From Halanaerobium hydrogeniformans (lineage in GTDB: Bacteria > Bacillota > Halanaerobiia > Halanaerobiales > Halanaerobiaceae): a DNA stretch of 64,000 nt. How positions within the stretch are numbered: position 1 is the first letter of the stretch; the number at the start of each line of letters is the position of its first letter. The notes beneath the pieces are model-generated. The model did not search any database. It worked only from the letters and a program-made list of their open reading frames with translations, and was not told the origin of the DNA. Made by a program: the position numbers and the translations under genes. The DNA is taken from positions 1,922,001-1,986,000 of the forward strand of contig NC_014654.1 in assembly GCF_000166415.1 (NCBI RefSeq), written 5' to 3'. Below are positions 1-64,000 of this stretch, in pieces.

Positions 1-17
1 TAGAAGGCTCTTGTTAT

Positions 18-782
18 TTAAAATTTTAAATCAACAGTAACCGGACAGTGATCAGAACCCATAACATCTGTTAATATATCAGAGTGGTTTAGGTTATCTT
101 CTAACTCTTCAGATATAAAGTGGTAATCTATTCTCCAACCGGCATTTCTTTCTCTGGCTCTGGTTCTATAGCTCCACCAGGAATAGGTCTCCTTGTCAGG
201 ATAAAAATAGCGATATGTATCTATAAACCCATGGTTTTCAAGTTTATCGAGCCATTCCCTTTCTATCTCCAGAAAACCGGATGTATTTTTATTGGCATCT
301 GGATTTTTTAGATCTAAAGGATGATGAGCAGTATTATAATCCCCTGATACTACTACCCCTTTTCCTTCTTCTCTCAATTCTTCGGCATATTCTAAAGTTG
401 CATCATAAAAATCAAGTTTATAGTTTAGCCTTTCTTTACTGCTTTTACCATTGGGAAAATATATATTCAGTAGATAAAATTCTGGATATTCTGCAGCAAT
501 TACTCTTCCTTCATAATCAAATCTTTCAATTCCAAATCCTTTCCAGACATCCAGAGGCTCTTCTTTACTATAAATAGCAACTCCACTATATCCAGCTTTT
601 TCTCCATAATTAAAATAACTATGATAACCATCTATATTTTTGAGCTTATCTTTTAGCTGTTCAGGCTGGATCCTTATTTCCTGTAAAGCTAGTACATCAG
701 GCTTTTCTTCTTCAATCCAGTCTAAAAATCCTTTTCTATTTACTGCTCGAATCCCATTAACATTCCAAGAATAAATACGCAT
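18..782 (-). CDS. xth: Exodeoxyribonuclease III (ExoA/XthA family)
   Basis: AP endonuclease/3'-5' exonuclease of base excision repair, 254 aa, full length for the family. Visible EEP-fold motifs: N-terminal SWNVNGIRA, the metal-binding Glu in LALQEIR, GDYNTAHHPLDL with catalytic Asp and Asn, RIDYHF, and the C-terminal GSDHCPV Asp-His pair. I start at the ATG at 782 because GGAGG (789-793) lies 6 nt upstream; an in-frame TTG at 785 is too close to it. It follows the proline symporter on the same strand by 16 bp, so the two are probably cotranscribed. Confidence 0.93.
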   Translation of the reverse strand: MRIYSWNVNGIRAVNRKGFLDWIEEEKPDVLALQEIRIQPEQLKDKLKNIDGYHSYFNYGEKAGYSGVAIYSKEEPLDVWKGFGIERFDYEGRVIAAEYPEFYLLNIYFPNGKSSKERLNYKLDFYDATLEYAEELREEGKGVVVSGDYNTAHHPLDLKNPDANKNTSGFLEIEREWLDKLENHGFIDTYRYFYPDKETYSWWSYRTRARERNAGWRIDYHFISEELEDNLNHSDILTDVMGSDHCPVTVDLKF

Positions 783-798
783 CAAATACCTCCATAAT

Positions 799-2256
799 TT
801 AAATAATATCTCTTTGATATATTTTTTCTACTCTTTCAAATTCATTTATAACTTCTTTATCATTCTGTTTAAATATCTTACTAAAAAGATAAATGACAAA
901 TATATTTATTAAAAAGCCAGGTACTATTTCATATAAATGAGCACCTAAACCTGTTTCCTGCCAGACTATAACCGTAATTGTAGCAGCAATCATACCTGCG
1001 AATGCTCCCTGCCAGGAAGTTTTTTTATAAAATAAAGCAAAAAGTACTGTAGGTCCAAATGCTGCTCCTAAACCGGCCCAGGCATAGGCCACTAAATCCA
1101 GAACAGTATTATCTGGATTTAAAGCTAAAACAAAAGCAATAATTGCTATTAAAATTACAAATCCTCTACCTACCCACATTTTTTCTTTTTCTGAAGCTTC
1201 TCTACTAATGATTTTTGTATAAAAATCTTCTGTTAGCGTAGAAGAAGAAACTAAAAGTTGAGAATCAATTGTTGACATTATGGCTGATAAAATAGCAGCC
1301 AATAAGATTCCTCCAACCCAGGGATTAAATAGTTGCCCAATCATTTGAATAAATACAGTTTCACTATCAGCAAGGTTAGGAAACATCGGTAACCCTATAA
1401 TACCAACAAAAACAGCTGCAGTTAAGGAAATTGCAACCCAAATAACAGCAATTTTTTTAGCTGGTGCAACCTTTTTAATAGTATCAATACCCATAAAACG
1501 GGCCAGAATATGTGGTTGACCAAAATATCCTAATCCCCAGGCTGCAGCAGAAATTATTGCAGTAATTGTGATTCCTTCAGGTAAAAGTGAAAGAGAAAGC
1601 CCATTTTCAACAGCTGCCTCTGTTATAGCACTCATCCCTCCTATATAACCAAAACCAAAAGCAGGTACAATTGTAATAGCAAAAAACATTAAAATCCCCT
1701 GAAAAAAATCTGTCCAGGACACTGCCATAAAACCTCCGAGAAAAGTATATAATACAATTGCCAAACCACCCAACATAACAGCCAGATTATACTCTATATT
1801 AAATAATGATTCAAATAATATTCCTGATGCTACCAGTCCTGAAGCTGAGTAAATTGTAAAAAATAATAATATTACAACAGCTGAAAAAATTCTAAGCATC
1901 CCTGTATTATCACCAAAACGATCTTCAAAAAAAGATGGTAATGTCATAGAGTCAGTTTTTTCTGTATAAACTCTCAGCCGTGCTGCAACATACTGCCAGT
2001 TTAAAACAGTTCCGATGAATAAACCTATAGCTATCCAGGCCTGCTCAATTCCTCCTAAATATACTGCTCCAGGCAGTCCCATTAATAACCAACCACTCAT
2101 ATCACTAGCCTGAGCAGAAAGAGCTGTAACCCAACTCCCCATCGCCCTACCACCAATTAAATAATCTTCTAAACTGTTAGTTTTTTTGTAAAAAAAGACA
2201 CCAACACTCATTAAAAATACTAGATAAATTGAAAAAGACGCTAACGTTGCTGACAT
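799..2256 (-). CDS. putP: Sodium/proline symporter (SSS family)
   Basis: Na+-coupled solute symporter of 485 aa with about 13 hydrophobic segments. The N-terminal stretch with LEDYLIGGRAMGSWVTALSAQ and SDMSGWLLMGLPG is characteristic of PutP, where Asp and Ser/Thr residues line the Na+ and proline sites. The full family length is present. In a halophile such a carrier would import proline as a compatible solute or nutrient using the sodium gradient; the substrate is assigned by family resemblance only. ATG start, with AGGAGTG upstream. Confidence 0.9.
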   Translation of the reverse strand: MSATLASFSIYLVFLMSVGVFFYKKTNSLEDYLIGGRAMGSWVTALSAQASDMSGWLLMGLPGAVYLGGIEQAWIAIGLFIGTVLNWQYVAARLRVYTEKTDSMTLPSFFEDRFGDNTGMLRIFSAVVILLFFTIYSASGLVASGILFESLFNIEYNLAVMLGGLAIVLYTFLGGFMAVSWTDFFQGILMFFAITIVPAFGFGYIGGMSAITEAAVENGLSLSLLPEGITITAIISAAAWGLGYFGQPHILARFMGIDTIKKVAPAKKIAVIWVAISLTAAVFVGIIGLPMFPNLADSETVFIQMIGQLFNPWVGGILLAAILSAIMSTIDSQLLVSSSTLTEDFYTKIISREASEKEKMWVGRGFVILIAIIAFVLALNPDNTVLDLVAYAWAGLGAAFGPTVLFALFYKKTSWQGAFAGMIAATITVIVWQETGLGAHLYEIVPGFLINIFVIYLFSKIFKQNDKEVINEFERVEKIYQRDII

Positions 2257-2312
2257 TTAATACTACACTCCTATCTTCTCTTTATATTTTATTTAAAGTC
2301 TAAAACTAAAAA

Positions 2313-2963
2313 TTAGCTCCAGCCATTTTCCCCAGTTAAAGGAACAAATCTTACATAATCTAAATTTTCCTCTTTAAAAGTATTTTCTTTACTTTTAGTG
2401 ATTAACTTTAGCTGCTGAACTCCAGTTTTCTCACCTACAGGAATAATTATTTTCCCATTTTCAGCTAACTGCTCTTTTAATTCTTCAGGAACATGAGGAG
2501 CAGCAGCAGATACTACAATCCCATCATAGGGAGCATATTCTCCCCATCCTAATGTACCATCTCCTACTTTAACTTTTATGTTATTATAACCCAGTTTTTT
2601 AAATCTTTGAGATGCCTTTTCAGCCAGGATTTCAAATCTTTCTATAGTGTAAACCTCTTCAACTATTTGAGCTAATATTGCGGCCGCATAACCAGAACCA
2701 GTACCAATTTCTAACACTTTATCTTCTTCACTCAAATTAAGTTTTTCGATCATATAGGCTACAATATAGGGCTGACTAATAGTTTGCCCCTTATCTATTG
2801 GTAGAGGAGAATCGTTATAAGCGTCATCTTTATATTTACTATCTACAAATTCTTCCCTGGCTACATTTTTAAAAGCTTCAATTATTTTTCCATCTTTAAT
2901 TCCTCTTCTTATAATCTGGGTCTTAACCATTTTTTCGCGAAGTTTTGTGAAATTAACACTCAT
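2313..2963 (-). CDS. pcm: Protein-L-isoaspartate O-methyltransferase
   Basis: SAM-dependent repair methyltransferase for isoaspartyl residues, 216 aa. Visible motifs: the substrate-side PLPIDKGQTISQPYIVAYM, SAM motif I VLEIGTGSGYAAAILA, and PYDGIVVSAAAPHVP. The ATG at 2963 is preferred because GGAGGG lies just upstream; a GTG at 2981 in the same frame would put this ribosome site inside the coding region. It follows the L,D-transpeptidase by 20 bp and probably shares its transcript. Confidence 0.92.
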   Translation of the reverse strand: MSVNFTKLREKMVKTQIIRRGIKDGKIIEAFKNVAREEFVDSKYKDDAYNDSPLPIDKGQTISQPYIVAYMIEKLNLSEEDKVLEIGTGSGYAAAILAQIVEEVYTIERFEILAEKASQRFKKLGYNNIKVKVGDGTLGWGEYAPYDGIVVSAAAPHVPEELKEQLAENGKIIIPVGEKTGVQQLKLITKSKENTFKEENLDYVRFVPLTGENGWS

Positions 2964-2983
2964 TTTTAATCCCTCCGCCACTT

Positions 2984-4621
2984 TTAATTTTCAAAATAAT
3001 GTTCAATTAATATTTTATCTCTATTATATATATCTTTACGGAAATTTAAATTACCGAAATTATCTACCCAGGCAGTGTTGTATTGAAGATAAATAGGAAT
3101 TGTTTCATCTAAATAAATAGTTTTTTCGTTATCTTCCTTCATTATTTCTTCTAAAGTCTCTCTATCCCATTCCTCCTGATCTTTGAGCAAATATAAGGCT
3201 AGTTCAATAGGTTTTTCTATTCTAATACAACCAGAACTAAACCCTCTTTCGGTTTCATCAAAAAGATATTTGCTTGGGGTATCATGCAAATAAACATTAA
3301 ATCTGTTTGGAAACATAAATTTAACCCTACCAAGAGCATTCTCATCACCTGGTTCTTGACGCACTAAAAAATTAAAGTTGTCTTCATCAATGTTTTCCCA
3401 TTCTATTTCAGATGCATCAATCTTCCTTAAAGTATTATTATTATTATATGCGAAAATTTTATAATTATTTTCGTCTAAATAATCTATATCATTTTTTACT
3501 GAAGGTAATATATCTTCTACAGCTATTGATTTTGGAACATACCAGTAGGGATTAAAAACTAAATATCTAATCTCATCACTAAAAACTGGAGTACTTCGCT
3601 GCTCATTACCTACTATTGTCTTCATATTCATAATAATATTATTATCTTCATAAACATTTAAACTATAATCTGAAATATTAACATAAATGTATCTTTCACC
3701 TAAGTCCTTAGGTAACCAGCGCCATCTTTCCATATTAATCATTATTTGTTTAATTCTTTTTTCATATGGTATATTTAAAGCTTCTAGAGTTTGAGGTCCT
3801 ACTATACCATCATCACTCAAGCCATGGTTAAACTGAAATTCTTTAACAGCAGCATTTAATTGAGACCCAAAATAATATTTATCATCAATGTTTTCTTCAC
3901 TAAGATACCCTCTATTAATCAAATTATCACTTAGCTGAGATACACGAATGCCTTCTGCACCTTGAGCAAGAAGACTTCCCGAGTCAACTTCTGGCCACTG
4001 TTCAACCTCTCCAGAATCTCTATAAATATAAAGTTTATGCTTTAATCTTTGATAATAATCTGATTCTGGCAACTTGCTTTGTAGATTAACTGTTATATTT
4101 TCACTTTTTAGACCCTCAAATATTTCTGAATTGTCAATTCGATTTCTACTAAAATCTCCATCTTCTAAAATAACTTCAGGGTCAAGCTTACCACTTAAAT
4201 AATCTGTAGCCAGGCTGAAATAAGCGTCACTTAAGTATATATCGATGACAGCTCTTTTATTTGTATTTTCCTCAGCAAAAATATCATTCTTAGCAATATA
4301 GTCTTGAATAAATTCTAAATGATAATCTTCAGGATTTAAACCTTCATAATAACTGGCTTCTATTTCCTTTAGCAATTTTTCAAACTCAATTGAAAAACCA
4401 TCTTCTTCAAGCCAGACTGGCTTATAATCATTGTTCTCATAAAAATCAAATAGTTCTTGATAATAGTTTGCTTTTTGATCTTCAGGAAATTGTCCATCCC
4501 TATCTTCTAAAACAACTAAATGATTGCGAATTGATAAATTTAAATTTATATCCGCAGAAGTATTTGAACTGAAAAATAATATTAAAATAAAAATAAATAT
4601 TGCTAATGTTCTTCTCTTCAA
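2984..4621 (-). CDS. L,D-transpeptidase with peptidoglycan-binding domain (YcbB/LdtD-like)
   Basis: Likely extracytoplasmic enzyme forming 3-3 cross-links in peptidoglycan; 545 aa from a TTG start at 4621. Order: hydrophobic N-terminal signal/anchor, a scaffold region, a PG-binding domain (about residues 225-285, with GLSDDGIVGPQTLEALN), then a YkuD catalytic domain (about 310-480). The active site shows His in YLHDTPSK (about residue 446) and Cys in FSSGCIRIE (about 465). The architecture matches the large YcbB/LdtD type. The TTG start has GGAGTG 6 nt upstream and removes an overlap with the MarR gene; an ATG at 4654 is the alternative. Confidence 0.88.
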   Translation of the reverse strand: MKRRTLAIFIFILILFFSSNTSADINLNLSIRNHLVVLEDRDGQFPEDQKANYYQELFDFYENNDYKPVWLEEDGFSIEFEKLLKEIEASYYEGLNPEDYHLEFIQDYIAKNDIFAEENTNKRAVIDIYLSDAYFSLATDYLSGKLDPEVILEDGDFSRNRIDNSEIFEGLKSENITVNLQSKLPESDYYQRLKHKLYIYRDSGEVEQWPEVDSGSLLAQGAEGIRVSQLSDNLINRGYLSEENIDDKYYFGSQLNAAVKEFQFNHGLSDDGIVGPQTLEALNIPYEKRIKQIMINMERWRWLPKDLGERYIYVNISDYSLNVYEDNNIIMNMKTIVGNEQRSTPVFSDEIRYLVFNPYWYVPKSIAVEDILPSVKNDIDYLDENNYKIFAYNNNNTLRKIDASEIEWENIDEDNFNFLVRQEPGDENALGRVKFMFPNRFNVYLHDTPSKYLFDETERGFSSGCIRIEKPIELALYLLKDQEEWDRETLEEIMKEDNEKTIYLDETIPIYLQYNTAWVDNFGNLNFRKDIYNRDKILIEHYFEN

Positions 4622-4634
4622 ATAAATCACTCCA

Positions 4635-5069
4635 TTATTGATACATTTTTTCAATTTTTGTTAACAGTCTCTCTAAATTAGAATAAAGATCTTCAGCACA
4701 ATCCTGCATATCCAGCAGAGCTTTTTTCATGAAGTCCTGTCTTTTTTCAAGCAGGCTTTCCATTATTTTTCTACCTTTATCGGTCAACTCAAGTAAAACA
4801 ACCCTTCTATCTTTAGGGTCTCTATATCTTTTAACTAGCTGAGCCTCATTTAAATAGTCAACAATTACTGTAACAGTACTGTTAGCCATGTGTAATTCTT
4901 CATGGATATCCCCCATACTAACCGGCTGTGATTTTATTATCACCCTCATCACATGAAAACGACCCAGGGTTAAATTATAACATTTAAGCTGATCTTTGGT
5001 GTATTCATTTAAATATTTAGATATGTTTCTTATTTTTTCTTCAATCTTAATATTAATATTTTCCTCCAA
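4635..5069 (-). CDS. MarR family transcriptional regulator
   Basis: Winged-helix DNA-binding protein of 144 aa. The central helix-turn-helix (MGDIHEELHMANSTVTVIVDYL) and wing (KRYRDPKDRRVVLLELTDKG) are clear. The start is uncertain: a TTG at 5069 is weakly supplied with AAAGGA, whereas a GGAGG lies just after it. It is the first gene of a run with the L,D-transpeptidase and pcm, so it may control that run and itself. The ligand is unknown. Confidence 0.85.
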   Translation of the reverse strand: MEENINIKIEEKIRNISKYLNEYTKDQLKCYNLTLGRFHVMRVIIKSQPVSMGDIHEELHMANSTVTVIVDYLNEAQLVKRYRDPKDRRVVLLELTDKGRKIMESLLEKRQDFMKKALLDMQDCAEDLYSNLERLLTKIEKMYQ

Positions 5070-5158
5070 TTTTCAACATCCTTTATCTTTAATAATTTTG
5101 AAAATTTAAGCTTTCTTCTAATTTATAAATATTATATAATAATATAATTATAAAAACA

Positions 5159-5184
5159 AGCAACATAAGGTGTTCTAAGTTGCT
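5159..5184 (-). promoter_or_regulatory. Inverted repeat upstream of the MarR gene, possible operator
   Basis: AGCAAC and GTTGCT half-sites are separated by 14 bp about 90 bp upstream of the MarR start. MarR proteins often bind inverted repeats near their own promoters, so this could be an autoregulatory site. The evidence is only the symmetry and the position. Confidence 0.3.
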
Positions 5185-5213
5185 AACAAAAGGAATTATA
5201 ATATCTTTTTAAA

Positions 5214-5242
5214 GAAAAAAGCTCCCAACAAAGGGAGCTTTG
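5214..5242 (-). terminator. Intrinsic terminator of the DUF5320 gene
   Basis: AAGCTCCC and GGGAGCTT arms with a 6-nt loop, followed by a T run on the minus strand, directly after the DUF5320 stop codon. Confidence 0.85.
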
Positions 5243-5254
5243 AATTAAAAATCT

Positions 5255-5593
5255 TTAGTTGTTTTTCAGTTCTTTTATTTCTTTTCTCAATCCATCTAAT
5301 TCACTACTGAGAGTTTTTACTATATCCTCCAGGCGTGAGAGTTCATCATTTTTACTATTCTCTTCATTTTTAAAAGCAGATTCATTTTCAGGACTATAAT
5401 CTCCTCTTAAACGAGATCTTGAAAACTTTCGTCTCGGTCTCTCAGAGGCAGCTCTATTTCTGAAAGCCCTACCTCTACCACAGGGAACGGCATCAGCAGT
5501 AAATCCTGCTTCATCATAACCAGCACAAAAGCCAAGTCCTCTACCAGTCATTTGACCTCTACCTTCTGGACCTGTTCTGTCTCCTCTAGGCAT
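5255..5593 (-). CDS. DUF5320 family protein
   Basis: Small protein of 112 aa. The N-terminus MPRGDRTGPEGRGQMTGRGLGFC is rich in Gly and Arg and typical of DUF5320; the middle is basic with few hydrophobic residues. The C-terminal third (about 80-112) is a predicted coiled coil (LEDIVKTLSSELDGLRKEIKELK). In other anaerobes the family is often found near NifB/NifX-like iron-molybdenum cofactor proteins, but none is seen here and its function is unknown. GAGGTG lies 7 nt upstream of the ATG. It is monocistronic between its own promoter and terminator. Confidence 0.85.
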   Translation of the reverse strand: MPRGDRTGPEGRGQMTGRGLGFCAGYDEAGFTADAVPCGRGRAFRNRAASERPRRKFSRSRLRGDYSPENESAFKNEENSKNDELSRLEDIVKTLSSELDGLRKEIKELKNN

Positions 5594-5620
5594 AATTAAT
5601 CACCTCACTTAGTTTTTTGA

Positions 5621-5671
5621 ACATATGCTCTTTTGTTCTATTTACATTATAACTTTATTTTGAGCATATGT
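5621..5671. promoter_or_regulatory. Inverted half-sites overlapping the DUF5320 promoter, probable operator
   Basis: ACATATGCTC (5621-5630) and GAGCATATGT (5662-5671) form a perfect 10-bp inverted repeat 31 bp apart. One arm overlaps the -35 hexamer and the other lies about 15-25 bp downstream of the -10. A repressor binding both arms would shut down an otherwise perfect promoter. The regulator is not identified. Confidence 0.55.
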
Positions 5672-5674
5672 CAA
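5646..5674 (-). promoter_or_regulatory. Sigma-A promoter of the DUF5320 gene
   Basis: On the minus strand TTGACA (5669-5674) and TATAAT (5646-5651) are separated by exactly 17 bp: a fully consensus vegetative promoter about 50 bp upstream of the ATG. Confidence 0.8.
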
Positions 5675-5795
5675 GAATTATTTTAATTATGGTGACTTGA
5701 GCCTTGTTGCTGCTATATTAACTATATATAGTAGATTTTCAGACTCCCCCTTTACCAATTGCTACAGCAATAATTTTCTTTTAATATCTGCAAAC

Positions 5796-5826
5796 CAAAA
5801 AAATAACCGTAGTCTTTAACTGCGGT
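5796..5826 (-). terminator. Intrinsic terminator of the nitroreductase gene
   Basis: ACCGCAGT and ACTACGGT arms (one G-U type mismatch) are followed by TTATTTTTTT on the minus strand, 15 bp after the nitroreductase stop. Confidence 0.75.
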
Positions 5827-5840
5827 CTGAATGAAAAAAA

Positions 5841-6341
5841 TTACCAGCTTTTGGAATGGACTATATTTTTGCTGTACCGATCTGAAGGACTTTTTTCCTC
5901 AGCTGGATAACCAAGTGAAACAATTGAGAGGAGCTTGATATTTTCTGGAAGTTCAAACAATTCTCTCAAAGGATTTTCTTTTTCCTGATCAGGATAAACA
6001 CCCAACCAAACTCCTCCTAAATCTAAAGCTTCTGCTTCAAGAAGTATATTCTGAGTAGCTGCTGCACAATCCTGCACCCAGTAATCTTCATACTTTAAAT
6101 TGCTGAGATCAGCACAAACAGCAATAGCAAGGGGAGCCTCTTTGAGCATTTTTGCATGGGGATGTATTTCTGCAATTTTATTCAAACTTTCCCTATTCTG
6201 AACAACTATAAAATGCCAGGGCTGTTGATTGCCGGCTGAAGGAGCAGCAACTCCAGCTTTAATTAATTTTTCTATTTTTTCTTTTTCAATATTTTTAGCT
6301 TGATATTCTCTAATGCTTCTTCTTTTAAAAATTTCTTCCAT
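5841..6341 (-). CDS. Nitroreductase family protein
   Basis: FMN-dependent oxidoreductase of 166 aa, a short but typical single-domain member. Visible: RRSIREY (FMN phosphate contact), AAPSAGNQQPWHFIVV, and LLEAEALDLGGVWLGVYP. Physiological substrate unknown. AGGAGG lies 8 nt upstream of the ATG. It stands alone, flanked by its own terminator and a divergent neighbour. Confidence 0.9.
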   Translation of the reverse strand: MEEIFKRRSIREYQAKNIEKEKIEKLIKAGVAAPSAGNQQPWHFIVVQNRESLNKIAEIHPHAKMLKEAPLAIAVCADLSNLKYEDYWVQDCAAATQNILLEAEALDLGGVWLGVYPDQEKENPLRELFELPENIKLLSIVSLGYPAEEKSPSDRYSKNIVHSKSW

Positions 6342-6598
6342 AGCATATTCCTCCTTTGTTACTATTGTATTTAAGCCTTTAACTTAAAGTTATTATATAA
6401 TATAAAAGAAATATTTTAAAACACTTTTGAACAATTAATTTGGCTCTAGCAAACAGCTGATAACATCCATTTTTTGCTTAATAATTATAAAAATAGTTTA
6501 TAATAACATTTATTATGAAAATAATTGATGATTTTAATAATATATGATAAAATATGTATAATTTAGAGTAGTTTGAAACAAACGAGGAGGTAGTACAA

Positions 6599-7936
6599 AT
6601 GCAAAGAGAAAATTGGACATCGAAACTTGGTTTTATTTTAGCAGCTTCTGGTTCTGCAATTGGATTGGGAAACATTTGGAGATTCCCATTTGTTGCTGGA
6701 ACTAATGGAGGAGCAATATTCTTATTTATTTACCTAGTTGCAATTATTTTTATAGGTTATCCAGTTCTTATTTCTGAAATGACAATTGGTCGTAAAACAG
6801 AAAGAAACCCCGTGGGTGCTTTTAAAAAATTGGCTCCTGATACACCATGGTGGCTTGTTGGTGCTTTAGGAGTTATTGCTGGATTTGTTATTTTAAGTTA
6901 TTATTCAGTGGTGGCTGGTTGGGGATTATTTTATATGCTAGAGTCTGTTACCGGACTTGCACCAGGAACAGATTTTGCTGATTTATTTGTCGGCCATATA
7001 AGCAGTACCTATTCTCCATTGTTCTGGCACTTTGTCTTTATGTTTCTAACAGTATCCGTAATTGGAGCTGGGGTTGTAAATGGTATTCAGCGAGTAGTTA
7101 AAGTATTAATGCCTATTTTATTTGTTCTATTGGTAGTATTGATCTTTAGATCTTTAACACTAGAGGGAGCTGGCGCAGGACTAGAATTTTATTTGAGCCC
7201 TGATTTCAGCCAAATTTCATTACAGACCTTTAATGATGCCATATCACAGGCATTCTTCACCCTTAGTTTAGGTATGGGTGCTATGATTACCTATGGTAGT
7301 TATCTAAGTCAGGATGAAAGTATAACTGATAGTGCTGGTTATGTTTTAGGTTTTGATACAGGTATTGCAGTTCTATCTGGATTTGCAATTTTCCCTGCTG
7401 TTTTTGCTTTTGGTCTTGATCCAGCAGCTGGCCCTGGTTTAACCTTTATAACATTACCCGCAGTTTTCAGTCAAATGCCTTTAGGTGGTTTCTTTGGATT
7501 TTTATTCTTTGCTCTTTTATCAATTGCAGCTTTAACTTCTGCTATCTCATTATTAGAGGTTGTAGTTGCTTATCTTGTTGATGAGTTTGAATATCCACGC
7601 AAGAAAACTTCCTATATTATTGGTTTTATTATCTTCTTAGTTGGTATTCCACCACTCTTAGGTTATAGTGCACTTTCCGACTTCAGCTTTTTAGGAATGG
7701 ATGTACTTGATACTTATGATTGGATAGCTAACTTTATTTTACTCCCAACAGGTGGTATGTTAACAGCAATATTTATTGGTCACTATTGGGGTACTGATAA
7801 AGCAGTTGAAGAAGCAAATAGAAATTCAATGAAAGTTAAAGTCGGAAATATTTACTCACTATTAATTAAATATGTTGTTCCAGTAGCTATCTTTGTAATA
7901 ATGGCTCTAACAATATATCAAACTGTAACTGGTTAA
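6599..7936 (+). CDS. Sodium-dependent transporter, neurotransmitter:sodium symporter (NSS/SNF) family
   Basis: Polytopic carrier of 445 aa with about 11 membrane segments. The N-terminus WTSKLGFILAASGSAIGLGN IWRFP is the NSS signature, with the unwound TM1 that binds Na+ and substrate; GMGAMITYGSYLS is the TM6 counterpart. Prokaryotic members such as LeuT and MhsT carry amino acids; the substrate here is not predictable. GAGGAGG precedes the ATG. It is monocistronic, ending in a strong terminator. Weak upstream promoter candidates (TTGATG at 6525, TAAAAT at 6548) are the only ones I see. Confidence 0.92.
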   Translation: MQRENWTSKLGFILAASGSAIGLGNIWRFPFVAGTNGGAIFLFIYLVAIIFIGYPVLISEMTIGRKTERNPVGAFKKLAPDTPWWLVGALGVIAGFVILSYYSVVAGWGLFYMLESVTGLAPGTDFADLFVGHISSTYSPLFWHFVFMFLTVSVIGAGVVNGIQRVVKVLMPILFVLLVVLIFRSLTLEGAGAGLEFYLSPDFSQISLQTFNDAISQAFFTLSLGMGAMITYGSYLSQDESITDSAGYVLGFDTGIAVLSGFAIFPAVFAFGLDPAAGPGLTFITLPAVFSQMPLGGFFGFLFFALLSIAALTSAISLLEVVVAYLVDEFEYPRKKTSYIIGFIIFLVGIPPLLGYSALSDFSFLGMDVLDTYDWIANFILLPTGGMLTAIFIGHYWGTDKAVEEANRNSMKVKVGNIYSLLIKYVVPVAIFVIMALTIYQTVTG

Positions 7937-7961
7937 TTTAAACTATATTTTAACTAAAATA

Positions 7962-8004
7962 AAAGCCTTCAATAGCCTTTTATGGTTATTGAAGGCTTTT
8001 TTTT
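7962..8004 (+). terminator. Strong intrinsic terminator after the NSS transporter gene
   Basis: AAGCCTTCAATA pairs with TATTGAAGGCTT (after a short interior loop) and is followed by eight T on the plus strand. Confidence 0.92.
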
Positions 8005-8020
8005 GCGAAAGGAGTAGAAT

Positions 8021-9190
8021 ATGAAATATAACGAAAATGAATTATGTATTCATTATGAAAATTGTGGTGGCTGTTCTATTCAGCATCTTGATTATAATGA
8101 ACAGATCAAAGCAAAACAAGAAAACCTATTAAAAATTTTTGCAGAAGAAGAATTGGATATAGATAAATTCGAAAAAATAATTGAAAGCCCAAAAATATTT
8201 GAATATAGAAATAACATGGAGTTTAGTTTTGGAGATCTAAAAAAAGGTGGTAAATTACAGCTTGGTATGCACCCTCGAGGCAAAAGATATGATGTTGTTA
8301 CTGTTGACAGCTGTATTTTAGTTGATCAAGATTTCAGAAAGATTTTAAATATAATTATAGATTACTGTAGAGAAAACAATTTCAAAAAATATCATGTAAA
8401 ATTAAGAGAAGGTTTTTTGCGCAATTTAGTAATCCGTAAGGGAATTAATACAGGAGAAGTTATAGTAAATCTAATTACAACATCTCAACAAAACCATGAT
8501 TTCTCTCCCCTACTTAAAAGAATTAATAACTTAGATTTAAAAGGTGAATTAGTTGGTTTTCTCCAGACAATTAATGATAATTTTTCAGATCAGGTAGTTT
8601 GTGAAGAAATGATTGTTTATCAAGGAAGAAAATATTTTTATGATAAACTGCTTGACAAAAAATTTAAAATTGATTCATTATCATTTTTTCAAACTAATAC
8701 ACTGGGAGCTGAAGTCTTATATAAAGAGGCAAAAAAATATATAAAAAATCCAGATGCAAAAACCATTTATGATCTTTATTGTGGATCCGGTACTATTTCT
8801 CAATCAATTGCAGACAATGCTAAAAAAATATATGGAATTGATATTGATGAAGAAGCAATAAATCGAGCAAGAGAAAATGCAGATCTAAATAATGTATCAA
8901 ATACATATTATATAGCGGGTGATGTTTTAGAAAAAATTGAAGTACTGGCTGAAAAACCAGATTTAATTATAATTGATCCACCAAGACCAGGCATCAATCC
9001 TAAGGCTTTGAATAAAATAGCCCAGACCAACTCAAAAGAAATTCTATATATATCCTGTAATCCCAAGACTTTAGCCAGAGACCTTAAAGAATTTAAACTT
9101 CACAATTATAAATTGCAAAAGTTTAAAGCAGTTGATATGTTTCCCCATACTAAACACTTAGAAGTTATTTCTTTATTAAAAAAAGCTTAA
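8021..9190 (+). CDS. 23S rRNA (uracil-5-)-methyltransferase, RlmC/RlmD/TrmA family
   Basis: SAM-dependent m5U methyltransferase of 389 aa. An N-terminal [4Fe-4S] cysteine cluster (CIHYENCGGC plus a later VDSC) is followed by FQTN and a Rossmann domain with DLYCGSGTIS, IIDPPRPG and the catalytic Cys in YISCNPKTLARDL. It begins directly at the iron-sulfur region and lacks the TRAM domain that heads RlmD and the Bacillus RlmCD enzyme; its length is like E. coli RlmC. Which uracil it modifies cannot be told. Good ribosome site AAAGGAG. Confidence 0.88.
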   Translation: MKYNENELCIHYENCGGCSIQHLDYNEQIKAKQENLLKIFAEEELDIDKFEKIIESPKIFEYRNNMEFSFGDLKKGGKLQLGMHPRGKRYDVVTVDSCILVDQDFRKILNIIIDYCRENNFKKYHVKLREGFLRNLVIRKGINTGEVIVNLITTSQQNHDFSPLLKRINNLDLKGELVGFLQTINDNFSDQVVCEEMIVYQGRKYFYDKLLDKKFKIDSLSFFQTNTLGAEVLYKEAKKYIKNPDAKTIYDLYCGSGTISQSIADNAKKIYGIDIDEEAINRARENADLNNVSNTYYIAGDVLEKIEVLAEKPDLIIIDPPRPGINPKALNKIAQTNSKEILYISCNPKTLARDLKEFKLHNYKLQKFKAVDMFPHTKHLEVISLLKKA

Positions 9191-9220
9191 ACAGAATTAA
9201 ATCTGTTTAAGCTCTTTTTT
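9185..9220. terminator. Bidirectional terminator between convergent genes
   Basis: GCTTAAACAGA and TCTGTTTAAGC form a perfect 11-bp stem with a 6-nt loop, with T runs on both strands, overlapping the 3' ends of the methyltransferase (plus) and the MntP-like gene (minus). Confidence 0.88.
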
Positions 9221-9764
9221 AAGCTAATATTATAATTGTTCCTAAAGTAATCAATATCATTCCACCTAAATAATTAGCATATTTCTCAACTAATTCTATA
9301 TGCTTAATATAGGAAACTACTTGAAAAGCAAAAGCAGTTAAAATTGAAGCTACAATACCAATTATAATTGAGTCTCTAATCATCATAGTATAACTTAACC
9401 TAAATAAAAGTGAAAACCCAGCTCCCATAGCATCTATACTAACACTCATCCCGAGTATAATAATAGTTATTAAATTTAAATTTATAAACATACAGTCATC
9501 TTCATTTTGACAGCCTTCATAAATTAAATAAATCCCAAGCAAAAACAGAATACCTCCACTGAAGTAATTAGAAATTTCAAAAAGATTTCTGTCTATATAA
9601 TGACCTACTAAAGCACCGATTAAGGCAAACAAAAATTGAAAAAATCCAAAAGAAAATATTACAGCTATTCTTTCTTTTTGGGTAGTCTTACTTCCACATC
9701 CAATACCTAATGCAACTCCTGCAGCATCTAGACCCATTGAAAATGCAACAACTAGAATATTCAG
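9219..9764 (-). CDS. MntP/YtaF-type membrane protein (DUF204), probable CTG start
   Basis: Six-helix membrane protein of two repeated halves (GLDAAGVALGIG and MSVSIDAMGAGFSL), the pattern of the MntP manganese exporter and the related sporulation protein YtaF; the conserved Asp of each half is present. Starting at the first ATG (9737) cuts off part of helix 1. The frame stays open upstream to a CTG at 9764, giving an N-terminus reading x-NILVVAFSMGLDAAG that matches the family, with GGGGGG 6 nt before the CTG. I therefore annotate a 181-aa protein starting at CTG. Metal specificity is inference. Confidence 0.75.
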   Translation of the reverse strand: MNILVVAFSMGLDAAGVALGIGCGSKTTQKERIAVIFSFGFFQFLFALIGALVGHYIDRNLFEISNYFSGGILFLLGIYLIYEGCQNEDDCMFINLNLITIIILGMSVSIDAMGAGFSLLFRLSYTMMIRDSIIIGIVASILTAFAFQVVSYIKHIELVEKYANYLGGMILITLGTIIILA

Positions 9765-9898
9765 TTTTATCCCCCCAGAAATAATATATTTATTTCTTAA
9801 TTATATTATAGATTATTTTTTGCTTAGCTGCAAGATTTGCTTTTTATGTTATAATAATATAATAAAGATAAACTTAATTTAAAGAGGGAGTGATAATT

Positions 9899-10306
9899 AT
9901 GGAACACAATAGTTTAGAAACTGCAAAAACTGCTATAAAAATGGCGATTTCTACACGTGAAGAAGAAAAACACTTAAAAAAAGATTTTGCAAAAAAAGGT
10001 ATTAAAACAGCAGCAGTTGATTTTGGCGGTGAATTTAATAAATCTGTGCCTGATATCATTGAAAGAGCTGTTATAGCAGCCAAAAGAGAAAATATAATTG
10101 ATAGTTCACATGTTGCTCAAGGTGCAGTAGCTGGAGCAGCACATGATGCACTGGCTCAAATGATGCCTAGAACAATGGGCTTAAATGTAGGTGGTAAAAT
10201 AGGAATCTCGCGCAGTGGTGAACATATAGTAGTTGCAATATTTTTTGGGGTAGGAATGTTTAACTTAAATGAAGTTACAGTAGGCTTGAGCCATCGCTCA
10301 CTCTAA
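9899..10306 (+). CDS. HutP family protein
   Basis: Protein of 135 aa homologous to HutP, the histidine- and Mg2+-dependent RNA-binding antiterminator of Bacillus hut operons. Visible family stretches: TAVDFGGEFNKSVPDIIERAV-like core, VAQGAVAGAAHDALAQMM, and GKIGISRSGEHIVVAIFFGVGMFNL. Some histidines of the Bacillus active site may be replaced; alignment was not possible here. AGAGGGAG lies 8 nt before the ATG at 9899 (a GTG at 9890 overlaps it). No hut genes are nearby; instead an attenuated ABC transporter operon follows directly, which suggests it as target. Confidence 0.82.
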   Translation: MEHNSLETAKTAIKMAISTREEEKHLKKDFAKKGIKTAAVDFGGEFNKSVPDIIERAVIAAKRENIIDSSHVAQGAVAGAAHDALAQMMPRTMGLNVGGKIGISRSGEHIVVAIFFGVGMFNLNEVTVGLSHRSL

Positions 10307-10351
10307 AATTATTTGCTAATATTAATAATCGTTTTTAATTAGGTGAGTCTA

Positions 10352-10381
10352 TTGACAAAATAGCGCAATTAATAGTATAAT
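10352..10381 (+). promoter_or_regulatory. Sigma-A promoter of the ABC transporter operon leader
   Basis: TTGACA (10352-10357) and TATAAT (10376-10381) with an 18-bp spacer, giving a transcript start near 10388 and a leader of about 200 nt. Confidence 0.75.
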
Positions 10382-10387
10382 AAAGAA

Positions 10388-10586
10388 AATCAAATAACTG
10401 GTAGCATGGTAATACGGTAGGAGAATTTTATAGGGATAGCTATCTGCATTTTTACTATAATCTAACTTTTTATGGGTAGATTATGGCTAATCTTGCTGTT
10501 AACTATTATTAACACTCCACTAGGAGTGTTTTTTTTATAGCTAATTGTTATTCCCCACTACCAGTTAGAAAGGGGATTAGTAAATT
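10388..10586 (+). promoter_or_regulatory. Structured 5' leader with attenuator, unclassified RNA switch
   Basis: The leader holds an ATAATCTA/TAGATTAT hairpin (10457-10484), a self-complementary GATAGCTATC, and then an intrinsic terminator (10511-10536). After the terminator, TCCCC (10552-10556) can pair with GGGGA of the ribosome site (10572-10576). The loop between them carries CTACCAGTTA (10558-10567), an exact complement of TAACTGGTAG at the leader's 5' end (10395-10404). This makes both attenuation and ribosome-site masking possible. I cannot match it to a T-box or a named riboswitch. Several UAG/GAG triplets at 10402-10438 recall HutP sites. Confidence 0.6.
10511..10536 (+). terminator. 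Leader terminator upstream of the ABC transporter genes
   Basis: AACACTCC and GGAGTGTT with a 4-nt loop, followed by a run of T, 50 bp before the first structural gene: an attenuator position rather than the end of a gene. Confidence 0.88.
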
Positions 10587-11555
10587 ATGAAAAAAAATTT
10601 ATTTGCTTTATCAATTTTAATTTTAATTTTTATCATGGCTTTTTCTTTTTCAGTTTCCGCTCAGCAAGAATTGAGAATTGGGATCTCTCAATTTGTTGAG
10701 CACCCGGCACTGGATGCAGCTAGAGAAGGTTTTATAGAAGGCCTGGCTGAAGAGGGGTTTGGAGAAGACAGGGTAGAGTTTATAACTCAAAATGCTCAGG
10801 CAGATTTTGCAACTGCTCAATCTATTGCGCAAAGATTTAGAAGTCAAAATTTAGACATGGTTTTGGCAATTGCTACACCTAATTCTCAGGCTGCAGCGAA
10901 CGTTATATCTGATATGCCCGTTTTATTTACAGCAGTAACTGACCCGGTAGAAGCTGGTATAGTTAATAGTATGGAAGCACCAGGTGCAAATATTACTGGT
11001 ACAACAGATATGAATCCAGTAGCTGATCAATTAGCTTTAATTTTAGAATTTATTCCAGAAGCTCAAGATGTTGGCATCCTTTATAATCCTGGGGAAGTAA
11101 ACTCAGTTGTTCAGGTTGAGATCGCTAAAGAAGCAGCTGCAGAAATGGATATCAATTTACATGAAGCTACTGTTACTAATAGTAGTGAAGTAACACTAGC
11201 AGCTTCTTCCTTAGTTGATAAAGTTGATGCTATATATGTTCCAACTGATAATATTATAGTTTCAGCACTTCCTTCAGTATTAAATATAACAAATAATAAT
11301 AATATTCCTGTTTTTGCTTCAGAAAATGGTCAGGTTGAACAGGGAGCGATTGCAACTTTAGGCATAGATTATAAATTGTTGGGTATGCAAACTGGTAGAA
11401 TGGCTGCTAGAGTATTGAATGGTGAAAACACTTCTCAAATGGCTGTTGAATCATCTGATGAACTTAAATTATATATTAATCAAACAGCAGCTGCTAATTT
11501 AAATCTTGATATTCCAGAAAGTGTTTTAGATAGAGCAGATGTAATTTACGAATAA
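10587..11555 (+). CDS. ABC transporter substrate-binding protein (ABC_sub_bind / TrpX-like)
   Basis: Extracytoplasmic binding protein of 322 aa with a Sec signal peptide (hydrophobic stretch ending FSVSAQQ). The body shows the PF04392 pattern: RIGISQFVEHPALDAAREGF, ATPNSQAA, VLFTAVTDPVEAGIV, NITGTTD and GVLYNPGE-like segments. Members include TrpX of streptococci (tryptophan uptake), but other substrates are served too, so the ligand is open. First gene of an operon with a BPD_transp_2 permease and an ATPase. Confidence 0.88.
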   Translation: MKKNLFALSILILIFIMAFSFSVSAQQELRIGISQFVEHPALDAAREGFIEGLAEEGFGEDRVEFITQNAQADFATAQSIAQRFRSQNLDMVLAIATPNSQAAANVISDMPVLFTAVTDPVEAGIVNSMEAPGANITGTTDMNPVADQLALILEFIPEAQDVGILYNPGEVNSVVQVEIAKEAAAEMDINLHEATVTNSSEVTLAASSLVDKVDAIYVPTDNIIVSALPSVLNITNNNNIPVFASENGQVEQGAIATLGIDYKLLGMQTGRMAARVLNGENTSQMAVESSDELKLYINQTAAANLNLDIPESVLDRADVIYE

Positions 11556-11610
11556 GAAATAAATAAAAAATAATTGTTAAAATAATCTTGTATACGGTGT
11601 GAGGTGGCTT

Positions 11611-12477
11611 ATGAGTCTAAGTTTTGCAATAACATCCCTCGAACAGGGCCTAGCGTTTTCAATTATGGCTCTTGGGGTTTTTATATCTTTTAGAATTTTA
11701 GATTTTGCAGATTTGACCGTTGATGGCAGTCTCCCCCTGGGGGCTGCTGTCTCGGCCAGAATGATAATGGCAGGATATAATCCATTTTATTCTCTTGCTG
11801 CAGCGGTTTTAGCTGGAGCTGGAGCTGGTTTTATTACTGGCTTTTTAAATACTAAACTTAAAATTGCTCCACTTTTAGCTGGAATTTTAACAATGACTTC
11901 CCTCTATTCAATTAATTTAAGAGTTATGGGGAGACCAAATATACCTTTAATTGGAAGAGAGAATATCTTTACTAAAATAAGAGATTTAGGGATAGAATAT
12001 CCCTGGTATAATCTTCTTTTGCTTTTGTTAATAATAATATTGGTCAAATTGTTGCTTGATGCATTTCTTAATACACAAATAGGATTTGCAATGAGAGCAA
12101 CCGGAGATAACCCACAGATGATTAGAAGCATGGGTATAAGTACTAATACCATGAAAATGTTAGGCCTGATAATTTCAAATGCTTTAGTTTCTTTATCAGG
12201 GGCATTAGTTGGACAGTATCAGGGCTTTGCAGATGTTAATATGGGTGTTGGTGCAATCATTGCAGGGCTTGCCTCTGTAATAATTGGAGAAGTTATTATT
12301 GGAACTAAGTCAATGATTGTAGCGACTTTTGGAGTCATTGTTGGTTCTATTCTTTACCGTTTTAGTATTTCTATCGCCCTTAACTTAGGCCTTGCAGCTT
12401 CTGACCTAAAACTCTTAACTGCGATTTTAGTAGTAATCTTTTTATCAACTCCCCGAATTAGAAAGGCATTGAGGTGA
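11611..12477 (+). CDS. ABC transporter permease (TrpY-like, BPD_transp_2)
   Basis: Membrane protein of 288 aa with about 8-9 helices; LGVFISFRILDFADLTVDGSLPLGAA and the cytoplasmic coupling segment GFAMRATGDNPQMIRSMGI are typical of the branched-chain/TrpY permease class. The ATG at 11611 follows GAGGTGG at good distance; a GTG at 11599 overlaps that site. It is 6 bp from the downstream ATPase. Confidence 0.88.
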   Translation: MSLSFAITSLEQGLAFSIMALGVFISFRILDFADLTVDGSLPLGAAVSARMIMAGYNPFYSLAAAVLAGAGAGFITGFLNTKLKIAPLLAGILTMTSLYSINLRVMGRPNIPLIGRENIFTKIRDLGIEYPWYNLLLLLLIIILVKLLLDAFLNTQIGFAMRATGDNPQMIRSMGISTNTMKMLGLIISNALVSLSGALVGQYQGFADVNMGVGAIIAGLASVIIGEVIIGTKSMIVATFGVIVGSILYRFSISIALNLGLAASDLKLLTAILVVIFLSTPRIRKALR

Positions 12478-12483
12478 TAAAAA

Positions 12484-13281
12484 ATGCTTGAGATAAATAA
12501 TTTAACAAAAATATTTTATAAAGGTACTCCAAATGAAAATACTGCAGTAAAAAATATTAATTTAGATGTTAAAAACGGTGATTTTATTACTATAGTTGGT
12601 AGTAATGGAGCAGGAAAATCTACTCTATTAAATTCAATTGCTGGTGTTTTCCCTGTTGACAAAGGCAGAATAATTCTTGATGATCAAGATATAACAAAAA
12701 AATGTGAATATAAATGTGCACAAAATATAGGAAGAGTTTTTCAAAACCCACTTGCAGGTACTTCACCTGAAATGACCATTGAAGAAAACCTTTCTCTTGC
12801 TATATCAAAATCTAAAAACATTTCTTTAAGATGGGGTTTAACTAAAAGCAAACGCAAAAGAATGCGTGATCATTTAGAGAAGATTGATCTGGGTTTAGAA
12901 AAAAGATTGACCACAAAAGTAAAACTACTATCAGGTGGACAAAGGCAGGCTTTAACTCTTTTAATGGCAACTGTAGCTAATCCTAGTTTATTGTTATTAG
13001 ATGAGCATACTGCAGCTCTTGATCCTGCTACGGCAATTAAAATTAAGAATTTAACTTCTGAACTTGTAAACGAAAATAACATTACAACTCTTATGATTAC
13101 CCATAACATGGAAGATGCCATTAAACTAGGGAATCGTTTAATTATGATGGATGGTGGAGAAGTAATTTATGATATCAAAAAAGAGGAAAAAGAAAATCTT
13201 ACTATAGAAAAATTAATGAAAATGTTTGAAGTTAAACATGGTGGCAAATTTACCAATGATAGAATGCTTTTATCTGTCTAG
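12484..13281 (+). CDS. ABC transporter ATP-binding protein (TrpZ-like)
   Basis: ABC ATPase of 265 aa: Walker A GSNGAGKST, Q-loop VFQNP, signature LLSGGQRQAL, Walker B LLLLDEHTAALD and the switch His in MITHNMEDA. It completes a one-permease, one-ATPase importer with the two preceding genes. No terminator follows directly; the IS605 remnant begins within about 40 bp. Confidence 0.92.
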   Translation: MLEINNLTKIFYKGTPNENTAVKNINLDVKNGDFITIVGSNGAGKSTLLNSIAGVFPVDKGRIILDDQDITKKCEYKCAQNIGRVFQNPLAGTSPEMTIEENLSLAISKSKNISLRWGLTKSKRKRMRDHLEKIDLGLEKRLTTKVKLLSGGQRQALTLLMATVANPSLLLLDEHTAALDPATAIKIKNLTSELVNENNITTLMITHNMEDAIKLGNRLIMMDGGEVIYDIKKEEKENLTIEKLMKMFEVKHGGKFTNDRMLLSV

Positions 13282-13321
13282 ATTGATTAGCTGAACACGA
13301 AAAATTAATACACGTGAACCT

Positions 13322-13355
13322 CTCCATCTAAATCAAAACCAAGATTTAGATGGAG
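13322..13355. repeat. End hairpin of the IS605-type element (tnpB side)
   Basis: CTCCATCTAAATC and GATTTAGATGGAG, a perfect 13-bp stem with an 8-nt loop downstream of the tnpB stop. The tract 13322-13445 is also where a tnpB-associated omega RNA would end, but I cannot show one. Confidence 0.7.
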
Positions 13356-13445
13356 CTTCTAACTGCTTCATATAGATTAAAGTTCAACCTATATTACTAG
13401 GTCAGTTTACAAGATGTTTGGCTTTTAAGTTTTGCTCCTAATAGT

Positions 13446-14763
13446 TTAGGATACCCTTAATCTTGAAGGATTGTCCACAAATCCATTATCTCTCGCCTCT
13501 TTGATAGGTCTGAGAATACATTTATCGTTATGGTATTTACGAAGTATATTAAAGCTACCATTCTGATCAGCATTAATTAATAGGCCCTCGTTAGTTTTAA
13601 AGAGACCTCTAGTAATTCTTCTGGATTTATCATAGTTACTTTTATTTATTTTTTCCAGATCTACTGAACTACATCCAGAAGTATAGCTTTCATCAATTTC
13701 AACAACTTTGATACCTTTTAGTTTAGCTTTGTATTCAATTAATTTTTTTAATCTCTGGATCGGTATTTGGACAAAAGATTTAAGTTTGCTGCATTGTTTA
13801 ATATTTTTTATATCTCCGATTACAATAGTTTCTACTTGATTTTCAATTGCTAAATCAACTATTTTGCAACTAGCTTTATGGAGATAATCTCTAATATAAT
13901 TTTTTCTCTTTAATCTCAGATATTTTATTCGTTTAGTATCTCTAATTTTACTGGTAGCTAACTGCCTCATTCTAATGCTTTGTAGTCTGGCAATTTCTTT
14001 ATTAAAATAAGAATTTTTGGATTTAATAGTTTTACCATTGATAATATAACAATCAGAATTGTTTTTAAATGTTAAAGTAGCCAAATTATCAAGACCTATA
14101 TCTACTGCCATTATGTTAGAGTTATTATTTTCTTTTATTTCCTCGACCTTATAGATGATTAGTAGATACCATCTTTTAGAAATGCGGTCCTGCTTAATCT
14201 TTATCTGCTGGACAGCATCTAAATCTATAATGCTTTGAACTGCTTCAGGCAGCTCAAAATTAAGAGGGCCAAATCGAATACGGTCATACTAAAGCTTTCC
14301 TTGCGTATTATAAATTAAAAGCTTTAGTGACCTTCACATTATATTTAGATTGTATCTTTTTAGATAAGGATAAGAGTAATTTATTATCTCTAATTCTAAC
14401 AGCTAAATTGGTAAAAATTATTTCACAGGGATTACTGTTCATATGTTTAAAATTAGGTGATCCTGGCTGACCCTTATATTTTTGAGGATTCTTTTTATAA
14501 TCTTTGAGAGAATTAAAAAAACTTTTCCAGTCCTGAGCTAACAGCTTTAATGCCTGTTGTCTGTTATGGGAGTGAAGGTAGTCATTATGCCAGTTATTTT
14601 TATATCTAGTTTCTAATTCAGTATAGACAGCTTTTACATCTTTATTATTTTTAATCTGATAATTGACTGTATTATATAATTTAGAGCAATGCCAGGCTAA
14701 TTCATTAATTATTACTAATTGCTTATGGCTTAATTTAGGCTTGAATTTAAATGATAATCGCAT
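13446..14763 (-). pseudogene. tnpB: TnpB (OrfB, IS605 family), disrupted
   Basis: The N-terminal part runs from 14763 to a stop at 14308 (LSFKFKPKLSHKQLVIINELAWHC...). The rest is in another frame, open from about 14285 (RIRFGPLNFELPEAVQ...) to 13446, with a TAG directly before it. An out-of-register tract with repeated AAAGCTTT around 14285-14335 has broken the gene. The RuvC-like core begins AVDIGLDNLATL (Asp kept), but the second motif reads IVIGDIKN, where most TnpB proteins have Glu. The C-terminal region shows NADQNGSFNIL and no CxxC zinc-ribbon pairs. Expected to be inactive. Confidence 0.85.
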
Positions 14764-14842
14764 TGATTTTTCACCTCCATCCTACTATAATTATATCATA
14801 CATATGTTTGCTTGTAAAAGAAAAAATGGAGGTTTGATCTTT

Positions 14843-14963
14843 ATGAATAGAGACTTAAATAACAATTATCATTCTGTTTATAGTCTACAATATCATTATT
14901 GTATCTTCTGGTGATGCTGCTATTGAGACAATTAAAAAGTATATTGAAAATCAGAATAAATAG
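14843..14963 (+). pseudogene. tnpA: TnpA (Y1 transposase) internal-deletion remnant
   Basis: GGAGG is followed by an ATG at 14843 and about 18 codons reading MNRDLNNNYHSVYSLQYHY, like the N-terminus of IS200-type TnpA. At about 14895-14901 the sequence jumps to a different frame reading VSSGDAAIETIKKYIENQNK and a TAG at 14961, like the TnpA C-terminus. A normal TnpA has about 130-155 codons, so the middle, with the HUH motif and catalytic Tyr, is gone. It is divergent from tnpB, as in IS605/IS608. Confidence 0.75.
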
Positions 14964-14972
14964 CCAATTCAT

Positions 14973-15000
14973 CTCCACCCAATGCATAGCTTGGATGGAG
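14973..15000. repeat. End hairpin of the IS605-type element (tnpA side)
   Basis: CTCCACCCAA and TTGGATGGAG (one mismatch) with an 8-nt loop, 10 bp after the tnpA stop. Its arms resemble those of the hairpin at the other end. Confidence 0.65.
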
Positions 15001-15027
15001 TTTTCTTGGCAGTTTTAGATAAATTTA

Positions 15028-15060
15028 GCACCAAACAATTAATTGCTTGGTGCTTTTTTT
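15028..15060 (+). terminator. Plus-strand intrinsic terminator beyond the IS element
   Basis: GCACCAA(A)CAATT pairs with AATTG(C)TTGGTGC and is followed by seven T on the plus strand only. No intact plus-strand gene precedes it except the ABC transporter operon on the far side of the IS. The rest of 14764-15090 holds only the tnpA remnant and the end hairpin. Confidence 0.75.
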
Positions 15061-15090
15061 ATATCATATTTAAATTTCAAGCATAAGAAT

Positions 15091-17406
15091 TTAAAGAGAA
15101 ATTTTTAATTTTTCTCCAGGCTCTATAATATATTTTTTATTAAAGACTTTAAATTCTATATCTCTTTTATTTGCTTTATCTGAGCTGATTAGAAATTCAT
15201 CTCTAGTAAGTTTAAACTTCAGTTTTGCTTTTTTATAAATAAGCTTCCATTTAATGTGGTCCCACTCTTCAGGTAAATTAGGCTTAAATAATAGACCATC
15301 TTTATTTAAAATCATTCCAGCAAAACCGTTAATTAAAACTTGCCATACTCCCCCAGCAGCAGCAGTATGAACTCCACCAATAAATGTTCCACCACTAACA
15401 GCCTTATTACTACTTTTCAAATCTATATAAGCTGATTTAGTAAAATATCTATATGCTTCTTTGCTTCTTCCCAATCTTGCAGCAACAACTGCATATTGTG
15501 ACGGACTTAATGATGAACCATGTTGAGTTCTTTTTTCATAATAATCATAATTTGCTGTAATTACATCTTCTGAAAATATATCATGAAGAGTAAAAAGTTG
15601 AATGACATCAGCCTGTTTTATAACCTGGGTAAACACTGCTACTCCATTTGGCCAGCCCCAATATTCACTTTTATCTATCAGCCTAGACCTTAAAACTTCA
15701 GCAGTAGTATCTTCTAAATCAAAATAACCATCAAATTGTTCAATTAATTTATTTTCAGGATCAGGCTTTGGCAGATATATTTTTTCTTTTATTTCCTGCC
15801 AGGCAGTTATCTCGCTTTCGTTTAAATCTATTTTATCAACAATTTTTTCAAGTTGTCCTGTGCTTTCATTTTTGAGTTTAAAATAAAAATATAAAGCAAT
15901 TTTTAAGGCAAACCGACATTGATAATTCGTAAAGGCATTATTATCCACATTTTCGTGATATTCATCAGGCCCCAATAAACGAATAACCTCATATTGACCT
16001 TTATATTGATTAAAATGAACTCTAGAATGGATAAAACGAGCTATTTCAAATAGTATTTCTGCACCATATTTAGAAATAAAGTTAATATCATCGGTTGCTA
16101 AATAATATTTCCAGATACTATAACTTATATCCGGAGAGACATGTATTTGCCAGTCATTAAAATGATTTCTTATTTTTCTTCCACTTATAACATCCTTAAA
16201 GAAAAAAGAGGGACATAGCTCTTTACCACTTTTACCACTTATCCAGGCATAAAAAGCTCCATCATAACCAAGATCTTTAGCTTTTTTTCTGGCTCCATCT
16301 AAGGTATGGTAACGATATTTTAAAATATTTTTTGCACTATCTAAATCTGTATACATAAACATAGGTAAATTAAATATCTCCTGATCCCAAAAAGCTGCTC
16401 CCTGATATGCCTGGCAAGATAAGCCTCTTGCTCCAATAGGTAAATATTCACTATGAGTAGGTGTGGCTATTATATTATGATAAAGATTAAACCTAAGAGC
16501 TAATTGATCCATTAAATTACCTTTTATCTCTATATCTGCTATTTCCCACTTTTGATCCCATTTGTCTTTATGTTTTTCCAATAACTCATCATAAGTAAAT
16601 TCAAGACTATTTTCTGCATCCTCTAAAGCCTTTTTAAGGGGATTTTTAGTATCATTGCTACTATAGATAATTAAATTTCTCTGAAGCTTAATTTCTTTTT
16701 TATCAGTGTTATCAACTTCAATAATTAGAAATAATGCTTTTTCTTTTTCATCAACTGCTATATTTTTAATTTTAGAATCTATTTTAAAAGATAAAGCAGT
16801 AACAAGCTCTATTTCTTCTTCAACTGTTTCTGCTTTGATATATAAAATATTTTTTTCTGAATCATAATCACTACTAAAATTTTTAAGATGAGTGCCATTT
16901 AAATCCCAGACATCTCCTTCAATACCAATTTTTATTTTAACAACATCTGAATCTTTTACCCCACTTAGAATATATTGATTTGCAATTAAATGTAGATTAT
17001 CATAAGATGCAAATCTCTGAGAATATATTTTATAAGAATTTTCTTTTCTATTACTTAGGGTTGACCGCTCAAAAATTCCATATTTATAATTAAAATTAAG
17101 CTTTGTTTTTAAGTCAAGACTACCAGGATCATGGGCTAAGTTTTTCCCATCAATAGTTACTCGTGCATAAAGACCATCTGGAGCATTGGATAATTCTCGC
17201 CATTTACCATCAGCCATATCATAAGTATCAGTTACAATACATGCCTTATACTGTTCTTTTCCCCACTCTTCTAGAGTACCCCTATAGCCTAAATAACCAT
17301 TGCCACAAAGCAAATTACTGCCATAATTTACTATTTGATTTTCATCTATTACTGGAATTTCTAAATTCCAGTCATCTTTTATTTTAAATAATCCCTGTTC
17401 TGCCAA
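15091..17406 (-). CDS. Glycoside hydrolase family 65 disaccharide phosphorylase
   Basis: Cytoplasmic inverting phosphorylase of 771 aa, full length for GH65 enzymes (maltose, trehalose, kojibiose, nigerose phosphorylases), which split a disaccharide with phosphate into beta-glucose 1-phosphate and glucose. Visible: WDQEIF (340-345), LGPDEYHENVDNN with the catalytic acid Glu (about 478-490), and GGVHTAAAGGVWQ near the C-terminus, including phosphate-binding residues. Linkage specificity cannot be read. No pgmB (beta-phosphoglucomutase) is adjacent, although it often accompanies GH65. TTG start with GAGGGGG 7 nt upstream. Last gene of the sugar transport operon. Confidence 0.9.
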   Translation of the reverse strand: MAEQGLFKIKDDWNLEIPVIDENQIVNYGSNLLCGNGYLGYRGTLEEWGKEQYKACIVTDTYDMADGKWRELSNAPDGLYARVTIDGKNLAHDPGSLDLKTKLNFNYKYGIFERSTLSNRKENSYKIYSQRFASYDNLHLIANQYILSGVKDSDVVKIKIGIEGDVWDLNGTHLKNFSSDYDSEKNILYIKAETVEEEIELVTALSFKIDSKIKNIAVDEKEKALFLIIEVDNTDKKEIKLQRNLIIYSSNDTKNPLKKALEDAENSLEFTYDELLEKHKDKWDQKWEIADIEIKGNLMDQLALRFNLYHNIIATPTHSEYLPIGARGLSCQAYQGAAFWDQEIFNLPMFMYTDLDSAKNILKYRYHTLDGARKKAKDLGYDGAFYAWISGKSGKELCPSFFFKDVISGRKIRNHFNDWQIHVSPDISYSIWKYYLATDDINFISKYGAEILFEIARFIHSRVHFNQYKGQYEVIRLLGPDEYHENVDNNAFTNYQCRFALKIALYFYFKLKNESTGQLEKIVDKIDLNESEITAWQEIKEKIYLPKPDPENKLIEQFDGYFDLEDTTAEVLRSRLIDKSEYWGWPNGVAVFTQVIKQADVIQLFTLHDIFSEDVITANYDYYEKRTQHGSSLSPSQYAVVAARLGRSKEAYRYFTKSAYIDLKSSNKAVSGGTFIGGVHTAAAGGVWQVLINGFAGMILNKDGLLFKPNLPEEWDHIKWKLIYKKAKLKFKLTRDEFLISSDKANKRDIEFKVFNKKYIIEPGEKLKISL

Positions 17407-17440
17407 TTTATTTCCCCCTCAATTATAAAGATTTGACAAT

Positions 17441-17502
17441 AATAAGGCCACTAAATTACATAATATCGCAAGATTTTAGAAATGTAATTTAAATGGCCTA
17501 TT
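17441..17502. repeat. Long imperfect hairpin between permease and phosphorylase genes
   Basis: Arms of about 20 nt (17441-17461 and 17482-17502), each including GGCC and AATTACAT-type segments, with few mismatches. There is no clean T run after it on the minus strand, so it may be an mRNA-stabilising or partial-termination structure that lowers or separates phosphorylase expression. Confidence 0.5.
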
Positions 17503-17523
17503 TTGATAATTTTCATTTTTATA

Positions 17524-18390
17524 TTATCCTTTAACAGCACCTGCAGTTAATCCAGCAACTATCCTTTTTTGGAAGATTAATACCAAAACAACAATTGGAA
17601 CGGTTACTACAACAGCTGCTGCCATAATCTCTCCAAATGGTTCCTGCCTAGCAAGAGCTCCAGAGAAATACTGGATTGCAACTGGTACTGTCCTAGCTTC
17701 AACATCAATTGAAGTAAATGTTAAAGCAAATAAGTACTCATTCCAGGCCTGAATAAAAGAAAGTAGTCCTGTAGTTACAAGTGCTGGAGCAGTCAATGGT
17801 AAAAGTATCATATGGAAAGTCTGAAAAGCAGTTGCTCCATCAACCTGTGCTGACTGCATTATTTCTTTAGGTAAATCTCTAAAGAATGCTGTTAAAACCC
17901 AGGTTGTAAACGGTAAAGTAAAGAGCAAATATGTTACAATCATACTTATTCTTGCCCCCAGATTAAGTGCTGTAATAACAGCATATAAGCCTGCCAAGAC
18001 AGTAACCTGTGGAAACATTGTCATAGCAAGTATTGTGTAAAGGGCTGGTGTTTTACCTTTAAACCTAAGTTTACCCAGAGCAAATGCCGCAAAAGAACCT
18101 GTAATCAATGCTAATATTGTTGTTGAAGTTGCTACAATTGCACTGTTATATAATCCCCTGACAAATTGTCCATCCTGAAAAATAGCTAAATAATTGTTTG
18201 TATATATAGATATCTCTCCGGTACTAGGATCTCGCGGAATAAAAGTTGCAGGAGTCATTGAAAGCTGTGCCTCAGTTTTCAAAGAAGAGTTAACAGCCCA
18301 ATAAAAAGGGAATAATAGATAAATAATGATTATTGCCAGCACAAAATAGAAAAGTACTTTTTTGAGTTTCTTATACTTATCTTTTCTCAT
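17524..18390 (-). CDS. Carbohydrate ABC transporter permease (MalG-like)
   Basis: Six-helix permease of 288 aa. N-terminal helix, a periplasmic loop with SLKTEAQLSMTPATFIPRDP, and the cytoplasmic EAA coupling motif EIMQSAQVDGATAFQTFHMILLP-type sequence are typical of the MalG class. Its ATG overlaps the TGA of the upstream permease by 4 bp, indicating translational coupling. No MalK-type ATPase is encoded in the window, so a shared MsiK-like ATPase is presumably used. Confidence 0.9.
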   Translation of the reverse strand: MRKDKYKKLKKVLFYFVLAIIIIYLLFPFYWAVNSSLKTEAQLSMTPATFIPRDPSTGEISIYTNNYLAIFQDGQFVRGLYNSAIVATSTTILALITGSFAAFALGKLRFKGKTPALYTILAMTMFPQVTVLAGLYAVITALNLGARISMIVTYLLFTLPFTTWVLTAFFRDLPKEIMQSAQVDGATAFQTFHMILLPLTAPALVTTGLLSFIQAWNEYLFALTFTSIDVEARTVPVAIQYFSGALARQEPFGEIMAAAVVVTVPIVVLVLIFQKRIVAGLTAGAVKG

Positions 18391-19454
18391 TCTGTATCAA
18401 CTCCTAAAGCTTTCATGTAAAGTATAGCGAAAGCAAAAATTATCACAAATATAATAACACCAATTGCAGATGCTAATCCCATTCTCCTTGCTGAAATTAA
18501 TTGAAAATAATTATAACTTGCCATTGAATATCGTCTCTGAGACAACATAACCTGAAATACATCAAAAACCCTTAATGCATCTAATGTTCTAAAAATTAAT
18601 GCAACTGCAAGTGAAGGTTTTAATAATGGCAGTGTTATTGTTATAAATTGTTTAAATTTACTTGCCCCATCAACTTCTGCAGCTTCATATAATTCATTTG
18701 GTATTAACTGCAAGCCTGCTAATATTAAAAGAGCCATAAATGGAGTTGTTTTCCAAACATCAACAGCAATAATTGAAGGAAGTTGTAAACTTGTATTTGT
18801 TAGAAAAGAATAACTGCTATCTATCAAACCCAATCGGGTTCCAATCATATTAAATAATCCTGCTCTAGTTGGCTGAAACATCCATTGCCACATTCTTGCA
18901 GATACAACTGTGATAACAGCCCAGGGAACAAGCATCACTGCCCTCATTACTCCTCGTCCTTTAAACTCACTGTTTACGACTAATGCAATTCCCAAGCCAA
19001 GAATTGTTTCTAAAAACACGGAAAAGAAAGTGAAAACCAATGTATTAACCACAGCCCTGATAAAATCAGGTGTTCTAGCACCAAGCACATATCTATTACC
19101 AAAAATATTAAACTGATAAACAGAGCGATATCGGGGCTCTCTTGGCAAAACCTGGATTGGCCTTTCATAAACTCTTTCTCCTGTATCTTCATCTACCATC
19201 TGTTCACCTGTATCTTCATCTACTACAGCTGGTAATTCTCTTACTGTCATTGATAATAAGCTACGGTAGTTTTCTAAACCAACAAACTGTGTTTCCCTTG
19301 CGGTAGCAAAGGTGCGATCAGTAAAACTAGTATAAAAAACCTGGCCGAGTGGATATAGAGCAATAATTACCAAAATTAAAAATGCTGGAATCAATAATTT
19401 AATAGCTAACTTTTGTTCATCTCTAGCCAGATTTGAAGAACCGCTTTTGGCCAT
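18387..19454 (-). CDS. Carbohydrate ABC transporter permease (MalF-like)
   Basis: Permease of 355 aa, longer than the usual 290-310 because of an insert in the first external loop (about residues 60-100). The loop contains a tandem nine-residue repeat, VDEDTGEQM then VDEDTGERV, visible as repeated DNA at about 19175-19230. The EAA-loop ELYEAAEVDGASKFKQFITITLP is clear. Partner of the MalG-like permease and the binding protein upstream. Confidence 0.9.
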   Translation of the reverse strand: MAKSGSSNLARDEQKLAIKLLIPAFLILVIIALYPLGQVFYTSFTDRTFATARETQFVGLENYRSLLSMTVRELPAVVDEDTGEQMVDEDTGERVYERPIQVLPREPRYRSVYQFNIFGNRYVLGARTPDFIRAVVNTLVFTFFSVFLETILGLGIALVVNSEFKGRGVMRAVMLVPWAVITVVSARMWQWMFQPTRAGLFNMIGTRLGLIDSSYSFLTNTSLQLPSIIAVDVWKTTPFMALLILAGLQLIPNELYEAAEVDGASKFKQFITITLPLLKPSLAVALIFRTLDALRVFDVFQVMLSQRRYSMASYNYFQLISARRMGLASAIGVIIFVIIFAFAILYMKALGVDTE

Positions 19455-19528
19455 GATATATTCCCCCCTCTTTATTAATTAGGAGAGGGTATATACCCTC
19501 TCCATTATTTTCTTAAATTTAACTGTTT

Positions 19529-20824
19529 TTAATATTCTGGGTCTCCTGTTTCAAAACCAGTTAAATCTATCAAATCAAGTTCTAAGTATTCTACAGCTGT
19601 TAAAGCGTCTTCCTGCCCAGTTAAGACAGAATGTACAGCCTGGAAGAATAATTCAGATGCCTGATTATAATTTGGAGCAGTTACTGTTGAGGGACGTGCA
19701 ACTGCATTTGTAAATACTTCATATAAGCTACCAAAGAAAGGAGCAGCTTCTAATACTTCTTCATCTTCGTATAAAGACTCAATTGTTGGGTTCAATGTTG
19801 CCTGAACTGCACGCATTTTTTGAACTCTCTCACTTGCTAAGAACATAGCAAGTTTTGCAGCTTCTTCTGGATGATTACTATATTTACTTGCACCTAAGTT
19901 CCAGCCACCTAAAGTAGCTGCAGGTTCTCCATCTTCGCCAGAAGGTAAGGGAGCAACATCAAAGTTACCAGCAGTTGCTTTTCCTTCTTCATGACCTAAG
20001 GCATATGCATAAGGCCAGTTACGCATAAATAGTGCATTACCGGCTTCCCATGTGCTACGAGCATCTTCTTCTGCCATACCAGTTACACCAGTCGGAGAAA
20101 TTGTACCAACCCAGCCGGCAGCCATTTCTATCATTTCAACTGCATTTTCATTATTGATAGTTATCTTACCATCAGGGCTAACAATATCTCCTCCATTGTT
20201 TGAATAAATCCATTCAAGGGCATTACAAGTTAGACCTTCATAAGCATCTCCCTGCCAGACAAAGCCTTCAAAGTCTTCGTTGCCAGCAGCTCTTTCCTGC
20301 TCAACAATATATTCTGCAGTTTCTTCTAATTCACTCCATGTTTCTGGTACATCACGATCATATTTTTCTAATAAATCAGTTCTATAGTATAACAAGCCTG
20401 CATCTGTAAACCATGGTAATGCAACTAAACGACCATCAGGTGTTGTATTGTTTTCAATTATTGCATCAAAATGGTCGTCCACGATTTCTTCCGCACCATA
20501 GTCATAGAAATCCAGGAAGTGTTCTTCTAAATCACCAGGCCAGATAACATCGATCTGATAAACATCTACATTTGGACTTTCTGCTTCTAAAAACTGTAGA
20601 TATAATCCGAGTCTGTCTGTTGCTAAATCAGGGGTATCAAGTACTTCTACATTAACATGAGGGTTTTCTTCCATATACCACTCAGCAGCAAGCTCGGTTG
20701 TTTCTTTTTCTTGGCCAACTGCCCCACCAGCAATGGTAAGAGTAATCTGTTCTTGAGCTAAAACAAAACCACTAAATACCATAATAAAAACTAAAGTCAA
20801 AACTAAGATTAAATTTTTTCTCAT
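19529..20824 (-). CDS. Sugar ABC transporter substrate-binding protein (MalE-like, SBP_bac_1)
   Basis: Secreted or anchored binding protein of 431 aa. The signal peptide ends FSGFVLAQ, with no lipobox Cys, so signal peptidase I processing is suggested. TLTIAGGAVGQEKETTELAAEWYMEENPHVNVEVLDTP and later WPYAYALG and LGGWNLGASKYSNHPEEAAKLAMFLAS are SBP_bac_1 features. Given the GH65 enzyme in the operon, an alpha-linked glucose disaccharide is the likely ligand (inference). Good ribosome site GAGGAGG. Confidence 0.92.
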   Translation of the reverse strand: MRKNLILVLTLVFIMVFSGFVLAQEQITLTIAGGAVGQEKETTELAAEWYMEENPHVNVEVLDTPDLATDRLGLYLQFLEAESPNVDVYQIDVIWPGDLEEHFLDFYDYGAEEIVDDHFDAIIENNTTPDGRLVALPWFTDAGLLYYRTDLLEKYDRDVPETWSELEETAEYIVEQERAAGNEDFEGFVWQGDAYEGLTCNALEWIYSNNGGDIVSPDGKITINNENAVEMIEMAAGWVGTISPTGVTGMAEEDARSTWEAGNALFMRNWPYAYALGHEEGKATAGNFDVAPLPSGEDGEPAATLGGWNLGASKYSNHPEEAAKLAMFLASERVQKMRAVQATLNPTIESLYEDEEVLEAAPFFGSLYEVFTNAVARPSTVTAPNYNQASELFFQAVHSVLTGQEDALTAVEYLELDLIDLTGFETGDPEY

Positions 20825-20881
20825 TAATTATTCTCCTCCTCTAAATTTGTATAATCACATCAATTTACTAGAAAATAAAAA

Positions 20882-21931
20882 TTAATTAAGTTTTGTATTT
20901 TCCACCTCCTTCTTTAAATTAAGTTTATTTAATTTATTTGTACTTTCTCTAACCACAAGTTTATGTGGTATAAAAACCTTATTATCTTCTACCTCCTGGC
21001 CTTCAATTATTTTATTTAATAATTCTATACTTTTAAGACCAAGTTCATAACCTGATTGTTTTATGGTTGTCAAGGAAGGTTTTACATATTCACCCATTTC
21101 AATTCCATCAAAACCAACTACAGATATCTCTTCTGGTACTTTGATTTGCTGTTCGGCTAAATATCTAATTGCACCGATTGCCATCTCATCATTAAATGCA
21201 AAAATAGCTGAAGTATTTGGGAAACGATCAATGATTTTTGCAGCAGCTGAATAGCCACTTTCAAAAGTAAAATCACCTTCTATAAACTTTTGCGAATCAT
21301 ATTTTATCTTGCTCATCCGCAAGGCCAGCTTAACACCTCTTAAACGTTCCTGACTTGCTAATAAATCAAGATCAGGCCCTTTAATAAAAGCGATCTCTTT
21401 ATGTCCAGCCCTGCATAAATATTCAACAATATCATAAGCAGCTGCCACATTATCTACTGTAACACATGATATTTCTGGATCACTTATATAACCAGAAGCA
21501 AAAACAACAGGTATTTGATAGTTTTTAACTATGTTCAGTAAATCATTATAATAATTTGTAGTAATCAAGATAATACCGTCAATCTTTTTTTGTTTCATAA
21601 TATTTAGATAATTTTGTTCTTTTTCGAATTCTCCATCAGAATCACCATAAATTAAGGCATAACCTTTTTCTCTGGCTTCAGCCTCAATTCCTTTTAGTAA
21701 ATTTGCCAAAAATGGATGTTCCATACCAGCTCCAATTACACCAATTAAATTGCTTGTATTTGTTCTCAATATACGAGCAGAGTCATTAATTTGGTAATCA
21801 AGTTTTTCTACTGCTTTTTTTACTTTAAGAGCAGTTTCTTCTCTAACTAGTGAGCTGTCATTTAAAACTCGTGAAACAGTACTTAATGAAACTCCTGCTA
21901 ATTTTGCTACATCTTTCATAGTAACATCCAT
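20882..21931 (-). CDS. LacI family transcriptional regulator
   Basis: Repressor of 349 aa: N-terminal helix-turn-helix MKDVAKLAGVSLSTVSRVLNDSSLV with hinge, then a periplasmic-binding-protein-like effector domain (NTSNLIGVIGAGMEHPFLANLLKGIE...). It is the first gene of a run with the sugar binding protein, permeases and GH65 enzyme, and its upstream region carries a matching palindrome, so autoregulation of the whole operon is likely. Confidence 0.92.
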   Translation of the reverse strand: MDVTMKDVAKLAGVSLSTVSRVLNDSSLVREETALKVKKAVEKLDYQINDSARILRTNTSNLIGVIGAGMEHPFLANLLKGIEAEAREKGYALIYGDSDGEFEKEQNYLNIMKQKKIDGIILITTNYYNDLLNIVKNYQIPVVFASGYISDPEISCVTVDNVAAAYDIVEYLCRAGHKEIAFIKGPDLDLLASQERLRGVKLALRMSKIKYDSQKFIEGDFTFESGYSAAAKIIDRFPNTSAIFAFNDEMAIGAIRYLAEQQIKVPEEISVVGFDGIEMGEYVKPSLTTIKQSGYELGLKSIELLNKIIEGQEVEDNKVFIPHKLVVRESTNKLNKLNLKKEVENTKLN

Positions 21932-21953
21932 AATACTCGCTCCTCATATTTTA

Positions 21954-21967
21954 TGAAATCCATTTCA
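21954..21967. promoter_or_regulatory. Probable LacI-family operator upstream of lacI-type gene
   Basis: TGAAATCCATTTCA: 6-bp arms around a central CC, 23 bp before the regulator's ATG. Its reverse complement, TGAAATGGATTTCA, differs by one base from a site at 22175-22188. Length and symmetry fit a LacI-family operator; CcpA cre sites have a similar outline but a central CG. Confidence 0.55.
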
Positions 21968-22153
21968 CTATTAATAATATTCAATATTCAATTAATTATT
22001 CCTGCAAAATATTTAAACTTTTTTGATAATTTGATAAAAAAACTAATTATTAAGCGATTTTATATGGTTTTAAGCTATAAATATACTTTTATTGCCATAT
22101 TTTCTTTTTTATTTTAATTATTAGAAATTATTAAAATTTTCTGTTAATTAACA

Positions 22154-22189
22154 ATGAAAACCACTTGAAATAAATGAAATGGTTTTCAT
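22154..22189. promoter_or_regulatory. Second operator-like palindrome cluster
   Basis: ATGAAAACCA (22154-22163) and TGGTTTTCAT (22180-22189) form a perfect 10-bp inverted repeat. The right part, TGAAATGGTTTTCA (22175-22188), is itself an operator-like site matching that at 21954; the left part, TGAAAACCACTTGA, is a weaker copy. It could also form a hairpin after the binding-protein gene, but no T run follows. The remainder of 21932-22206 is AT-rich with no other feature. Confidence 0.45.
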
Positions 22190-22206
22190 TTTATAAAAAA
22201 GAATGG

Positions 22207-23808
22207 CTAATCACCAAAATAAAGTCTCTTATATTTCGGAGCCTGATAATAATTATCTAATATATCTATATTTTTTATTCTTTTATCAATTAAATAGCTT
22301 TCAGCACTTTGAAATAAGTAGATAACAGGTGTTTCTGATTGAATAATCTCTTTTATTAATTCAAAAGCTCTTTCTCTATTATTTGGGTCACTTTCAATTT
22401 TAATATATTCTAGTAAATTATCTAGTCTTGAGTTGTTAAATGCATTATAATTACTGCCTGATCTTAAATTATCAGAATGAAAGTTTTCATATATAAAATT
22501 ATATGGAGCAGCAATGTCAGAGGTTCTGGCAATTAAATATTCTTCTTTAAGAAGAGAGTTATCTTTAAAGTTCAAGTGATTTACCCAATTTCTTTTTTCT
22601 ATTTCTATTGAAATTCCATAATCTCTAAGTTGTTCTTTTATCTCTTCTGCAATTTTTTGATTAAGAGAATTTTCATTAACTGCTAAGTTAATGCTAAGAT
22701 TAGAGTTTAAATCAAAACCTTTTATTATTTCTTCTGCTCTTTTAGGATCATATGAATATAAAGATTCATTAGATGCAGTCAAAAAATCCTGAGCAGGTAT
22801 AAAGTTGTTTAAAGCAAGATTACTAATTATTTTCTCACGATTTAAAGCATAATTTAAAAATTCTCTAAATTTTTGCTTATCTAATAACTCACTATTATTA
22901 ACATTAATTATGATTCCATAATACTTTAAATTATTTCCTACTATTTTTTTAAATCTATGGCTCTTTTCTGTAAAAGAATCAGTAAGAAATTTACTATATT
23001 CTTCAGATGTTAATTTATATAAAGAAAAATAATCTTTAGATTCTTGATCAGAATTAGGAAAATAAAATTTAATTCCATCTAAATATGGTAAAGATCTATT
23101 TTCCATATCACTCTGCCAGTAATTATTATTTCTTTTTAAACTTAATGATTCTGAATTAATTTCTTCAAAAACAAAAGCACCACTACCAACAGGATTTAAA
23201 CCCCAAATCAGATTTGAATTTAAAACATCTTCCCTTGGCATAACAACAGTCGCATGATGAGCTAAATTATATAGGAAGGGTATATTAGATTTCTCTAATT
23301 CTATTATCAAGCGATATTTGCCTTCAGTTCTAATTCCACTTAATTGCTCAATCTCTCCAGATGTGAATTCTTGATAACCTTTTACATCTTTTAATAATTC
23401 CCGATAGGGAGATTTATTTTCAGGAGAAGCTAAATAATTTAAAGACCATTTCCAGTCGTCAGCAGTTACCTCTCTACCACGATTTTTAGTATTTTTGTTT
23501 TCTTTAAACTTTTCATGAAAATATATATTTTCTTTTAAATCAAATACAAATTTGCGGCCTCTATCAGTTATCTCCCAGGATTTAGCTAATAGAGGTTGTA
23601 AATTTCCACTTTCATCAATAGTAAGCAGATTTTCAAATATTTGATTAGTTATCTTGAGAGAAGCATTATCAACTGCCTGGGTTGGATTTAAAGTTATTAC
23701 CTGATTCAAGGCATTGATTCTCAGCAAACCACCATATTCTGCTGCATTAACACTAATTGAAAAAAACAGTAATATTATTAAATTTATCAGCAATATTTTT
23801 TTCTTCAT
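22207..23808 (-). CDS. Peptide/nickel-type ABC substrate-binding protein (SBP_bac_5)
   Basis: Extracytoplasmic binding protein of 533 aa with a Sec signal (hydrophobic stretch ending SVNAAEYGG). SBP_bac_5 features: LNPTQAVDNASLKITNQIFENLLTID, LAKSWEITDRGRKFVFDLKENIYFHE and VTADDWKWSLNYLASPEN. Peptides are the usual ligands, but sugars and nickel are bound by relatives. It lies downstream of the OppDF ATPases but is separated from them by a terminator (23868-23899), so it may be transcribed separately. Confidence 0.88.
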   Translation of the reverse strand: MKKKILLINLIILLFFSISVNAAEYGGLLRINALNQVITLNPTQAVDNASLKITNQIFENLLTIDESGNLQPLLAKSWEITDRGRKFVFDLKENIYFHEKFKENKNTKNRGREVTADDWKWSLNYLASPENKSPYRELLKDVKGYQEFTSGEIEQLSGIRTEGKYRLIIELEKSNIPFLYNLAHHATVVMPREDVLNSNLIWGLNPVGSGAFVFEEINSESLSLKRNNNYWQSDMENRSLPYLDGIKFYFPNSDQESKDYFSLYKLTSEEYSKFLTDSFTEKSHRFKKIVGNNLKYYGIIINVNNSELLDKQKFREFLNYALNREKIISNLALNNFIPAQDFLTASNESLYSYDPKRAEEIIKGFDLNSNLSINLAVNENSLNQKIAEEIKEQLRDYGISIEIEKRNWVNHLNFKDNSLLKEEYLIARTSDIAAPYNFIYENFHSDNLRSGSNYNAFNNSRLDNLLEYIKIESDPNNRERAFELIKEIIQSETPVIYLFQSAESYLIDKRIKNIDILDNYYQAPKYKRLYFGD

Positions 23809-23867
23809 ATAATAACTCCCCTATTTATAAAATATTTTTCTTAATTATATTATTCCAGATAAAAATC

Positions 23868-23899
23868 AAAAAACCTGTTTTGAGGATCATCAAAACAGG
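23868..23899 (-). terminator. Intrinsic terminator after oppF
   Basis: CCTGTTTTGA and TCAAAACAGG, a perfect 10-bp stem with a 6-nt loop, followed by TTTTTT on the minus strand. Confidence 0.9.
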
Positions 23900-23948
23900 A
23901 ATTATAATCAAATATAAAATTATTTTTTTCTAAATTAGATAAAGAAAA

Positions 23949-24924
23949 TTATTCTTCTAATAAATGACAGGCTGCAAAATGACCATTACCATAGTCCTTA
24001 AATTCAGGTTCTATAACTGGACATTTATCAAATGCTTTAGGACAACGGGGATGAAAACGACAACCTGAAGGTGGATCAATAGGACTTGGAACATCTCCTT
24101 TTAAAATAATTCTATCTTTTTTCTTTCTGGGATCTGCTTCAGGAATTGCAGATAAAAGTGACTGTGTATAAGGATGAATTGGGTTTTTAAACAATTCTTT
24201 TTTGTCGGCTAATTCTACAATTTTGCCTAAATACATTACAGCGACTCTATCACTAATATGTTTAACAACACTCAAATCATGAGCTATAAACAAATAGGTT
24301 AATCCAAATTCTTTCTGTAAATCTTGCATTAAATTAACCACCTGGGCCTGAACTGAAACATCTAAAGCAGAGACAGGCTCATCAGCAATTATTAGTTTAG
24401 GATCAACCGCCAGAGCTCTTGCAACACCAATTCTCTGCCTCTGACCTCCACTAAATTCATGGGGATAGCGATTCATATACTCCGCACCTAAACCCACATT
24501 TTCTAAAATCTCTTTAACTTTATTATTGCGATCTTTTTTATTTTTAGCTAATTTATGAATATCAATTGGCTCTCCTACTATATCTGCTACTGTCATTCTA
24601 GGATTTAAAGAAGCATAGGGATCTTGAAAAATAATCTGCATATCCCTTCTAATTTCTATTAATTGACTTTTAGTAAGTGCCATAACATCTCTGCCCTCAA
24701 ATAATACTTCTCCTGCAGTAGCTTCCAAGAGTCGGAGGATTGTTCTTCCAGTTGTAGATTTTCCACAACCAGATTCACCAACAAGGCCCAATGTCTCACC
24801 ATCATTAACATAAAAAGAAATATCATCTACAGCCTTTACATAAGCAACAGTTCTTTTTATTATTCCAGCTTTAACTGGAAAATATTTTTTTAAGTTTTTT
24901 TACCTCAAGTAATTTATCAGGCAT
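23949..24924 (-). pseudogene. oppF: Oligopeptide ABC transporter ATPase OppF/DppF with a 1-nt frameshift
   Basis: From an ATG at 24924 (overlapping the oppD stop) the first codons read [11 protein letters not shown]. The frame then shifts by one base within two A7 tracts on the coding strand (24884-24890 and 24897-24903). Removing one A restores [18 protein letters not shown] and joins the rest: [16 protein letters not shown] (Walker A), [40 protein letters not shown] and the C-terminal oligo_HPY domain with Cys-containing [15 protein letters not shown]. All catalytic motifs survive. The cause may be a real mutation, transcriptional slippage or a homopolymer error. Confidence 0.85.
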
Positions 24925-25963
24925 CACCCACCACACCTCCATTAGAATAGATTTTTTCTCCTCGCTGTTTAATTTCTTCAAGTTCTTTATATCTCCAGCA
25001 GCGAACCTTGTGCCCTTTAACAACCTCTTCTAAAGCAGGCTCAACTTCATAGCACTTTCCTTCTGCAAGAGGACAGCGGGTATTAAATTTACATCCATCT
25101 GGAAAATTCAATGGGGATGGTACACTTCCAGGAATAGCTTCAAGTCTATCTACATCTTTATCAAGTTTTGGAATTGAATTCATCAAGCCCCAGGTATAGG
25201 GATGTTTAGGATCTTCAAATAATGTATTTACATCTGTATATTCTACAACTTTACCAGCATACATAACTGCAACCCGATCTGAAACTTCAGCAATTACACC
25301 TAGATCATGGGTTATCATCATTATTGCCATTCCATACTTCTCTTTTAAACTATTCATTAATTCTAAAATCTGGGCCTGAATTGTGACATCTAGTGCTGTT
25401 GTTGGTTCATCAGCAATTAATAGTTGAGGGTCACAGGATAAAGCCATAGCAATCATAACTCTCTGCCGCATACCTCCAGAGAGTTGATGTGGATACTCTT
25501 TAACCCTCTGCTCAGGTAAGGGAATCCCAACTTTTTTTAACATTTCTATAGACTGACGTATTGCTTCTTTACGCTTTACTTTTTTGTGAAGCATAATTGC
25601 CTCTGCAATCTGATCCCCAATTGTGTAAACGGGATTTAAAGAGGTCATAGGTTCCTGAAAAATCATTGAAATATCATTACCTCTTATTTTACGCATTTCT
25701 TTATTACTTAACTTAGTCAGATCTTTACCTTCAAAAATAATTTCACCAGCCTCTATTTTCCCTGGTGGTGATTCTACAAGTCCCATAATTGAAAGAGAAG
25801 TTACACTTTTACCACAGCCAGATTCACCTACAATACCAAGTGTCTCACCAGGGTAAATTTCATAATCAACTCCATCTACGGCCTTAATAATGCCTTCTTC
25901 TGTATAAAAATAAGTTTTTAAATTTTTGACTTCAACCAGCTTTTCTTTACTCAAAAATTCCAC
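24917..25963 (-). CDS. oppD: Oligopeptide ABC transporter ATPase OppD/DppD
   Basis: ABC ATPase of 348 aa: [19 protein letters not shown] (Walker A), ISMIFQEPMTSLNPVY, LSGGMRQRVMIAMALS, LLIADEPTTALDVTIQAQIL (Walker B) and a C-terminal oligo_HPY region with CKFNTRCPLAEGKC, which binds a [4Fe-4S] cluster or metal in relatives. The annotated start is a GTG; a TTG at 25954 is better spaced from AGGTGG. Its permease partners are absent from the neighbourhood. Confidence 0.9.
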   Translation of the reverse strand: MEFLSKEKLVEVKNLKTYFYTEEGIIKAVDGVDYEIYPGETLGIVGESGCGKSVTSLSIMGLVESPPGKIEAGEIIFEGKDLTKLSNKEMRKIRGNDISMIFQEPMTSLNPVYTIGDQIAEAIMLHKKVKRKEAIRQSIEMLKKVGIPLPEQRVKEYPHQLSGGMRQRVMIAMALSCDPQLLIADEPTTALDVTIQAQILELMNSLKEKYGMAIMMITHDLGVIAEVSDRVAVMYAGKVVEYTDVNTLFEDPKHPYTWGLMNSIPKLDKDVDRLEAIPGSVPSPLNFPDGCKFNTRCPLAEGKCYEVEPALEEVVKGHKVRCWRYKELEEIKQRGEKIYSNGGVVGDA

Positions 25964-26038
25964 CTGCCCTATTAAAATAAAATTACTGTTAAATCAAATT
26001 ATATCTCTAATTTAATAAAAAATCAAATTACTACTTTT

Positions 26039-26614
26039 TTAAAAATTAATAAATATATTACTCTTTTTATAATAATCTTTAGTAGAAATTACCCTTCTTA
26101 CATATTTATCTGTTTCCGCAAAAGGGATTTGGTGATTATCTATTTCACCCTGCCAGCCATTTCTAACCCATCTTCTAACAGTATTTTGACCCGCATTATA
26201 GGCGGCAAGGGTTTTAACTAAATGTCTATCATGTCTTTCATAAAGATAGGCAAAATACCAGCTGCCAAATTTGATATTTAATTCTGGATCAAGCAAATCT
26301 TCTATACTAAAATCATCTACTCCTACCTGTTCAGCTATCCATACTCCAGTTGAGGGCATAATCTGCATTAATCCTAAAGCTCCACGAAAAGATTCTGACT
26401 GGGTATCAAATCTACTTTCAACATAAATTATTGCAGCAAGCAATTCTGCTTCAATAGAATATTTTTCTGCATATTCGAAAATATAATCCTCATATTTTAT
26501 AACTTCAAATGACCTTCTTATCTGCCAAAAGTCAAAATCTGCCGAATATCCAACAAAGATAATAATAATTAAAATAATTAAAGCAGCTGCTTTTAAAAAA
26601 TTCTTTGCAATCAA
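26039..26614 (-). CDS. Lytic transglycosylase, SLT domain
   Basis: Peptidoglycan lytic transglycosylase of 191 aa with one N-terminal membrane segment. The soluble lytic transglycosylase fold is shown by AIIYVESRFD (catalytic Glu), RGALGLMQIMPSTG and AAYNAGQNTVRRWV. Domain composition resembles the small clostridial SLT proteins. TTG start with GGAGG 7 nt upstream. Confidence 0.92.
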   Translation of the reverse strand: MIAKNFLKAAALIILIIIIFVGYSADFDFWQIRRSFEVIKYEDYIFEYAEKYSIEAELLAAIIYVESRFDTQSESFRGALGLMQIMPSTGVWIAEQVGVDDFSIEDLLDPELNIKFGSWYFAYLYERHDRHLVKTLAAYNAGQNTVRRWVRNGWQGEIDNHQIPFAETDKYVRRVISTKDYYKKSNIFINF

Positions 26615-26643
26615 TACTTTTCCTCCCTAACTTACAATGGAAT

Positions 26644-27621
26644 CTAATTTGTCTTTTTACCCAGAGCATGGATTATCATTTCTGCAGTTGCCAGATTTGT
26701 TGCAAGAGGTGTTTCATGAACATCACATAATCTTAAAAGAGCACTTACATCGGGCTCATGAGGCTGAGCTGTTAAAGGATCTCTTAAAAATATTACACCA
26801 TTTAATCTACCTTTAGCAATTTCAGCTCCAATCATCTGGTCACCACCTAATGGTCCAGAAGCCATTCTTTCTACATCTAATCCAGTTTCTTCCCTAATTC
26901 TTTTTCCAGTAGTCCCAGTTGCTATTAACCGCATTCTTCCAAGAATTTTTTTATGCCTTTTTGCAAATTTTATCATAGATTCTTTTTTAGCATCATGGGC
27001 AATTAGAGCAACTCTCATAAACTCACCATCAACTATTTTTATGGTTTTTTCCCAATGAAAATCTAGTTTCTCTTTTAATTCTTCAATTGTCCCATTATTA
27101 TCTATAACAAGGTCGGCTTTTTCTTCTTTTTCTTCTAATGGGATTTGAGATTCTATTCTTTTTTCTGCATCTTTTTTGTTAATATTATCTCTATCTTTTA
27201 ATCTTTTTATCTGCTCTTTCTTAGATGAAGAAATCACCCAAGTTTGATCACAAAAATGATCTAAACCTACTTCAAATAATAATGGGGCCATAAAAATAAC
27301 AATTTTGTTTTCTTCTAAATAATAAAAAGCTTTTTCTTTCATTTCATAAATGATTAAAGGATGAAGCAGTGATTCCAACTTCTTTCTTGCTTTGGGATCA
27401 GAGAAAATAATATCAGCAAGTTTTTTTCTATTTATTTCTCCATCTGCATTTAAAAATTCTTCTCCAAATTCATTTACAACTAACTGCCAGCCTTTTTTCC
27501 CTTTTTTTGTTAATTGATGTGATATTTTGTCTGCATCAATAACAATAGCACCTTTACTTTCAAGATATTCTGCAGCAGTTGATTTGCCACTTGCAATACC
27601 TCCTGTCAAACCAATAATCAT
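26644..27621 (-). CDS. Fusion of dephospho-CoA kinase and methylglyoxal synthase
   Basis: One open frame of 325 aa with two complete enzymes. Residues 1 to about 195 are CoaE, the last step of CoA synthesis: P-loop [27 protein letters not shown], and APLLFEVG. Residues 202-325 are methylglyoxal synthase, which turns dihydroxyacetone phosphate into methylglyoxal: [36 protein letters not shown] with catalytic Asp, and [25 protein letters not shown]. Normally these are separate proteins. The internal ATG at residue 202 could allow a separate MgsA to be made, with only a weak GGTGAG before it. Confidence 0.92.
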
Positions 27622-27643
27622 TTAAACCCCTCCCGATTATAGC

Positions 27644-28474
27644 CTAGTCCTGACATTTTGAACAAAAATAACTAGCTCGACCACCTATTTTTTTCTTTTT
27701 AATTTTACTACTACAAATATGGCATTCTTCTCCTTCACGTTGATGTACTTTTAATTCTGCCTGAAAGGAACCTTTTTCTCCAAATGCATTCACATAATCA
27801 CTAAAAGAAGTACCACCATAGATGATACCTTTTTCCAATATATCTTTCATATTAAAATAGATTTTTTCTTTTTCTTCTTCACTTAAAGTGTCAGCTTTTC
27901 GGTCAGGCTTTATACCTGATAAATAAAGTATCTCATCTGCATAAATATTACCAATACCTGCAATGAATTTCTGATTCAAAAGCAGAGATTTGATTACTCC
28001 TCTACGATTAGTAAATAAATTTTTAAAATCTTCCAGGCTAAGCTGATCACTTAAAGGCTCTGGCCCAAGAGTTGCTAATCCTCCGGCCTGTTCTGGCCTG
28101 TCTGGATCAATTAAATAAATTCGGCCAAATTTACGCACATTATTAAAGCGAATCTCTTGACCATCATCCAGACTAAAAATTATATGAGTATGTTTATCTC
28201 TAAATTCTTCTACCTCTTTAACCAGTAGTTTGCCTGTCATCCGTAGGTGAATAACCAGAATTTTATTAATATCTAACTTAATCAATATATATTTACCTCT
28301 TCTACTGATTGAATCTATTTTAGCGCCAATTAGCATTTGCTTAAGTTCAACAGTTGAAAGGTCAGGATATCCGATTAGATTTTCTTCTCTAACTTCAAGA
28401 TCAGTAATTGTTTTATTTATAATTAAAGGCCTAAGCCCTTTAATTACTGTCTCTACTTCTGGTAGCTCAGGCAT
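27644..28474 (-). CDS. mutM: Formamidopyrimidine-DNA glycosylase (Fpg/MutM)
   Basis: Base excision repair glycosylase/AP lyase for oxidised purines, 276 aa from the ATG at 28474. This start gives the mature N-terminus PELPEVETV, in which the proline is the catalytic nucleophile and Glu3 the acid. KYILIKL, the Lys-containing beta-hairpin, GIGNIYADEIL helix-two-turn-helix and the C-terminal zinc finger (CHIC...CSKC) are present. GAGGTGG precedes the start. It overlaps the polA stop by 8 bp. Confidence 0.95.
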   Translation of the reverse strand: MPELPEVETVIKGLRPLIINKTITDLEVREENLIGYPDLSTVELKQMLIGAKIDSISRRGKYILIKLDINKILVIHLRMTGKLLVKEVEEFRDKHTHIIFSLDDGQEIRFNNVRKFGRIYLIDPDRPEQAGGLATLGPEPLSDQLSLEDFKNLFTNRRGVIKSLLLNQKFIAGIGNIYADEILYLSGIKPDRKADTLSEEEKEKIYFNMKDILEKGIIYGGTSFSDYVNAFGEKGSFQAELKVHQREGEECHICSSKIKKKKIGGRASYFCSKCQD

Positions 28475-31109
28475 TTGATCCCACCTCATAATCTTCTTTA
28501 TCACGCCAGTTTTCAGCAATCTGCAAATCTACAAGCAGAGGTACATCCAACTCTGCCGCTGCTTCCATTTTATCTTTAATTAAAAGAGCAGCTTTTTCAA
28601 GATCTTTGTTTGCAACTTCAAATACTAATTCATCATGAACCTGTAATAAAATATTAATTTCTAAATCTATATCTTTTAATGAATCATAAACATCTAACAT
28701 TGATTTTTTCATAATGTCGGCAGCAGTTCCCTGCACTGGAGTATTAATTGCTGAGCGTTCTGCAAATGAACGTCTATGGTAATTGCTGCTATTAATCTCA
28801 GGTATATAACGCTTTCTTCCATATAAAGTTTCTGCATAGCCTTTTTCTTTAACTTTCTGAATAGTTTCATCCATATATTTTTTTACTCCAGAAAAACGTT
28901 CAAAATATTTATCTATATAATCCTGAGCTTCTTCTACAGGGATATCAAGATCCTGACTCAATCCATAAGCACTCATACCATAAGCTAAACCGAAATTGAT
29001 CACTTTAGCATGTCTTCTTAAGTTTGGGGAAACCTGTTCTGCTTCGACTTCAAAAATCTCACTTGCAGTTTCTGTATGAATATCTCGCCCAGAATTAAAT
29101 GCTTCTTTTAAACGTTTATCTCCACTTAAATGAGCAAAAACTCTTAATTCTATTTGAGAATAGTCTACTGCAAGTAATATCATATTATCACTTGAGGGAA
29201 TAAAGGCTTTTCTAATTTCTCTCCCTTCTTCAGTTCTAATTGGAATATTTTGCAGATTAGGATTTGTGCTACTTAATCGTCCAGTTGCAGTAACCATTTG
29301 ATTAAAAGAAGTGTGAATCTTACCGGTTTCTGAGTTTATTAAAGGTGGCAGTGAGTCAATATAGGTTGATTTTAATTTTGCTAGTTCTCGGTATTCGGAA
29401 ATCAGAGGTATAATAGGATGTTTACCTTCTAGTTTCTCTAATACGTTTGCATTGGTAGAATAACCTGTTTTAGTTCTTTTAATAACAGGCAGACCAAGTT
29501 TTTCGAACAAAATTTCTCCTAATTGTTTTGGGGAGTTTAAATTAAAATCCTCTCCTGCTAATTCATGGGCTTTTTTTGTTATTATCTCTAACCTTTTTTC
29601 TAATTTATCAGATAATTGTTGCAGCCAATCTTTATCAATTTTAACCCCATTATATTCCATTTGAGCCAGAACTTTAATTAAAGGTAATTCCATATTTTTA
29701 AATAAGTCATATAAACTATCATCTTTAAGCTTTTTAATTAATATATCTCTAAGCTTAAATAATTTAATTGTTTCTACTGCCAATATTTGATCCTGACTAA
29801 ATTCTTGCATTCCAATATCAAGTTCTCTACTAAAAATTTCCTCTAAATCTGGTAAGCTTGAGGATGGCTGCAATAAATAATAGGCAAGTAAAGGTTCAAA
29901 AGAGATATTTTTAACTTCTATACCCGCACATAACAAGGCCAGTGAAGATTCTTTGGCATTAATAAATAATTTTTCTATTGTTTCTGATTCTAAGATTTCT
30001 TTTAAAGCATCTGCAATTTTATTGTTTTCAGTTTTATATGAATACACACTTTCATCTTGAAAGGCATATAAAATTTCCGTTATTTTTCCATTTCTTGCAC
30101 AACTATCTTTGGCAATTTTTAATGAAAATGCAATTTCTTTATATTCCAAAGCTTTCTGCTTTAATTCTTCTAATTCAGTTTCTCCCACATTTAAAAAATT
30201 AATATTTTCAGGTTGTATTTCTTTTTTATATTCAAATCTATCAAGTAAACTACTGAACCCGAGTTTTTTAAAATGTTCAACCACTTGCCCATCATCATAA
30301 AGATCTAATCTGCATTTATCAAAATCTAATTTAAGTGGAACATCTCTTTTAATTTTAGCTAAGCGATAACTCATTTTAGCTTGATCAGTAAATTTTTTTA
30401 AATTTTCTTTTCTTTTTTTTCCAGAAACTTGATCGATATTATTTAATATCTCATCAATAGAATCAAATTGTTTTAGCAGTTTAATTGCTGTTTTTTCTCC
30501 TATTCCTGGAACCCCGGGTATGTTGTCTGAACTATCACCCATCAGACCTTTCATATCAATCAATTTTTCAGGTGGAATTTCATATTTATCAAATATTTTT
30601 TCCAGATCATAAATCACAAGATCAGAAAGCCCTTTTCTGGTGTACATAACTTTTATATTTTCAGAAACTAACTGCAGAGCATCTCTATCACCGGTAATAA
30701 TATATACATCATAATTTTGAGCAGCTGCCTGTTTTGATAATGTCCCCAATAAATCATCTGCTTCATAACCTTCTTCTGCAATAATTGGAATCTCTAGTTT
30801 AGCTAAAGTTTGCTGTAATAAAGAAATTTGGGGAACAAGTTCTTCAGGCATTTTTTTTCGATTAGCTTTATATTCTTCATATTCTTCATGCCTAAAAGTA
30901 GGTGCCTTTTTATCAAAAGTCACAATCATTCGATCCGGATTCCACTCATCAGTAAGACTAAAAAGCATCCTTATAAAACCAAAAACTGCATTGGTATATT
31001 GACCATCATCATTTGTTAAAAGTGGTAATGCATAAAATGCCCGATGGGTAATACTATGTCCATCTAAAAGAAAAAGTGTCTTTTTGTCTTTTTTTTCAAC
31101 ATTAGTCAA
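28467..31109 (-). CDS. polA: DNA polymerase I
   Basis: Family A polymerase of 880 aa. An N-terminal 5'-3' exonuclease (about 1-290, LLDGHSITHRAFYALP, YEADDLLGTL, GDSSDNIPGVPGIGEKTA) is followed by a degenerate 3'-5' exonuclease domain in which I find no DxE metal motif, so proofreading is probably absent, as in Bacillus and Thermus. The polymerase domain has DYSQIELRVFAHLSGD (motif A), RRHAKVINFGLAYGMSAYGLS (motif B) and LLQVHDELVFE (motif C). TTG start. Overlaps mutM, forming a repair pair with coaE-mgsA downstream. Confidence 0.95.
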   Translation of the reverse strand: MTNVEKKDKKTLFLLDGHSITHRAFYALPLLTNDDGQYTNAVFGFIRMLFSLTDEWNPDRMIVTFDKKAPTFRHEEYEEYKANRKKMPEELVPQISLLQQTLAKLEIPIIAEEGYEADDLLGTLSKQAAAQNYDVYIITGDRDALQLVSENIKVMYTRKGLSDLVIYDLEKIFDKYEIPPEKLIDMKGLMGDSSDNIPGVPGIGEKTAIKLLKQFDSIDEILNNIDQVSGKKRKENLKKFTDQAKMSYRLAKIKRDVPLKLDFDKCRLDLYDDGQVVEHFKKLGFSSLLDRFEYKKEIQPENINFLNVGETELEELKQKALEYKEIAFSLKIAKDSCARNGKITEILYAFQDESVYSYKTENNKIADALKEILESETIEKLFINAKESSLALLCAGIEVKNISFEPLLAYYLLQPSSSLPDLEEIFSRELDIGMQEFSQDQILAVETIKLFKLRDILIKKLKDDSLYDLFKNMELPLIKVLAQMEYNGVKIDKDWLQQLSDKLEKRLEIITKKAHELAGEDFNLNSPKQLGEILFEKLGLPVIKRTKTGYSTNANVLEKLEGKHPIIPLISEYRELAKLKSTYIDSLPPLINSETGKIHTSFNQMVTATGRLSSTNPNLQNIPIRTEEGREIRKAFIPSSDNMILLAVDYSQIELRVFAHLSGDKRLKEAFNSGRDIHTETASEIFEVEAEQVSPNLRRHAKVINFGLAYGMSAYGLSQDLDIPVEEAQDYIDKYFERFSGVKKYMDETIQKVKEKGYAETLYGRKRYIPEINSSNYHRRSFAERSAINTPVQGTAADIMKKSMLDVYDSLKDIDLEINILLQVHDELVFEVANKDLEKAALLIKDKMEAAAELDVPLLVDLQIAENWRDKEDYEVGSNA

Positions 31110-31144
31110 GCTAAATCATCTCCCGTTATTTTCTATATCTTAAG

Positions 31145-32524
31145 TTATTTATTTATTGGTAAATAAATTCTAAAGGTAGTACCCTCTCCTTCGGTACTCT
31201 CAACATCGATTTCCCCATTATAGCTATCAACAATCTCTTTAGCAATTGCCAGACCAAGACCAGATCCTTCTTTTTTACGTGTTCTAGATTTATCTGCTTG
31301 ATAAAAGCGGTCAAAAACATGGGGAAGATCCTCCGCCGCAATTCCTTGGCCCTTATCTTCAATGCTGATTATACAGTTACTTGTTTCTGTTTTATCAATC
31401 ATTAATTTAATATTTTCACTGTTCGAGGTAAACTTAATTGAATTATCAATAAATATCCTAATCAATTGTTTGAAAAGATTCTTATCTCCCCAAAAATTAA
31501 TCTCTGCTTTTTCTTGAAAATTGATCTCAATATCATCTTTTAACAATTTGAATTCTTTAATTATTTCTTTAATTAAATTATTTAAATTAAATAACTCTTC
31601 ATTTTTAATTAATTCACTGTCATCTCCTCTTGCTAGTAAAAGCAGATTTTCCATTAATTGCTTCATGTTTTCTGTTTCTTTTTTGATTGCTTTTATTGCT
31701 TCATCACGTACTTTGGGTTTTTCTTTACCCCATCTGTTAAGCAAATCAACATAACCCTTAATTACAGAAATTGGAGTTCTCAATTCATGAGAAGCGTCAG
31801 ATACAAATTGTTTTTGTTTTTTAAAAGCTCTTTCAAGTCTATCAAGCATGGAATTAAAAGTTAAAGCTAATTTTTTTAATTCATCATCTGGTCCTTTTAC
31901 AGAAAGTCTTCTATCTATATCATTAAAACTTATTTCTCTAGCGGTTTCGGTAATTTTGTTAATCGGAGACAGCATCTTCTTAGTGGTAAAGTAGCCAAGA
32001 AAAACAGAGATTAAAGCTCCAAAAGCTGCGGCTACAATTAAAACGAGAATTAAGAAATCCAAAAAGTTTTTTTCAAATGTTATATCTTTTACCACCTGTA
32101 GATAACCATGAATAGATGAATATTCAGCAAGATTGATTGTCCGTACTGCTAGCCGACGATTACCAGATCTAAATTCTGTTATTTTAGCAGCAAGAGGTAT
32201 TTCCATCTCCTGTAGATATCTTGATTGTGCCCTTATTTCTCCATCAGTACCCAAAATTCTAAAAAAAACATTTTCTTCACTTCGACTTATTTCTTGTAAA
32301 ATTTCCGCATTAAAATATTCTAAAGTATCTTTTTCGTTATTAATTTGTGAAATTACAAATTCACTGGTATTATTAATATTTTTTTTAATATTATCATCTA
32401 TAAAATTTGATAAGAAAAAATAGATAGCAAAATTTATTAAAAATAATAACATTATAAACATTAATGCATACAGTATTGTAATCTTCCAAGAAATTTTGCT
32501 TTTTTTGTTAAAAAATTTAATCAT
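31145..32524 (-). CDS. Sensor histidine kinase (HAMP, HisKA, HATPase)
   Basis: Membrane kinase of 459 aa: two transmembrane segments flank an external sensor of about 115 residues, then HAMP (TTKKMLSPINKITETAREI), HisKA with the phospho-acceptor His in SDASHELRTPISVIKGY, and the catalytic domain with N box (IDNSIKFT), DKGQGIA, FDRFYQADKSR and GSGLGLAIAKEI. It overlaps the regulator's stop by 8 bp. Proximity to htrA suggests envelope stress sensing, as CssS does in Bacillus (inference). Confidence 0.93.
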   Translation of the reverse strand: MIKFFNKKSKISWKITILYALMFIMLLFLINFAIYFFLSNFIDDNIKKNINNTSEFVISQINNEKDTLEYFNAEILQEISRSEENVFFRILGTDGEIRAQSRYLQEMEIPLAAKITEFRSGNRRLAVRTINLAEYSSIHGYLQVVKDITFEKNFLDFLILVLIVAAAFGALISVFLGYFTTKKMLSPINKITETAREISFNDIDRRLSVKGPDDELKKLALTFNSMLDRLERAFKKQKQFVSDASHELRTPISVIKGYVDLLNRWGKEKPKVRDEAIKAIKKETENMKQLMENLLLLARGDDSELIKNEELFNLNNLIKEIIKEFKLLKDDIEINFQEKAEINFWGDKNLFKQLIRIFIDNSIKFTSNSENIKLMIDKTETSNCIISIEDKGQGIAAEDLPHVFDRFYQADKSRTRKKEGSGLGLAIAKEIVDSYNGEIDVESTEGEGTTFRIYLPINK

Positions 32525-33206
32525 CTTGATCAGACCTCATCACATAACCAACTCCACGTACTGTATGTATTAATTTTTCTTCAAATGGCTCATCAATTTT
32601 ACTTCTTAAATACCGAATATATACATCTACTATATTAGTCTCACCGGTATAATTATATCCCCAAACATTATTTAATAACTTATCTCTACTAACAACTATT
32701 CCTTCATTTTTAATTAAATAAACTAAAAGATCATACTCTTTTTTAGTTAGTTCAATTTTTTGGCCAGCTCTTTTTACCTGGTGAGCATCAAGGTTTACTT
32801 CTATGTCAGAAATATTTAAAATATTGGCAGATTCTATAGTGCCTTTATCTCTTCTTAATAATGCCCTAATTCTTGCTAATAATTCTTCTATTTCAAATGG
32901 TTTAGTTAAATAATCATCCGCTCCAGTATCCAAACCTGCTACCTTATCTTCTAATTCAGATTTTGCAGTGAGCATTATTATTGGCAGATCAGAAAATTCT
33001 CTTATTTTATTGCAAACTTCTATTCCATCTAAACCTGGGAGCATAAGGTCTAGTAATAAAAGGTCATAATCATCTTCTTTAAGAGCATTAATCCCATCAT
33101 AACCGTTATCAAATTTTTTAACTTGATAACCCTCATGTTCTAACTCTAATTCAACAAAACGAGCTATCTGAGCATCATCTTCAATAATTAGTATTTTTTT
33201 ACTCAC
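32517..33206 (-). CDS. Response regulator, OmpR/PhoB family
   Basis: 229 aa from a GTG at 33206 (GGAGG at good spacing upstream). Receiver domain: acidic pair in LIIEDDAQIA, phosphorylation Asp in LLLLDLMLPGLDG, Lys in TKPFEIEELL. A C-terminal winged-helix domain follows (ELTKKEYDLLVYLIKNEGIVVSRDKLLNNVWGY, VDVYIRYLRSKID). Pairs with the overlapping histidine kinase. Confidence 0.93.
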   Translation of the reverse strand: MSKKILIIEDDAQIARFVELELEHEGYQVKKFDNGYDGINALKEDDYDLLLLDLMLPGLDGIEVCNKIREFSDLPIIMLTAKSELEDKVAGLDTGADDYLTKPFEIEELLARIRALLRRDKGTIESANILNISDIEVNLDAHQVKRAGQKIELTKKEYDLLVYLIKNEGIVVSRDKLLNNVWGYNYTGETNIVDVYIRYLRSKIDEPFEEKLIHTVRGVGYVMRSDQDD

Positions 33207-33460
33207 TATTTCACCTCCCAATAAAACAGTTAAATATAAAATGTGATTTTTACTTCAATAATTTTATTATATCAACAAACATAGTTAATTTAAACCATCA
33301 AAATCTCTTTACCACTTCTGGATTGTCATTAACCTTATCATCATGCTTACACAAAATCAGTTATTAGTACTACTATTAAGACCATCTAAAATCTTTACAT
33401 GTTTTATATTCTTAAGATAGATAATACTTTCAAAATTATTAATAGAGCACACATATAAAG

Positions 33461-33487
33461 ATCCGGACTTCAAGCTGAAGTCCGGAT
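33461..33487 (-). terminator. Hairpin terminator after htrA
   Basis: ATCCGGACTTCA and TGAAGTCCGGAT, a perfect 12-bp stem with a 3-nt loop 34 bp after the htrA stop; only a short T stretch follows on the minus strand. In the rest of the gap (33222-33460) I see no gene or clear signal beyond AT-rich sequence upstream of the regulator. Confidence 0.7.
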
Positions 33488-33521
33488 TAAATTACAAAGA
33501 GATAATTAAATATTTTATTAT

Positions 33522-34664
33522 TTAAATATCACTTGGTTTATCACCAACTATTCCAAAAAGCATCTCGGTACTTCCATCTCTTATAATTTTAAACATTATT
33601 TCTTCTCCGACTTCTTTATTTCGAATTATTTCTGCTACATCAGAAGTGGATTCAATTTTTTGACGGTCAATTTCTTTTATTACATCATAATTCTCCAGTC
33701 CCGCCTCTTCTGCTGGACTATCTTCATAAACTTCAATTACTATTACTCCCTCTCGATCTTTGAGATTAAAATAACTCTGCATTTCTGAACTAATATCGCT
33801 GTAAGCTATTCCAATCCATGGTTGAGTTATTTCTCCAGTTTCTTTAAGTTGATCTATTATACCTTTAGCTTCATTTATAGGAATTGCAAAACCGATTCCC
33901 TGGCCTGCAGCAGAAACAGCTGTATTAATACCAATTACCTCACCTTTGTTATTCAAAAGAGGTCCACCACTATTACCAGGATTAATTGCAGCATCAAGCT
34001 GAATCAAATTTTGATAGGTTCTAACCTGTCTACCTTCTGTAGGTATTTGAATTGGTCTTCCTAAAGCACTTATAACCCCAACGGTTACAGTATGTTCAAA
34101 ACCAAAGGGATTACCAATTGCAATTGCCCAATCACCAGGCCTAATTTTATCTGAATCACCAAGCTTGACAGCAGATAAATTTTCATCAGTTTCAATTTTT
34201 AAAACTGCCAGATCTAAACTAAAATCTGACCAAATAACTTCTGCCTCTAATGACTCATCAATATTATTTATTTCAACTTCAATCTTATCCGCATTTTGAA
34301 CTACATGTTGGTTTGTCAAAACATAACCATCTTCAGAAACTATAAATCCTGAGCCAAAACCCTGTTGTTCTCTAGGTGGACTTTCGGGTATTTGAAAGCG
34401 ATCTCCAAAGAAAAAACGAAAATATGGATCATCAAAAATATCAGGTATTTCTCGTTGTTCAGCTCTTTGAGCTGTTGTGGTAATTTTAACCACACTATTA
34501 TCAACTTGTTCTGCAATATCTGCAAAATGATTACTCTGATAAATATTTTCACTTTGCTGAGCTTCTGCACTTATATTAAAAGAAAATATGAGTACTAAAA
34601 AGAGAAAAGATAAGAGTAATTTAGCTAATATATTTTTAGCAGATCTTTGTTCTAATAAATCCAT
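33522..34664 (-). CDS. htrA: HtrA/DegP-like serine protease with PDZ domain
   Basis: Membrane-anchored envelope protease of 380 aa. An N-terminal hydrophobic anchor is followed by a trypsin-like domain with catalytic His in LTNQHVV, Asp in SLDLAVLKIE, and Ser in INPGNSGGPLLN. One C-terminal PDZ domain (about 285-375) follows. The ATG at 34664 is preferred, with AGGTAGGTG upstream; a GTG nine bases earlier overlaps that site. Located directly upstream of a two-component system. Confidence 0.93.
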   Translation of the reverse strand: MDLLEQRSAKNILAKLLLSFLFLVLIFSFNISAEAQQSENIYQSNHFADIAEQVDNSVVKITTTAQRAEQREIPDIFDDPYFRFFFGDRFQIPESPPREQQGFGSGFIVSEDGYVLTNQHVVQNADKIEVEINNIDESLEAEVIWSDFSLDLAVLKIETDENLSAVKLGDSDKIRPGDWAIAIGNPFGFEHTVTVGVISALGRPIQIPTEGRQVRTYQNLIQLDAAINPGNSGGPLLNNKGEVIGINTAVSAAGQGIGFAIPINEAKGIIDQLKETGEITQPWIGIAYSDISSEMQSYFNLKDREGVIVIEVYEDSPAEEAGLENYDVIKEIDRQKIESTSDVAEIIRNKEVGEEIMFKIIRDGSTEMLFGIVGDKPSDI

Positions 34665-34714
34665 TTCAAACACCTACCTTAATTTGATGTATTTCAATGA
34701 TCTCTTTACTTAAT

Positions 34715-34742
34715 AATATAACATAGTTATATTAAAAATCAA
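34715..34742 (-). promoter_or_regulatory. Putative htrA promoter with overlapping palindrome
   Basis: TTGATT (34737-34742) and TATATT (34715-34720), 16 bp apart on the minus strand. The -10 lies in AATATAAC-ATA-GTTATATT (34715-34733), an inverted repeat with 8-bp arms that could bind a regulator. Confidence 0.4.
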
Positions 34743-34770
34743 TTAAAAAAATGTTAAGCTCAGATTAAAA

Positions 34771-35514
34771 TCAAGATTTTGCTTGATCTTTAACTTTCTG
34801 CATTTCTGCGTCAATTTCTTCTTGATCTCCTAAATAATAACTATCTAAAACATTCATTTCTTCGTCAAACTCATAAACAAGTGGTCTACCTGTTGGAATG
34901 TTTAAAGAACTAATTTCCTCATCAGAGATATTATCTAAATGCTTTACAAGTGCCCTTAAACTATTACCATGGGCTGAGATGATAATTTTTCTACCTTCTT
35001 TAATCTTAGGTACAATTGTTTTTTCCCAGAAAGGCATAACTCTTTTAATTGTCATTTTTAGGCTTTCAGAATCTGGAAGTTCTGCTTCTGAAAGTTCATC
35101 GTATTTACTCTCATTTTTAGGGTGGCGAGAATCATCAGCATCTAAAGCAGGTGGTGGAGTATCAAAACTCCTTCTCCAAATATGAACCTGTTCTTCACCA
35201 ACCTTTTCGGTCATTTCTGCCTTGTTTAAACCTTGTAAATCACCGTAATGTCTTTCATTTAATTTCCAAGATTTTATAACAGGTATCCAGTGTAAATCCA
35301 TAATATCTAAAATAATATTCAAAGTTTTTGTTGCCCTTTTTAAATAAGAGGTGAATGCTAAATCAAATGTAAATCCTTCTTTTTCTAATATTTCACCTGC
35401 TGCTTCTGCTTCTTTTATTCCCTGCTCACTTAAATCTACATCAGTCCAGCCAGTAAATTTGTTTGCTAAATTCCATTCACTTTGACCGTGTCTAACAAAA
35501 ACAATTTTTTTCAC
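34771..35514 (-). CDS. gpmA: 2,3-bisphosphoglycerate-dependent phosphoglycerate mutase
   Basis: Glycolytic enzyme interconverting 3- and 2-phosphoglycerate, 247 aa. The phospho-His motif [24 protein letters not shown] (acid Glu), and the second catalytic His in [11 protein letters not shown] are present, with full dPGM length. Start chosen at GTG 35514 ([10 protein letters not shown]), since the ATG at 35523 abuts the AAAGG ribosome site. Monocistronic as far as can be seen. Confidence 0.93.
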
Positions 35515-35637
35515 AATTATCATCCTTTCTTTATCCTATATTCAAAAATAATAAATTAAGCCATAAAATGCTATTAAATAATTAACAAATTAGTCAAATT
35601 TCTGAAGCTAAAAAAGACTTTTTATTCATATTTTTAA

Positions 35638-36408
35638 TTAAAACTTTTTGCCAAAAAACTCTAAGATCAGTATTATAACTGCTCCAGCAAAAAAGAAATA
35701 CACTCCTTCTAAACTTATTTTTGCAGGGAAAACAGCTGCACTAGAACCAAGTATTAATCCAGTAAGCACTGTCATTATTTGTTGATGATATCTTTTCAAT
35801 AAATAAGAAAATAACCAGGCAAAGATCAATAAGCCAAAAATAATCCCTAAAGTAAATACACTTAAATATAAAATTTCAAAATTATTAACTGCTGATAATA
35901 CTGGATGATATAACCCCATTAAAACTAGTAGTGTGCTTCCACTTATCCCCGGAACAATCATGGCAATACTTCCCCAAAAGCCTCCCCAAAAATAAAGCAT
36001 AAGACCTCGACCAGCATTTATATTAACTCCAATTTCCATGCTCACAAATAGTGCTAAAGCAAATGCAGCTAATAGAAATAATATTTTCAAAAAACTGAGT
36101 CGACCAATTTTATGGTAAGTTGCATGGGCAGAAGTAAGTACTAGACCAAATAAAAAATAATTTAATAATAGGGGATTGTTGTAATAAAAATCACTTATTG
36201 CTGCAGCTCCAATATAAACACCTAATAAAGCTCCTAATCCAATTACACTTAATTTTTTATAAGAAATATTTTTAATTGCATAAATTAATGTTTCATAAAT
36301 ATTTAAAACAAGGGCGATGGTTCCACCACTAACTCCAGGTAAAGTATTTGCAATTCCGATTGGAATAGATTTAAAAAATAAAGAAATATAGTTTGTTTTC
36401 TTTGACAA
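35638..36408 (-). CDS. DUF368 family polytopic membrane protein
   Basis: 256 aa with about eight hydrophobic segments. The family signature PIGIANTLPGVSGGTIALVLNIYE lies at the N-terminus, and a second internal MIVPGISGSTLLVLMGLYHP gives the two-repeat layout of DUF368. Relatives include the undecaprenyl-phosphate flippase PopT/UptA class (DUF368), so a role in lipid-carrier recycling is possible but not shown. TTG start with AAGGAAG upstream. Confidence 0.85.
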   Translation of the reverse strand: MSKKTNYISLFFKSIPIGIANTLPGVSGGTIALVLNIYETLIYAIKNISYKKLSVIGLGALLGVYIGAAAISDFYYNNPLLLNYFLFGLVLTSAHATYHKIGRLSFLKILFLLAAFALALFVSMEIGVNINAGRGLMLYFWGGFWGSIAMIVPGISGSTLLVLMGLYHPVLSAVNNFEILYLSVFTLGIIFGLLIFAWLFSYLLKRYHQQIMTVLTGLILGSSAAVFPAKISLEGVYFFFAGAVIILILEFFGKKF

Positions 36409-36514
36409 ACAAATCTTCCTTTCTACTCTTTGCTAAAAAATTCTATTAAATATAGATCTATATCTAATAAATATATTCAAGATTAAGTTAGTTAATACCT
36501 GCATATAAAGAGAA

Positions 36515-36554
36515 TAAAAAAACTTCAGCTTATAAAGATTTCATAAACTGAAGT
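36515..36554 (-). terminator. Terminator of the pyrimidine operon
   Basis: ACTTCAG...TTTCATAA arms pair with TTTATAAGCTGAAGT (about 14 bp) and are followed by TTTTTTT on the minus strand, 45 bp after pyrE. Confidence 0.9.
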
Positions 36555-36598
36555 GATTTCTTGGATATTTTTTCTCTAAGCCTAATGAATTTAAATTA

Positions 36599-37177
36599 TT
36601 AAGCTTTGCTTCCTGGTCTGGTAATTTCAATTTTTCCCTCACATAATTTACACTGTCCAGCCTTATATGATTTAATATCCATTTTCAGCAGTGGTTTAAA
36701 TTCATATTTAAAATCAACTTTACCATTACTTCTATCAACAATAGAACTAATGCCAACAATTTCTACATCCATTCCCTCTAATAAAGCTAAAACTTCTTTA
36801 ACCGAACCTCCTGTAGTAACAACATCTTCAACAACCAGAACTTTTGACCCTTTTTTAATTTCAAATCCTCGTCTTATCTGCATCTGTCCATTTTTTCTTT
36901 CACTAAAGATTGAAGGAACTCCAATTTCTGCTGCAACAGCATATGATAATACAACCCCACCCAGTGCTGGTCCAATAACTAAATCAATTTCTTTATCATC
37001 CCATTTTTTTGCGATTTCTGCTGCTAGAGTTGATGCATGTTCAGGATATTGTAAAACTTTAGCACACTGCATGTAAATATCTGCATGTCGACCTGAGCTT
37101 AAAACAAAATGTCCTTCTTGAATTACTCCTGTTTCTATTAAAAGTTCTTTGATTTCTTTTTTTGTCATTTTTTTCAC
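36599..37177 (-). CDS. pyrE: Orotate phosphoribosyltransferase
   Basis: Transfers phosphoribose from PRPP to orotate, giving OMP; 192 aa. FVLSSGRHADIYMQCAKVLQYP and the PRPP-binding loop VLVVEDVVTTGGSVKEVL are diagnostic. Of the subtype with a C-terminal Cys pair (CKLC), seen in clostridial and thermophile enzymes. Last gene of the pyr operon. Confidence 0.95.
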   Translation of the reverse strand: MKKMTKKEIKELLIETGVIQEGHFVLSSGRHADIYMQCAKVLQYPEHASTLAAEIAKKWDDKEIDLVIGPALGGVVLSYAVAAEIGVPSIFSERKNGQMQIRRGFEIKKGSKVLVVEDVVTTGGSVKEVLALLEGMDVEIVGISSIVDRSNGKVDFKYEFKPLLKMDIKSYKAGQCKLCEGKIEITRPGSKA

Positions 37178-37195
37178 CTCTCCGTTTAGATTAAA

Positions 37196-38131
37196 TTAAT
37201 GTGCAGCTCCAATTAAAGATGATAATTTTTTGATTTTATGCTTAGATAAATAGCTCTCGATTTCTTCAATTATCCTTAAAGCAGCAGCCGGTTCAAGCAT
37301 ATTTATTGTTCCAATTCCAACAGCGGTTGCACCTGCTAAAATAAATTCTAAAACATCTTCCCCAGAACTTACACCTCCGAGTCCTATAATTGGAATCTCA
37401 AGCTTTTTGTAACTTTGATAAATCATTTTTAAAGCTACAGGTTTTACTGCTGGACCTGAAAGACCACCAAAGGTATTTGCCAATAATGGCTTTCGTTTAT
37501 CAATATCTATTTTCATAGCAGATAAGGTGTTAATCATAGCAACAGCATCTGCCCCTGCGTTTTGAGCAGCAAGAGCTGTTAAGGTAATATCTGTAATATT
37601 AGGGGTCAATTTTACTATTATGTAACCAGAATAAATCTCTCTAATCTTTTTGCTTATCTGATAGACCTTTTCAGGATCTGTGCCAAAAATCATTCCTCCA
37701 CCTTTAATATTTGGACAGGAAAGATTAACCTCTAAACCTGCTATTTCGGGACGGTTATTTAATTTGTCTGCTAAAACTAAGAAATCTTCTGTACTATAAC
37801 CAGAAATATTAGCAAAAATTGGTAGACTGTATTCTTTGCATTTGGGAAGAATCTCACTTATAAACTTATCTACTCCTGGGTTTTCTAAACCTATTGAGTT
37901 AATAATACCTGAAGCAGTTTCTGCAATTCTAGGTGTTTTATTACCTTTTTGTTCTTTGACTGTTATTCCTTTAGTGCAAAAAGCACCTAATTTATTAATA
38001 TCAAAGTAATCATTCAACTCTTCACCATTACCACAAGTCCCGGAAGCAGTTATCAGGGGATTAGATAATTTTAGGTCATCTCTTTTTTTTGATTTTAAAA
38101 TCGTTGTTAAATCAAATTCTTTATTATTCAC
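37196..38131 (-). CDS. pyrD: Dihydroorotate dehydrogenase, class 1B catalytic subunit
   Basis: FMN enzyme of 311 aa that oxidises dihydroorotate and passes electrons to PyrK and NAD+. NPLITASGTCGNGEE, GLENPGVDKFI, LEVNLSCPNIKGGG with the active-site Cys, VKLTPNITDI and GLGGVSSGEDVLEFILAGA are seen. GTG start, overlapping the pyrK stop by 8 bp, consistent with a tight PyrDK complex. Confidence 0.95.
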   Translation of the reverse strand: MNNKEFDLTTILKSKKRDDLKLSNPLITASGTCGNGEELNDYFDINKLGAFCTKGITVKEQKGNKTPRIAETASGIINSIGLENPGVDKFISEILPKCKEYSLPIFANISGYSTEDFLVLADKLNNRPEIAGLEVNLSCPNIKGGGMIFGTDPEKVYQISKKIREIYSGYIIVKLTPNITDITLTALAAQNAGADAVAMINTLSAMKIDIDKRKPLLANTFGGLSGPAVKPVALKMIYQSYKKLEIPIIGLGGVSSGEDVLEFILAGATAVGIGTINMLEPAAALRIIEEIESYLSKHKIKKLSSLIGAAH

Positions 38132-38903
38132 AGTATTTTACCTCCCCTAAACCAAAAACCGGACCTTCAACACAGGCTCTTTTGTTTTTTTCATTTACTT
38201 TTTGACTTTCACAGCTACATGATAAACAGACTCCAAAACCACAGCCCATTCTTTTTTCTATAGAAATTTCACCTGGGATTCTACTCTTTAAACATTGATT
38301 TTCTACTGCAAATAGCAATGGTTCTGGGCCACAACAATAAACAAAATTGGGAATTTCTTTTTCTAAATAAATATCCCATAATCTGAGTGCTGTTCCCTGA
38401 ATTTCCAACTTTTCTTCCATAGCTGCTAAATGAGTTTCTATCCCTAAATTATTAAATTTATCTGCAAAAAAATCTAACTCAGCTGCATTTGCAGCACCTA
38501 AAAATACTTTTATTGGCAAATCTTTTAATTTTTTTGCTAATAAATAAAGAGGAGCTATACCCATTCCTCCACCAATAAGATGTATATTAGAACTGTTCCT
38601 GTCACTTATAGTAAAAGGATTGCCAAGTGGCCCTAAAAGATCGATTTCTTCACCAGGACTATAATTAGCCAGCATTTTTGTTCCTTTTCCAACTACTTTG
38701 TAAACAAATTCTACCCTTTTTGTTTCATTTTCAAAATCAAAAACACTTAAAGGCCTTCTTAAAAGAGGATCATAACTATTATTTCTGCTAACTTTAATAT
38801 TAAAAAACTGACCTGCCTCAACTTTTTCACTAAGTCCTTCACATTTTAAAACAAGATGATAAATATCGGGTCCAACCTCTTTATTAGAAAATATTTCAAA
38901 CAT
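38124..38903 (-). CDS. pyrK: Dihydroorotate dehydrogenase electron transfer subunit
   Basis: FAD and [2Fe-2S] protein of 259 aa. DPLLRRPLSVFDF (FAD binding), LLGPLGNPF, GGGMGIAPLYLLAKKL (NAD(P) binding) and the C-terminal cluster motif CGFGVCLSCSC with a later Cys in RACVEGPVF are visible. Partner of the overlapping pyrD. Confidence 0.95.
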   Translation of the reverse strand: MFEIFSNKEVGPDIYHLVLKCEGLSEKVEAGQFFNIKVSRNNSYDPLLRRPLSVFDFENETKRVEFVYKVVGKGTKMLANYSPGEEIDLLGPLGNPFTISDRNSSNIHLIGGGMGIAPLYLLAKKLKDLPIKVFLGAANAAELDFFADKFNNLGIETHLAAMEEKLEIQGTALRLWDIYLEKEIPNFVYCCGPEPLLFAVENQCLKSRIPGEISIEKRMGCGFGVCLSCSCESQKVNEKNKRACVEGPVFGLGEVKYCE

Positions 38904-38942
38904 CTCTTCTGCCTCCTTACTGCTGATAAAACTTTTCTATGT

Positions 38943-39848
38943 TTATAAATCTAAAACTGAATTAATATCATTTTTCATTTTTTTAGCAGCTAATGCTGCT
39001 GCTTTACCAAAGTTTTGGGGAGCTAAATCTTTGTATTCTTCTTTTCGATAAGCAAAGTTAATCCCCCTAGAAGAATTTATAACTGCTCCTCGGCCTTGCT
39101 TATCAAATGCTGCTTTGACATCTTTTGCTCCCCCACCCTGGGCTCCATAACCAGGAATCAAAAAGAAAATAGACGGTATTAATGCTCTTATCTCAGCTAG
39201 TTCTTTAGGATATGTTGCTCCTACAACTGCGGCAAGATTGGAATAGCCAGTTTTACCCAAATAATCTTCAGCAATTTTAGCCAGAAATAAAGCTACTGCT
39301 TCGTAAACTTTTTTGCCATTATTTAATTTTAAATCTTGAATATCAGCAGAAGAAGGATTAGATGTTTTTAACAGTGCAAATGCTCCCTTAGTCTTGTCTT
39401 CCAGAAATGGAGTAATCCCATCTCTACCAAGATAAGGGTTGATGGTTAAAGAATCAGCACCAGAATCTACATGTAAATAGGCTTCAGCATATGCTTTTGC
39501 TGTTGAACCGATATCATTTCTTTTCCCATCTAATAAAACTAATAACCCTTTTTGCCAGGCATAATTTATTGTTTTCCAAAGAGTCTCCATTCCTGCGGTA
39601 CCCAATTTTTCATAAAAAGCCATTTGTGGTTTTACAACAGCTGTATGTTCTGCTGTTGCCTCAATTATCTCTTTATTAAAATATAAAATAGCTTCAGCTA
39701 TTTCTTTTTGGTTTTCCTGAGGATTTTTTAATAGAGCTGAATCTAAAACAGAAGCAGGCATTAAATTTAGATGAGGATCTAAGCCAACACATATTCTCGA
39801 ATTTTTTTCTTCAATTTTTTCAATTAAATTATCAATAAAGTACTTCAT
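38943..39848 (-). CDS. pyrF: Orotidine 5'-phosphate decarboxylase
   Basis: Last step to UMP, 301 aa; the long (type 2) form. RICVGLDPHLNLMP, VLLDGKRNDIGSTAKAYAEA with catalytic Lys/Asp, and IFFLIPGYGAQGG are present. The ATG at 39848 is chosen for its AGGAGG; the frame is open further upstream, inside pyrC, with which it overlaps by 17 bp. Confidence 0.94.
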   Translation of the reverse strand: MKYFIDNLIEKIEEKNSRICVGLDPHLNLMPASVLDSALLKNPQENQKEIAEAILYFNKEIIEATAEHTAVVKPQMAFYEKLGTAGMETLWKTINYAWQKGLLVLLDGKRNDIGSTAKAYAEAYLHVDSGADSLTINPYLGRDGITPFLEDKTKGAFALLKTSNPSSADIQDLKLNNGKKVYEAVALFLAKIAEDYLGKTGYSNLAAVVGATYPKELAEIRALIPSIFFLIPGYGAQGGGAKDVKAAFDKQGRGAVINSSRGINFAYRKEEYKDLAPQNFGKAAALAAKKMKNDINSVLDL

Positions 39849-41130
39849 TTTTTCCTCCTCTATCATCATAAACCATTTTGCCTTCAACAAAAGTTACTTC
39901 ATTTTTCCCAGAAAGTTTTTGACCAGCAAAAGGAGTGTTTTTGCCTTTAGATTTAAATTTATCTTTTTCAACAGTCCAACTACGATTAGGATTAAAGATG
40001 ATTAAATCTGCTGTAGATCCTTTTTTAATTCCATCAGCCTCAACATTTAATATCTCTGCAGGTTTATAATAATACATATTTATAAGATCATTCCAGCTAA
40101 TATCATTGCTTTTTATAAAATGTTCAAATAGTAGAGCTAAAGCAGTCTCAAGGCCAGAAATACCATTAGCTGCATAATCATATTCGCCCAGTTTATCTTC
40201 ATAAGTATGTGGTGCATGGTCAGTTGCCAGAACATCTATTTCTCCTGATTTCAGTGCTTGTCTTAATACCTCTACATCTCTGCTGGAACGTAATGGTGGA
40301 TGAACTTTTGTATCAGGATTATAATCCCCAACAGATTCGTCTGTTAAAATTAAATGATGTGGGGTGACTTCAAAAGTAACATTGACTCCTCTTTTTTTCG
40401 CGGCCATAACCTGTTTAAAACTGCCCTCTGTACTTAAATGAGCAATATGGAGGTGAATACCTGTCATTTCAGCAAGTACAATATCTCTTGAAACCATTAT
40501 TTCTTCAGAAGCAGCTGGAATCCCTTTAAGTCCATAGATTGTAGAATAATAACCTTCATTCATTACTCCATCCTTACTTAAATTTTTATCTTCACAGTGA
40601 TCTATAATAGGTAGATTAAAAGCTGATGCATATTCCATAGCTCTTCTCATAATCTCCGAGTTCATAACAGGATGACCATCATCAGTGAGAGCCTTAACTC
40701 CTGTTTTGGCTAGAGTTCCAATTTCTGATAGCTTCTCACCTTTACTTCCTTGAGTAATACTACCAATTGGATAAACTTTAACTAACGCTTCTTTGGATTT
40801 TAATTTTAAATGTTCAACAACTGCTGGATTATCGGCAACAGGATTTGTATTTGGCATTGCTGCTACTGCAGAAAAGCCACCCGCGGCAGCTGCTTCACAT
40901 CCCGTCTTAACTGTTTCTTTATCTTCATAACCAGGTTCTCTAAGATGAGTATGTATATCAATTAAAGCTGGAATAACCACCTTATTTGCCCCATCTATTA
41001 ATTCATATCCCTGATTTTTGATTTTTTCATTGACCTGAATAATATTTTTGCCTTCAATCAAAATATCATATTTTCCCTCTAGATTATTTCTAGGATCAAA
41101 AACTTCTGCATTTTTAATTAAGGTTTTCAT
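39832..41130 (-). CDS. pyrC: Dihydroorotase (class I)
   Basis: Zinc amidohydrolase of 432 aa closing carbamoyl-aspartate to dihydroorotate. Metal-site motifs: IDIHTHLREPGYE, the carboxylation region near TGVKALTDDGHPV, IIDHCED, HIAHLST and VLATDHAPHTYEDK. Overlaps pyrB by 17 bp and pyrF by 17 bp. Confidence 0.95.
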   Translation of the reverse strand: MKTLIKNAEVFDPRNNLEGKYDILIEGKNIIQVNEKIKNQGYELIDGANKVVIPALIDIHTHLREPGYEDKETVKTGCEAAAAGGFSAVAAMPNTNPVADNPAVVEHLKLKSKEALVKVYPIGSITQGSKGEKLSEIGTLAKTGVKALTDDGHPVMNSEIMRRAMEYASAFNLPIIDHCEDKNLSKDGVMNEGYYSTIYGLKGIPAASEEIMVSRDIVLAEMTGIHLHIAHLSTEGSFKQVMAAKKRGVNVTFEVTPHHLILTDESVGDYNPDTKVHPPLRSSRDVEVLRQALKSGEIDVLATDHAPHTYEDKLGEYDYAANGISGLETALALLFEHFIKSNDISWNDLINMYYYKPAEILNVEADGIKKGSTADLIIFNPNRSWTVEKDKFKSKGKNTPFAGQKLSGKNEVTFVEGKMVYDDRGGKNEVLY

Positions 41131-42055
41131 TATCTACTTCCCTCCCTGCCAACAAGTATAAGAGTGCCATTCTTATAGCTACACCATTTTTTACCTGTTC
41201 CGTGATTACTGATTGACTGCTGTCTGCTACAGAACTTTCTATCTCTATACCTCTATTCATAGGGCCAGGATGCATAATAACTGCTTTTTTGCCTATTCTC
41301 TGCAATCTTTCTTTATTCATTCCATAGATTTCTCTATATTCTCTAATTGAAGGAAAGAGTCCACTTTCCTGTCTTTCCATCTGAATTCTTAATATATTTA
41401 CTACATCTACATTTTCTAAAGCTTTATCCAAATCATTATAAACTTTTACACCCATTTTTTCTATTTCTCTAGGTAATAATGTTTGCGGTCCAGCTACACT
41501 AACCTGAGCCCCAAGTTTATTTAATCCCCATATATTGGATCTTGCTACTCTACTATGAGCTATATCTCCAACGATTAATACATTTAATCCTTCAATATCA
41601 CCAAGTTTTTCCTTTATACTATAAATATCTAATAAAGCCTGAGTTGGATGAGCATGAGCACCATCTCCAGCATTTAATACACTGGCAGAAATATTTTCTG
41701 CTAAAAATTGAGCAGCTCCTGGTGCACTATGCCTAATTACAACTACATCAGCTCCCATAACCTCCATGGTTTTTGCTGTATCAAGTAAACTTTCACCTTT
41801 TGCAATACTACTACCTGATTTAGAAATGCTCATAACATCTGCACTTAGACGTTTTGCAGCCAGATTAAATGAGAACTTAGTTCTTGTACTGGGTTCATAA
41901 AAAAGATTAATAACTGTTTTACCACGCAATGTGGGAACTTTTTTAACAGTTCTTGTTAATATGTCTTTCATAGCTACAGCAGTTTCTAGAATTTCTCTTA
42001 TTTCTTCTGCTGAAGCATCATACAATCCTAAAAAATCTTTTCTTTTTAAGCTCAT
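41114..42055 (-). CDS. pyrB: Aspartate carbamoyltransferase catalytic subunit
   Basis: Joins carbamoyl phosphate to aspartate, 313 aa. FYEPSTRTKFSFNLAAKRL (carbamoyl-phosphate loop), HPTQALLDIYSI and HPGPMNRGIEI are seen. No pyrI is adjacent, as in Bacillus-type unregulated ATCase. The ATG at 42055 is better spaced from GGAGG than the TTG at 42058. Confidence 0.95.
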   Translation of the reverse strand: MSLKRKDFLGLYDASAEEIREILETAVAMKDILTRTVKKVPTLRGKTVINLFYEPSTRTKFSFNLAAKRLSADVMSISKSGSSIAKGESLLDTAKTMEVMGADVVVIRHSAPGAAQFLAENISASVLNAGDGAHAHPTQALLDIYSIKEKLGDIEGLNVLIVGDIAHSRVARSNIWGLNKLGAQVSVAGPQTLLPREIEKMGVKVYNDLDKALENVDVVNILRIQMERQESGLFPSIREYREIYGMNKERLQRIGKKAVIMHPGPMNRGIEIESSVADSSQSVITEQVKNGVAIRMALLYLLAGREVDNENLN

Positions 42056-42086
42056 CAATTTACCTCCCTTGAATTAAAAATTCGTT

Positions 42087-43391
42087 TTAGCTGCTTTCAT
42101 AACCTAACTCTCTTTCCATATTCAAAGCTTCTTCTTCACTTTTTTCCAGAACTTTTTCTTCTTCATTAACTTCTGGTAAGATTAAATTCATTATTATTGC
42201 AACCAGGGCTGCAAGTCCCATCCCAGCAAATTCCAGACCAAGGAATGTTATTGTTAGGTTGCTAATTCCTACCAGCAAGGTTACAGATACAATCACTAAA
42301 TTTCTATTGTTTGAGAGGTCAACCTGATTTTCCACTAAAGTTCTTAAACCGATAGAAGCTATCATTCCAAAAAGCAAAAACACTATTCCTCCCATTACTG
42401 CTGCAGGAATTGTTCTAATCAAAACACCTATTTTTTGAACAAAACTACTTAAAATTACAATTACTGCGGTTAGCTGAATAATAATTGGATTATAAACTTT
42501 TGTAATTGCTAGAACACCAACATTCTCACCATAAGTTGTATTTGGAGGTCCACCAAAAAATCCTGCTACTAATGTTGCTATACCATCACCTAATAATGTT
42601 CTATGCAGACCCGGTTCTTTAATAAAATCATTTTCTGTAGTTGTACTGATTGCTAATACATCTCCTAAATGTTCAACAATCGTAACAAGTGCTATTGGGG
42701 CAACTAATGTAATAGCCCTTAAATTACCATTGATTTCCGGAAAAGAAAATTGAGGAAGTGCAATCCAGGAAGCTTCCATAACCGGGGTAAAATCTACAAT
42801 CCCCATAAAAGAGGCGAATATATATCCACCTATTATCCCCAATAAAATAGGTATGACTTTTATTATCCCTTTAGCAAAAACGCTTACTGCCACTGCAATA
42901 GAAAGTGTTACAAAGGCAGTTAAAAGATGTTCAGAAGCCATATCTCTGGCAGTTGGAGCCAGACCAAGACCAATTGTTATTATAACTGGACCTACAACAA
43001 CCGGTGGTAATAATTTTCGGAAAAAATCCGTTCCTACAAGTTTAATTATTACTGACATAAGAGCATAAACAATTCCAACTGTCATTATTCCCAACATCGC
43101 CCCGTCGACACCAAACTGATTTTGAGCTGCGATAATTGGTGCAATAAAGGCAAAAGAAGAACCCAGATAGGCCGGCACTTTTGCTCCAGTTATAAAATGA
43201 AAAATTAATGTTCCTAAACCCGAAGTAAATAATGCAACCGCTGGGTTTAGTCCTGTAAGAGATGGAACAAGAACTGTGGCACCAAACATAGCAAACATGT
43301 GCTGTAATGAGAGGACAAAAAGTTTTTGATTATTAATCCCATCTGCCTTAAGATCATCTAAATTTGATTTAGTCTGTTTTATTAAGCTCAT
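42087..43391 (-). CDS. pyrP: Uracil permease (NCS2 family)
   Basis: Uracil:cation symporter of 434 aa with about 14 membrane segments; LSLQHMFAMFGATVLVPSLTGLNPA at the N-terminus and PNTTYGENVGVLAITKV in TM10 (with the conserved Glu) mark the UraA/PyrP branch. Preceded by a PyrR-type attenuator, so uptake is regulated with synthesis. Confidence 0.93.
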   Translation of the reverse strand: MSLIKQTKSNLDDLKADGINNQKLFVLSLQHMFAMFGATVLVPSLTGLNPAVALFTSGLGTLIFHFITGAKVPAYLGSSFAFIAPIIAAQNQFGVDGAMLGIMTVGIVYALMSVIIKLVGTDFFRKLLPPVVVGPVIITIGLGLAPTARDMASEHLLTAFVTLSIAVAVSVFAKGIIKVIPILLGIIGGYIFASFMGIVDFTPVMEASWIALPQFSFPEINGNLRAITLVAPIALVTIVEHLGDVLAISTTTENDFIKEPGLHRTLLGDGIATLVAGFFGGPPNTTYGENVGVLAITKVYNPIIIQLTAVIVILSSFVQKIGVLIRTIPAAVMGGIVFLLFGMIASIGLRTLVENQVDLSNNRNLVIVSVTLLVGISNLTITFLGLEFAGMGLAALVAIIMNLILPEVNEEEKVLEKSEEEALNMERELGYESS

Positions 43392-43425
43392 TTCATTCCT
43401 CCTAAAAATTGATATTTAGACATTA

Positions 43426-43530
43426 AAAAACTTCTTAACAGTCAGACTGATAAGAAGTTAACAAATTCAGAGCATTAAAATAGCTCTATGTTTTCTCCTT
43501 ATCTGCCTCACTGGACTGATTTAAAGGAAA
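43426..43530 (-). promoter_or_regulatory. PyrR-dependent attenuator before pyrP
   Basis: On the minus strand the PyrR binding loop (43499-43528) contains ATCAGTCCAGTGAGGC closed by CCTTT/AAGG, followed after 40 nt by a terminator with arms AACTTCTTATCAGTC and GACTGTTAAGAAGTT and a T run (43426-43459). UMP-bound PyrR would favour termination. Confidence 0.92.
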
Positions 43531-43533
43531 TAT

Positions 43534-44094
<561 letters not shown>

Positions 44095-44136
44095 CTATAT
44101 TACCTCCTTTGGGGAAGAATATAAATTTACATAAAA

Positions 44137-44213
44137 AAACCTTCTTAGGGCAAATAAGAAGGTATTTAAATTCTATATTTTCCCTTACTAGCCTCGCTGG
44201 ACTAATTTAAAAG
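44137..44213 (-). promoter_or_regulatory. PyrR-dependent attenuator before pyrR
   Basis: Binding loop at 44182-44213 with TTAGTCCAGCGAGGCTAG, followed by the terminator ACCTTCTTA/TAAGAAGGT and seven T (44132-44163) on the minus strand. Confidence 0.92.
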
Positions 44214-44233
44214 AATATTTTTTATTTGAATTA

Positions 44234-44262
44234 ATGATATCAGACCAGCATTATTAAGTCAA
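44234..44262 (-). promoter_or_regulatory. Sigma-A promoter of the pyrR operon
   Basis: TTGACT (44257-44262) and TATCAT (44234-44239), 17 bp apart on the minus strand, placing the transcript start just before the PyrR loop. Confidence 0.75.
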
Positions 44263-44296
44263 GAAATATAGACGATTTTAATACTAAAAAGCAAAT

Positions 44297-44330
44297 ATTA
44301 AAACTCCCGGCCAAACCGGGAGTTTTAATA
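44297..44330. terminator. Terminator after the membrane protein gene
   Basis: AAAACTCCCGG and CCGGGAGTTTT, a perfect 11-bp stem with a 5-nt loop, between the membrane protein gene and the pyrR promoter; it isolates the two units. Confidence 0.85.
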
Positions 44331-44388
44331 TAGATAAATCTATTAGTAATAAGATAATAAATAGAGTATTTGTTATAATAACAATTAT

Positions 44389-45267
44389 TTAAAATGAGAA
44401 GCCTAAGAATAGCATTGCTGCAGTTATTAAAACAGCTATTGTACAAGCAGGTGGATCAATGTGGGTATCTCCCCAGTCATAGAATAGACGGGCGAAGAAC
44501 TCACCAATAAAAGCTCCTAAGATTCCGAATATACCACCCCAGATAACACTACCAGTAGCCATAGCAGCTGCTGCAGCTGGGAATGCAATATGGTGTGTTA
44601 CAGGCCCTTTACCCATAGTCTGCAGGATGATTAAAGAAGCAGCTGTTATACCAAACATAATGAAGACACTTTCAGTAACAAGTGTAATATGTCCAGCAAC
44701 TAAACCAACACCTAAACCAAGAGGTAACAATTGAGACGTATTCATTTGCCAAGGTAACCATGCAATATCAGAAGGTGGATTCCACCTTGAGTCACTCTTT
44801 TCTGGATCATATGTCCCAAAAATACCAGTATCACTAAAGGCAACTCTATGAATAAAAGCAGATATAGCAACTGTAAGAGCGATAGTATCAGTAGGTGTTC
44901 CAATGTCAGCCAAAAATGCTTCAATAACTAAACCAAGAATACCAAAAATACCACCTATTAATAATATATCCCAGTTTTCTTCGATCCCATACAATGGGGC
45001 TAAAATATCAGCACCGCTTTCCAGCCTGCCTTTTTTACCAGCATATGCGGTTGCTGCAGCTCCACCACCAAAAGCGATATGTGGGCCAAAAAGAGTTCCA
45101 AATCCGATCGCCCCTGTTATAGATTCGGTTCCAACGGCAAGGGCAAGTGCTTCACCAGCCATAACTGCAAAACCACAGAAAATAAAGGCAGGCAATGCAC
45201 CTAAAGCAGCACCAAAGAGTCCACCACCAAAAGCAGCAAGAACAGCGTTCATACCTATACCAAACAT
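44389..45267 (-). CDS. Unrecognised Gly/Ala-rich polytopic membrane protein
   Basis: 292 aa with roughly 8-9 hydrophobic segments rich in Gly and Ala (LAAFGGGLFGAALGALPAFIF, GGGAAATAYAG). One longer soluble loop (about 150-185) has YDPEKSDSRWNPPSDIAWLPWQ. I do not recognise the family; the length, membrane content and internal Gly motifs suggest a channel or transporter-like protein. Strong ribosome site AAAGGAGG. It has its own promoter, a 220-nt leader and its own terminator, so it is transcriptionally separate from the car and pyr genes around it. Confidence 0.8.
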   Translation of the reverse strand: MFGIGMNAVLAAFGGGLFGAALGALPAFIFCGFAVMAGEALALAVGTESITGAIGFGTLFGPHIAFGGGAAATAYAGKKGRLESGADILAPLYGIEENWDILLIGGIFGILGLVIEAFLADIGTPTDTIALTVAISAFIHRVAFSDTGIFGTYDPEKSDSRWNPPSDIAWLPWQMNTSQLLPLGLGVGLVAGHITLVTESVFIMFGITAASLIILQTMGKGPVTHHIAFPAAAAAMATGSVIWGGIFGILGAFIGEFFARLFYDWGDTHIDPPACTIAVLITAAMLFLGFSF

Positions 45268-45380
45268 TTTATTATGCCTCCTTTAATTTAAAGAGTCCAT
45301 AAACAAAGCACAGTACAGATAAATAAGAATTTTTTCACATTTTAAACCGCTACAATCCCCCCTCCTTTTGATTTACTATC

Positions 45381-45476
45381 GGCAAAGAAAAATTCTCTAT
45401 CAAAAGAGTTATTTAATAAGAGACCTAAAAAGTTCACAATTAAATAAGTCAGAATAGAGAATTACCATACCTTGCC
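45381..45476 (-). promoter_or_regulatory. Structured leader RNA element upstream of the membrane protein gene
   Basis: Nested stems on the minus-strand transcript: an outer GGCAAGG/CTTTGCC (45470-45476 with 45381-45387), a middle perfect 10-bp AATTCTCTAT/ATAGAGAATT (45454-45463 with 45391-45400) and an inner 9-bp TTATTTAAT/ATTAAATAA (45439-45447 with 45409-45417). A GGAGGGGGG tract follows. No terminator is seen before the gene. The rest of 45268-45380 holds nothing I can name. Confidence 0.5.
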
Positions 45477-45490
45477 TTTATTTTATGTAC

Positions 45491-45519
45491 ATTTTATCAC
45501 CTTTATTGGCAATTGTCAA
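45491..45519 (-). promoter_or_regulatory. Sigma-A promoter of the membrane protein gene
   Basis: TTGACA (45514-45519) and TAAAAT (45491-45496) with a 17-bp spacer on the minus strand, about 220 bp upstream of the start codon. Confidence 0.75.
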
Positions 45520-45580
45520 AATATTCGCATTAAATATTTGGTTTTTTTTTCTACTTTATATTTATTATTAAAATTAAAAC

Positions 45581-45621
45581 AAAAAAGCAAAAATCAAATT
45601 ATAAATTCTCATGATTTTTGC
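45581..45621 (-). terminator. Terminator of the carAB unit
   Basis: GCAAAAATCA and TGATTTTTGC arms with a 15-nt loop, then TTTTTT on the minus strand, 38 bp after carB. Confidence 0.8.
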
Positions 45622-45658
45622 CTTTGAAATAGAATATTAAATTATATTATTAATAAAT

Positions 45659-48600
45659 TTATTTTACATAATCCTGAAGGGCTCTGCACTCAACCTTATC
45701 TCCTGCTTTAATCTCCTTTAGGACTTTGAGCATAGCTTCTGTAGTATCAAGTGATGTCAAACAGGGAATACCCATCTCAACAGCACTTCTTCGGATTTTA
45801 AAACCATCCCTTTCCGGAATTTTTCCTTTCGTTAATGTATTTATAACAAGATCTATCTTATCTTCAGAAATTAATTCAAGTGCATTCGGAGAACCTTCAT
45901 CTATTTTCTTAATTTCATTAACTTTAAGTCCTTTTTCTTTCAACTTTTCTGCAGTTCCACTGGTTGCAGAAATTTCAAAACCAAGTTCTGCAAAATCTTT
46001 TATATACTCTACTGCTTCTGTTTTATCTTTATCTGCAATTGTAGCTAATATTCTACCCTCTCTAGGGATTTCTAACCCGGCAGCAATTAAACCCTTATAA
46101 AGAGCTTTTTCATAGCTTTCAGCCAGGCCTAAAACCTCTCCTGTTGACTTCATTTCAGGGCCAAGATTTGTATCAACCTGAGTGAGCTTAGAAAATGAAA
46201 ACACAGGAACTTTTACGGCATAATGATTTTTTTCAGGTAAAAGACCACTTTTCCAGCCTAGATCTTTAAGCTTAATTCCCAATAATGCCTTGGTTGCTAA
46301 ATCTACCATTGCAACTCCTGTAACCTTACTTAAATAGGGAATAGTCCTGCTTGATCTTGGGTTAACTTCTATAACATAAACTTTATTGTCATTTACCACA
46401 TATTGAATATTGATAACTCCCTCGACATTAAGCTTTTGACTAATCTTGATACTATATTCTTCAATTTTTTCTTTTATTTTTTCTGAAAGATTATGGGGAG
46501 GATAAACAGCAATACTATCACCTGAATGCACACCAGCTCTTTCTACATGTTCCATTATTCCTGGTAAAATAACTGTTTCTCCATCTGAAATTGCATCAAC
46601 TTCAACCTCAGTTCCAGTTAGATATTTGTCTATTAAAACTGGTCTGTCTGGAGAAACTTTAACAGCATTTTTCATGTATTCTTCTAATTCTTTTTCATTA
46701 TAAACTACTTCCATTGCCCTACCACCAAGAACATAAGATGGCCTAACTAAAACTGGATATTTAATTTCAGCTGCAATTTTTTCTGCTTCTAAAAGTGATG
46801 CAGCAGTTTTTCCGGCAGGAGTAGGGATATCTAATTCATTTAAAAGTTTAATGAATCTATCTCTATCTTCAGCCAGATCAATCGAATCTACCGAAGTCCC
46901 TAAAATATTTACACCTTCATCAGCTAATTTAGCAGCTAGATTTATTGCAGTCTGTCCTCCAAATTGAACTATTACACCTTCTGGTTTTTCGTTTTCAATA
47001 ATGTGCATTACATCTTCTTTTGTTAAAGGCTCAAAGTATAACCTGTCAGAAGTATCAAAGTCTGTACTAACTGTTTCCGGATTATTATTAACTATAATAG
47101 ATTCATATCCTTCTTCATGTAATGACCAGGCCGAATGTACACTGCAGTAGTCAAATTCTATCCCCTGACCGATTCTTATCGGGCCTGACCCTAAAACCAT
47201 TATCTTTTTCTTATCTGAAGCTACTGCTTCATTTACTTTTTCATAACTGGAATAATAATATGGTGTTGCTGCTTCAAATTCCGCTGCACAAGTATCTACC
47301 ATTTTGTAAACCGGATTAATCTTTAGTTGCTTTCGAAGCTTTTTTATTTCTATTTCATCTAAGTTAGTTAAAAGAGCAATTTCTAAATCAGAAAAACCCA
47401 TTTCTTTAGCTTTGAAAATTGTTCCTTTGTGTTTGATTAAATCCTCTTCTTTAAGACTCTGCAGTTCTTTTTCTAAATCTGTAATATTCTTTATTTTATG
47501 CAGAAAAAATGTACTTATTTTTGTAATTTGATGAACTTTCTCTACACTCCAACCTCTTCTGAGTGCCTCAGCTATTACAAATAACCGGTTGTCATCTGCT
47601 TCAATAAGAAAATCTTTAATTTGCAGATCAGATAAATCTCTAAATTCTTCTAAATAAAAACCATACCTGCCTATTTCAAGAGATCTAACTGCTTTAAGCA
47701 TTGATGATTCTAAATTTCTTTCAATAGCCATTACCTCACCGGTAGCTTTCATTTGAGTTCCTAAATCACGATCTGCATAATGAAATTTATCAAAGGGCCA
47801 GCGGGGTATTTTAAAAACAACATAATCTAAAGCAGGTTCAAAACAGGCAGTAGTTTTACCTGTTATTGCATTATCTATTTCATCTAAATTATAACCTAAG
47901 GCTATTCTAGCAGATACTTTAGCTATTGGATAACCTGTTGCTTTTGATGCAAGCGCACTAGAGCGGCTGACCCGGGGGTTAACCTCAATGATATAATATT
48001 GGAAACTATCTGGGTCTAATGCATATTGAACATTACAGCCACCTTCAATCCCGAGGGCCCTAATTATTTTAAGCGCAGAGCTTCTAAACATCTGATATTC
48101 TTTATCACTTAAAGTTTGGCTGGGAGCTACAACTATACTATCACCTGTATGAACCCCCACCGGATCGAAATTTTCCATATTACAAACCACAATACAGTTA
48201 TCATTAGCATCTCTCATAACTTCATATTCTATTTCTTTCCAACCTTTTATGCTTTTTTCAATTAAAACCTGGCCGATAAGACTGTGTTTGAAACCCCTGA
48301 TGGTTATTTCTTTTAATTCTTCTAGATTATCTGCGACTCCTCCACCAGTTCCCCCCATGGTATATGCTGGTCTAACGATTACAGGAAAACCAATTTTTTT
48401 CGCAATTTCTGCAGCCTGTTCCACATTTTCTGCAATTTTACTATCAAGTACAGGTTCACCTATTTGATCCATTAATTCTTTAAATGTATTTCTATCTTCT
48501 GCTTTTTCAATTGTTTTAATTGGAGTTCCTAATAATTCAACATCTAATTCATCTAAAATCTTACTTTCTGCAAGATCTATCGCTAAATTAAGTGCAATCT

Positions 48601-48877
48601 GTCCACCTAATGTAGGAATTAAACCATCTGGTTTTTCTTTTCTTAAAATTTCTATAATACTTTCTAAAGTTAAAGGTTCTATATAAACCCTATCTGCCAT
48701 ATTTTCATCGGTCATTATAGTGGCAGGATTGCTATTGACCAATACAACCTCTATTCCTTCTTCTTTTAAAGCTCTACAAGCCTGACTTCCAGAATAATCA
48801 AATTCTGCAGCCTGCCCAATAATTATTGGGCCTGATCCAATTACCATAACTTTTTTAATATCGTCTCTTTTAGGCAT
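45659..48877 (-). CDS. carB: Carbamoyl phosphate synthase large subunit
   Basis: 1072 aa, the full duplicated architecture: two homologous ATP-grasp halves ([32 protein letters not shown]-type start of each half; [23 protein letters not shown] in the second), an oligomerisation region, and a C-terminal MGS-like allosteric domain (about 930-1072). Uses ammonia delivered by CarA. 22 bp downstream of carA. Confidence 0.96.
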
Positions 48878-48899
48878 AATACCTCCTTTAATTTAACTG

Positions 48900-49976
48900 C
48901 TATTTTTTGAGCATTTCAATAAACTGATCAAATAAATAATGTGAATCCTGGGGGCCAGGTGATCCTTCAGGATGATACTGTACAGAAAAAGCTGGATATT
49001 TTTTGTGTTTTATTCCTTCTATAGTGTTATCATTGACATTAAGATGAGTAATCTCTATATCTAAATTTTCTAATGAATCTTTTTTTACTGCAAAACCATG
49101 GTTTTGTGAACTTATATAAACTCTACCGTTTTTTAAATCTTTTACAGGGTGATTAGCACCTCTATGACCAAATTTTAGTTTATATGTTTCTGCTCCACAT
49201 GCCATAGCAAGTAACTGATGACCTAAACAGATACCAAAAATAACTGTTTTGCCTAATAATGCTTTTATAGTTTTGGCTACATAGGCAGCATCTCTGGGAT
49301 CACCAGGACCATTTGAAAACATTACTCCATCTGGATTAAAAGCTAATATTTCTTCTGCAGAAAATGAGGCTGGAACTACGATAACCTCTGCTCCCCTCTG
49401 TAAAAGTGAGTTCTTAATATTATCTTTAGCCCCTGAATCTACTAAAACTACTCGCAGGTTTTTTCCTTCACCATATTTTCTAACTTTACTGGTAGTTACC
49501 TGAGAAACAAGATCCCTTCCCGACAAAGCAGGAACATTTTTTGCCTTTTCAATTAATTGTTCTTCACCCAGATCTTCAGTTGTTATGATACCACGCATAG
49601 TACCCTGACGGCGCAAAGTTTTTGTTAAAGCTCGAGTATCTATACCTGTAATTCCAGTAATATTATTTTCTTTTAAATACAGTTCAAGCTTTTTTTTCAA
49701 CCTCCAATTTTCAGGATTATTTGAAAATTCCTTAACTATAAAACCATTAACATGAGGTTTTATAGATTCAAAATCATCAGAATTAATCCCGTAATTACCT
49801 ATTAATGGATAGGTCATACAAACTATTTCGCCTTTATAAGAGGGATCAGTTAATATTTCTTGATAGCCAGTCATACTAGTATTAAAGACAATTTCCCCAC
49901 TTGTTTCGCCTTCTTTTCCAAAAATCTTACCTTTGAAAATACTCCCTTCTTCTAAAACAAGTTTAGCATTTAGCAT
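48900..49976 (-). CDS. carA: Carbamoyl phosphate synthase small subunit
   Basis: Glutamine amidotransferase subunit of 358 aa. N-terminal CPSase_sm_chain domain (NTSMTGYQEILTDPSYKGEIV, ITGIDTRALT) and a class I GATase domain with nucleophile Cys in IFGICLGHQLLAMA and the His-Glu pair in SVQYHPEGSPGP. First gene of the car unit behind a PyrR attenuator. Confidence 0.96.
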   Translation of the reverse strand: MLNAKLVLEEGSIFKGKIFGKEGETSGEIVFNTSMTGYQEILTDPSYKGEIVCMTYPLIGNYGINSDDFESIKPHVNGFIVKEFSNNPENWRLKKKLELYLKENNITGITGIDTRALTKTLRRQGTMRGIITTEDLGEEQLIEKAKNVPALSGRDLVSQVTTSKVRKYGEGKNLRVVLVDSGAKDNIKNSLLQRGAEVIVVPASFSAEEILAFNPDGVMFSNGPGDPRDAAYVAKTIKALLGKTVIFGICLGHQLLAMACGAETYKLKFGHRGANHPVKDLKNGRVYISSQNHGFAVKKDSLENLDIEITHLNVNDNTIEGIKHKKYPAFSVQYHPEGSPGPQDSHYLFDQFIEMLKK

Positions 49977-50043
49977 TTAAAAACCTCCGTTTTCTTTTTT
50001 GAATCAAGAAGAAAAACTAATGTTTATCTGTTTATATAAAAAT

Positions 50044-50235
50044 AAAACCTTCTCTCCAGAAACTGGCAAGAAGGTTTAATAATCATTGATAAGCTTTTAA
50101 GTTGCTTTATTTTAGACAATAAATATCTATTAGAAAAATTTACTAAAAGATATAAAAGCACTTAGAATTTTGCTGCTCTCTAATTTTTATAAAGCAATCT
50201 TCCTTTGCCAGCCTCTCTGGACTGATTTAAAAGGA
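50044..50235 (-). promoter_or_regulatory. PyrR-dependent attenuator before carA
   Basis: Binding loop at 50201-50235 (ATCAGTCCAGAGAGGCTGG closed by TCCTTTT/AAAGGA), then about 110 nt, then the terminator AAACCTTCTTGCCAG/CTGGAGAGAAGGTTT with T-rich tail (50044-50078). The spacing between loop and terminator is longer than at the other two sites. Of the gap 49977-50375 the rest holds only the promoter. Confidence 0.9.
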
Positions 50236-50262
50236 CAAATATATTTTTTATTATTGTGCTTT

Positions 50263-50291
50263 AGTTTAACATCAAAATTATAAGCTGTCAA
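50263..50291 (-). promoter_or_regulatory. Sigma-A promoter of carAB
   Basis: TTGACA (50286-50291) and TAAACT (50263-50268), 17 bp apart on the minus strand, just upstream of the PyrR loop. Confidence 0.7.
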
Positions 50292-50375
50292 TAGCTGCAA
50301 AGAACATTTAGATAACAAAATAACTATTATCCTTGTATACAATCAAATAATATTGTTTGTTTTCCTTTTTTTAAC

Positions 50376-52088
50376 TTAAATACCTCTTTTAATATATTCA
50401 GTATGAAGTAAACGATGAGCTAATTCACTTCCGGGTTTATCTAAATATTCTTCATATAATTTTTTTATATATGGATTTTCATGAGATTTTCTGAGTTTTT
50501 TGTTTTTATCTATTTGATAGATTGCTTTTCTTCTTTTCTCAACAACATCTTCATCATAACTTATAGGTTGACCTCCACCATTAAGACATCCGCCTGGACA
50601 GGCCATAAATTCTACAAAATGAAATTCTTCACCTTCATCGATCATTTTCATTATTTTATGAGCATTATTTAAACCATGAACAACTGCTACTTTTAACTCA
50701 AAACCCTCAATATTTACTGAGGCTTTTTTAATTCCCTGATCACCTCTGAGCACTTCAAAATCAATTTTTTCTAATTCTTTTTCTGTGATTAATTCATAAG
50801 CTGTTCTTAAAGCTGCTTCCATAACCCCACCTGTGCTTCCAAAAATATCAGCTGCACCAGAAGAAACACCTAATAATTTGTCATATTCTTTTTCTTCAAT
50901 GTTTAAAAAATCTATTCCAGCGGCTTTAATCAACCCTGAAAGTTCACGGGTTGTTAAAACATAATCTACATCACTACCCATTTCTTTTCTTTTTGCTTCA
51001 AATTTCTTAGCAGTACATGGCATTACAGACACAACTACCAAATCATCAGGATCAATACCTGCTTTTTCTGCATAATAGTTTTTTGCTACTGCTCCAAACA
51101 TCTGCTGAGGAGATTTAGCAGATGAAAGATTGCTCAAATATTGTGGATAAAAGTGTTCTATAAACTTAATCCAACCAGGACTACAAGAAGTAAATAAAGG
51201 CAATGTTTCTTTATTATTTATTCGATTGATTAACTCAGTTCCTTCTTCCATTATCGTTAGATCTGCTGCAAAATTTGTATCAAAAACAGCATCAAAACCA
51301 AGTCTTTTTAAAGCAGCAACAAGCTGACCGGTAGATATTTCTCCAGCCTTAGCACTAAAAGGTTCAGAAATAGCAACCCTAACAGCTGGAGCAGTCTGGA
51401 CAATAACATGCTTATTCTCATTTTCTAAGGCCTGCCAAACCTTTTCTTTTTGATAAACTTCATGTAGGGCGCCGGTTGGACAGGATAAAATACACTGCCC
51501 ACAATTTGTGCACTCTACATTACCCATTCCCATATCTTTAAATGTTGTTACAACTGTATCAGGCCCTCGATTTGCTGTAGTAAAAATACCTATACCCTGT
51601 ATTTCTTCACATTTTCTGATACAGCGATTACAACTAATACATTTATCCGGTTCTCTAACTATTGAATAACTCGAATTATCTACACTGTGCCCACCTCTAA
51701 TTGGATCAAGTCTTACCTTTTCTATTCCTATATCTTCGGCTATCTTTTTGAGTTCACAACTTCTATTACGACTACAGGTTAAACAATTTAACTGACAATC
51801 AATATTATGAGTTGCGATAATCAACTCAAATAAATTTTGTCTCAATTTTCTTACTTTTCGCGAGTGGGTTTTAATTTTCATGCCACCTTCTACAGAAGTA
51901 GCACAGGCAGGTTTTAGAAGTTCTTCACCTTCTACTTCTACAACACACAAACGGCAGCCCCCATAAACAGAAAGCTCTTTTTCATAACACAAAGTAGGTA
52001 TATATATATTAGCCTTTTTAGCAGCTTCTAAAATACTTATCCCTTCCTCAACAGATAATTTCAAACCATCTATTTCAATATTAAGCAT
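50376..52088 (-). CDS. hydA: [FeFe] hydrogenase catalytic subunit (HydA, trimeric type)
   Basis: 570 aa. Order: N-terminal [2Fe-2S] (Cys 34, 45, 48, 62), His-ligated [4Fe-4S] (HNIDCQLNCLTC, about 94-106), two [4Fe-4S] (CISCNRCIRKC and CTNCGQCILSCP, about 150-204), then the H-cluster domain with motifs TSCSPGW (300-306), MPCTAKK (356-362) and ACPGGCLNGGGQP (496-508). All H-cluster cysteines are present. Reduces protons to H2 with electrons from NADH, and possibly ferredoxin, via HydB/HydC. Overlaps hydB by 8 bp. Confidence 0.95.
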   Translation of the reverse strand: MLNIEIDGLKLSVEEGISILEAAKKANIYIPTLCYEKELSVYGGCRLCVVEVEGEELLKPACATSVEGGMKIKTHSRKVRKLRQNLFELIIATHNIDCQLNCLTCSRNRSCELKKIAEDIGIEKVRLDPIRGGHSVDNSSYSIVREPDKCISCNRCIRKCEEIQGIGIFTTANRGPDTVVTTFKDMGMGNVECTNCGQCILSCPTGALHEVYQKEKVWQALENENKHVIVQTAPAVRVAISEPFSAKAGEISTGQLVAALKRLGFDAVFDTNFAADLTIMEEGTELINRINNKETLPLFTSCSPGWIKFIEHFYPQYLSNLSSAKSPQQMFGAVAKNYYAEKAGIDPDDLVVVSVMPCTAKKFEAKRKEMGSDVDYVLTTRELSGLIKAAGIDFLNIEEKEYDKLLGVSSGAADIFGSTGGVMEAALRTAYELITEKELEKIDFEVLRGDQGIKKASVNIEGFELKVAVVHGLNNAHKIMKMIDEGEEFHFVEFMACPGGCLNGGGQPISYDEDVVEKRRKAIYQIDKNKKLRKSHENPYIKKLYEEYLDKPGSELAHRLLHTEYIKRGI

Positions 52089-53313
52089 ATTTTACTCCCC
52101 CTGATTTAAATTTGCTGCTGTAATTATTGATAACAGAACTAATAAAACTTAAAGAGCTCTGTCCTAAACCACATCTTGCAGCAAGTTTGATTGTATTACC
52201 TATATCATTAATTAACTCGAAATCCAATTCAGACTCATTATCTTTATATCTTTTTAATATACGATTTATCTGTCTATTACCCTCCCGACAGGGAAAACAG
52301 GTTCCACAAGTTTCATCCATATAAAAACGGGATACATTGAGCATTAAATCTAATAAATCATGACTTTCATTGACAGCAATTACAGCTCCAGAGCCGAGAC
52401 TACTGCCTAATTTTTCAAAAGTTTGATAGGTATAAGGAAGCTCTAAGTCTTCAGCCTTAATTAATGCTGTAGAAACTCCACCAGGTATAATAAAGCTTAA
52501 AGTCTCTGAGCCTCTCATGCCCTGACCAAGTTTATAGATAATATCATTTAAAGTAACTTTAGCAAATTCGATTTCATACAAACCAGGTGCATTGACATCC
52601 CCACTTAAAGAAATTAATTTAGTACCCCTACTACCTTCAACTCCTAATTCAGAAAACTCTACAGAATCTTCGTTAAAAATTTCTGCAGCACAACAAAGGG
52701 ATTCCACATTATTGACTACAGTTGGATTATCAAATAACCCTTTTTGAATTGGATAAGGTGGTTTAATTCTTGAACGACCTCTTTTGCCTTCAATAGAATT
52801 TAAAAGTGAAGTTTCATCACCACATACATAAGCACCTGCTCCTCTGACCAACCTCAATTCCAGACTAAAATCACTGGAAAAAATATTCTCTCCCAAAATA
52901 TTTTTCTTTTCTGCTTTATCAATAACATCTTGAAATTTCTTAATTGCATTTATATATTCTCCTCTAATATATATATATGCTCTAGCTGCTCCAACTGCAT
53001 AAGCAGCAATCATTATACCTTCTAATACCTTTAAAGGTCTTTCTTCAAGCAAATAACGATCTTTAAAGGTTCCCGGTTCTCCTTCATCTCCATTACAAAC
53101 TAAATATTTATTATCATTATCAATATCCTTTGCAAATTGCCATTTCAGACCAGTCGGAAATCCTGCTCCACCTCTCCCCTTCAGTTCAGAATCTTTTACT
53201 TTTTGAATTATTTCTTCTCTGCTCATAGTTAAAGCATTTTTTATTGAGTTAAAATGATAATTATCTACATCATCAAGTCGATCACCTTTAAGATATACCC
53301 TTTCTAAATTCAT
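52081..53313 (-). CDS. hydB: NADH-oxidising hydrogenase subunit (HydB/NuoF-like), short form
   Basis: Flavoprotein of 410 aa: LKGRGGAGFPTGLKW (FMN/NADH), GDEGEPGTFKDR, RGEY, GAGAYVCGDETSLLNSIEG, and the [4Fe-4S] ligands ETCGTCFPCREG plus a later Cys in ARCGLGQSS. It covers only the NuoF core. HydB of Thermotoga or Acetobacterium carries extra N-terminal thioredoxin-like and C-terminal diferredoxin domains that are lacking here, like the short Syntrophomonas Hyd1B. ATG at 53313 chosen over 53316 for spacing from GGAGG. Confidence 0.92.
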   Translation of the reverse strand: MNLERVYLKGDRLDDVDNYHFNSIKNALTMSREEIIQKVKDSELKGRGGAGFPTGLKWQFAKDIDNDNKYLVCNGDEGEPGTFKDRYLLEERPLKVLEGIMIAAYAVGAARAYIYIRGEYINAIKKFQDVIDKAEKKNILGENIFSSDFSLELRLVRGAGAYVCGDETSLLNSIEGKRGRSRIKPPYPIQKGLFDNPTVVNNVESLCCAAEIFNEDSVEFSELGVEGSRGTKLISLSGDVNAPGLYEIEFAKVTLNDIIYKLGQGMRGSETLSFIIPGGVSTALIKAEDLELPYTYQTFEKLGSSLGSGAVIAVNESHDLLDLMLNVSRFYMDETCGTCFPCREGNRQINRILKRYKDNESELDFELINDIGNTIKLAARCGLGQSSLSFISSVINNYSSKFKSGGVKYA

Positions 53314-53324
53314 CATTAGCCTCC

Positions 53325-53768
53325 TTAGATACAGTTATTTAATATTTCTATAGCTTTTGTTTTTGTTAGTTTTTCATATATTTGATCATTAATCATCATT
53401 ACAGGACCCTCTGCACAATGGCCTAAACATTCAACTACTTCAAGAGTAAATTTTTTATCTTTGCTAGTCTCATTATTTTCTATTCCCAGATATGATTTAA
53501 CTGCCTTTAAAAGAGATTCAGATTCATTTAAATGACAGGAAATACTGTCACAAATTCGAATAATATATTTTCCTGTAGGCTCTGTATAAAGCATAGAATA
53601 AAAACTTATTACTCCATAAGCATTAGCTCTTGACAAATTAAACTTCTCAGCAAGATTTTCAATTTCATTTTCTGGAATATATCCATAGGTATCTTGAACA
53701 TTATGAAGTTCTTCTAAAAGACTACCTTCTTCGAAAATAATATCCTCTATAATTTTTTCATTACTCAT
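53325..53768 (-). CDS. hydC: Hydrogenase [2Fe-2S] subunit (HydC/NuoE-like)
   Basis: 147 aa thioredoxin-like ferredoxin. LQDTYGYIPE-like N-terminal helices (VQDTYGYIPENEIENLAEKF), YGVISFYSML, and cluster ligands in ICDSISCHLN and VVECLGHCAEGPVMMIN. First gene of hydCBA, with an AAAAGGGG ribosome site and a sigma-54 type promoter about 75 bp upstream. Confidence 0.93.
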   Translation of the reverse strand: MSNEKIIEDIIFEEGSLLEELHNVQDTYGYIPENEIENLAEKFNLSRANAYGVISFYSMLYTEPTGKYIIRICDSISCHLNESESLLKAVKSYLGIENNETSKDKKFTLEVVECLGHCAEGPVMMINDQIYEKLTKTKAIEILNNCI

Positions 53769-53839
53769 AATTTAACCATCCCCTTTTGTGAATTTTTTCT
53801 TTTGATTAAATAAAAATAAAGTATTCATCTATAATATTA

Positions 53840-53855
53840 TGCATTTATCATACCA
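53840..53855 (-). promoter_or_regulatory. Sigma-54 type (-24/-12) promoter of hydCBA
   Basis: On the minus strand TGGTATGATAAATGCA: the GG and GC doublets have exactly the 10-bp gap of the TGGCACG-N4-TTGCA consensus, with most other positions matching. The expected start is near 53829, giving a leader of about 60 nt. Apart from this, 53769-54060 shows no other clear signal. Confidence 0.7.
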
Positions 53856-54064
53856 GTCATTATAAAATATTGATTTTATTATGAAATATAAAAAAATATT
53901 ATTTGATATAAACTAAGTATAGGTTTCCATAGCTGACATGATAGGGTTCGCAAAGGTTTAATTATTTATATAATAAAAAAATATTTTTTTATTTTACATA
54001 TTTAATTTAAAATAAGATTATATTTCTCTATAAAATAGTAATTTAATCACAACAGGAGAAAAAT

Positions 54065-54080
54065 AATGCATCAATGCATT
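54065..54080. promoter_or_regulatory. TGCAT palindrome 1, probable activator binding site
   Basis: AATGCAT-CA-ATGCATT: a perfect palindrome of 7-bp arms, about 210 bp upstream of the -24/-12 promoter, a usual distance for a sigma-54 enhancer. Confidence 0.6.
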
Positions 54081-54126
54081 AAAAATAGGCCTTATTCCCA
54101 GCTGAAAAAGATTGAAATAGGCCTAA
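54081..54126 (-). terminator. Terminator of the sigma-54 activator gene
   Basis: TAGGCCTATTTC pairs with GAATAAGGCCTA (internal mismatches) around a 16-nt loop, followed by TTTTT on the minus strand, 80 bp after the activator stop. It lies between the TGCAT sites. Confidence 0.7.
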
Positions 54127-54165
54127 TCTTTGATAAATTAATCACAATCTTAAAATAATAAAACT

Positions 54166-54181
54166 GATGCATAAACGCATT
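54166..54181. promoter_or_regulatory. TGCAT palindrome 2, probable activator binding site
   Basis: GATGCAT-AA-ACGCATT: same spacing as palindrome 1, two imperfect positions. Confidence 0.55.
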
Positions 54182-54184
54182 AAT

Positions 54185-54200
54185 AATGCATCAGTGCATC
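54185..54200. promoter_or_regulatory. TGCAT palindrome 3, probable activator binding site
   Basis: AATGCAT-CA-GTGCATC: same spacing, 19 bp (about two helical turns) from palindrome 2, so two dimers could bind on one face of the DNA. Confidence 0.55.
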
Positions 54201-54204
54201 AGTT

Positions 54205-56748
54205 CTAATTAAAATATTTTTTTAGCTTTCTAACTACGGTAGACTGATTTACTTTTAAAAGATCTGCAATTTCATAGGTTGTTAAATCTTCTTTCAGCAT
54301 AGCTAAAATATCTTTTTCTACCTGAGCCACTGCTTCTTTTAAAGGAATTATCTGTTCAACCGTTATTTCTTTATTTTCTTCTATTTCAATATTTAATAAT
54401 TCTTTAAGATCTTCTTTGGTGATCTTATTATCATCTGCGGTTATAATGATCCGTTCTATTATATTAGATAACTCCCTGACATTACCCGGATAATTATATT
54501 TATAAAGCAATTCTCTTGCTTCTGAATTAAATTCAATATTTTTTTGGTATTTTTGCATATATTGTTTGCTATAATAATTGATCAAAGCTGGTATATCTTC
54601 TCTTCTTTCTCTAAGTGGCGCAATATTAATAGGTACTACATTTAAGCGATAAAACAAATCTTCTCTAAACTCTTTATTTTCAACCATATTTTTTAAATCT
54701 CTATTTGTGGCTGTAATCAATCTGAAATCAACCTCTATTTCCTCTAATCCTCCTACCCTGCTCAATTTATGGTCCTGAATAACCTGTAGTAACTTTGCCT
54801 GCATGGAAAAAGGTAATTCCGCTATCTCATCTAAAAATAAAGTTCCTCCATCTGCGTTTTCGATTAAACCCTTTTTACCTTTCCTTTTAGCACCACTAAA
54901 TGAACCCTCTTCATAACCAAATAATTCTGATTCTAAAAGATTTTTCGGAATAGCAGCACAATTTATTTTTACAAAGTCACCACTTTTTTTGCTTTTCTCA
55001 TAGATAAATCTCGCTATTACCTCTTTACCTGTGCCAGACTCTCCAGTTATTAAAATTGTAGATTCAGTCTCAGCTACCCGGACAGCTAAATTAAGTATTT
55101 TTTTCATTTCTTTAGATTTAGAAATTATATAATCAGGAATATCTTGATTATTTAAATCATTTTTAGAATCATTAAAATTTATTTCAGATAAATCTCTAGC
55201 ATTAATAATAATTTGTTCAAGCTCACCAGCTTGGTTTTTAATAGGTTTTGCAGTTAAAATTATGCGTTGATTTTCCCCATGATTTTGAACAAAAGTAATT
55301 TTATTTTTGTTTTCTAAAAGTTTTAATTCGAAAAGTGGATAAAGTTCTAATTCTTTTTCTACCTCTGTAATTCTTCTTCCTTTGACTTCTGTCAAATTTA
55401 AACCTAACATTTCTAGATATGAAGTATTGATTTTTTCTACCACTCCATTTTTATCAAGCAGCATAATTCCATCATAAGAAGAACTTATAATTAAATCTAA
55501 ATTTTTATTTACCTTTTGTATCTCTTTTAATTCTCCTCTTTTTTCTTTCAGCAAATAAGGAAGACAAATATTGACTTCTGCCAGTCCTTGTGCAACTGCC
55601 ACAGCTTTATCCCAACAACTATTATAACCACAGGCACCACAATCAAGCAGATCTTCTTCTGAATATTTATCAGTCTTATTTAATATTTCCCATAGTTTTT
55701 CTTCAGATGGCTCAGGTAACGAAATATCTTCATTTTGATATTGACATGATAAATCTATTTGGGCAGCAATATCTTTATTATACTTATTAAAATAACTGTT
55801 TGATTTTAGATAATTAAAAAAGTTTCTTTCTTTTACATAATAGTTTTTATCTTTTAAATCAAATCCATCAATACAACCTTTGCAAAATAGTAAATCTGCA
55901 AATTTTAGTTCTATATCCCCATCTTTTAAAGCTTCTATTAATTCTATAACTTCTTTTTCTCCTTCAATATGGAGTGAATTATCATTATAATCACTAACTT
56001 TTTTTAATAATTCTCCCCCAATTGCAAGAGATCTTGCTGAGTTCGAGATATCTTTTTTATCAAAATTAAGTTCTACTTTAGACTGCTTATTATTATTGAC
56101 TTCTTGCTCAATTTCTAGTTGCTCAGCAATTGAAAATAATTCGCTAAAAGTTAAAACCGCTGCAAGATTTTCTTCTTCTTTAAGCTCAATTTTTTTGGCC
56201 TGACAGGGACCAATTAATACAAGCTTCTCTAGAGGCTTTTCTTTTTTTAAATACCGGCAGAGTGCCCTCATCGGTGAAACCACTTCTATTAGATTATCAC
56301 TTAATTGAGGATAGTATTTATTTATTAAATTTACTATAACAGGACAAGCAGAAGAAATTAAAGACTTATCAGTTTTTTGCAAAATTTCTGTATATTTATC
56401 ACAAATTAATTCTGCTCCCCAGGCTACTTCATAAATATTATTAAAACCAAGTTTTTTTAAAATAGAAAACCAGTCTTCTTTTTGCCATAATCTATTATAA
56501 ACTGCATAACTTGGTGCCAGGGCTACTGCAATATTGCTTTCTTCTGTTAATAGTTTTAATACTAAGTCTTTTTCGCTTATTATTTCCCTGGCATTTTGTG
56601 AGCACAAATTTACACATTTGCCACAATGAATACATCTTTCTTCTATAACCTCAACTTTACCTTCATTTACTTTAACTGCACTGACAGGACAATTGCGAAC
56701 ACAGGCATAACATTCATGACAATATTCTTTTAAAATTTTTATAAACAA
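54205..56748 (-). CDS. Sigma-54-dependent activator with hydrogenase-like Fe-S sensor domains
   Basis: 847 aa. Order: two [4Fe-4S] ferredoxin motifs (Cys 10, 13, 16, 20 and 39, 42, 45, 49); a degenerate [FeFe]-hydrogenase large domain (about 70-340) with SSACPV (132), GPCQAKK (180) and FCKGC (288) in place of the three H-cluster motifs; a further Fe-S motif CGACGYNSC...C (370-395); PAS (about 412-525); AAA+ domain (540-770) with GESGTGKE, GSFSGA in place of GAFTGA, and GGTLFLDEI; and a C-terminal TyrR-like helix-turn-helix. Key H-cluster residues are altered, so it probably senses redox state or H2 rather than catalyses. TTG start after AAGGTGGTG. Lies just upstream of hydCBA, its likely target. 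Confidence 0.9.
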   Translation of the reverse strand: MFIKILKEYCHECYACVRNCPVSAVKVNEGKVEVIEERCIHCGKCVNLCSQNAREIISEKDLVLKLLTEESNIAVALAPSYAVYNRLWQKEDWFSILKKLGFNNIYEVAWGAELICDKYTEILQKTDKSLISSACPVIVNLINKYYPQLSDNLIEVVSPMRALCRYLKKEKPLEKLVLIGPCQAKKIELKEEENLAAVLTFSELFSIAEQLEIEQEVNNNKQSKVELNFDKKDISNSARSLAIGGELLKKVSDYNDNSLHIEGEKEVIELIEALKDGDIELKFADLLFCKGCIDGFDLKDKNYYVKERNFFNYLKSNSYFNKYNKDIAAQIDLSCQYQNEDISLPEPSEEKLWEILNKTDKYSEEDLLDCGACGYNSCWDKAVAVAQGLAEVNICLPYLLKEKRGELKEIQKVNKNLDLIISSSYDGIMLLDKNGVVEKINTSYLEMLGLNLTEVKGRRITEVEKELELYPLFELKLLENKNKITFVQNHGENQRIILTAKPIKNQAGELEQIIINARDLSEINFNDSKNDLNNQDIPDYIISKSKEMKKILNLAVRVAETESTILITGESGTGKEVIARFIYEKSKKSGDFVKINCAAIPKNLLESELFGYEEGSFSGAKRKGKKGLIENADGGTLFLDEIAELPFSMQAKLLQVIQDHKLSRVGGLEEIEVDFRLITATNRDLKNMVENKEFREDLFYRLNVVPINIAPLRERREDIPALINYYSKQYMQKYQKNIEFNSEARELLYKYNYPGNVRELSNIIERIIITADDNKITKEDLKELLNIEIEENKEITVEQIIPLKEAVAQVEKDILAMLKEDLTTYEIADLLKVNQSTVVRKLKKYFN

Positions 56749-56854
56749 TTAAAGCACCACCTTTAGGTGTTAAGATTATAGTCAGCGTAATAATTGAATT
56801 TAAATTAATTTTACTTCTAATTAAAATTTTATCACGGTAATTAAAAAACAGCAA

Positions 56855-56885
56855 GCAAAAAAGTCTGCTTGTAACAAGCAGACTT
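56855..56885 (-). terminator. Terminator of the split permease genes
   Basis: AAGTCTGCTTG and CAAGCAGACTT, a perfect 11-bp stem with a 3-nt loop and a T run on the minus strand. Confidence 0.9.
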
Positions 56886-56908
56886 AATGTCAATTAAAGA
56901 ATGTAATT

Positions 56909-57439
56909 TTAACTTTTAAGGTCTAGGTTTTCAAATTTAATAATTTTTTCCATAACTGTTGAAATTATAAAAATAGAAATTGTTGTAAACACAAATCTCA
57001 AAACAGAAAATTTAACTCCTATAAATTGTATTTCTACTCCCAACTGAGGAATTTTTAATGATGCCCATACTCCTAAAAAAATGATAACATTGCTTAAACT
57101 GGCTTTTTTCCGCAATAATTCTCCTGCAATGGGAAAAGCTATATACATTGGTCCGGTTGGTAATGTTCCCAGAAAAAAAGAAAAAAGTTTTCCTTTAAAA
57201 CCTGATTTTTCACCCAGATATTTTTTTACTAAGGAAGTTGGTACCCAGATATCAGCTAAACCCATAATTATTAATACAGCTGGAAAGATCATAATCATTT
57301 CTTTAATATATCTCAGTGACATATCCTGAGCCAGCGGAAATCGACTCGGGAAAAATCTTTTAAATAAATATGCAATCACTAACCAAAAAACAACTATTTT
57401 TAATATCTTAAATAATTTAGCTTTAAATTTATTTTTCAC
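56909..57439 (-). CDS. Half-size permease, C-terminal-type half (ArsP/DUF318-like)
   Basis: 176 aa with four or five hydrophobic segments. LGEKSGFKGKLFSFFLGTLPTGPMYIAFPIAGELLRKKASLSNVIIF... resembles the second repeat of PF03773 (DUF318, YraQ/ArsP) permeases. Its start overlaps the stop of the upstream half by 4 bp, so the two are probably made together and form one permease. The substrate is unknown. Confidence 0.75.
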   Translation of the reverse strand: MKNKFKAKLFKILKIVVFWLVIAYLFKRFFPSRFPLAQDMSLRYIKEMIMIFPAVLIIMGLADIWVPTSLVKKYLGEKSGFKGKLFSFFLGTLPTGPMYIAFPIAGELLRKKASLSNVIIFLGVWASLKIPQLGVEIQFIGVKFSVLRFVFTTISIFIISTVMEKIIKFENLDLKS

Positions 57440-57912
57440 ATGAACACCCCAATTAAAAATGCAATTATGACCGCAAATATAAAAGCAAAAAAGTTTCTGT
57501 AAAAGGTTATCTTTTTGCCTAGCTCATTTATTTCAACTGGGATTGTGACAAAACCAACCATAGTTAAGGTTGTTATAAAAGCTGCAACCGGGGTATAAGA
57601 AGCCCCAGCATCTATTAAAGATCCAGCTAAAGGTAAGGCAATTAAACTGGGAATCATCATTAGAGAACCAAATAATGCTGCAGCTGCAACCTGAATCAAA
57701 TTAAAATCTGCCCCCAAATAATTTCTTATCATTTCTGGAGGTATGAATGCAAAAACAATACCAATTACAGCCACAAGTGAAATCAAGGCAGGGGCCAGCT
57801 CTAAACCTTTACTTAAGGCAATCTCCAGAGCTTTTTTCGACTTATTTTTACTGTGTTTAAATGAAACTCCCAATAATATCAAAGCTATTAAATTTATAAC
57901 AAGAGCTACCAT
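57436..57912 (-). CDS. Half-size permease, N-terminal-type half (ArsP/DUF318-like)
   Basis: 158 aa from the ATG at 57912 (GGGGG upstream; a TTG at 57927 overlaps that site). About five membrane segments. YLGADFNLIQVAAAALFGSLMMIPSLIALPLAGSLIDAG parallels the LGxLPTGPxY...PIAGELL stretch of the next gene, so the halves look like an internal duplication encoded as two genes. Family assignment is by pattern and moderately sure. Confidence 0.75.
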   Translation of the reverse strand: MVALVINLIALILLGVSFKHSKNKSKKALEIALSKGLELAPALISLVAVIGIVFAFIPPEMIRNYLGADFNLIQVAAAALFGSLMMIPSLIALPLAGSLIDAGASYTPVAAFITTLTMVGFVTIPVEINELGKKITFYRNFFAFIFAVIIAFLIGVFM

Positions 57913-58024
57913 CTTTTTATCCCCCAATAATCAATAAAATAATCTAAGTAATTAAAGTTTAGCCAATTACTAATTTATTTTCAATGAGCTATATCACATT
58001 AATATTTTATAATGCGCAAATGAT

Positions 58025-58086
58025 AAAAAAATACCTCCAAGTAGATAGTCTGTTTTAATTAATTAGACTGTCTACTTTGGAAGTAT
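58025..58086 (-). terminator. Long-stem terminator of the aminotransferase gene
   Basis: ATACTTCCAAAGTAGACAGTCT pairs with AGACTATCTACTTGGAGGTAT with few mismatches (about 20 bp), followed by TTTTTTT on the minus strand. Confidence 0.9.
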
Positions 58087-58150
58087 CATATCATTAGAAA
58101 AGATCTTTATTATTAATCTATTCACCAAAAGAGGATTATAAAATAATTTA

Positions 58151-59287
58151 TTATTCTATTTCTTCAACGAAAATTTTATGTAACTTATAATTTAGCTGAT
58201 AACCTAAATCTCTTAAACTATGATCAAAAGCTTTTAAAGTTCGATAAATTTTTTCTTCATAACAATTCTCACCCATATGACCAATTCTAATTAATTTATT
58301 TTTGAATTTCCCAATTGAACCTGCTATCATAACATTATATTTTTCTGTCATATGTTGATTTAATTCTTGAAATTCAATCTTTTCAGGAACTTTAACTGCA
58401 GTTACTGTATTAGAATGACCATTCTCTGCATATAGTTTGAGTCCTGATTTTACCAGAGCTTTTCTCACAGCTTTAGCTATCTTATCATGTCTAGTGTATA
58501 CATTTTTATCTGCCAGCCATTTATCCAGACCAGCATCAAGAGCATAAATATCGCTAATAGCTTGGGTATAAGGGAAATGCTTTTTTTGATACCAGTTCTG
58601 CCAGTGCTGTAAATTAGTATAATAACCTTTAACTGCTGTTTCTCTTTGTTTTATTACATCCCAGGCTGTCTTACTTACACTCATAAAGGTTAACCCAGGT
58701 GGCACAGACAAACATTTTTGTGAGCCTCCTAAAATAATATCGATCCCCCAACTGTCAACATCAATTTCAACTCCTCCAATTGACGAAACAGAGTCAACAA
58801 CAGACAAAATATTATAGTTGTTCAGCAGCTCACAAATCTCTTCTGCTGGATTAATAATTCCTGTCGGAGTCTCACAGTGAACAAAAGTGGCAAATTTGAA
58901 ATCATTATTTTTACTGAGTTTCTTTTCTAATTTTTTAATATCAATCGCCTTATCATAGGGAAACTCCCATCTTTTAACATTAGCTCCATAAAGATTAGCA
59001 AAATCTGCAAATCCTTTACCAAAAATGCCATTGTCCAAAACTAAAACCTTATCATTATTCTCAATTAAAGAAGCACAGGCCGACTCTAAGCCTAAAATTC
59101 CTTCCCCACTCATAATAATCATATCATTTTTAGTTTTAACTACTTTTTTTAACTTATTACAAACATTTAAATAAAAATCAAAAAATTCTGGGTCAAGATC
59201 GGGGTTGGTAATTTTTCTACTCATTGCCCGTCTCACTTCCTCACTAACCTCAGTTGGCCCAGGTGTCATAATTAATAGATCATTCAC
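58151..59287 (-). CDS. Class V aminotransferase (alanine-glyoxylate / serine-pyruvate type)
   Basis: PLP enzyme of 378 aa, one full fold type I chain. MTPGPTEVSEEVRRAM, GEGILGLESACASLI, VHCETPTGIINP, VVDSVSSIGGVEID and the Schiff-base Lys in GGSQKCLSVPPGL are characteristic of the AGT/SPT group. Substrate pair not predictable from sequence. I start at the GTG at 59287 (5 nt after GGAGTGG) rather than 59296, which overlaps that site. Confidence 0.88.
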   Translation of the reverse strand: MNDLLIMTPGPTEVSEEVRRAMSRKITNPDLDPEFFDFYLNVCNKLKKVVKTKNDMIIMSGEGILGLESACASLIENNDKVLVLDNGIFGKGFADFANLYGANVKRWEFPYDKAIDIKKLEKKLSKNNDFKFATFVHCETPTGIINPAEEICELLNNYNILSVVDSVSSIGGVEIDVDSWGIDIILGGSQKCLSVPPGLTFMSVSKTAWDVIKQRETAVKGYYTNLQHWQNWYQKKHFPYTQAISDIYALDAGLDKWLADKNVYTRHDKIAKAVRKALVKSGLKLYAENGHSNTVTAVKVPEKIEFQELNQHMTEKYNVMIAGSIGKFKNKLIRIGHMGENCYEEKIYRTLKAFDHSLRDLGYQLNYKLHKIFVEEIE

Positions 59288-59321
59288 ACAAACCACTCCA
59301 ATACTAAACTGTAATATAAAT

Positions 59322-59349
59322 CTTATAATTTATAGACGGGTATTGTCAA
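59322..59349 (-). promoter_or_regulatory. Promoter of the aminotransferase gene
   Basis: TTGACA (59344-59349) and TATAAG (59322-59327), 16 bp apart on the minus strand. Confidence 0.55.
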
Positions 59350-59397
59350 TAGTTTTTACAAAATAAGAATAAATTTTTTAAAACTTAACTGACTAAT

Positions 59398-59426
59398 TTG
59401 CAAAGAAGGATAAATTATTTTATAAT
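59398..59426 (+). promoter_or_regulatory. Promoter of the HxHH membrane protein gene
   Basis: TTGCAA (59398-59403) and TATAAT (59421-59426) with a 17-bp spacer. The predicted start near 59433 supports translation from the TTG at 59470. Confidence 0.6.
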
Positions 59427-59469
59427 AACTAACAAAGTAAATTCATCTTGTCCTGGAGGTGATCTATCT

Positions 59470-60159
59470 TTGGCAAAAGAAAAAAGTGATAAGTCAATTC
59501 CTTTTATTATAACAAGTTCGTATTTGCTTTCCTTTTTATTTATTCGGCTAGCAGTTATTATAGCTGGTGCTGCAGGTAGTGCGGCGTCTCAGGCTGCCAA
59601 AGCAGGCGAAATAAGGTTCTATATTGGTACAAATATAATATTATTTGGTTATCATATTCACCATTTGTTTATAGGAATATTTTTAATTGCACTGGCCGGT
59701 TGGTTTGCTATAGTTGGTTCTGACTATTTTGATCGAAGGGACACCGCCTTAATGTATGGAATTGGCATGGGCCTATTTATGGACGAAATCGGTCTCTTAT
59801 TGTCCTGGGGAGATTACTGGTCAAGTACAACCTATTTATTAAGTCTACTTTTAGGTGGTATCTTTTTAAATATAATCTTCTTCCCAGACTTTTGGAATGA
59901 TGTAAAAGGACATCTGAGAGCTGTTGATCCTAAAAAAATGGTTGTTTCACATTATAAAAGAGACTCTATTATTCGGGGGGTAGACAAAATGGCAGAAGAA
60001 GCTGATAAAACAGAAAAAATAAGTCAAATATTTTCTGGGTTGATATATATTGCAGTAGGTATATTGATAATTTTTAATCCAGAATTGGTTTATTACTGGG
60101 TGGCAGGCGGTTTCTTCCTCCAGGGATTAACTAATTTTGTTAGAGCCTGGAAATCATAA
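59470..60159 (+). CDS. Unrecognised integral membrane protein with HxHH motif
   Basis: 229 aa with about six hydrophobic segments, a basic soluble stretch (about 160-185, HYKRDSIIRGVDKMAEEADK) and a last hydrophobic pair. FGYHIHHLFIGIFLIALAGW and a later GMGLFMDEIGLLLSWGDYW put His, Asp and Glu in or near membrane segments, suggesting metal or proton binding, but I do not recognise a named family. The TTG at 59470 lies after GGAGGTGATC and downstream of the promoter; the frame is open further upstream. Confidence 0.8.
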   Translation: MAKEKSDKSIPFIITSSYLLSFLFIRLAVIIAGAAGSAASQAAKAGEIRFYIGTNIILFGYHIHHLFIGIFLIALAGWFAIVGSDYFDRRDTALMYGIGMGLFMDEIGLLLSWGDYWSSTTYLLSLLLGGIFLNIIFFPDFWNDVKGHLRAVDPKKMVVSHYKRDSIIRGVDKMAEEADKTEKISQIFSGLIYIAVGILIIFNPELVYYWVAGGFFLQGLTNFVRAWKS

Positions 60160-60182
60160 GATTATTGCTTTAAAAATATAGC

Positions 60183-60217
60183 AAAGCACCTGAGAGTAGT
60201 AATCTTTCAGGTGCTTT
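60183..60217. terminator. Bidirectional terminator between convergent genes
   Basis: AAAGCACCTGA and TCAGGTGCTTT, a perfect 11-bp stem with a 13-nt loop, shared by the membrane protein gene (plus) and degV (minus). Confidence 0.8.
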
Positions 60218-60230
60218 AAGTTCACCTAGA

Positions 60231-61067
60231 TTAAAAGGCCAAAACTACTCCACCTTCATTAGCGTAAACAGTACTTATTCCAGCAGTTTCAACTATAATA
60301 ACTTCTCTAAAATTATATTTTTTTAGGGCTTCATTTTTTATATACTCTGCTTTTTCAAGGGCATTACAATGCGAAATCCCAAGAATTTTTTCTTCTAACT
60401 CTTCTCCTCTTTGTCCAATTTTATCCACCAATTTTTTTATTGCTTTTTTACTACCCCTTGCTTTATCTAATAAAATTATTGTCCCATCTTCAGCACCTGC
60501 TAAAATTGGTTTAATGTTGAAAAAGGAAGCAATTTTTCCCTTCACTTTATTCATTCTTCCGGCTTTAATTAAATTATCAAGAGAATCTAAAACAAATAAA
60601 GTCTCCATTTCAGCTATGTATTTTTCTGTTTTTTCAATTATCTCTTCTCTTCCATATCCAGCTTCAATTAATTCTCCTATTTTATAGGCTATCATAGTTT
60701 CTCCTACAGTAGCACTATAGGAATTAAAAACATGCACAAATATGTCTTCATCTTCATCACTGAGCAGCTGTTTGGCCAGCAGAGCATTTTGATAGGTGCT
60801 GCTTAGTTCTTTAGATAAGGTAACAACAAATACATTCTCATATCCCCTAAACAACTTTAAAAATGTTTCTGGAGAAGGACTAGCAGTTTTTGGAGCATTT
60901 TTACTTGCTTTCATAGCACTTAAAAGTTTTTCCCGATCTAAATTATGATCATCAGTAAATGTTTTATCTTCGATATCAATGGAAAGAGGTGCTGTAGATA
61001 TATCAAATCTCTCACGAATATCTTGATTTAAATCACAGCAACTATCTACTACAATTTTTGAATTCAT
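60231..61067 (-). CDS. DegV family fatty-acid-binding protein
   Basis: 278 aa. SKIVVDSCCDLNQDIRERFDI, VPLSIDIEDKTFTDD-like segment, TASPSPETFLKLF, and VLDSLDNLIKAGRMNKVKGKIASFFNIKPIL are the two-domain DegV/FakB pattern; FakB proteins present fatty acids to the FakA kinase. No fakA is nearby. ATG at 61067 chosen for GGAGG. Its upstream region has been split by an insertion sequence. Confidence 0.9.
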   Translation of the reverse strand: MNSKIVVDSCCDLNQDIRERFDISTAPLSIDIEDKTFTDDHNLDREKLLSAMKASKNAPKTASPSPETFLKLFRGYENVFVVTLSKELSSTYQNALLAKQLLSDEDEDIFVHVFNSYSATVGETMIAYKIGELIEAGYGREEIIEKTEKYIAEMETLFVLDSLDNLIKAGRMNKVKGKIASFFNIKPILAGAEDGTIILLDKARGSKKAIKKLVDKIGQRGEELEEKILGISHCNALEKAEYIKNEALKKYNFREVIIVETAGISTVYANEGGVVLAF

Positions 61068-61096
61068 TATTTTTACCTCCAAAAAATATATATGTT

Positions 61097-62801
61097 ACGT
61101 CAAATCTAATAGTTTTTTCAAAAATATTAATAGTTATCATAGTTGTCAGGCTAGGAATCTCCATAAAAAGAAGGAATCCCTCCCCCTGAGCTAGTAAATA
61201 GTAATTGAGAAAGTCACAACCTACTAGACCCAGAAAGGAAGGGATGTAAGTTATGTTTTCTCGAAAAATACCTAATTTCCTGCTTAAACCTATCATGAAT
61301 TTTGTTCTTTTGACCTATCTTTTTTTCGCCAGACTTTTCCAGGTTGATTTTGAACCCAATAATAAACTCGATGATAGTTATACTAAATTTAACAGTTTTG
61401 ATGACCCACAACCTATTATAGAATATAATCAGGTTGACTATCGCGATATTCTAGCTGAAGCTGAAAAAAATGGTGAAACTATTCAGCCTGTTAATCGCAA
61501 TAAACCTCTAACTGTAAAGGTTGAGGAGTGCTCTCAATGTGGAGCTCCCAAAAAATATCTCTACAGTTTCGGTCATGATCCAGATGGATACCAAAAGTTC
61601 CAGTGTAAACTCTGTAAACATCAGTGGGCTCCTAAGAAACCTAAAAAACCTAAGAACCACCCTACATATCGCTGTCCTTTCTGCAACTATGCTCTTGCTA
61701 AAGAGAAAAAGCGCAAGCATTTTACCAAGTATAAATGCCGCAATGATGACTGTTCTAAATGGAAAAATGAACATAAGCGTTATCGCTACAGAGCCTATAA
61801 TTTTGATATCAATAAGCTTGAACTTTCCAGACCTGATAAAGAACCTGTTAACCTTGATCATTCTCACTATGGAAACTTTACCATCTCTAAGGCTATTGAC
61901 TTTTATGTCAGTCTTGGTCTTTCTTTAAGACAGGCTGAAAGAGCTCTTAAACTTGCCTATGGTGTTTCACCTTCAGCTCAAACCATCCAAAATTGGACTG
62001 TCTCTTTAGCTTACAGACTTGCTCCTAAAATCAATGAGCTTGATCTGCCTTTATCTGGTATTGTTGCTGTTGATGAAACATATATTAAAATAAAAGGCAG
62101 CTGGCATTATCTTTTTACTGCCATAGATGGTGAAAATGGCTGTGTTATCGCTCAGCATCTTTCTAAAAATCGCGACGCTAAAGGTGCAATAACCATTTTA
62201 AAAAGAATAATCGACCAATATCAAGACCAAAAATTTGTTCTAGTTACTGATATGGCTCCAATTTACAGAGCTGCTGTCCATGCTGCTAAAGTGTTTTTGA
62301 AAACCAATATTGACCACAAACAACTTAAGGGGCTATTTGCTAACGATGATAACTCAGATGAAATTTACAGACCTTATAAAAACATCATTGAAAGGTTTTT
62401 CGGTACTTATAAAGCCCATTACAAACGCCATAAAAGCTTTAGCTCTTTTGATGGTGCACTTACTCATATAACTCTTTATCAGCTCTATTTTAATTATTTA
62501 AAACCTCATAGTTCCTTTAATGATAAACCACCACTGATAGTGGAAGGAGCAAGAGGTCAGCCTATCGAATCCTGGGCCCAACTTATCAGATGGATCACCA
62601 AAACTGATAGGTAATTAAATATCTTTTAGAAAAATCATGTTTTATCTCTTTAGATATTTATAATCACTAAATACCATTTTCTTACTTTATTTACAACTTT
62701 AAACTTTTGACATTCTGATCATTTTCATTATAATCGTAATTAGTGGTGCTCTATTACTATTTGCTTACATTTTATGGTAACTATCATATTTTATTTGACG
62801 T
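61097..62801 (+). mobile_element. Insertion sequence with DDE transposase (IS6-like catalytic domain)
   Basis: About 1.7 kb. The ends share the inverted repeat ACGTCAAAT (61097-61105) / ATTTGACGT (62793-62801), with further subterminal similarity (ATAGTTATCAT at 61130 and ATGGTAACTATCAT near 62774). One intact transposase gene fills it. No unambiguous target duplication was seen, so the outermost bases may be a few off. Of 62615-62945, the part up to 62801 is the IS right end with no gene. Confidence 0.75.
61253..62614 (+). CDS. DDE transposase with N-terminal zinc ribbons
   Basis: 453 aa. An N-terminal region has two Cys4 zinc-ribbon motifs (C93, C96, C118, C121 and C141, C144, C162, C167), followed by a helix-turn-helix-like SLRQAERALKLAYGVSPSAQTIQNW and a catalytic core with VAVDETYIKIKGSWHYLFTAID (D274), LVTDMAPIYRAA (D333) and KNIIERFFGTYK (E380). 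The core resembles IS6/IS240 transposases, but the protein is about twice their length because of the ribbons. Intact, so the element may be active. Confidence 0.85.
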   Translation: MFSRKIPNFLLKPIMNFVLLTYLFFARLFQVDFEPNNKLDDSYTKFNSFDDPQPIIEYNQVDYRDILAEAEKNGETIQPVNRNKPLTVKVEECSQCGAPKKYLYSFGHDPDGYQKFQCKLCKHQWAPKKPKKPKNHPTYRCPFCNYALAKEKKRKHFTKYKCRNDDCSKWKNEHKRYRYRAYNFDINKLELSRPDKEPVNLDHSHYGNFTISKAIDFYVSLGLSLRQAERALKLAYGVSPSAQTIQNWTVSLAYRLAPKINELDLPLSGIVAVDETYIKIKGSWHYLFTAIDGENGCVIAQHLSKNRDAKGAITILKRIIDQYQDQKFVLVTDMAPIYRAAVHAAKVFLKTNIDHKQLKGLFANDDNSDEIYRPYKNIIERFFGTYKAHYKRHKSFSSFDGALTHITLYQLYFNYLKPHSSFNDKPPLIVEGARGQPIESWAQLIRWITKTDR

Positions 62802-62876
62802 TATCAATATATAAGTATTTAACCTAAATATATTTTATCTGTAGTTAAAGTAAAAATCAAATATTTTTAAAAAAAT

Positions 62877-62910
62877 AAAAACCCCGACTAAATTAATAGC
62901 CGAGGCGTTT
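62877..62910 (-). terminator. Terminator of the cold-shock gene
   Basis: CCTCGGC and GTCGGGG arms (with G-U pairs) and TTTTTA on the minus strand, 36 bp after the csp stop. Confidence 0.7.
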
Positions 62911-62945
62911 AAATTCTAATTTTAATTATAATTACCTAATTAGTA

Positions 62946-63149
62946 CTATATAACAACAACATTTTCTGCCTGAGGACCACGGTCTCCTTCAACAATTTCA
63001 AATTCTACCTCTTGATCTTCACTCAAAGTTTTAAAGCCTTCCTGTTCAATGGCAGAAAAATGTACAAATACATCATCTCCATCTTCTCTTTCAATAAACC
63101 CATAACCTTTTTTCTCATCAAACCATTTTACTTTACCTGTGTAAACCAT
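62946..63149 (-). CDS. Cold-shock domain protein (CspA family)
   Basis: Single-domain nucleic-acid chaperone of 67 aa. [18 protein letters not shown] carries RNP1 (KGYGFI) and VFVHFSAI carries RNP2; the C-terminus DRGPQAENV is typical. AGGAGG lies 11 nt before the ATG and is covered by the leader hairpin described next to it. Monocistronic. Confidence 0.95.
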
Positions 63150-63160
63150 ATTAATATCTT

Positions 63161-63210
63161 CCTCCTAAAATTTAACCTGAGTAATGTTACTATTTTAGGT
63201 TACTCAGTGC
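63161..63210 (-). promoter_or_regulatory. Cold-shock 5' leader with two mutually exclusive hairpins
   Basis: The short leader (about 60 nt) carries four interleaved arms in order: CTGAGTAA, CCTAAAAT, TTACTCAG, ATTTTAGG. Arms 1+3 (63200-63207 with 63177-63184) and arms 2+4 (63192-63199 with 63164-63171) are each perfect 8-bp stems, but cannot form as simple hairpins together. Arm 4 runs into the AGGAGG ribosome site (63161-63166), so the second stem would hide it. This fits a temperature-dependent translation switch. Confidence 0.6.
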
Positions 63211-63214
63211 TTTT

Positions 63215-63243
63215 AATATATCATCCATTTTATAATTTGTCAA
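63215..63243 (-). promoter_or_regulatory. Sigma-A promoter of the cold-shock gene
   Basis: TTGACA (63238-63243) and TATATT (63215-63220), 17 bp apart on the minus strand; transcription would start at about 63208, at the first leader arm. Confidence 0.75.
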
Positions 63244-63379
63244 ATATTGCGAACATCTACCAGTTTATTTTAAAACAAATTATAGTTGAAAAAATTTATC
63301 CTGAACTTAATCGGAAAATAGCTTTAATAATAATTTTTTTTTTAATTTAGCCAATTGTCTTTTCTGCTGCTTTAATCTA

Positions 63380-63388
63380 TGATATAAT
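63380..63388 (+). promoter_or_regulatory. Possible extended -10 promoter of the antiporter-like gene
   Basis: TGATATAAT, an extended -10 element about 90 bp before the ATG at 63476; no convincing -35. A second TATAAT at 63441 is also possible. The gap 63150-63475 otherwise holds only the csp promoter and leader. Confidence 0.35.
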
Positions 63389-63475
63389 TCTTTAAGAAAG
63401 TTTTAGTGCTTAAATTAAAAATTTAACTTTTTATATATACTATAATTACAAATATATATTTCAGGAGGAAATTAC

Positions 63476-64000
63476 ATGCCTCAATATTTTTACAGTAACT
63501 TTGTTTTTGATAATATTAATCTTTTATTATTAACAACTGGTGTTTTGGTTACATTATTTACTTCATTATCAGCCTGGCGCAAAATAGAAAAGAACAAAAT
63601 AATATTTTATCTATTGATTATTTTTTACATATTAAGCTTTAGTATAGTTATTACTACAAATAACTGGTTTTTATTTATGGTAGGTTGGGAAATTGCAACT
63701 TTAGCTACTTCTTTAATGCTTGTCTGGGATAATAAAAATATTGCCTGGGAATATTTTGTTATACAATTTATTGCTGGAGCATTTTTATTATTAACTGTAA
63801 TAACTGCTTATACAAATGGGTATAATCAAATAGGAGCAATAAATGAATTTTGGCTTCAGTTAATGTTTATTATAGGTGTCGGTGTAAAAAGTGCTTTAAT
63901 TGGTCTACATTTCTGGGTTCCCTATGTATATAAACAGGCATCTACCACCTTTTGTGCAATTTCATCTGCCTGGGTTGCTAAATTAGGTTATATTGCTCTT
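63476..64000 (+). CDS. Antiporter/complex I-type proton-conducting membrane subunit (partial)
   Basis: Truncated by the window end after 175 codons, with no stop. Several hydrophobic helices contain MVGWEIATLATSLML (the conserved TM5 Glu) and GVGVKSALIGLHFWVPYVYKQAS (the TM7 Lys) of the Proton_antipo_M family (NuoL/M/N, MrpA/MrpD, hydrogenase membrane subunits). The stretch after HFW reads VPYVYKQASTTFCAISS rather than the usual LPxAHxxAPTPVSA, so it is a divergent branch. AGGAGG lies 8 nt before the ATG. Probably the first gene of an ion-translocating complex that continues to the right. Confidence 0.8.
   Translation, partial: MPQYFYSNFVFDNINLLLLTTGVLVTLFTSLSAWRKIEKNKIIFYLLIIFYILSFSIVITTNNWFLFMVGWEIATLATSLMLVWDNKNIAWEYFVIQFIAGAFLLLTVITAYTNGYNQIGAINEFWLQLMFIIGVGVKSALIGLHFWVPYVYKQASTTFCAISSAWVAKLGYIAL

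Follow-up and report, generated by a model that had tools for sequence, protein, structure and literature searches.

An 8-nt-period GGUA(G/A) array points to attenuation by a HutP-family protein ahead of a TrpXYZ-type importer operon in Halanaerobium

The leader of an importer operon of Halanaerobium hydrogeniformans was analyzed in a window of 64,000 nucleotides, i.e. the whole stretch of DNA under study. The functional core of this leader is a set of three GGUA(G/A) motifs, a periodic array and not a folded domain, which lies downstream of a gene for a HutP-family protein of the subfamily here called group I. We propose a protein-dependent attenuator: ligand-bound group I HutP would cover the array and repress the importer, the ligand being most likely an aromatic amino acid. 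This reading is considered probable. One suggestion of the original prediction was control of the importer by the adjacent HutP homologue via NAG triplets; comparative evidence strongly supports this view, and it is from such evidence that we infer the binding itself, the ligand class and the repressive sign.

The genome comprises 2.61 Mb in one contig. The consensus promoter and the terminator with its 8-bp stem and T run, both expected ahead of the first importer gene, were confirmed, and promoters resembling TTGACA-18-TATAAT were also found upstream of the importer operon in relatives. The operon encodes a substrate-binding protein (SBP) of family PF04392, a permease and an ATPase, which corresponds to the TrpXYZ architecture. 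With the TrpX equivalog model NF041285 (NCBIfam) the SBP reached 302 bits, below the cut-off of 390 bits; therefore, the importer substrate is taken as aromatic-type by family, an assignment that stops short of proven tryptophan specificity. The same kind of importer is known from Streptococcus suis, where TrpX serves tryptophan uptake and trpXYZ is under T-box control (PMC9382623); here, no T-box precedes the operon and an array apparently read by a protein takes its place.

Features of the hutP-importer region. Positions are those of the window, position 1 being its first nucleotide.
Feature	Position	Strand	Details
HutP-family gene, group I, proposed RNA-binding regulator	9899-10306	+	PF09021, 154.5 bits vs cut-off 25
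Sigma-A type promoter, importer operon	10352-10381	+	TTGACA-18-TATAAT; consensus matches 12/12
Long-range helix, 5' strand	10395-10404	+	overlaps first repeat; exact 10-nt complement of 10558-10567
Target array	10400-10423	+	GGUAG / GGUAA / GGUAG(GAG), 8-nt period; starts 10400, 10408, 10416
Interval from array to terminator, variable hairpin region	10424-10508	+	foldable
Intrinsic terminator	10511-10537	+	AACACUCC-ACUA-GGAGUGUU + U tract; stem 10511-10530, 8 bp
Ribosome-site hairpin	10552-10576	+	UCCCC 10552-10556 / GGGGA 10572-10576
TrpX-like substrate-binding protein (SBP)	10587-11555	+	PF04392, 295 bits
Importer permease, TrpY-like	11599-12477	+	PF02653, 100.6 bits
Importer ATPase, TrpZ-like	12484-13281	+	PF00005, 109 bits

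Two further features of the window were recorded. An IS605-type OrfB/TnpB remnant is located just 3' of the importer (13446-14763, minus strand); it is spread over two frames and looks broken, with PF01385 and PF07282 in its C-terminal piece. Additionally, three PyrR binding-site leaders (RF00515) lie on the minus strand at 43423-43531, 44130-44217 and 50118-50238.

UAG/GAG triplets had been described in the leader. They are present, but not as loose triplets: they form the strict array GGUAG-N3-GGUAA-N3-GGUAG (in context ACU-GGUAG-CAU-GGUAA-UAC-GGUAG-GAG), which is unique within the genome. The exact complementarity over 10 nt between the 5' end of the RNA and the loop of a distant hairpin could also be reproduced (taactggtag/ctaccagtta). 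An exact helix of at least 10 nt at such a range occurred in 3 of 200 dinucleotide shuffles, and RNAalifold recovered the long-range helix unprompted. The covariance analysis suggested for related leaders showed that this pairing is conserved, with 98% of the pairs retained in 11 leaders of the window's family (f1); covariation in the f1 alignment was not above that of shuffles because the helices are (nearly) invariant. The terminator stem was 100% paired across 11 relatives. The hairpin able to hide the ribosome site is likewise present and conserved in f1 leaders, with one two-sided change, and the array shows complementarity to its 5' arm and loop (CCACUACCAGUUA). Length and sequence of the interval between array and terminator differ widely among relatives; its hairpin region probably brings the third repeat close to the 5' arm of the terminator.

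This 5' arm is able to pair with the third repeat, giving a candidate antiterminator in which GGUAGGAG pairs with CUCC(UU)ACC and equivalents. The complementarity was retained despite changes on both strands in Desulfosporosinus (G075), in another Clostridia genome (G069) and in family f11. Cognate duplexes of array and terminator arm were more stable than swapped ones, both with hand-cut arrays (19/50000 permutations) and with automatic arrays (213/20000 permutations). Complementarity of the array to the anti-Shine-Dalgarno strand, cognate versus permuted, gave 14/20000 over ten leaders and 760/20000 when one leader per lineage was used. Furthermore, the Thermovorax array GCGGUAGUAUGG is complementary to CCAUACUUACCG located behind the terminator.

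A pattern search in 38 genomes of the order returned one array per genome in 18 of them, always in the importer leader, and the reversed pattern, used as control, had no match in the 38 genomes. Upstream of trpX, the three-repeat run was present in all hutP-linked copies of families f1 (13/13) and f7 (5/5); it was found neither before homologous trpX operons in genomes without group I HutP (0/8) nor before paralogous trpX copies from related array-bearing genomes (0/2). One genome (G020) harbors two trpX copies: the copy on the hutP contig carries the array and a second array over the start codon, the other copy carries none. In 14 hutP-trpX gaps, UAG at 8-nt spacing was observed 32 times with 2.9 expected, and the spacing peaked at exactly 8 and also at 16. 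At 66 non-TrpX Clostridia loci, the region before hutP showed neither a UAG spacing peak nor an array. The gene pair itself, whose conservation the original prediction had proposed as a check, holds together: group I hutP adjoins trpX in all 13 f1 genomes that keep the locus, and also in f7. Arrays were also located directly on translation start sites. A second array (AGGAGGAUGGUAGUAUGGUAGG) overlaps the Shine-Dalgarno/start region of trpX in six Clostridia, and in hutP-aroH gaps GNAG at 8-nt spacing lies over the aroH Shine-Dalgarno site (14 observed, 1.5 expected); only GNAG gave a strong signal there, plain AG spacing being weak (z 1.5).

Scanning 84,980 species genomes yielded at least 228 confirmed relatives, and the best 80 of these at least 228, group I loci from Clostridia and Halanaerobia, were analyzed for their neighbors. 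Downstream neighbors were trpXYZ in 14, aroH in 44, aroF in 3 and cmk in 8 cases; at 11 of the best 80 loci none of the tested aromatic genes was nearby. In families f10 and f11, the operon hutP-aroH-hisC-aroF-tyrA-aroA begins with group I hutP. The leader of this operon contains two repeat clusters and a terminator, with GUAG at 8-nt spacing occurring 26 times against 0.3 expected (z 32). In the same families, a trpX importer far from hutP is preceded by leaders that are rich in UAG and show a spacing peak at 8 nt (GUAG at 8-nt spacing, z 16; UAGs at other spacings also occur), so that the target would be reached in trans. An identical trans arrangement, with arrays before a distant trpX, was found in G075 and G069. 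In G075, a second trpX copy has a T-box upstream, the specifier of which reads as UGG (Trp) in the alignment.

A tyrosine phenol-lyase-like gene of family f9 has an array upstream, and a second triplet cluster covers the Shine-Dalgarno site of this gene. Upstream of it, together with the two UAG/NAG clusters, a T-box was identified (L105:1733-1966, minus strand, 128.7 bits), whose specifier appears to be UAC (Tyr); two aromatic-responsive RNA systems are thus seemingly stacked in one leader. GUAG arrays of 8-nt period were additionally observed in f10, where they lie ahead of a glutamate dehydrogenase-like gene (L108, L110) and, followed by terminator-like hairpins, upstream of a gene whose product has a helix-turn-helix-like N terminus and no Pfam match (L109, L126). 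These arrays possibly mark additional genes under group I HutP control.

The proposed mechanism is as follows. Group I HutP together with its ligand (Trp, Tyr or Phe) would bind the 5'-terminal UAG-type array of the importer mRNA. Owing to its complementarity to the terminator arm as well as to the anti-Shine-Dalgarno strand, a free array would pair via its third repeat with the terminator 5' arm, acting as antiterminator and allowing transcription to continue, and via its first and second repeats with the anti-Shine-Dalgarno strand, which would open the ribosome site. With the array covered, the terminator would form and the ribosome site would close, so that an ample supply of the amino acid would repress uptake. 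Given predicted targets among genes of aromatic biosynthesis, uptake and degradation, the ligand is most economically taken to be an aromatic amino acid; Trp, Tyr and Phe are indistinguishable on the present evidence. We regard as unlikely a HutP-array system opposite in sign or in ligand logic, in which the free protein binds or binding activates. Such a scheme would agree with B. subtilis HutP, which is an activator, and the direction of control is unreadable from sequence alone; however, binding to arrays that lie on the Shine-Dalgarno site or start codon of trpX or aroH could hardly be other than repressive, the complementarity between array and antiterminator argues for the same sign, and end-product repression fits genes of biosynthesis and uptake.

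The gene just upstream of the operon had been named a HutP homologue, and its match to PF09021 indeed lies above the Pfam gathering cut-off. The AlphaFold model of group I HutP (pLDDT 91.4) was compared with solved structures, the closest of which were HutP (best Z 17.8, 2.1 A, 128 residues, 18% identity); all top fold matches in the PDB were HutP with Z 15.4-17.8, and the next fold followed at Z 7.6. A PDB sequence search with group I HutP or its profile gave no HutP match, and fold comparison is the only link between group I and solved HutP. Residues were compared using the B. subtilis HutP sequence, checked against PDB 1vea. At the positions of H73, H77 and H138, which we take to be the Mg2+/L-His ligands, group I has G, G and E, both glycines being invariant; E81 corresponds to E or D. 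Most of the RNA-contact and ligand residues of B. subtilis HutP have changed in group I, hence neither sign nor ligand can be transferred from it. Judged by these residues, the histidine-magnesium site is not preserved, and a different ligand is therefore expected.

Group I and the B. subtilis HutP/hut operon share the fold, the Pfam family and the kind of target, namely clusters of three NAG repeats before a terminator, such clusters being bound by HutP (PMC7430163). The tandem NAG target of the B. subtilis type is recognizable in the UAG/NAG arrays as a sequence feature, with an 8-nt period. B. subtilis HutP targets have a triplet period of 7; group I further differs by its 18% identity, the loss of the His/Mg ligands, its targets in aromatic biosynthesis and TrpXYZ-type import with no hutH nearby, and its predicted role as repressor where B. 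subtilis HutP activates. The first of the readings offered by the original prediction was histidine- and Mg2+-dependent triplet binding as in B. subtilis, with antitermination and induction of the importer. The HutP fold and the NAG-type triplets are in line with this idea, but it is very unlikely given the replacement of H73 and H77 by invariant glycines and of H138 by glutamate, the aromatic genes as targets, and the arrays on Shine-Dalgarno sites, where binding would repress. Furthermore, no hutH (histidine ammonia-lyase, PF00221) was found in the window's genome, and no histidine ammonia-lyase at the best 80 hutP loci out of at least 228.

HutP proteins in these genomes are of three types: group I of about 140 aa, to which the protein of the window belongs and which forms a subfamily apart from B. 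subtilis HutP, group II of about 160 aa, and group III, CBS-HutP. A group II gene of the window's genome (G000:C1:2352745-2353131) is located just before an ABC exporter-like gene; its product keeps H138, not H73/H77. In group III (G000:C1:2135054-2135422 in the window's genome), located between ispF and gltX in Halanaerobia, the HutP domain is fused to two CBS-like domains; the C-terminal part scores as HutP, and the CBS domains are a reading of the sequence. Group III is possibly a ligand-gated HutP RNA-binding protein.

Because TRAP (MtrB) is encoded in the window's genome, as in 47 of 59 class genomes, a reading of the UAG/GAG triplets by TRAP, with HutP as a bystander, was treated as a serious rival. 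Binding of TRAP to (G/U)AG repeats promotes termination, but its sites consist of 11 triplets, about seven of which are needed for stable binding (PMC4027176), versus three triplets at 8-nt period here. Arrays were also present in 13 genomes without PF02081, i.e. five of f7 and eight Clostridia with a cis hutP-trpX array; accordingly, TRAP was found in 0/5 f7 genomes and in 0/8 TrpX-linked Clostridia keeping arrays, and f3 genomes possessing TRAP and trpX have neither group I HutP nor arrays. By its distribution the array accompanies group I HutP, not TRAP, which makes TRAP an extremely unlikely reader. The predicted logic of the HutP attenuator nevertheless resembles that of TRAP, which attenuates trp genes and also has RBS-blocking sites: an amino-acid-bound oligomeric protein would cover UAG/GAG repeats over an antiterminator or a Shine-Dalgarno site. 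The differences are an unrelated protein, arrays with an 8-nt period and three (to six) repeats compared to 11 closely spaced ones, a wider aromatic regulon, and occurrence in TRAP-less genomes.

At the leader, an Rfam search of window and leader up to E 10 gave chance matches only and no family, neither a riboswitch nor a T-box; the best match at relaxed threshold had E 2 on the wrong strand, and none reached a gathering score. That the leader RNA itself binds the importer ligand as a new riboswitch, as had also been suggested, is scarcely credible: the 5' segment, the terminator and the ribosome-site hairpin are highly conserved and RNAalifold supports the long-range helix, but a match to any Rfam family is lacking, what is conserved is a short periodic repeat of variable copy number that co-occurs with the HutP gene and recurs before other genes in other architectures, and the central region with its intervening stem varies freely.

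In the open-access literature searched, we found no description of such a group I HutP system and no paper connecting HutP to chorismate mutase or to Halanaerobium. From sequence comparison, the system looks like an undescribed counterpart of TRAP for aromatic uptake and synthesis in Clostridia and Halanaerobia. With some reserve, we favor the broader view that group I HutP constitutes a widespread class of aromatic-sensing regulators with a remodelled, non-histidine pocket, which would use NAG arrays of 8-nt period to control both termination and translation of genes for aromatic biosynthesis and uptake in Clostridia and Halanaerobia.

Hundreds of genomes encode proteins that carry no annotation beyond 'HutP family' and have no hut genes nearby; for many of them, an RNA target, a regulon and a likely class of ligand can now be predicted. 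A 134-residue protein and a 30-nt RNA suffice for direct tests of the reading. Under it, aromatic genes would have, next to TRAP and the T-box, a third RNA logic that responds to amino acids. If true, the HutP fold has been re-used for another amino acid, and TRAP-like attenuation arose on two unrelated folds.
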